Positions 1 through 21,284 of a DNA stretch of 21,284 nt are shown here, piece by piece (the stretch's first letter is position 1; each line of letters begins with the position of its first letter). The stretch spans positions 1 to 21,284 of the IMG/VR virus record IMGVR_UViG_3300033388_001836; one strand, given 5' to 3'. The notes under the pieces were generated by a model that saw only the letters and a list, made by a program, of their open reading frames with translations, was not told where the DNA came from and did not search any database. Position numbers and translations under genes: made by a program. This stretch comes from a virus.

Positions 1-99
1 CATATAGCCTAACATAAAGGCTTTTTTCTTATCTTCTGATTTTCTACCAACTCTCCATTGTATCTTTTCAAGTGGTTTTCTTAATAATTCTAAATTCAT
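1..99 (-). CDS. Rad52/Sak-like single-strand annealing protein (N-terminal part, runs off window)
   Basis: Only the first 33 codons are present; the gene reads leftward out of the window. The start ATG (97-99) follows a strong AGGAG ribosome site and a consensus promoter. The visible residues contain LEKIQWRVGRKSEDKKKAFM followed by LGYM, which resembles the opening of phage Rad52/Rad22-type annealing proteins (a start of the kind 'f..i.WRvg...kdk.kal.laYmdaR'). That family anneals complementary single strands in phage recombination. The neighbour upstream is a NinG-like nuclease, which fits a recombination module. The assignment rests on about 30 residues and family memory, so another annealing protein or an unrelated one is possible. 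Confidence 0.55.
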   Translation of the reverse strand, partial: MNLELLRKPLEKIQWRVGRKSEDKKKAFMLGYM

Positions 100-108
100 T
101 TTGTTAAT

Positions 109-157
109 CTCCTTTGTTGTGTATCTCTATTATAGACGATTCGCAAACGGTTTACAA
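109..157 (-). promoter_or_regulatory. Leftward sigma70-type promoter with ACAACAAAGGAG leader
   Basis: On the minus strand, TTGTAA (152-157) and a perfect TATAAT (129-134) are separated by 17 bases. Eight bases further downstream lies ACAACAAAGGAG (109-120), which includes the ribosome site for the gene starting at 99. The leader therefore begins about where transcription should start. The same 12-mer follows two other promoters in this window, at 7768-7815 and 8555-8602. No terminator is seen between the upstream gene (ending at 192) and this promoter, so it adds a fresh start inside the leftward gene series. Confidence 0.8.
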
Positions 158-191
158 GAGAATAATATATTTTTATTGTAGTATATTGTTT

Positions 192-749
192 TTACTCAAA
201 ATTTTGTTTAGCAAAATCTAATTTTATTTTATATTCTGCTATCATTTCTTCTAATTCATAACCTTCAAATTTTCTTGTTTTATTTGATTTAATCCTCATA
301 ACTTCAACTTCATCAAGTGTTAGTTTATTTTGTTTAAGAATCTCTTCTAACATCATACCGTTTCCATCGTGGTTTTGTTTCCCATTACAATTTCTACATT
401 GAGCGAAAACATTCCTTTCATCAAATCTAGTAGCCATTCTTTTCCTAGATATATAATGACCTGGATGTAATAACATTCTTTCTGATGGATGAAATACAGC
501 CTCACAAGTTATACACTTTCCCTTATCTCTATACCTTATAAAGTTTCCAAACACCTTATCAAGCTCTTTTACTAACTCATTATGTTGTTTTCTGCCTTGT
601 TTATCCTTCTCCTTAGCATATAAATCTTGAAACCCACATACATATATTGTAGAATTCCCTCTTCTTGTTGGAGTATGATTATGCTTGCACAATCCATCTT
701 TTAATGATTTACAATGCTTGCAACAGCCTCTTTTTTTAAATTTATTCAT
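192..749 (-). CDS. ninG: NinG/Rap-like recombination endonuclease
   Basis: This 185-residue protein has the signature of the NinG (lambda Rap) family, structure-specific nucleases acting on recombination intermediates. It has a C79-x2-C82 pair, a GHY motif at 97-99, and C118-x2-C121 followed by asparagine, forming an HNH-like zinc-bound core. An extra cysteine/histidine cluster (C9, C10, C13, C21, H23, C38) near the N-terminus may bind a second zinc. I chose the ATG at 747-749 over the longer frame from 815. It sits one base after the stop of the upstream methyltransferase, with GGAG correctly spaced inside that gene's last codons. It lies next to a Rad52-like gene, which supports a recombination role. 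Confidence 0.85.
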   Translation of the reverse strand: MNKFKKRGCCKHCKSLKDGLCKHNHTPTRRGNSTIYVCGFQDLYAKEKDKQGRKQHNELVKELDKVFGNFIRYRDKGKCITCEAVFHPSERMLLHPGHYISRKRMATRFDERNVFAQCRNCNGKQNHDGNGMMLEEILKQNKLTLDEVEVMRIKSNKTRKFEGYELEEMIAEYKIKLDFAKQNFE

Positions 750-750
750 T

Positions 751-1485
751 TTAGTTCTCCAGTTTAAATTCTTCATTGATTCTGTTTTTAGCAATCTCAA
801 AGTATTTCTTGTCAAGTTCTATTCCTATGAAATTACGATTAAGGTTTTTACAAGCTACTCCTGTTGAACCGCTTCCCATTGTAAAGTCTAATACAGTTTC
901 ATTTTCGTTAGTATATGTCTTTATTAGGTATTCCATTAGAGCTACTGGTTTTTGTGTGGGGTGCATACCCTTGAAATTTGCATTCTTAAATTCTATAACA
1001 CTTATTGGGTTTCTTCTACCATCTACACTTTCATAGCCAACAAAATCTATTTTATATCTTTCAGTTTTTATCTTATAATCCTTCCTATAATCTTTATATG
1101 GTTTTTTATAAAAATATTGAGGGTTAAAAGTTGGTTGCTTGTTATAAAATAAACTTATAGTTTCGTGTGCTTTCATAGGTCTTTTACCAGCAGCAAAAGG
1201 TTCTTTTCCAAATGTTTTATTCCATATTATATCATATCTATATTTTTTAATATTACTCATTCTCAAAGCACTACTAAAAGGCTCTGAACCAAATAAAACA
1301 ATAGCACCATTAGGTTTTATCAACTTGTTTAATCTTTCCCACATAGCTTCAAAAGGAATAATACTATCCCACTTACAAGCAGTTGTTCCGTAGGGTGGGT
1401 CAGTAATAATAGCATCAACTTTGACACCTTCCGAAATTAGCTTATCCATTACCTCTAAGCAATCTCCGTTATATAATTTATTCAT
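751..1485 (-). CDS. Orphan DNA methyltransferase, beta-type order, DPPY motif
   Basis: This 244-residue enzyme belongs to the N6_N4 methyltransferase family. The catalytic motif DPPYG is at residues 29-33 and the SAM-binding motif (VLDFTMGSGSTG, from about 198) lies near the C-terminus, the order typical of beta-class enzymes. NGDCLEVM at 6-13 is also typical. DPPY suggests adenine-N6 methylation, but cytosine-N4 cannot be excluded. The start at 1485 (MNKLYNGDC) is preceded by TAGGAGTG and lies two bases after the upstream stop, so the 19-residue longer frame is unlikely. No restriction enzyme gene is adjacent, so a role in protecting phage DNA from host restriction or in regulation is inferred. 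Confidence 0.9.
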   Translation of the reverse strand: MNKLYNGDCLEVMDKLISEGVKVDAIITDPPYGTTACKWDSIIPFEAMWERLNKLIKPNGAIVLFGSEPFSSALRMSNIKKYRYDIIWNKTFGKEPFAAGKRPMKAHETISLFYNKQPTFNPQYFYKKPYKDYRKDYKIKTERYKIDFVGYESVDGRRNPISVIEFKNANFKGMHPTQKPVALMEYLIKTYTNENETVLDFTMGSGSTGVACKNLNRNFIGIELDKKYFEIAKNRINEEFKLEN

Positions 1486-1487
1486 AT

Positions 1488-1961
1488 TTACACTCCTATT
1501 AAGCTTTTTATATCGTTTAATTCTCTTGTTTCTATAAAACACTTCTTTTCAGCCATAACATCAATTAGTAATTCAAAGTATTCGCAAGCTTCTTTTCTAT
1601 TTGCTTTATCTAACTTTAGGGTTTTAGCTGTTTTAATACTACATTTAGAACTTTCAACTTCTTCAAAGAATAAAGCCCCTCTGAAGTAATAATCTAAGGT
1701 ATTCACATCTACTATTGGTCTTTCTGTTCCCTTATAGCATAATTCCCCACATTCAGCATTCCAAGATATTATTTGTTTTAATATAACACCAAAATAAAAC
1801 CTTAACATTCTATTTGTAATATTATTCATTTCTTTTTCAGTTGTAAAACTAACATAAAGAGGATAAGCATTGCCTAAATCTAGTAATGGCATCCAACTTT
1901 CTAATTGCTTTTTTAGATCTAAACTTGATTCTACTCGATGTTTATCTTTGATTAAGTCCAT
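1488..1961 (-). CDS. Unknown protein, possibly NinB/Orf-like recombination accessory
   Basis: This 157-residue protein is not firmly recognised. It starts with ATG after a very strong AGGAGG site that is encoded by the final Arg-Arg codons of the upstream gene. The pattern 'YVSFTTEKEMNN' followed by RMLRFYFGVILKQI and a charged helical C-terminal half loosely recalls NinB (lambda Orf) proteins, which have 'R..kQNrlfw..l..i' after an N-terminal strand. Its place two genes before NinG would suit this. The resemblance is weak and the usual NinB sequence is not clear, so treat the function as unknown. Confidence 0.75.
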   Translation of the reverse strand: MDLIKDKHRVESSLDLKKQLESWMPLLDLGNAYPLYVSFTTEKEMNNITNRMLRFYFGVILKQIISWNAECGELCYKGTERPIVDVNTLDYYFRGALFFEEVESSKCSIKTAKTLKLDKANRKEACEYFELLIDVMAEKKCFIETRELNDIKSLIGV

Positions 1962-1963
1962 AA

Positions 1964-2167
1964 TTACCTCCTGTTAAAAAATCTTCTTATTATATAGTTT
2001 CTAGCAACTGATATAAAAGTGAATACAATCGCCATTTGTAAACTCTTACCAATAGTTATATTATAGCCAAATAAAGGTAATACAAGCCTGTTAGTTATTG
2101 TTGCTATACCTAAACCTATAAATGTGTTTGTTATTGCTTCTATAAAGCTTTCTTTTTTAGTTTGCAT
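1964..2167 (-). CDS. Small two-TM membrane protein, DUF7220-like
   Basis: This 67-residue protein has a charged N-terminus (MQTKKES), two hydrophobic segments at about 10-30 and 38-58 linked by a short LPLFGYNI turn, and a basic tail (YIIRRFFNRR). This layout matches a small membrane protein that is common in phage genomes and is of unknown function. The start ATG overlaps the stop of the upstream methyltransferase (TAATG), so the two are translationally coupled. The positive tail suggests both ends lie in the cytoplasm. Confidence 0.75.
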   Translation of the reverse strand: MQTKKESFIEAITNTFIGLGIATITNRLVLPLFGYNITIGKSLQMAIVFTFISVARNYIIRRFFNRR

Positions 2168-2880
2168 TAGAACATCTCCAGTTGTCTTGTTTCTTTTTTA
2201 ACTCTTTCAACACCCTTAGAGTAATATTCTTCATCAAGTTCTATACATATACTTTGACGACCTGTCTTGTATGAGGCTATTGATGTTGTAAATGAACCTG
2301 CAAAGCAATCTAAAACTATTTCATTATTTTCTACACTTTTATTTATTAAATATTCAAACATATTAACGGGTTTTTCTGTTGGGTGAAGGTTGTTTTGTGT
2401 TCTAGCAAATCTTAATATATTTGAATCTCTTCTTCCATTTAGATGCTTTTTACCATTCCCTGAAAATAATATCATTTCATATTGTGGTGCATAGTCTCCT
2501 TTTAAATCCCCCATTCCAGTATTGTTTTTATGCCATATCAATATATTTTTGATATTATTAAATGACTGCTTGAATGTATCTACAAAGTGCCAAGAACAAA
2601 ATATATATTTGTGGGAATCTTCTTTCATAATCAAATCAGAAAGCCTAGAAAATTTTGGAAGCCAATCTAGGCTATCATCATTTTCAATTTTTTTATGGGT
2701 TTCTTTTCTATGATTACTTTTAAATTTCATTCCAAATGGAGGATCTGTAAGCAACAAATCAATACTCTTATCATCAATATATTTCATAACCTCTAAACAA
2801 TCCCCATTTATTAGTAATTGCCCATTTATTATTTCACAAGGAAATTTATCTTTTATCTTGTTATATAGTTTATCTATCAT
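2167..2880 (-). CDS. Second orphan DNA methyltransferase, DPPF motif, altered SAM motif
   Basis: This 237-residue N6_N4-type methyltransferase has NGDCLEVM at about 25-32, catalytic DPPFG at 46-50, HPTEKP before the C-terminal SAM region, and IELDEEYY after it. The order is again beta-class. Motif I reads VLDCFAGSFTTS (from 189): the usual glycine of FAGSGTT is phenylalanine at residue 197, which could weaken SAM binding. The start follows AGGAG. It differs clearly in sequence from the methyltransferase at 751-1485, so it probably has a different target. The base modified (A-N6 or C-N4) is not predictable from DPPF alone. Confidence 0.88.
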   Translation of the reverse strand: MIDKLYNKIKDKFPCEIINGQLLINGDCLEVMKYIDDKSIDLLLTDPPFGMKFKSNHRKETHKKIENDDSLDWLPKFSRLSDLIMKEDSHKYIFCSWHFVDTFKQSFNNIKNILIWHKNNTGMGDLKGDYAPQYEMILFSGNGKKHLNGRRDSNILRFARTQNNLHPTEKPVNMFEYLINKSVENNEIVLDCFAGSFTTSIASYKTGRQSICIELDEEYYSKGVERVKKETRQLEMF

Positions 2881-2969
2881 CTTCTTTTACTCCTAAAATA
2901 TACTTTAAATCAATTCTAATGACTTCTAAGGGGGTATTAAGCTCCTAATCATACACATACACTATTTTA

Positions 2970-3329
2970 TTATTTGCCACCGTTTAAGCGGCATTTATCA
3001 CATAGAGGATTTTTTTCTAAAACATCTCTACATTCAACCGTATTTTTACAATTTTTACTCGTGCATCTCTTTTTAACCATTGATTTTTTCCTTTCGTCTT
3101 TTTTCATAGACCTTAATTTTCCCTCTAAATATTCAAATTCTTCATACATATCATCTGAAAGCCTATCAAATACTTTATCCATTTCTTTTTTTGTTTTGAA
3201 AAATAGTAATTCTCTAACCCATCTAGGTTTATAAAAATTCCTTTTGTATTTTACCTTTCTTTCAACAGGTAGTATCCAACCTCTTGGTAGCTCGCTAATA
3301 CAAGGTTTGTCATCGTAACGAATTATCAT
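2970..3329 (-). CDS. Hypothetical protein with C-terminal zinc knuckle
   Basis: This 119-residue basic protein is not recognised. The middle is rich in charged residues and probably helical (about 45-85). The C-terminus has C89-x4-C94, C100 and C110-x2-C113, a likely zinc-binding site of treble-clef or knuckle type, which often means nucleic-acid or protein contact. The start ATG follows GGGAGGATACT. The 89 bases between its stop and the next gene hold no clear ORF or promoter. Confidence 0.7.
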   Translation of the reverse strand: MIIRYDDKPCISELPRGWILPVERKVKYKRNFYKPRWVRELLFFKTKKEMDKVFDRLSDDMYEEFEYLEGKLRSMKKDERKKSMVKKRCTSKNCKNTVECRDVLEKNPLCDKCRLNGGK

Positions 3330-3340
3330 AGTATCCTCCC

Positions 3341-3790
3341 TTATTTTAATTTAACCCTTTGTATCTTACCACCGCAGTATAAGTTTCTTCTACATGCAAT
3401 TTTTACAGCCTCTAATGGTGTTGCACCGGCATCCAATGCCCCTTGTGCATAGTTAGCACCTGTTCCTAAGCAAACATACTCTTGCAATGCACGCTCCACA
3501 TCATCACTAGTTGAAACACTTATTGACCCCTCGTGGTATATAACCACTTGCCAATACTTTATTCTATCCTGTGCTTCATTTAGAGCCTCTTGAATATTAT
3601 TAGCTTTTTTTAATTCCTCTATAAATATTTTAGGAAATGATTTAGCCCCAGCACACCCAAACACAATTTGCTTACCAAAAAACCTAATTTTATAAATCTT
3701 TTTAGTATTCATGCTTGTTTTAAAGTCAAGGCATGATGTCATTTGACCATCAGCTATCATTTCATGTTTATTTGCTACTATTATTGTCAT
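3341..3790 (-). CDS. HslV/proteasome-like Ntn-hydrolase peptidase
   Basis: This 149-residue protein resembles HslV, the peptidase of the HslUV protease. It starts MTIIVA, so removal of Met would expose the catalytic Thr1. ADGQ at 13-16 (counting Met) matches GDGQ around HslV Asp17. NTKKIYKI from about 28 matches the Lys33 region, CAGAKS matches FAGG, and CLGTGANYAQGALDAG matches AIGSGGPYAQAA. It is somewhat shorter than bacterial HslV. No HslU-type ATPase is in the window, so it may use the host unfoldase, act alone, or have lost protease activity. The start overlaps the upstream stop (ATGA) and has GAGGAG in front. Substrate unknown. Confidence 0.85.
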   Translation of the reverse strand: MTIIVANKHEMIADGQMTSCLDFKTSMNTKKIYKIRFFGKQIVFGCAGAKSFPKIFIEELKKANNIQEALNEAQDRIKYWQVVIYHEGSISVSTSDDVERALQEYVCLGTGANYAQGALDAGATPLEAVKIACRRNLYCGGKIQRVKLK

Positions 3791-3996
3791 TTTTTAATCT
3801 CCTCGCAATCTATAAACGCTATTTCAGAGAATACAAATATAGCTTTGCTTTCTCCATATTCAGAATAAAAGCCAGTCCCTTCCTGTTTTTTGGAAGATAT
3901 ATACTTTTTAAATTCGTCATAAAGACCGCTATTATCAGTGTTAAACTTTATTATACTACCACATTTTAGGTGGACTATCGTTTTATAATTTTTCAT
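3787..3996 (-). CDS. Hypothetical small protein
   Basis: This 69-residue protein is not recognised. It begins with a strand-like KTIVHLKCGSIIKF, then a helical basic stretch, and ends with an acidic/hydrophobic SKAIFVFSEIAFIDCEEIKK. The pattern suggests a small beta-rich fold, similar to phage proteins that position a short strand against membrane or partner proteins, but this is only impression. Its stop overlaps the start of the HslV-like gene (ATGA), so the two are coupled in translation and may work together. Confidence 0.7.
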   Translation of the reverse strand: MKNYKTIVHLKCGSIIKFNTDNSGLYDEFKKYISSKKQEGTGFYSEYGESKAIFVFSEIAFIDCEEIKK

Positions 3997-4007
3997 TTTA
4001 TTTCTCC

Positions 4008-4250
4008 CTAATCAGCTATATGTTGAACATTCTGACTGATAATGTTTTTCTTGTATATCCCAACAATACCAGAATATCTATTTCTATCCTTATCTTGTGA
4101 ACTTGCTATATAAATCCATTCATCATTTTCTTTTACTTTAAAGCCTATACTGTTTTGAATTGGAGTGCTTATGTCTATTTCTTCAGGGTCTTCCCAGCCA
4201 AACCTTAATACTCCACTATCTACCCAGTCTATTATGTAAATTGTTTTCAT
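4008..4250 (-). CDS. Conserved small phage protein of unknown function
   Basis: This 80-residue protein has the layout of a small protein seen in many phages: an N-terminal strand with a DWVDSG element, a middle segment ending SIGFKVKENDEWIYIASSQ (strand-turn-strand, 'sVGf.v.e.ddyi.ias'), and a C-terminal strand near VGIYKKNI. Function is unknown in relatives that I recall. AGGAG lies correctly before the ATG, overlapping the end of the upstream gene. Confidence 0.7.
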   Translation of the reverse strand: MKTIYIIDWVDSGVLRFGWEDPEEIDISTPIQNSIGFKVKENDEWIYIASSQDKDRNRYSGIVGIYKKNIISQNVQHIAD

Positions 4251-4261
4251 CTCGCTTCTCC

Positions 4262-4513
4262 TTAGTTAATGTTTATTTTTACTTCGATATTTTCTTTACA
4301 CCTAACTATTTGATTTTTAATATAAAAATACTTTCCATCAATATTTTTAATACATCCCTTTTTTACTAACATCTGGAGTCTTTCGTGTATTGTGCCGACT
4401 GAATTTACATTCAAAGCTACTACCATCTGCATAAAGGTTAAGTTTAGTCCAAGTCTGTTTTGTTCTTTTATCAGTAAATATGTGGTATATTGTTTTTTTG
4501 TTAAATATTTCAT
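4262..4513 (-). CDS. LexA-like winged-helix DNA-binding protein (no peptidase domain)
   Basis: This 83-residue protein matches the LexA N-terminal DNA-binding fold. LTKKQYTTYLLIKEQ forms helix 1, FMQMVVALNVNS the first helix-turn part, VGTIHERLQMLVKKGCI the recognition helix, and the wing follows at about 57-66. The LexA self-cleavage domain is absent, so it could only be a stand-alone regulator or a replication/partition accessory. Its AGGAG site overlaps the last codons of the C-terminal frame of the broken upstream gene (stop at 4517). This indicates that translation was once coupled to that frame. Confidence 0.75.
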   Translation of the reverse strand: MKYLTKKQYTTYLLIKEQNRLGLNLTFMQMVVALNVNSVGTIHERLQMLVKKGCIKNIDGKYFYIKNQIVRCKENIEVKININ

Positions 4514-4623
4514 TTTTTAATCTCCTATCTTTTTTATATTTGGTAGTATAGATTTGTTTTCTATTAAATCCATCTCATCATATTTCTTTTCGTTTTCTAA
4601 AAATCTCTTCTCTAAGTCTTTTA

Positions 4624-4675
4624 GAATACTTGTTATATTCCTTTGGTATGAATACTTGTTATATTCCTTTGGTAT
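4624..4675. repeat. Perfect 26-bp tandem duplication
   Basis: Two identical copies (4624-4649 and 4650-4675) of a 26-base unit lie end to end. Because 26 is not a multiple of three, the extra copy shifts the reading frame of the gene at 4517-5091. Loss of one copy, or gain to four copies, would restore the frame. Both frames translate one repeat copy as YQRNITSI, which shows that the unit was originally single and coding. Confidence 0.97.
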
Positions 4676-5091
4676 CCATCCTTTCTCATAGAAGACCATA
4701 ACTCACTAATACCACCACAAAGCCTCAAAGCTATCTTATCTCTCTCTGTTAGGGATTTATTAAATTCTTTTTTATCGTAGCTGTCTAAGAAACTGCTTTT
4801 AAGATAATCCTTACATCTACTAAGAAACGATTGTAAATCAATCTGTTCTTGACTTTCAAGCTGTTTTATACTAGACTCTATCTTATATTTATAAAACATT
4901 TCAGGACTAGGATATTTATTGTAAAGTGTTTCTAATTTAGTGATATGATTACAGGCATTTTGAAATTGTTCATCTGTAAAATCATTCTTCATTAAGTTGT
5001 AAAGAAGTTTAGATTTCTTATTGTTAATCTCAATGTCTTTCAGTGTTATTATAGTTATTATACATTGATTAAATGTCTTTTCGTTTATCAT
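4633..5091 (-). CDS. Truncated open frame of the putative helicase loader
   Basis: This is the 152-residue product that the given sequence actually encodes from the ATG at 5091. The first about 144 residues are the normal protein; the last six or so (HTKGI and neighbours) come from reading the second 26-bp repeat copy out of frame. The lost part is a charged helical C-terminus of about 35 residues, preserved in another frame down to 4517. AGGAG precedes the start. Whether the shortened protein still functions cannot be told from sequence. Confidence 0.65.
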   Translation of the reverse strand: MINEKTFNQCIITIITLKDIEINNKKSKLLYNLMKNDFTDEQFQNACNHITKLETLYNKYPSPEMFYKYKIESSIKQLESQEQIDLQSFLSRCKDYLKSSFLDSYDKKEFNKSLTERDKIALRLCGGISELWSSMRKDGYQRNITSIHTKGI

Positions 5092-5747
5092 TATATTTCT
5101 CCTCTTTGTCTCATTTCTTCAATAACTTCTAAGTTCTTCTCAAGTATTGTCTTCTTCTGCTTTGATTGTTTTGGTTCATATAATCCTGTATATCCCGTTC
5201 CTATTGAGTGATCTACAACTTCTTGAGGATTACTAAATTTCTTTAATGCTTTGAGTTGATATTCCCATTGTTTAGTGTCTTTAAGGCTAGTTCTATAATC
5301 TAACCAATCAATAATAGGTTGTGTATAAATATCATCCTTTAACTTAGAAAGCCATTTTTCTTTTTTGTTTATTTTTTTAATAGGTTTAGTATGTTTAGTA
5401 GGTTCAGTATATTCCAGTATGGATTTTGACGGTTCAGTTGACAGTTCACTTGATGGTTCAGTCGATGGTTCAGAATCAACACCATTAAGTGTGTATATGT
5501 TTGATTCTCTTGAATTATTTAGAACTCTTTTCTTATCTACTTTTATAAGACCTTTTGATTCCAATTCTTTAATTGCCTTGATAACAGTATTTCTACTCCC
5601 AAGCCCACTAGTTTGTTGTAATAGTGTAATACCAGGAAAACAATTATTTTTCTTATGACAATACTCAGTCAATACGAATGCTAATAGTTTTGCCGATGAT
5701 GATAGTTCGCAATCTAATAGATTACTTCTCCATTGATAAATCCTCAT
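5091..5747 (-). CDS. Phage replication initiator/organiser (winged-helix, O-like)
   Basis: This 218-residue protein begins with a winged-helix domain at about 1-75 (LSSSAKLLAFVLTEYC, then ITLLQQTSGLGSRNTVIKAI, then ELESKGLIKVDKK), as in phage replication initiators of the HTH_36 type. A low-complexity linker (about 93-120, repeated EPST/EPSS/ELST units, then TEPTKHTKPIKK) joins it to a C-terminal segment (about 125-195) that would contact the helicase loader. The linker is encoded by a 12-bp iteron array, as in lambdoid initiators whose gene holds the origin. It overlaps the upstream 65-residue gene by 26 bases and ends in TAATG with the putative loader. Confidence 0.8.
   Translation of the reverse strand: MRIYQWRSNLLDCELSSSAKLLAFVLTEYCHKKNNCFPGITLLQQTSGLGSRNTVIKAIKELESKGLIKVDKKRVLNNSRESNIYTLNGVDSEPSTEPSSELSTEPSKSILEYTEPTKHTKPIKKINKKEKWLSKLKDDIYTQPIIDWLDYRTSLKDTKQWEYQLKALKKFSNPQEVVDHSIGTGYTGLYEPKQSKQKKTILEKNLEVIEEMRQRGEI
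5354..5474. other. Putative replication origin inside the initiator gene
   Basis: An almost pure A/T tract (5354-5382, only two G/C bases in 29) sits next to direct repeats of the GGTTCAGT core. There are three 9-bp-spaced units (5383, 5392, 5401; the first two degenerate) and a tandem array of four 12-bp units (5427-5474). Iterons beside an easily melted tract within the initiator gene is the arrangement of the phage lambda origin. The repeats also encode a low-complexity protein linker, so a coding-only explanation remains possible. Confidence 0.6.
5427..5474. repeat. Four tandem 12-bp iterons
   Basis: The units on the plus strand are TGACGGTTCAGT, TGACAGTTCACT, TGATGGTTCAGT and CGATGGTTCAGA, at exact 12-bp spacing. 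Adjacent units differ at one to four positions, some of which change the encoded residue, while most of the GTTCA core stays constant. Such conservation of the DNA core is what a protein-binding array would show. Confidence 0.85.
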
Positions 5748-5919
5748 TGATACAATCCTTTTCTAATAATCCTGTGCTTTCTAACTCTTTCTTTAAATTC
5801 CAAACTTTAGATCTAATAGCTCGCTTTAAGGAGTCGTTATTTGCGACTTCTAGCAATTCCATCATTTCTCCTATTTTTGTGTTGAAAATTTCGTCAGACA
5901 CAGTCCTTTTTATATTCAT
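5722..5919 (-). CDS. Hypothetical small helical protein
   Basis: This 65-residue protein is predicted to be mostly helical, with IGEMMELLEVANNDSLKRAI followed by RSKVWNLKKELESTGLLEK. It is not recognised. It is the first gene after the promoter at 5959-5986 and overlaps the start of the replication initiator by 26 bases, so it is probably co-translated with it and may act in replication or its control. AAAGGACTG in front of the ATG serves as the ribosome site. Confidence 0.7.
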   Translation of the reverse strand: MNIKRTVSDEIFNTKIGEMMELLEVANNDSLKRAIRSKVWNLKKELESTGLLEKDCINEDLSMEK

Positions 5920-5958
5920 TTTACAGTCCTTTTTTTAGATTCTTTCAAACCTGTTATT

Positions 5959-5986
5959 ATTATATCATCTTTTGTGATTATTGCAA
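5959..5986 (-). promoter_or_regulatory. Leftward promoter for the replication genes
   Basis: On the minus strand TTGCAA (5981-5986) and TATAAT (5959-5964) are separated by 16 bases. The start would be about 35 bases before the gene at 5919. It lies directly behind the stop of the gene at 5992, so it provides extra expression of the replication block inside the long leftward operon. Unlike three other promoters here it lacks the ACAACAAAGGAG leader. Confidence 0.7.
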
Positions 5987-5991
5987 GCTTT

Positions 5992-6258
5992 TTATTTTAT
6001 CTTGTTATTGAATATTAGTTTAACCCCACATTGAGGACAATAATTAGAAATATTTTGTTTTTCTCCCCACATATCTTCGTATTCAGAATCGAAATTTAAC
6101 CCACACTTCATACACCCAATCAAAGAGTTGGTGTCATCATCATCTGTAGTAAACAACTTCCAAGCTGTTTTAATTCTTAACTTAACTAAAGCCCAAGTTT
6201 TTAAATCATATAAATCATCTTGTAAGTGTCTTTTAAATATTTTGTAATATATCTTCAT
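5992..6258 (-). CDS. Hypothetical protein with zinc ribbon
   Basis: This 88-residue protein has a basic helical N-terminal half and two CxxC pairs in the second half (C49-x2-C52 and C74-x2-C77, the latter in NYCPQCGVKL), a classic zinc-ribbon spacing. It is not otherwise recognised. TTGGAG precedes the start and overlaps the end of the upstream small gene. Confidence 0.7.
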   Translation of the reverse strand: MKIYYKIFKRHLQDDLYDLKTWALVKLRIKTAWKLFTTDDDDTNSLIGCMKCGLNFDSEYEDMWGEKQNISNYCPQCGVKLIFNNKIK

Positions 6259-6259
6259 C

Positions 6260-6415
6260 TTATTTCTCCAATCTCATTAATTTTAATCTAAATTCTTTTT
6301 GTATATCACATAAAGCCTTTATATGTTCGTTTGGGTAGTCTTTTCTTATTCTTTTTATCAATAACTCGTTATGATTTATTATCATTATTAAAGTTCTTTC
6401 TTCGCTAAAAAACAT
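6260..6415 (-). CDS. Hypothetical 51-residue protein
   Basis: A short frame (MFFSEERTLIMIINHNELLI..., ending RLKLMRLEK) fills the gap between two operon genes exactly. Its ATG lies one base after the upstream stop, with GAGGAG supplied by that gene's last codons, and its end supplies GGAGAAA for the next gene. It looks helical and is not recognised. The gap-free fit and ribosome site are the main evidence that it is real. Confidence 0.7.
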   Translation of the reverse strand: MFFSEERTLIMIINHNELLIKRIRKDYPNEHIKALCDIQKEFRLKLMRLEK

Positions 6416-6416
6416 C

Positions 6417-6623
6417 TTATTTCTCCTCTGGTTTATTGATATAAGCCCAGTGTGTTATTTCTAGCCGATAATATTCTTTTGGTAAGTTCCATTCATTCAT
6501 TTTTGGAAAATAACTAAGTTGACATATATGCCCGTGTTTAAAAAAACACAAAACATCTATTGTCCCATTTTTATTCTTATGTTCTTTAGGTAATTCTTTA
6601 TTTACATTTTTCCAATCTATCAT
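6417..6623 (-). CDS. DUF551-like small protein
   Basis: This 68-residue protein matches DUF551: an opening 'W..V...LP' (DWKNVNKELPKE), a central strand-rich segment with a cysteine-containing VLCFFKHG, and the closing ITHWAYINKPEE ('iTHWmplPepP'). The family is common in phages and its role is unknown. I take the ATG at 6621-6623 rather than 6635, because GAGGTG sits at the right distance and the start follows the upstream stop directly. Confidence 0.8.
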   Translation of the reverse strand: MIDWKNVNKELPKEHKNKNGTIDVLCFFKHGHICQLSYFPKMNEWNLPKEYYRLEITHWAYINKPEEK

Positions 6624-6624
6624 A

Positions 6625-6843
6625 TTACACCTCAATTATCAAAAGATTCTTCTTTCGTTCAATTATTACCTCTGTTGCTTCATACTTAACACCTATCTTT
6701 GTTAGAATACCCTCATTAACCATTTTTTTAAGTTCTTGGTTGATCGTTGGACTTTCTACATTCAAGGCTTCAGCAATATCTACCTGCTTATAACCATCAG
6801 TTATTAGCTGATATATTATGTATTGTCTTTTATCTAGTTTCAT
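6625..6843 (-). CDS. Small winged-helix DNA-binding protein
   Basis: This 72-residue protein has a helix-turn-helix: RQYIIYQLITDGY, then QVDIAEALNVESPTINQELKKM, followed by a short wing (EGILTKIGVKYEATEVII). The QVDIAEALNV-SPTINQEL stretch is a typical HTH. It is probably a small transcription regulator of the early genes, though no operator can be assigned. It overlaps the upstream 40-residue gene by 14 bases. Confidence 0.75.
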   Translation of the reverse strand: MKLDKRQYIIYQLITDGYKQVDIAEALNVESPTINQELKKMVNEGILTKIGVKYEATEVIIERKKNLLIIEV

Positions 6844-6952
6844 TTTGTTTTTCCCATTTTTTTTGGTAATATTCAGTTTGTTTTTCTAACATTTCAATTT
6901 TTGCCTTTAACATCTTTATTTCGGCTTCTTGTAGTGGACACTTAATAAACAT
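6830..6952 (-). CDS. Hypothetical 40-residue coiled-coil peptide
   Basis: A short frame with TAAGGAGA before its ATG. After MFIKCPLQEA the sequence is a run of charged heptad-like helix (EIKMLKAKIEMLEKQTEYYQ). It fills the gap between two operon genes and overlaps the next gene's start by 14 bases. It is probably a small oligomerising protein; function unknown. Confidence 0.65.
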   Translation of the reverse strand: MFIKCPLQEAEIKMLKAKIEMLEKQTEYYQKKWEKQNETR

Positions 6953-6963
6953 CTCAATTCTCC

Positions 6964-7212
6964 TTAATTATAATCATCAAAACTTGGGTGTGATATAAAG
7001 ATATTTACAGTCTTACCTTCTCTTTCAAGCTCTTTTAATACTATTTCATATTGATTTTGTTTAATCTTATCATAATCTACTTTAGGCTCTCTATCCATAG
7101 ACAAGCTCAATGCTACTGCCATTATAAACATACTTACCCATAAAATTATAGCACATACAGTTATTACCGTTATAAATTCTCTTATTGTAAATTCTTGATT
7201 GTGTATCTTCAT
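6964..7212 (-). CDS. Hypothetical single-TM membrane protein
   Basis: This 82-residue protein has one hydrophobic segment at about 13-38 (ITVITVCAIILWVSMFIMAV and onward) after a short charged N-terminus, and a charged soluble tail. Because it has no clear signal-cleavage site, it is probably a membrane-anchored protein with the larger C-terminal part on one side. Early small membrane proteins often alter the host envelope or block superinfection, but nothing specific is visible here. Confidence 0.7.
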   Translation of the reverse strand: MKIHNQEFTIREFITVITVCAIILWVSMFIMAVALSLSMDREPKVDYDKIKQNQYEIVLKELEREGKTVNIFISHPSFDDYN

Positions 7213-7213
7213 T

Positions 7214-7348
7214 TTATTTACCTCTTAAAATTGTTATTAGTTCTAGGTTTTTTTTATACATATTTATTATAAACTCTTTCTCAAATTGCTCTAAATCGCT
7301 TTTATGTATCAGTTTTTTAATTTCTTTCAGTTCTTCATCGTTTATCAT
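7214..7348 (-). CDS. Hypothetical 44-residue helical protein
   Basis: A short frame (MINDEELKEIKKLIHKSDLE..., ending LITILRGK) that starts two bases after the upstream stop, with GGAGATTTAAAG in front. Amphipathic helical pattern. It ends right before the next gene's ATG at 7212. Not recognised; accepted because of ribosome site and tight packing. Confidence 0.65.
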   Translation of the reverse strand: MINDEELKEIKKLIHKSDLEQFEKEFIINMYKKNLELITILRGK

Positions 7349-7350
7349 CT

Positions 7351-7464
7351 TTAAATCTCCATTTGGTTAATTAGTCTTGTTAAATTATTAAGTTCATTTT
7401 TAGCAATAACCTCTTCTAGTTCGATGTTTGCTAGTCTTTCGTCTCTTTCTCTTCCTGTTAACAT
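7351..7464 (-). CDS. Hypothetical 37-residue helical peptide
   Basis: A short frame (MLTGRERDERLANIELEEVI..., ending LINQMEI) that begins one base after the upstream stop, with GAGGAGGTG directly in front. Its last codons supply the ribosome site for the next gene. The sequence is strongly charged and helical. Function unknown. Confidence 0.65.
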   Translation of the reverse strand: MLTGRERDERLANIELEEVIAKNELNNLTRLINQMEI

Positions 7465-7465
7465 C

Positions 7466-7759
7466 TTACACCTCCTCAACTGGCATACCGCAGTAAACAT
7501 TATATAGAAAGTCTTTTAATACTTCAGTAGCATTTAATATAAAGTCTTCTTTAAATTCAGCTTCTATGAAATTATCATACATATCATTACCATATTTCTC
7601 TTGGTTAAGTATGTAGAAAGTCATTAGCTCATAAGTATCTACTAATTCATTTTCATTATCAGCTTTTTCCCAGTCGAAGTCATAATCAACTATTTGATTG
7701 TCGTCTGACATTGATTTTAACATTGATTGTATGTTATTTTGTGTTTGAGTATATTTCAT
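7466..7759 (-). CDS. First gene of the leftward operon, hypothetical acidic protein
   Basis: This 97-residue protein is acidic (many Asp/Glu, NQIVDYDFDWEKADNENELV) and not recognised. As the first gene behind the left promoter, with a strong AAAGGAGG site, it should be among the earliest and most abundant products. Its acidity and position fit a small early protein that binds a host factor, possibly by mimicking DNA, but that is inference only. Confidence 0.75.
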   Translation of the reverse strand: MKYTQTQNNIQSMLKSMSDDNQIVDYDFDWEKADNENELVDTYELMTFYILNQEKYGNDMYDNFIEAEFKEDFILNATEVLKDFLYNVYCGMPVEEV

Positions 7760-7767
7760 TTTGTAGC

Positions 7768-7815
7768 CTCCTTTGTTGTATGTCCTTATTGTATCACATA
7801 TAAAAACAATTACAA
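7768..7815 (-). promoter_or_regulatory. Main leftward promoter with ACAACAAAGGAG leader
   Basis: On the minus strand TTGTAA (7810-7815) and TACAAT (7788-7793) are 16 bases apart. Eight bases further is ACAACAAAGGAG (7768-7779), which carries the ribosome site of the gene at 7759. It should drive the long leftward operon. Confidence 0.75.
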
Positions 7816-7868
7816 GAAAAAAATAAAATAAATTTCATTATATATCGTAAGTTGTTGTATTTACTTGA

Positions 7869-7899
7869 AAGATAAATTAAGATAAAATTAAGATTTGAT
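7869..7899. repeat. Three phased AAGAT-A/T repeats in the divergent control region
   Basis: Three units beginning AAGAT (7869, 7879, 7890), each followed by an A/T run, repeat every 10-11 bases. This is one helical turn, so the A-tracts would bend the DNA, and a regulator could bind one face. They lie between the two divergent promoters (7768-7815 and 7930-7957). The rest of the 254-base gap holds only A/T-rich sequence and these promoters, with no further gene seen. Confidence 0.5.
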
Positions 7900-7929
7900 A
7901 GTGTTGGCGATTCGTTATTTATTATTTGC

Positions 7930-7957
7930 TTGCTATATTCCTATGAAATGGTATAAT
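7930..7957 (+). promoter_or_regulatory. Rightward promoter for the 8014 gene
   Basis: TTGCTA (7930-7935) and a perfect TATAAT (7952-7957) with 16 bases between. The transcript would start near 7964, leaving a leader of about 50 bases before the ATG at 8014. The gene has its own terminator, so this promoter probably serves it alone. Confidence 0.7.
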
Positions 7958-8013
7958 AGTATAAATCCTGTAGTAAAATATGGGCGTGCTAAAAAACAAA
8001 AAGGAATACAAAA

Positions 8014-8490
8014 ATGGCAATACTAAAATTAAATGTCTTCGGGTTCGAAGAAATCGGCAGCAAATCAATATCAAATATTGAAAACAATGCCATCCAAACA
8101 CTTTATAATATATCAAGAGAATTTATAGGGGTTTCAAAAAAAAATGGCTCTCAATCTCATTATGGCAGAGACTTGTATAGAAATATATCTAGACTAAGCA
8201 CTTCTTTAGAAATAAATACAAAAGATTTGTCTTTAAGAAAGAGAGTAGATGTGGAGATGTCTAGGGAAAAGTTTAATGCAACTCATTTATCAGAAATCGA
8301 ACCTTGCATAGTGGAGTATAAATGTTCTGAAGAAACTCCTGAAACTTGGACTTTATTTAATAAACACATTAAAGATAAGGAGTTTGATAAAATAGCCAAA
8401 AATATATTTGATGGGGAATTCCCATTTATAACTATATATGTGGCAAGAATAGGTAATAAAGATTATTCATTTTACGAATATTCAAAATAA
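8014..8490 (+). CDS. Unknown single-gene unit in the control region
   Basis: This 158-residue protein is not recognised. It opens with a strand-like MAILKLNVFGFEEIG, has a serine/arginine-rich middle (SQSHYGRDLYRNISRLSTS), and a C-terminal half that looks like alternating strands and helices (FPFITIYVARIGNKDYSFY). No helix-turn-helix, signal peptide or membrane span is evident. AAGGAATAC precedes the start. It has its own promoter and a terminator, and sits where phages often keep a regulator or a host-takeover/immunity gene, so a regulatory or defence-related role is a guess. Confidence 0.75.
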   Translation: MAILKLNVFGFEEIGSKSISNIENNAIQTLYNISREFIGVSKKNGSQSHYGRDLYRNISRLSTSLEINTKDLSLRKRVDVEMSREKFNATHLSEIEPCIVEYKCSEETPETWTLFNKHIKDKEFDKIAKNIFDGEFPFITIYVARIGNKDYSFYEYSK

Positions 8491-8497
8491 GATATAC

Positions 8498-8522
8498 AAA
8501 GGGGTTTAAAAGCCTCTTTTTT
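8498..8522 (+). terminator. Rho-independent terminator after the 8014 gene
   Basis: AAAGGGG and CCTCTTT form a 7-bp stem (one G-T pair) around the loop TTTAAAAG, and the 3' arm runs directly into a T tract (six T in all). It begins seven bases after the stop codon and isolates this gene from the operon at 8610. Confidence 0.8.
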
Positions 8523-8554
8523 CTCCTAATTACATATAAAAATAAATTATTTTC

Positions 8555-8602
8555 TTTACAAGCACCTCTCAATATGTTACAATAACGGTAACAACAAAGG
8601 AG
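8555..8602 (+). promoter_or_regulatory. Rightward promoter with ACAACAAAGGAG leader
   Basis: TTTACA (8555-8560) and TACAAT (8578-8583) are 17 bases apart. Seven bases later comes ACAACAAAGGAG (8591-8602), the same leader box as in two leftward promoters. It contains the ribosome site of the gene at 8610. Confidence 0.75.
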
Positions 8603-8609
8603 AATAATT

Positions 8610-9452
8610 ATGACAAAATACACAAAAGAATATTTAGAAGAGAACGAGATAGCAATACAATATAACACTAAAGAAGAGTTTAATGCTATCTTCTCCAAGT
8701 TATCTACACTAGGAGAGGAAAAATCTCTCAATACAAACTTTGATGAAATTTTAAAAATAACTAGGTTTATAAGCAGGAATACTAAAACTAAAAACTTTGA
8801 TAGTTATAATAGAACTTGGAAGGGAGAAACAATAATAACAGCTAAAGAGTTCTTAGAAGACCATATTGTTGATACCAACGATAAGGTGGAAGATATGCCT
8901 ATTGCTGTTTTCTCTACACCTTGTCCTCATTGCAAGAAACCTATCTGTTCTTCTAGGATAGAATGTCCTGAATGCGGGAAGAATGTTTTGATAAAGCCTA
9001 ATAAACAAATGGAAGAGGCTATGAAAAATCCGGGTATATTAGATATAAAGAAATTATATGAAAGCGAAGACTCTCTAACCCTAACAGGAGACACTTTAAG
9101 ACGACATAGAATACAAGAGAAGATTGAGGAGGGTGTTAAGGGTTCTGCTTGGACTTTTGCTTCAATGCTCAGCTTATTAGAATGGTATATTAAAGACAAT
9201 AAGGATAATGGTGTTTTTGTTGAAGAAATCGCTCAAAAGGTTGGCAAAGAAGACCTTAAATTTTTCTTCAACATAAAAGAAACTATGACAATGCGAGAAG
9301 CAATAGAACAAGAGAAAAATTTTGAGTTTGAGGGAAAAGAATATGCGGAACAAGATTGTAAGCTGTATATAGATTTTTATATGGCAGATGCAGAAAGTGT
9401 AGGTATTGACTGGATACTTAAAAACCAAGATAAACAAGTGAGGGTGTTATAA
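8610..9452 (+). CDS. Hypothetical protein with zinc ribbon
   Basis: This 280-residue protein is not recognised as a whole. It has a helical N-terminal part, a short TWKGETIITAKEFLEDHI stretch (about 69-86), and a zinc ribbon at 105-122 (C105-x2-C108 and C119-x2-C122, in CPHC and CPEC). The C-terminal half is helical and acidic (for example MTMREAIEQEKNFEFEGKEY). It could be a nucleic-acid binding or regulatory factor. It overlaps the next gene in TAATG, and its promoter belongs to the shared-leader class. Confidence 0.75.
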   Translation: MTKYTKEYLEENEIAIQYNTKEEFNAIFSKLSTLGEEKSLNTNFDEILKITRFISRNTKTKNFDSYNRTWKGETIITAKEFLEDHIVDTNDKVEDMPIAVFSTPCPHCKKPICSSRIECPECGKNVLIKPNKQMEEAMKNPGILDIKKLYESEDSLTLTGDTLRRHRIQEKIEEGVKGSAWTFASMLSLLEWYIKDNKDNGVFVEEIAQKVGKEDLKFFFNIKETMTMREAIEQEKNFEFEGKEYAEQDCKLYIDFYMADAESVGIDWILKNQDKQVRVL

Positions 9453-9706
9453 TGTATAAAGTGAAATTAACAAACTACGCAGGAGAGGAAACTATAATTA
9501 AAATAAAAAAGCAAATAAAATCAATTTTTTATCAAAAAATGAGTGGAGATGACATCTTACATATTCTTTATAATGACGGAGAGGAAGATTATTTTGATTC
9601 ATCGGATGGTAGAGAAATGAATATTCACGATGATTATTGTTTTATCCCTGTTGAAGAAATCAAAGAGGGAGTATTGTTTGATATAAGAAAACACTTGAAA
9701 AAATAG
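9452..9706 (+). CDS. Hypothetical 84-residue protein
   Basis: A small protein with alternating basic N-terminal (MYKVKLTNYAGEETIIKIKK) and acidic middle (NDGEEDYFDSSDGREMN) parts, probably beta-rich. It is coupled to the preceding gene by TAATG. The promoter of the next transcription unit begins inside its last codons (9695). Not recognised. Confidence 0.7.
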   Translation: MYKVKLTNYAGEETIIKIKKQIKSIFYQKMSGDDILHILYNDGEEDYFDSSDGREMNIHDDYCFIPVEEIKEGVLFDIRKHLKK

Positions 9707-9723
9707 AATAAATATACTATACT
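9695..9723 (+). promoter_or_regulatory. Consensus promoter upstream of the structured leader
   Basis: TTGAAA (9695-9700) and TATACT (9718-9723) with exactly 17 bases between. The predicted start (about 9730) coincides with the first base of the structured element at 9730-9785. It would feed the terminase region. Confidence 0.75.
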
Positions 9724-9729
9724 AGAAAT

Positions 9730-9785
9730 AGTGGTGGAGTATTTGGCTGACTCTTTTGTTGTAATCTGAAGAAGCTACCACCACT
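9730..9785 (+). ncRNA. Structured 5' leader or small RNA upstream of the terminase genes
   Basis: The sequence closes with a perfect, GC-rich 8-bp stem, AGTGGTGG (9730-9737) against CCACCACT (9778-9785). Inside it, TGGCT (9744-9748) pairs with AGCTA (9773-9777, one G-U), and TCTTT (9752-9756) with GAAGA (9768-9772, one G-U), leaving an 11-nt loop. The 3' arm is continuous; the 5' arm bulges at 9738-9743 and 9749-9751. No U tract follows, so it is not a simple terminator, and the transcript should continue into the gene at 9806. It is too short for a tRNA. It could be a regulator of terminase expression, an RNA stabiliser, or a packaging RNA. Confidence 0.6.
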
Positions 9786-9805
9786 TCAATTAAAAGGATT
9801 AAGTT

Positions 9806-9976
9806 ATGACTGATACAGAAAGACTAAGAGAGGAAAGAAATATAGACTTAGAACAAGCTCAAATAGAAGCTACACTAAAAACTAAATCTAAATACTACCT
9901 AGAAGACTGTATTAGAAATAACTGCAACTCACTCCTAGCAGAAAAGATATTACAAGAAAGACAAAGCATTAAGTAA
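9806..9976 (+). CDS. Hypothetical 56-residue protein upstream of the small terminase
   Basis: A short frame with AAAAGGATT before its ATG and a helical, charged sequence (MTDTERLREERNIDLEQAQI onward, ending LLAEKILQERQSIK). It fills the gap between the structured leader and the small terminase gene, and its stop lies 13 bases before that gene's ATG. Not recognised; perhaps a packaging accessory. Confidence 0.7.
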   Translation: MTDTERLREERNIDLEQAQIEATLKTKSKYYLEDCIRNNCNSLLAEKILQERQSIK

Positions 9977-9989
9977 AGAGAGAAAACAA

Positions 9990-10448
9990 ATGACAAATAA
10001 AACAGGAAGACCTTCAAAGCTTACAGAAGAGATCAAAAAAAACATATTTGATTGTCTAGTAGTAGATGGATTAACAGTAGATAAGACTTGTGATAAATGT
10101 GGAATAAGTAAAACTACTTTCTATAATTGGTTTAATGATGATGAAGAGTTTCTTAACTTCTCCGCACGCTTACGAGAGGTTAAAGCCCATAAACATATAC
10201 AAGAAGCTGATAGTATAATTGACGATATAATCGCATTAGATGCTTCCAAAGAAGATAAAGAGGTTATGAAATTTGAGTTAAACAAATTAAGAGCTGTATA
10301 TGATATGAAATTAAGACTAGCAGGAAAATATAATAGACAAGTTTATGGAGAAAAACTAGATAGTGATGTAACATCTAACGGTAAAGAAGTAAAGAGTATA
10401 GCAATAGTTCCTAACAAGCAAGAGGCTGATAAATGGGGAAAGAAATAA
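9990..10448 (+). CDS. terS: Terminase small subunit (Sf6/P22-like HTH type)
   Basis: This 152-residue protein binds the packaging start site and loads the large subunit. It opens with GRPSKLTEEIKKNIFDCL and an HTH (VDKTCDKCGISKTTFYNWFN, about 29-48). A helical central domain follows, and it ends with a stretch like 'lRa...k..agk..pk.YGdk' (KLRAVYDMKLRLAGKYNRQV then YGEKLDSD), which is typical of Sf6 gp1-like small terminases. Its order next to the large subunit supports this. Confidence 0.88.
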   Translation: MTNKTGRPSKLTEEIKKNIFDCLVVDGLTVDKTCDKCGISKTTFYNWFNDDEEFLNFSARLREVKAHKHIQEADSIIDDIIALDASKEDKEVMKFELNKLRAVYDMKLRLAGKYNRQVYGEKLDSDVTSNGKEVKSIAIVPNKQEADKWGKK

Positions 10449-10699
10449 TGACTAAAGAATTAAAAGATATTAAAAAACATATCAAAAACCGTAAATTAAA
10501 TTTTCGTTATATGGGGGCTTTTGGTGATGCTATTATGATATCTTGTAAAGATTTAATTTCCATAAAAGAAATGGGTATAATAGCCACAATTAGGGGAAAA
10601 GAGTCTCTATATGAATTAGATTTTAAGGGTAAAAAGTATGAGGGAGAGTTTGCAGAGCGTGTATTTAACTACCTTGCGGATTTGATAGACAATGAATAA
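10448..10699 (+). CDS. Hypothetical 83-residue protein
   Basis: The ATG at 10448 overlaps the terminase small-subunit stop (TAATG), so I prefer it to the ATG 15 bases upstream. The protein is basic at the start (MTKELKDIKKHIKNRKLNFR) and has FGDAIMISCKDLISI in the middle; it may be an alpha/beta fold. It is not recognised. It ends just before the tRNA at 10701. Confidence 0.7.
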   Translation: MTKELKDIKKHIKNRKLNFRYMGAFGDAIMISCKDLISIKEMGIIATIRGKESLYELDFKGKKYEGEFAERVFNYLADLIDNE

Positions 10700-10700
10700 C

Positions 10701-10774
10701 TGGGTTATGGTCTAACGGTAAGACATAAGTCTTTGGCACTTACGATTGAGGTTCGATTCCTTGTAACCCAACCA
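10701..10774 (+). tRNA. tRNA-Gln (anticodon UUG)
   Basis: A 74-nt cloverleaf with all arms: acceptor TGGGTTA/TAACCCA (7 bp), D stem GTCT/AGAC, anticodon stem TAAGT/ACTTA with loop CTTTGGC (anticodon TTG at 10733-10735, preceded by the usual T33), variable region CGAT, and T arm TGAGG-TTCGATT-CCTTG. The T stem has two G-U pairs. Discriminator A and an encoded CCA complete it. It reads CAA, the glutamine codon that dominates the Gln-rich portal and scaffold genes downstream. Confidence 0.95.
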
Positions 10775-10788
10775 ATAAAGGATATAAT

Positions 10789-11028
10789 ATGAAACTATTA
10801 TTAAAAACATTGTGTAAAATATATGGATACAAATACTCCTTTGACAAGATGCAGAGGAAGCATATTCTTACACGCTATCGGAAAGAGCTTTCAATAAAAA
10901 CTCAGTCAAGAAAAAACACTGGTGCTTTTATCTCTACTATAAACGGAACTAGTTGGGTCAACAAAGAATATAAAGCGATTGTTATTGTTTGGTGTTATAT
11001 TAGCACTAAAGCAAAACTAGGAAAATAA
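10789..11028 (+). CDS. Hypothetical basic 79-residue protein
   Basis: A very basic protein (MKLLLKTLCKIYGYKYSFDK onward, with KMQRKHILTRYRKEL) that starts after AAAGGAT and ends exactly one base before the large terminase ATG. Composition suggests nucleic-acid or acidic partner binding; it is not recognised. It may assist packaging. Confidence 0.65.
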   Translation: MKLLLKTLCKIYGYKYSFDKMQRKHILTRYRKELSIKTQSRKNTGAFISTINGTSWVNKEYKAIVIVWCYISTKAKLGK

Positions 11029-12459
11029 ATGTATATAGTATATAAACCATATCCAGCACAAAAGCTATTACACGAATGCCCTTATGTAGAAGTTCTACTT
11101 GAAGGTAACCGTGGGGGTGGTAAGTCTGACGGTGCTATAATGGATTATCTAAGCGAAGTAGGTAACGGATGGAAAGAAGCTTGGCAAGGTATTATATTCA
11201 GAAGACAGATAAAAGATTTAAACGATCTAATAAAGAAATCAAAAAAATACATCGTAGCATTATGCCCAAATGCTATATTCAATATATCAACAAGAACTTG
11301 GAAATTCCCAGATGGAGAAACATTAACATTTCAACAAGCAGATAGAGATGACGACTATTGGAACTTTCACGGACACGAATACCCTTGGCAGTTCTTTGAT
11401 GAATTAACCTCTTGGGCTTCGCCTGACTTTTACTTATCAATGGCATCTTGCTGTCGTAGTGGAGTTAAAGGAATACCAAAGAGAAGACTATCAGCAACAA
11501 ATCCTTGGGGAGCAGGACACAGTTGGGTAAAGAAAAGATTTATAGACCCAGCACCTAGAATGAAACCAATTACTGATATAGTTATAAACCCAGTAACAGA
11601 CGAAGAAATAGAAATGACTAGAGTTGCTATAAACTGTCAGCTTAAAGACAACAAACACTTAATAGAGAACGACCCTGTATATATAGCACAACTTAATTCA
11701 ATTACAAACGAGGCTAAAAGAAAGGCTTGGATTGATGGAGATTGGAGTATTCAAGTGGGAGCATTCTTTGGAGATGTTTGGAGCGATAAAAACATAATTA
11801 AACCATTCACACCTCCTAAGCACTGGTTGAAGTTCTGTGGATTTGATTGGGGATATGCTAAACCGTTTGCTATGGGTTGGTTTTGTATATCAGATGGAAC
11901 AGAATTACCAGATGGTAGAATATACCCAGTAGGTTCTGTTATCAAGTATCGTGAGTATTATGGTTGTGAAGATAATGAAGAAGATGTAGGAGTTAGACTA
12001 ACAGTTGAAGAAATAGCTGATGGAATACACAATAGGGAAGACGAAGATATATCGTATAGAGTAGCAGACCCTGCATTATTCAAAGAAGATGGTGGAGAAT
12101 CACAAGCAGAAAGATTTCATAAAAAGGGGATAACCTTTGAAAGAGCAGATAATCAACGAGTAGCAGGTTGGGAGCTTATGAGAGAGCGAATGAAAGGGAC
12201 TGAGGTAGCTAAAGACAAATGGGTTTCACTTTACTATGTATTTGATACTTGCCTACACACAATAAGAACAATCCCTATACTACTACACGATGAAAAGAAA
12301 TTGGAAGACATCGACACAACTATGGAAGATCATATAGCTGATGCAGACAGATATGCTTTAAATTCAAGACCTTGGATTAAGAAGAATAATAGCAACCGTA
12401 AAAGTGACACTACATTCACTGATGCTTTAGACACAATACAAACAAAGGAGTTTTTCTAA
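11029..12459 (+). CDS. terL: Terminase large subunit
   Basis: This 476-residue packaging motor has an N-terminal ATPase and a C-terminal RNase-H-like nuclease. Walker A is GNRGGGKS (26-33), Walker B FFDEL with D124/E125 (122-126), and the coupling motif SATN is at 155-158. The nuclease acidic residues are D273 in GFDWGYAKP, D347 in YRVADPAL and D434/D438 in the MEDHIADADRY region. Length and order agree with podovirus terminases. It begins directly at the stop of the preceding gene and ends in TAATG with the next. Confidence 0.96.
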   Translation: MYIVYKPYPAQKLLHECPYVEVLLEGNRGGGKSDGAIMDYLSEVGNGWKEAWQGIIFRRQIKDLNDLIKKSKKYIVALCPNAIFNISTRTWKFPDGETLTFQQADRDDDYWNFHGHEYPWQFFDELTSWASPDFYLSMASCCRSGVKGIPKRRLSATNPWGAGHSWVKKRFIDPAPRMKPITDIVINPVTDEEIEMTRVAINCQLKDNKHLIENDPVYIAQLNSITNEAKRKAWIDGDWSIQVGAFFGDVWSDKNIIKPFTPPKHWLKFCGFDWGYAKPFAMGWFCISDGTELPDGRIYPVGSVIKYREYYGCEDNEEDVGVRLTVEEIADGIHNREDEDISYRVADPALFKEDGGESQAERFHKKGITFERADNQRVAGWELMRERMKGTEVAKDKWVSLYYVFDTCLHTIRTIPILLHDEKKLEDIDTTMEDHIADADRYALNSRPWIKKNNSNRKSDTTFTDALDTIQTKEFF

Positions 12460-12911
12460 TGAAGAAAATGTATTTTACAATAATAAATGATGAGCCAACT
12501 TTCAAACCACTAGTAGTGGAGACAAAAGAAGAGGCAATTAAACAAACTAAAGAACTAATGGAAGAAATGATTATATCTCTAAAAGAGCAGAAATTAGAAA
12601 CCCAAGCTAAACTCAAACAAAATAAAAAAGGATTTGACGAGGCTATTGGAAGACAAAAGAAAGGCTTGAAGTTGTTTGACAAACCTATGACTAACAAAGC
12701 TAGAGGTGATGAGCTTGTTAAACTTGAATTAGTAGGCACTTCTGAGTTTGCTGAAGAGACAACTAAAGAGCAAGTAAAAGAAAGTTATGATATTAGTTGT
12801 CTTACTTGGAAAGACTTTAGGGAAGCTCAAGACAAAGCTATTGATTATCTTAATAAGCAGATTGACAAGTATTCTAAAGGGAAGATAGATTTTTTCGTAT
12901 TGGAGAAGTAA
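12459..12911 (+). CDS. Hypothetical helical protein between terminase and portal
   Basis: This 150-residue protein opens with strand-like MKKMYFTIINDEPTFKPLVV and continues as a long charged coiled-coil-like helix (KQTKELMEEMIISLKEQKLE...). It is coupled to the large terminase gene by TAATG. Not recognised; possibly a packaging or assembly accessory. Confidence 0.7.
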   Translation: MKKMYFTIINDEPTFKPLVVETKEEAIKQTKELMEEMIISLKEQKLETQAKLKQNKKGFDEAIGRQKKGLKLFDKPMTNKARGDELVKLELVGTSEFAEETTKEQVKESYDISCLTWKDFREAQDKAIDYLNKQIDKYSKGKIDFFVLEK

Positions 12912-13103
12912 ATGAAGAAATTAGAGAGCAAGAACTTCGGTTTTATCTGGGCGGAACTATATGATAATGATGGTTATATCGCATTTGAAATATATCGCCT
13001 AGACTCTAATTCAGGAGAGCATCATAATATGTATCAGGATAGAGACTTTGGAAACTTCCTAATGGCTACTGAATGGATAAAGAAAAAAATGCTTGACTTA
13101 TAA
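12912..13103 (+). CDS. Hypothetical 63-residue protein
   Basis: Begins directly after the stop of the preceding gene, with TTGGAGAAG as ribosome site. A small, probably beta-rich protein (FGFIWAELYDNDGYIAFEIY). Not recognised. The promoter at 13093-13121 overlaps its last codons. Confidence 0.65.
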   Translation: MKKLESKNFGFIWAELYDNDGYIAFEIYRLDSNSGEHHNMYQDRDFGNFLMATEWIKKKMLDL

Positions 13104-13121
13104 GACATATAGTATTAAAAT
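13093..13121 (+). promoter_or_regulatory. Promoter for the portal/capsid operon
   Basis: TTGACT (13093-13098) and TAAAAT (13116-13121) are exactly 17 bases apart. The -35 box lies within the last codons of the preceding gene, and the start would be about 35 bases before the portal start. It is the best -35 match in the window and would give the structural genes their own supply of transcript. Confidence 0.7.
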
Positions 13122-13164
13122 ATAAGTAGTGTAGAAATATAGTGTCAGTGTTTGGAATGAAACA

Positions 13165-15258
13165 TTGAAAAAAAATAAAAGATTAGGACAAGGTTTTTGG
13201 AAGAGTGAATTAGCGAGAGCTGACAGCTATGAGAAATCTTGGAGAGAAAACGCAAAGAGATTAAATGAAAAGTATTCTTCAACTGTTGAAGGGTCTGATT
13301 CTACTTTAGCTTACAATATATTTTATTCTAACACAGAAACTTTAAGAGGAGCTATTAAGATAGATAATCCTCAACCTTCTATTCGTAGAAGAGTATCGAA
13401 GTTAAATCAAGAAGATAAAAAATCACAAAATTTATATAGCAAGATGTCGGAAGTTGTCCAAAAGACAGCATCTTATTACATTGATAAAAATGACATACCA
13501 AACACTATAGACTTAGATGTTAAAGACACACTAATCACAGGTCGTGGTGTAGCTTGGACAGAATATGAAGCAGATGTTTCACTGGACGAAGAGCAAAACC
13601 CATTAGAAATAAATTCACAAGACTTTAGGATATCATATGTAAATTGGGAAGACTTTAGAGTTTCTCCAGTTAGAACTGCTGACGAAGTTTCTTGGGTTGC
13701 TAAAAGACTTTTACTTTCAAAACAAGAAGCTAAAAAGAAATTTCCTGATATGGCTGATAAGCTTAAATATGATTATAACTACATTGGAGAAGCCGATAAG
13801 TTAAAAACATCAGAAGACTATAGAGCAGAAGTTTGGGAGATATGGGATAAAGACTCTAAGCACCGTATATTTTATTCTAAGAATGCAGGAGAAATCCTAG
13901 AAGCGATAAAAGACCCTTATAAGTTAGAGAAGTTCTTCCCTTGTGAAGATTTAGAGTTTGTATATAACTCAATTTCAAATTGTCCAGCACCTGAATATTA
14001 TCAATATCAACAAAAATCAGAAGAACTAGAGATAGTCTGCAATCGTAGAACTAGATTAGTAGAGTCTGCGAAGGCAAATGGTTTTATTGCTGGTAAATTA
14101 GCTGATAAGATGAAAACATTATCTAACACAGCGGACGGTCAATTTCAAACAGTAGATGGAATGATGTCTTCAAGTGGAGGATTTAGTAATCTTATATGGG
14201 AAAGAGATCTATCAAAGGTTCAAGTTTTATTAAGAGAATTAACTTTATATGAAGAATCTATTAAAGGTCAAATATACGACATAACAGGTATTAGTGATTT
14301 ATTTAGAGGACAGGGTAATGCACAAGCAACAGCAACAGCAGAAGCTCTTAAAGGTAAATATGGGGCTTTAAGATTGGTTAGAAGACAAGAGGCTGTTCAA
14401 GTGTTTATTAAAAATCTATATCAAAAATTAGTAGAAATGATTTGCGAACATTCAACAGTAGAAACTTTAAAACTTGTTAGTGGTGTATCTCTTATGACTA
14501 ACATAGAGAAATTTGAAGCTATACAGAATATGAAGATGGAATTATTTCAACAAAACCAAATAGCTATGCAACAAGGTCAACAACCAATTCAACAAACAGA
14601 AGAAATGAACGAACTCCACGAGCAACCAACTTGGGAAGAACTTGTTACTGTAATGAGAAACGAAAAGTTAAGAGATTATTCTTTGAGTATTGAATCTAGC
14701 ATAACAGCCTTTGATGATGAATCGGCTCAGAACGAAGCTATTGATAATTTATTTATTTCTATGACTTCAATGATTGAAAAAGCATTGCCTATTATAATGC
14801 AACAACCTGCTTTATTAGCTCCATACAAGGAAATGATACTTGCTAAGGTTAGAGTATCTAAAGGTGGAAGAGCATTAGAAAGTTCAGTAGAGAAAGCATT
14901 TGATGAGATTGAGAAACAAGCTGAAGAATTAGCTAAACAACCTCAACAAGCTCCTCAACCAGACCCTAACAAAGTTATGGAATTACAAGCTAAGACACAA
15001 TTAGAAACTCAAAAGCTTGAACAAAAGAATATGAGCGATATGCAAAAGAATGAATTGACAGCTCAAGGACAACAACAAGATATGGTTAAACACCAACAAG
15101 ATATTGCTATTAAGTCTAGGGATTTAGATATTAAGGAGCAAAACAACATAGCTGACCAACAAATCGATACGATGGAATTGCAAGGTGAATTCGCACTAGC
15201 TGAGAAGAAGATGAGGCTAGGAGTATCAACAGGGACTGATTTAGGAACTGAAAACTAA
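13165..15258 (+). CDS. Portal protein (P22-like size, Gln-rich C-terminus, TTG start)
   Basis: This 697-residue protein forms the head-tail vertex portal. Its length (P22 gp1 is about 725), its position between terminase and scaffold, and segments such as RGVAWTEYEADVS, NWEDFRVSP and GISDLFRGQGNAQATATA identify it. The C-terminal 200 residues are Gln-rich and helical and would form the long barrel seen in P22-like portals. The first codon is TTG (13165): no in-frame ATG or GTG exists between the upstream in-frame stop (13132) and it, and GGAAT is suitably spaced. Poor initiation may limit portal number. Confidence 0.9.
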   Translation: MKKNKRLGQGFWKSELARADSYEKSWRENAKRLNEKYSSTVEGSDSTLAYNIFYSNTETLRGAIKIDNPQPSIRRRVSKLNQEDKKSQNLYSKMSEVVQKTASYYIDKNDIPNTIDLDVKDTLITGRGVAWTEYEADVSLDEEQNPLEINSQDFRISYVNWEDFRVSPVRTADEVSWVAKRLLLSKQEAKKKFPDMADKLKYDYNYIGEADKLKTSEDYRAEVWEIWDKDSKHRIFYSKNAGEILEAIKDPYKLEKFFPCEDLEFVYNSISNCPAPEYYQYQQKSEELEIVCNRRTRLVESAKANGFIAGKLADKMKTLSNTADGQFQTVDGMMSSSGGFSNLIWERDLSKVQVLLRELTLYEESIKGQIYDITGISDLFRGQGNAQATATAEALKGKYGALRLVRRQEAVQVFIKNLYQKLVEMICEHSTVETLKLVSGVSLMTNIEKFEAIQNMKMELFQQNQIAMQQGQQPIQQTEEMNELHEQPTWEELVTVMRNEKLRDYSLSIESSITAFDDESAQNEAIDNLFISMTSMIEKALPIIMQQPALLAPYKEMILAKVRVSKGGRALESSVEKAFDEIEKQAEELAKQPQQAPQPDPNKVMELQAKTQLETQKLEQKNMSDMQKNELTAQGQQQDMVKHQQDIAIKSRDLDIKEQNNIADQQIDTMELQGEFALAEKKMRLGVSTGTDLGTEN

Positions 15259-15297
15259 TCTAATGACACTCGAAAGAACAGGTCGGAGGAATACAAC

Positions 15298-16323
15298 ATG
15301 ACAAACGAAAACACTCAAAGCTTTGAAGAGTTACTTGAAAGCGAAGAACAGGTTGAAGAAACTACAAGCGACGAAGTTGAAGAAACTGAAGACGCTATTA
15401 TCGATAGTGGCGAAGAAGCTACGAAACCGCAGGACGAGGTTAGCGACGGCGAAACTGATGTCACGGAACAAACACAGGCAGAGGAAGCCTTTGACTTTCC
15501 TCAAGATTGGAGCGAAGAACACAAAACTTTATTCGGAGGTTTAACCAAAGAACAGAAAGAGGGCATCCTTGGATTCCAAAAGGGGTTTCAAAGTGATTAT
15601 ACTAAGAAATCTCAGGCTTTAGCAGAAGAAACTAAAGGCTATGAAGCTGATAGAGAATTTGCTAAGGACATCAGGGGGACTTTCTCAGATGAGGAAAAGA
15701 ACTATATGATGGCACAAGGAATAAATGAAGGGCAGGCTATACATATGGCTGTTGCTAATTGGAAAATGGAAAACCAAGACCCAATACAATTTATCAACCA
15801 AGTGGCATCAAGGAATGGCATTGATTTACATCAAGAGGCTGTGAAATTAGTTCAATCTCAACAAGAGATGACACCTGAACAGAAACAAATGAATAGCTTA
15901 GTATCTCCTTTACAAAAACAAGTTCAAGAGTTACAACAGCAAATTGCGAGTTCACAAGACTCAGCAACTGACAACTTTGTAAGTAAATTTATGAATATGA
16001 CGGACGAAGGGGGCAACTCTAAATATCCTCATATGGATAAAGTTGAAGGAAGAATGGCTGAACAGTTTCAAGCTGAAGGCAAGAACATTTATAACCTAAC
16101 TCAAGAAGATTGGGATGGTGCTTATGAAAATGCTTGTTATTCAAACCCTGAGATTAGACAGACATTATTACAACAACAAAATGAAGTTAAGAAAGAAGCA
16201 GAAAGAAAGACGCAAGACGCTGTTAAGGCTTTAGGAGCTGGTAAAACTGTAAAGAGTAGTGCTGGAGCTGGAAACAAAGAAATAGCTGAAACCTTTGATG
16301 ATTTTATGGAGGCTAATGCTTAA
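15298..16323 (+). CDS. Scaffolding protein
   Basis: This 341-residue protein lies between portal and capsid and has scaffold features: a very acidic, low-complexity first 65 residues, a following domain around FPQDWSEEHKTLFGGLT (about 66-82), a Gln-rich helical middle (VSPLQKQVQELQQQIASSQD), and a basic C-terminal tail of the kind that binds the capsid (KNEVKKEAERKTQDAVKAL then GAGKTVKSS). GGTCGGAGGA precedes the start. No protease motif is seen. The 5' end of the gene is unusually GC-rich. Confidence 0.85.
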   Translation: MTNENTQSFEELLESEEQVEETTSDEVEETEDAIIDSGEEATKPQDEVSDGETDVTEQTQAEEAFDFPQDWSEEHKTLFGGLTKEQKEGILGFQKGFQSDYTKKSQALAEETKGYEADREFAKDIRGTFSDEEKNYMMAQGINEGQAIHMAVANWKMENQDPIQFINQVASRNGIDLHQEAVKLVQSQQEMTPEQKQMNSLVSPLQKQVQELQQQIASSQDSATDNFVSKFMNMTDEGGNSKYPHMDKVEGRMAEQFQAEGKNIYNLTQEDWDGAYENACYSNPEIRQTLLQQQNEVKKEAERKTQDAVKALGAGKTVKSSAGAGNKEIAETFDDFMEANA

Positions 16324-16340
16324 AAATAAGGAATAAAACA

Positions 16341-17318
16341 ATGACTGTAACACCTACAAACACTGCCGACCAAGTTGTCGCTTCGACACTGGAGTGGTAT
16401 AATAAAAATGGTTTTGGTAATGCTATCAAAACTTCAAACGCACTTTTAGCTAAAATGATGGAATCAGGCAAGGGCTTGAGAAAATTACCTGGCGGAAGAA
16501 AAATAGTAGAAGCTGTAATAATTAAAGAAGATGCAAATTCTGCATGGTATGCAGGGGCTGAAGCTTTAGATACTATTGAATCAGATGTATTAAGAGAAGC
16601 CTCTTTTGATTGGAAACAATTAGCTGGAGCTGCTGTAATATCTGGTTTAGATTATAGAAACTGCACAGGAGTATATGAAAAACAAAATATTATGACTGTG
16701 CTTAAAGAAGCTGCTGATACTACAGCTAGAGAAGGAGTAGGAAAAGGTATGTGGGCGACATCACAAGTTGCTAAACAAATCTTAACTATACCATCTATAG
16801 TTTCAGATAGTGGAGTAATTGGTGGAATAGATCCTTCAACTTACCCTCTATGGAAATCTGAAGTATCAACATCTGCGATTGTTTACACAGCTGTAACATC
16901 TTCTGAACTATTAGACGAAATGGAACTTATGTATAACACTGTTTCAGCTAATTGTGGTGACTCTCCTGATATGGTAGTAACTAATACTACTTTATACACT
17001 AAGTATGGAAGAGCTTGTCAAGAACTTAAACGATTTAACCCAACTCAAAGATATAGAGCTGATATTGGTTATAACGGTTATGACTTTAACAACGCTTTCT
17101 TCTGTCTTGATGGAAAAGCACCAGTGAATGAAATCTACTTTATAAACACAAGTGATTTAAAATTGAATGTTCATAATAAAGCAATGTTCACATTCACACC
17201 ATTAGTAATGTCTCAAACTTCGGACTCTTACTTCTCAAGAATCTTATTCCAAGGAGAACTATCTGTTCGCAGAAGAAACTCACATGGAAAGGTTTCTTTC
17301 GCATTAGCTGCATCATAG
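16341..17318 (+). CDS. Major capsid protein
   Basis: This 325-residue protein is at the expected place after the scaffold. It begins with MTVTPTNTADQVVASTLEWY, has a helix resembling an N-arm/spine (ALLAKMMESGKGLRKLPGGR), then DWKQLAGAAVISGLDY and a central domain ending FNPTQRYRADIGYNGYDF. A C-terminal FSRILFQGELSVRRRNSHGK strand follows. These features match phage capsid proteins of HK97 fold. No N-terminal prohead protease site or protease gene is seen, in line with use of a separate scaffold. Confidence 0.88.
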   Translation: MTVTPTNTADQVVASTLEWYNKNGFGNAIKTSNALLAKMMESGKGLRKLPGGRKIVEAVIIKEDANSAWYAGAEALDTIESDVLREASFDWKQLAGAAVISGLDYRNCTGVYEKQNIMTVLKEAADTTAREGVGKGMWATSQVAKQILTIPSIVSDSGVIGGIDPSTYPLWKSEVSTSAIVYTAVTSSELLDEMELMYNTVSANCGDSPDMVVTNTTLYTKYGRACQELKRFNPTQRYRADIGYNGYDFNNAFFCLDGKAPVNEIYFINTSDLKLNVHNKAMFTFTPLVMSQTSDSYFSRILFQGELSVRRRNSHGKVSFALAAS

Positions 17319-17327
17319 TAGTAAATG

Positions 17328-17352
17328 TAGAGGGGTGTAAAAAGCCCCTCTA
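17328..17352 (+). promoter_or_regulatory. Strong hairpin between capsid and glycosyltransferase genes
   Basis: A perfect 8-bp stem TAGAGGGG/CCCCTCTA with a 9-nt loop lies 10 bases after the capsid stop. The following bases are AATAAAAAGG, not a U tract, so full termination is unlikely. It may partly reduce read-through or protect the 3' end of the capsid message, which would keep capsid in excess over downstream products. Confidence 0.6.
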
Positions 17353-17370
17353 AATAAAAAGGGTTTCAAA

Positions 17371-18201
17371 ATGATATTTGTAATGATATACAGTTATAGA
17401 GATTTAGAACTTAGCAAGACAATAGAAGACTGTTTTTCTAAGGCTGACAACCCTAATGATATAGTTATTGGGTGTATAAACGCAGACAATGAAGAATATG
17501 TTTATAATGGGAAATATAATGTAAAAGTTAAGAATGTAGATTTTATGAACCGACACGGATGCGGATTTGGAATGTGGGAGATACAAAAAGAATTATATAA
17601 TAATGAAGAGTGGATATTAAGAGCTGCTCCTCATTCGAGATTTAAACAAGGATGGGATACTCATTATTTAAAGTATGCTAAAAAAGACACTGTTTTATGT
17701 TCAAGATGCTTAGAATATATGCCTGATGGCACACTAAGTAAAGATAAAAGAGAATACTCTGTTCCTGAATGTTTTAGTGATACTTTAGTTGTTAGATTAA
17801 AAAAGAAAAAGATTAAGAGTAAGAACAATTTCAAAGTTATCTTTATGCAAGCAGGTGGAATGTTTTGTCATAGAGATTGGATAGACAAGGTAGGATACGA
17901 CCCTCATATAGCAATGTGGGGAGAGGAAACAGATTTATCTATGAGAACTTGGTTAGCAGGTTTTAAAATGATTCACTTATGTTATCCACAGGTTTATCAC
18001 TTATGGCATAGGAGAAATAGAAAGAGCTTAGATGCAAGCCCTGAATTTGAAAAGATGAATAAAAAAGGTGTATTTAGAACTAAGATTAAACTAGAATTGA
18101 TTAACCATACTTCTCACAAAGAAGATTGGGATGAGTTTGGGTGTAATGGAGCTAAATATAGAAGACTACTAGAGAAGGAATTTCAAAATGACAATACTTA
18201 A
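17371..18201 (+). CDS. GT60-like (GlcNAc-transferase family) glycosyltransferase
   Basis: This 276-residue protein resembles Pfam GlcNAc (GT60) transferases: IFVMIYSYRDLELSKTIEDC at the start, CGFGMWEIQKELY (about 64-76), an RFKQGWDTHYL segment (90-100), QAGGMFCHRDW (160-170), DPHIAMWGEETDLSMRTWL (177-195) and a final H210/H213 (VYHLWHRR). The expected DxH metal-binding site is changed to A86-P87-H88. Position between capsid and tail genes is unusual; it could glycosylate a virion or host surface protein, or be inactive. AAAAAGGGTTT serves as the ribosome site, and its end overlaps the next gene by 14 bases. Confidence 0.8.
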   Translation: MIFVMIYSYRDLELSKTIEDCFSKADNPNDIVIGCINADNEEYVYNGKYNVKVKNVDFMNRHGCGFGMWEIQKELYNNEEWILRAAPHSRFKQGWDTHYLKYAKKDTVLCSRCLEYMPDGTLSKDKREYSVPECFSDTLVVRLKKKKIKSKNNFKVIFMQAGGMFCHRDWIDKVGYDPHIAMWGEETDLSMRTWLAGFKMIHLCYPQVYHLWHRRNRKSLDASPEFEKMNKKGVFRTKIKLELINHTSHKEDWDEFGCNGAKYRRLLEKEFQNDNT

Positions 18202-18889
18202 AGACATAAACGAAGCATTATCTAGCTTGCAACAACCTAGAATAAACACAATAGAATCATCAAGCGATGGAACTTCTATAATAATGACATCATTAGCAAA
18301 TCAACTTTCAAACCTTATTTCAATAGATACAGGTTGGCAATCACAAAATAAGGTTAAAGATGTAGCTATCGAAGAATCATTTGAAGGTGTAGATTGTTAT
18401 GATCTTACAGAGATTGATGATTTTTCTAATATAGAAAATTTATTTATATGGGATGTCAAAACCCAATTAAGACTTCATCAAGTATCTTACGATAGATATT
18501 TATATGAAAAAACAAGAGAAGTCCAAAGAACAAATAAAACATATTGCTTTGCAGGAAATAAAATACTTTTCTCAACTCCATACACAGAAGAAACAATATT
18601 AAGATTTGTTTATAAATCAGATACTTTCGTAAAGAAAGCAGATGGCACTTACACAAGAGAATACTTACTAGACAATGATGAGAGTATTTTCCCTAACTAT
18701 TTAATAGTTCAAGGGTTAAGATGGAAATGGTATGACAACAAAAACTTACCAAATACAGATAGAGAAAGAGCTTTATTTTACGATATGATGGATAAATATG
18801 AGAATAGAGATAGAGCAAATATGATAATAGATTTTTCAGATGCAGAATTACCAAGAAGAACAGAAGACCAAGGGGTGAGATATGAGTAG
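18188..18889 (+). CDS. Head-tail adaptor (P22 gp4-like)
   Basis: This 233-residue protein lies directly before the gp10-like hub gene, where the head-completion/adaptor gene is found in P22-like podoviruses. MTILKDINEALSSL begins a helical N-terminal half, followed by NLISIDTGWQSQNKVKD and a segment LFIWDVKTQLRLHQVSYDRY with phage adaptor-like layout. A final YLIVQGLRWKWYD followed by a DRERALFYDMMDKY helix matches the C-terminal helix of such adaptors. It overlaps both neighbours. Exact family is inferred mainly from context. Confidence 0.75.
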   Translation: MTILKDINEALSSLQQPRINTIESSSDGTSIIMTSLANQLSNLISIDTGWQSQNKVKDVAIEESFEGVDCYDLTEIDDFSNIENLFIWDVKTQLRLHQVSYDRYLYEKTREVQRTNKTYCFAGNKILFSTPYTEETILRFVYKSDTFVKKADGTYTREYLLDNDESIFPNYLIVQGLRWKWYDNKNLPNTDRERALFYDMMDKYENRDRANMIIDFSDAELPRRTEDQGVRYE

Positions 18890-20369
18890 AAGAGTTAAAA
18901 TACCTGCGGCGGTTGGCGGCTTAAACACCAGAGACCAATTTGACACAATGAGTCCTTATGACTGTGTTGCTTTACAGAATCTTTATCCTAAAGGGACTTG
19001 GTTAGAAAGCCGTGAAAGTATAACTCTAAACTTCCCTCTTCAAAACTCGGAGGGTATTGTTGAATATCCTGCTGTTGATGAGAACATCTTATTTGCTAGT
19101 GGAACATCTGTATATGAAATAGGAAACGAAACTGCTATATATACAGGGCTAACAAGTGGAAGACTTGTGTCTTGTTTTTATAAAAATTATTCATTTATTG
19201 TGAATGGAACAGCAAACATCTATTCATACGATGGAACAGACTTTGATTTATATACTGATTTTACTGGCATAGCGGTTGGAGATTTAATAACTAATACATT
19301 TATAAGCAAAGATAGGGTTTGGTTCGTGTATAAGGCTACGGACGGCTCTAGTGGTGTATATTATGGAGACTTAGGAGCTATCTCAGGTGCTTTAGGTAAA
19401 TTACCTTTAAATTTCGTAGGTGGTGGTGTTTGTATTATGGGTGGAAACTTCTCACAAGACTCAGGTGTTGGGCTTGATGATATGACTTACTTTATATCTA
19501 ATAACGGAGATGTATTGATTTATACAGGTATAGACTTTGGTGTAAGCCCTGACGACCCTTTTAGACTTATACAAAACTTTTCTATATCAAAACCATTAGG
19601 GAATAGAGCAACGGAAAATGTAAATGCTGATGTATTAGTAATGACACAGAATGGGCTAGAGAGCTTAGCTCGTAATTTAGCAGCAGATAGAGCAAATATA
19701 GCTCCTATAAGTGATAAAATTAATAGATTTATATCGCAACTTACTGGACAATTTGATTCTTATGGCTGGGATCTAAAATACTTTAAGAAAATGGGTTGCC
19801 TTTGGTTGTCAACTCCAACAGGGAATTCATATATTTTAAATATAAAAGACCCTACTCCTAAAGGAGAGTTTGCTTGGACTTCTTTCGATATAAATTGTAA
19901 TGCTTTAGGTGTATATAATAATGATTTGTATTTTACAAACCTATCAGGATTTTATAAATACGGCGGATATAATGGAGATGATACAGGTTCAGGTTCTCAG
20001 ACAATATTATGTGCTTTAGAACAAGCACCAAACGATTTAGGATATCAAGACGAGAAACAATTCTTAGCTTTAAAGCCTTATTTTGAAAGCCAATCAACAA
20101 TAGAATATCAAACGGCTGTAATAGTTGATTTTGAAAGACAAGAGAGATATTATACACCTGATTATCAACCACTAAGTGGAACGGCTTGGAATACAACCCC
20201 TTGGAATAGCTTTAGTTGGTATGTTGGAGATACTGTTAATTCTCAACCTAGAGACTTGATAGCAAAAACAGGTGTAAGATTAAGTTTAGGGATTAGATTT
20301 GAAGCTAAACAAAAGGTTAAAATACTAAGTAATGAAATTCTAGTAGAATTAGGACAACAATGGAAATAA
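18882..20369 (+). CDS. Tail hub / packaged-DNA stabilisation protein (P22 gp10-like)
   Basis: This 495-residue protein starts with KIPAAVGGLNTRDQFDTMSP and continues to CVALQNLYPKGTWLESRE, the opening of podovirus gp10-like hub proteins ('GGlNt.d.l..mp...a..l.N..p'). The rest contains repeated strand-rich segments (FNLYFTNLSGFYKYGG-type repeats, e.g. at about 345-365) that suggest a beta-propeller. It ends with beta-strands (DLIAKTGVRLSLGIRFEAKQ). It plugs the portal channel and carries the tail fibres or needle. Start overlaps the previous gene by 8 bases. Confidence 0.82.
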   Translation: MSRRVKIPAAVGGLNTRDQFDTMSPYDCVALQNLYPKGTWLESRESITLNFPLQNSEGIVEYPAVDENILFASGTSVYEIGNETAIYTGLTSGRLVSCFYKNYSFIVNGTANIYSYDGTDFDLYTDFTGIAVGDLITNTFISKDRVWFVYKATDGSSGVYYGDLGAISGALGKLPLNFVGGGVCIMGGNFSQDSGVGLDDMTYFISNNGDVLIYTGIDFGVSPDDPFRLIQNFSISKPLGNRATENVNADVLVMTQNGLESLARNLAADRANIAPISDKINRFISQLTGQFDSYGWDLKYFKKMGCLWLSTPTGNSYILNIKDPTPKGEFAWTSFDINCNALGVYNNDLYFTNLSGFYKYGGYNGDDTGSGSQTILCALEQAPNDLGYQDEKQFLALKPYFESQSTIEYQTAVIVDFERQERYYTPDYQPLSGTAWNTTPWNSFSWYVGDTVNSQPRDLIAKTGVRLSLGIRFEAKQKVKILSNEILVELGQQWK

Positions 20370-20764
20370 TATTTGACACGAATGGAGGAATTAGAAAATG
20401 GCTATGGACACACCCAGAAGTCAAAAAAGCTAATTATGAAGCTTGTGTTGGGTGGAAAGAAAACAATATGTGTGCAGCGGTAGGCTTTGAATTAGATGAT
20501 AAGAATTGTTATATACATTTGGTAGTAAATAATAAAAGATGGTGGAATAAAAAACACTTGACTTTTATTGCTAATGTATGTTATACTTATTTTAAGAAAG
20601 AAAAAATAATCAGTCTTTCATCTAAAGAGAATGTTAAAATACATTCAGTTTTAGACAGGTTGGGCTTTCATAGAAGAGATGTATGTCTTGATGGAAGAGA
20701 ACTTGTCGAATATTCAATTACTCCCAAAGACACATTAAAACAAAAATGGTATAGAGGTGTATAA
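20360..20764 (+). CDS. GNAT-like acetyltransferase-fold protein
   Basis: This 134-residue protein has an arrangement reminiscent of GNAT enzymes: a helical N-terminal part, MCAAVGFELDDKNCYIHLVV strands (about 38-57), a helix WWNKKHLTFIANVCYTYF, then ENVKIHSVLDRLGFHRRDVC (about 93-112), where 'N...l..LGF' is the usual end of the fold. The acetyl-CoA pyrophosphate loop (Q/RxxGxG/A) is not visible, so it may be a structural relative rather than an active enzyme. Similar proteins occur in podovirus tail operons. It overlaps the hub gene by 10 bases. Confidence 0.7.
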   Translation: MEIIFDTNGGIRKWLWTHPEVKKANYEACVGWKENNMCAAVGFELDDKNCYIHLVVNNKRWWNKKHLTFIANVCYTYFKKEKIISLSSKENVKIHSVLDRLGFHRRDVCLDGRELVEYSITPKDTLKQKWYRGV

Positions 20765-21284
20765 ATGGGAAATCCAAAAGCTCCAAGATTTAATGAGCAA
20801 AAAGCAATAGACTCACAGAAACAAGCTGCGGAATTATCGCAGTTATATTCAGGCACAGGATTAACAGACGCATTCGGCGGAACTGTTGACTGGACTGGAA
20901 CTGGGGCAGACAGAAGACAAGTAGTAGGTTTAGGAGAGCAAGACCAGCAAAGACAGGCTTTAATCGGCAATGCTTTGCAAGGTATGACAATGAATCCTCA
21001 AGAAGCACAACAATCTTATTATGACAATGCTTTAGCTCTTCAACAGCCAGCAATGGATAGACAATCAAATCAAACATTAGATAGAATGGTTAAAATGGGC
21101 ATAGACCCTACTTCTACAGGCTCACAAGAAGTCTTAGGAGAAATGACTAGAAATCAAAACTTAGCACTAAATGACTTGTCAACTCGTGCTATGGGTCAAG
21201 GTCAACAATATTTAGGGCAACAAATAGGTAATGTAGGAGCTTTAAGAGGACAAATAAACAATCCTTTAGCAGGCTATCAACAAG
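20765..21284 (+). CDS. Gln-rich virion protein, probably internal/ejection protein (partial, runs off window)
   Basis: The ATG directly follows the previous stop; 173 codons are visible and the frame is open to the window end. The protein begins MGNPKAPRFNEQKAIDSQKQ and has many Gln and Ala residues with coiled-coil-like repeats (QAAELSQLYSGTGL, EQDQQRQALIGNALQGM, QGQQYLGQQIGNVGAL). This composition and the position after the hub gene suit a podovirus ejection or internal virion protein. It could instead be a tail structural protein. Confidence 0.75.
   Translation, partial: MGNPKAPRFNEQKAIDSQKQAAELSQLYSGTGLTDAFGGTVDWTGTGADRRQVVGLGEQDQQRQALIGNALQGMTMNPQEAQQSYYDNALALQQPAMDRQSNQTLDRMVKMGIDPTSTGSQEVLGEMTRNQNLALNDLSTRAMGQGQQYLGQQIGNVGALRGQINNPLAGYQQ

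Follow-up and report, generated by a model that had tools for sequence, protein, structure and literature searches.

The duplication and its surroundings

The DNA analysed here, in the following referred to as the window, is a whole virus record of 21,284 bases, derived from a metagenome and with a GC content of about 27–39%. Its early/replication half lies on the minus strand and its structural genes lie on the plus strand. Terminase and major head protein were recognized by profile matches (PHROG 979 and PHROG 9953, respectively), the portal gene was assigned by similarity to viral relatives together with its position. Inside a minus-strand gene of the replication operon two identical 26-mers are arranged head to tail. 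The copy nearest to the gene start occupies positions 4650–4675, the distal one positions 4624–4649, and both read ATACCAAAGGAATATAACAAGTATTC on the minus strand. Among the tandem repeats of the window this array scores highest (104, at 100% match), which bears out the perfect duplication reported in the preliminary description. For two adjoining identical 26-mers chance is ruled out. At a lag of 26 the window matches itself over exactly 26 bases and not one base further in either direction, and the microhomology at the edges of the unit amounts to 0 bases on both sides. A second exact tandem duplication with a period of 10–299 was not found anywhere in the window. When viral contigs were searched, an 18-base piece of the repeat matched four of them; the surroundings of these four matches are without similarity to the window.

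The split gene adjoins, on its upstream side, a gene for a phage O-like / HTH_36 replication initiator (5091–5747, minus strand; phrog_678, E = 2.2e-19; PF13730, E = 3.2e-10). Downstream follows a gene for a small LexA-type winged-helix protein (4262–4513, minus strand; PF01726, E = 1.7e-6). A helicase loader, or some other small protein of replication, would fit such a position. The name helicase loader, under which the gene had been introduced, is a guess from this position and found no support at the sequence level: searches in Pfam, PHROGs, NCBIfam and PDB sequences gave chance-level matches only, phages searched by tblastn yielded no relative, a Pfam scan with the joined 182-codon protein remained without a match, and the lambda P helicase loader profile PF06992 had no match in the window while its control in E. 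coli was matched. For the DUF6475 profile (PF20081) there was a match neither in the window nor in the control, and the Pfam scan was negative as well. The AlphaFold model computed for the 152-aa frame was of poor quality, with a mean pLDDT of 54, and was disregarded, as was a fold search with this model, which returned nothing (best E 0.75). With the lambda P-type phage helicase loaders the gene shares the location directly downstream of an O-like initiator gene and a mostly helical prediction; unlike them, it has no detectable similarity to any family searched.

The same operon also holds a gene for an HslV-like peptidase (3341–3790; phrog_1040, E = 1.6e-29), the distant relatives of which occur mainly in large phages of Gram-negative hosts.

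The reading frame and its cut-off tail

With the two copies as given, the frame that starts at ATG 5091, preceded by an AGGAG ribosome site, closes at a TAA at 4635–4633 (4633–5091, minus strand) and yields 152 codons ending in GYQRNITSIHTKGI-stop. A unit of 26 bases is not divisible by three, hence the duplication breaks the frame. When one copy was removed computationally, a gene of 182 codons resulted, whose stop codon TAG at 4519–4517 overlaps the AGGAG of the next gene (start at 4513). Without any copy the frame is also broken (153 aa). Arrays of three or four give 152 aa, as two do; hence, among zero to four copies, only a single copy encodes the long protein. The duplication would exchange the last approximately 35 residues for a five-residue tail. 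The frame shift, the 182-codon gene and the two stop positions claimed for this locus were all reproduced by the computed translation. The distance from the premature stop to the next start, put at about 120 bases before, is 119 bases, which is long for this operon though not unique. Gaps in this operon are mostly between -65 and +11, and 72, 89 and 120 are present, too; because a gap of 120 bases is found elsewhere in the operon, the spacing is weak evidence when taken alone.

The part of the gene that is cut off (4517–4623, minus strand) codes for KDLEKRF...KKIGD. It was evaluated by a codon model that contrasted in-frame with out-of-frame sequence of the remaining minus-strand genes, the split gene itself being excluded from the training. 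In the lost frame the 104 bases from 4520 to 4623 scored 18.8 bits. The two alternative frames gave 2.5 and 3.4 bits and are interrupted by 7 and 2 stops, whereas the lost frame has none. In-frame 102-base segments of other genes scored 13.1 bits on average (s.d. 3.8), and 0 of 330 out-of-frame control segments reached 18.8 bits. Because of this coding signal in the lost frame, together with the stop codon overlapping the next ribosome site, the 182-codon form with one copy is very likely the ancestor, and the idea of a single gene split by the duplication is supported. Furthermore, as the tail has retained its full coding signal and no stop has arisen in the lost frame, the break appears to be young.

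A mechanical open reading frame of 60 aa (4517–4699, minus strand; upstream sequence GGCTTTGTGGTGGTATTAGTGAGTT) holds the tail. Separate production of the tail from this frame is improbable, because a convincing ribosome site before its ATG at 4699 is missing. For gene calling this means that the annotated 152-aa and 60-aa frames should be regarded as pieces of one gene.

Search for relatives

Relatives of the split gene were not found among viral contigs queried with the 152-aa frame, among genome contigs queried with the joined 182-aa protein, in ten related viral records, or in all comparison loci including 80 portal relatives. An indirect search by way of the neighbours (O-like gene, capsid, terminase, methylase, HslV-like and portal genes) likewise led to no relative carrying the gene. 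It had been proposed that a BLAST of the joined protein should hit intact relatives; this comparison was run and intact relatives were not found, a result which neither confirms nor refutes the split gene. The only close relative found, L004, has amino acid identities of 86% for the terminase, 73% for the portal and 86% for the capsid protein, and is a 6.1-kb fragment which ends short of the split gene.

In L004 the gene corresponding to window position 12459 is only 33% identical, flanked by well conserved neighbours, and has therefore been replaced or is fast-evolving. Part of the DNA methylase gene (1231–1475) has 81% DNA identity to Edwardsiella phage vB_EtaM_ET-ABTNL-9; a megablast of the entire window against the phage collection gave no other match. 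This similarity suggests an exchange of the methylase.

Rarity of frame-breaking duplications

For comparison we used 1.22 Mb, nearly all of it viral, consisting of 50 kb of phage phi92 and of IMG/VR loci, some of which overlap. In this set nine further rows of exact tandem repeats have a unit of at least 13 bases; their units measure 15, 18 or 30 bp and are thus all divisible by three. Not one other exact tandem duplication with a unit of at least 13 and a length indivisible by three was present in the 1.22 Mb. Such a pattern would follow if duplications that break the frame of a gene are usually eliminated. The 26-base frame-breaking duplication is rare. Its rarity, together with the undiverged copies, fits a young event not yet eliminated by selection, or else an artefact of the assembly.

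Comparison with known duplications

Reversible intragenic sequence duplications are described for the pneumococcal capsule genes cap3A, cap8E and tts in two reports (PMC4243769, PMC4022640, citing Waite 2001, 2003). In these genes a short tandem duplication in a reading frame silences the gene and may later be lost. There, both states and the reversion were observed in culture, whereas in the window there is one assembled state of a phage gene. In the Burkholderia penA beta-lactamase gene two tandem duplications reverted at 9.3e-7 and 3.6e-5, and for the duplications TRs 4 to 11 the template had no bordering direct repeats (PMC4169377). These are new and measurably revertible tandem duplications in a coding region as well; however, they keep the frame and change the substrate range, whereas the 26-bp duplication breaks the frame. 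Like the cap3A and penA examples, the array in the window duplicates part of a reading frame exactly and in tandem, and with two copies the predicted product is altered, its frame ending at 4633. With simple-sequence contingency loci, which vary in phase by slipped-strand mispairing, it has in common that a change in copy number would shift the frame. Those loci consist of many copies of a short unit, unlike the two copies of one 26-base unit found here.

Origin of the duplication

We consider a recent spontaneous 26-bp tandem duplication in an ordinary 182-codon phage gene beside the O-like gene the best explanation, with a probability of roughly 60%. The result would be a loss- or change-of-function allele that was captured by the metagenome assembly. 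The identity of the copies suggests that the duplication is recent, and we infer that it was present in the reads, is revertible and has an effect on the phage. An exact tandem duplication, once present, can be lost by replication slippage. By analogy to the pneumococcal capsule and penA duplications the allele should be revertible in principle. Reversibility is a generic property of exact tandem duplications and therefore no sign of an evolved switch. Classic slippage duplications begin at short direct repeats. The one described here did not arise by the simplest slippage between such repeats, since its edges are without microhomology; it may belong to the type of duplication without flanking repeats, as in penA (PMC4169377). 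Besides the missing microhomology, what speaks against a recent duplication is that a broken gene as the population consensus would be surprising, should replication depend on it. In kind, the duplication is ordinary. If the allele is real, this uncultured phage provides a further case of a self-reversible knock-out caused by short tandem duplication.

The most serious alternative, with a substantial though clearly smaller chance of being correct, is an assembly error, either by joining two pieces with a 26-base overlap end to end or by a minor variant entering the consensus. The real phage would then possess one copy and the intact 182 codons. A self-match of exactly one unit without extension is what an unmerged overlap would leave behind, and the record is a metagenome-derived virus contig. 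Comparable frame-breaking duplications are absent from the 1.22 Mb compared, and next to the gene lies a replication gene on which selection should act. On the other hand, the comparison contigs are mostly of like origin and do not show the artefact. Furthermore, an ordinary short read can cover all 52 bp of the array, and a wrong copy number is therefore less likely. A recent mutation is favoured over an assembly error.

It is rather improbable that the gene works with two copies as it is, either because the 152-aa protein is functional or because a -1 ribosome shift or a restart at 4699 supplies the tail. The two frames overlap from 4699 to 4633, where a one-base backward shift would fuse them into approximately 190 residues, and the helices predicted by AlphaFold, at low confidence, lie before residue 138 and thus ahead of the cut. 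However, a slippery heptamer of the type X XXY YYZ was not found in the frame of the gene within the overlap, and ATG 4699 is without the AGGAG-like site that nearly all other genes have. Programmed -1 frameshifting and a separate start at 4699 were therefore both rejected. The strong coding signal of the tail, too, implies translation as part of the gene and argues against a functional 152-aa form.

The preliminary description had named a reversible switch of a replication gene, a recent mutation and an assembly error side by side. The latter two are likelier; the switch, possible as such, is unsupported, with two copies only and no relative carrying it. Here, the phage population would keep one- and two-copy forms, and slippage between them would turn a replication-linked protein on and off in its 182- and 152-aa versions. 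Exact tandem copies of a frame-breaking unit are a workable substrate for this. One copy alone, among zero to four, gives the long protein, and switching of genes by short duplications is known from pneumococcus and from penA (PMC4169377). Against a selected switch stand the single assembled state, the fact that no relative with the array was found and the lack of another such array in the window. Because no microhomology promotes the gain of the second copy, such a cycle would be strongly biased towards one direction. We regard such a switch as very unlikely; if a maintained switch of a replication protein were true, it would be a new use of this mechanism and unusual for a phage.

Least credible of all is a real duplication with one nearby base overlooked during sequencing or assembly; the true insertion would then measure 27 bases, add nine residues and keep the frame. 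Both frames would indeed be connected by a single-base difference in their overlap, and the other long exact tandem repeats of the comparison set all stay in frame, but the copies are exact, the register is exactly 26 and an extra error is required.

Other repeats

The linker of the O-like replication gene (5376–5473) contains imperfect in-frame repeats of 12 bp (four copies) and 18 bp, which encode a Ser/Thr-Glu-Pro-rich stretch and, unlike the 26-bp unit, keep the frame. Among the comparison loci, L023 carries at 17932–18058, near the end of this viral contig, a 30-bp tandem array with about three exact copies.
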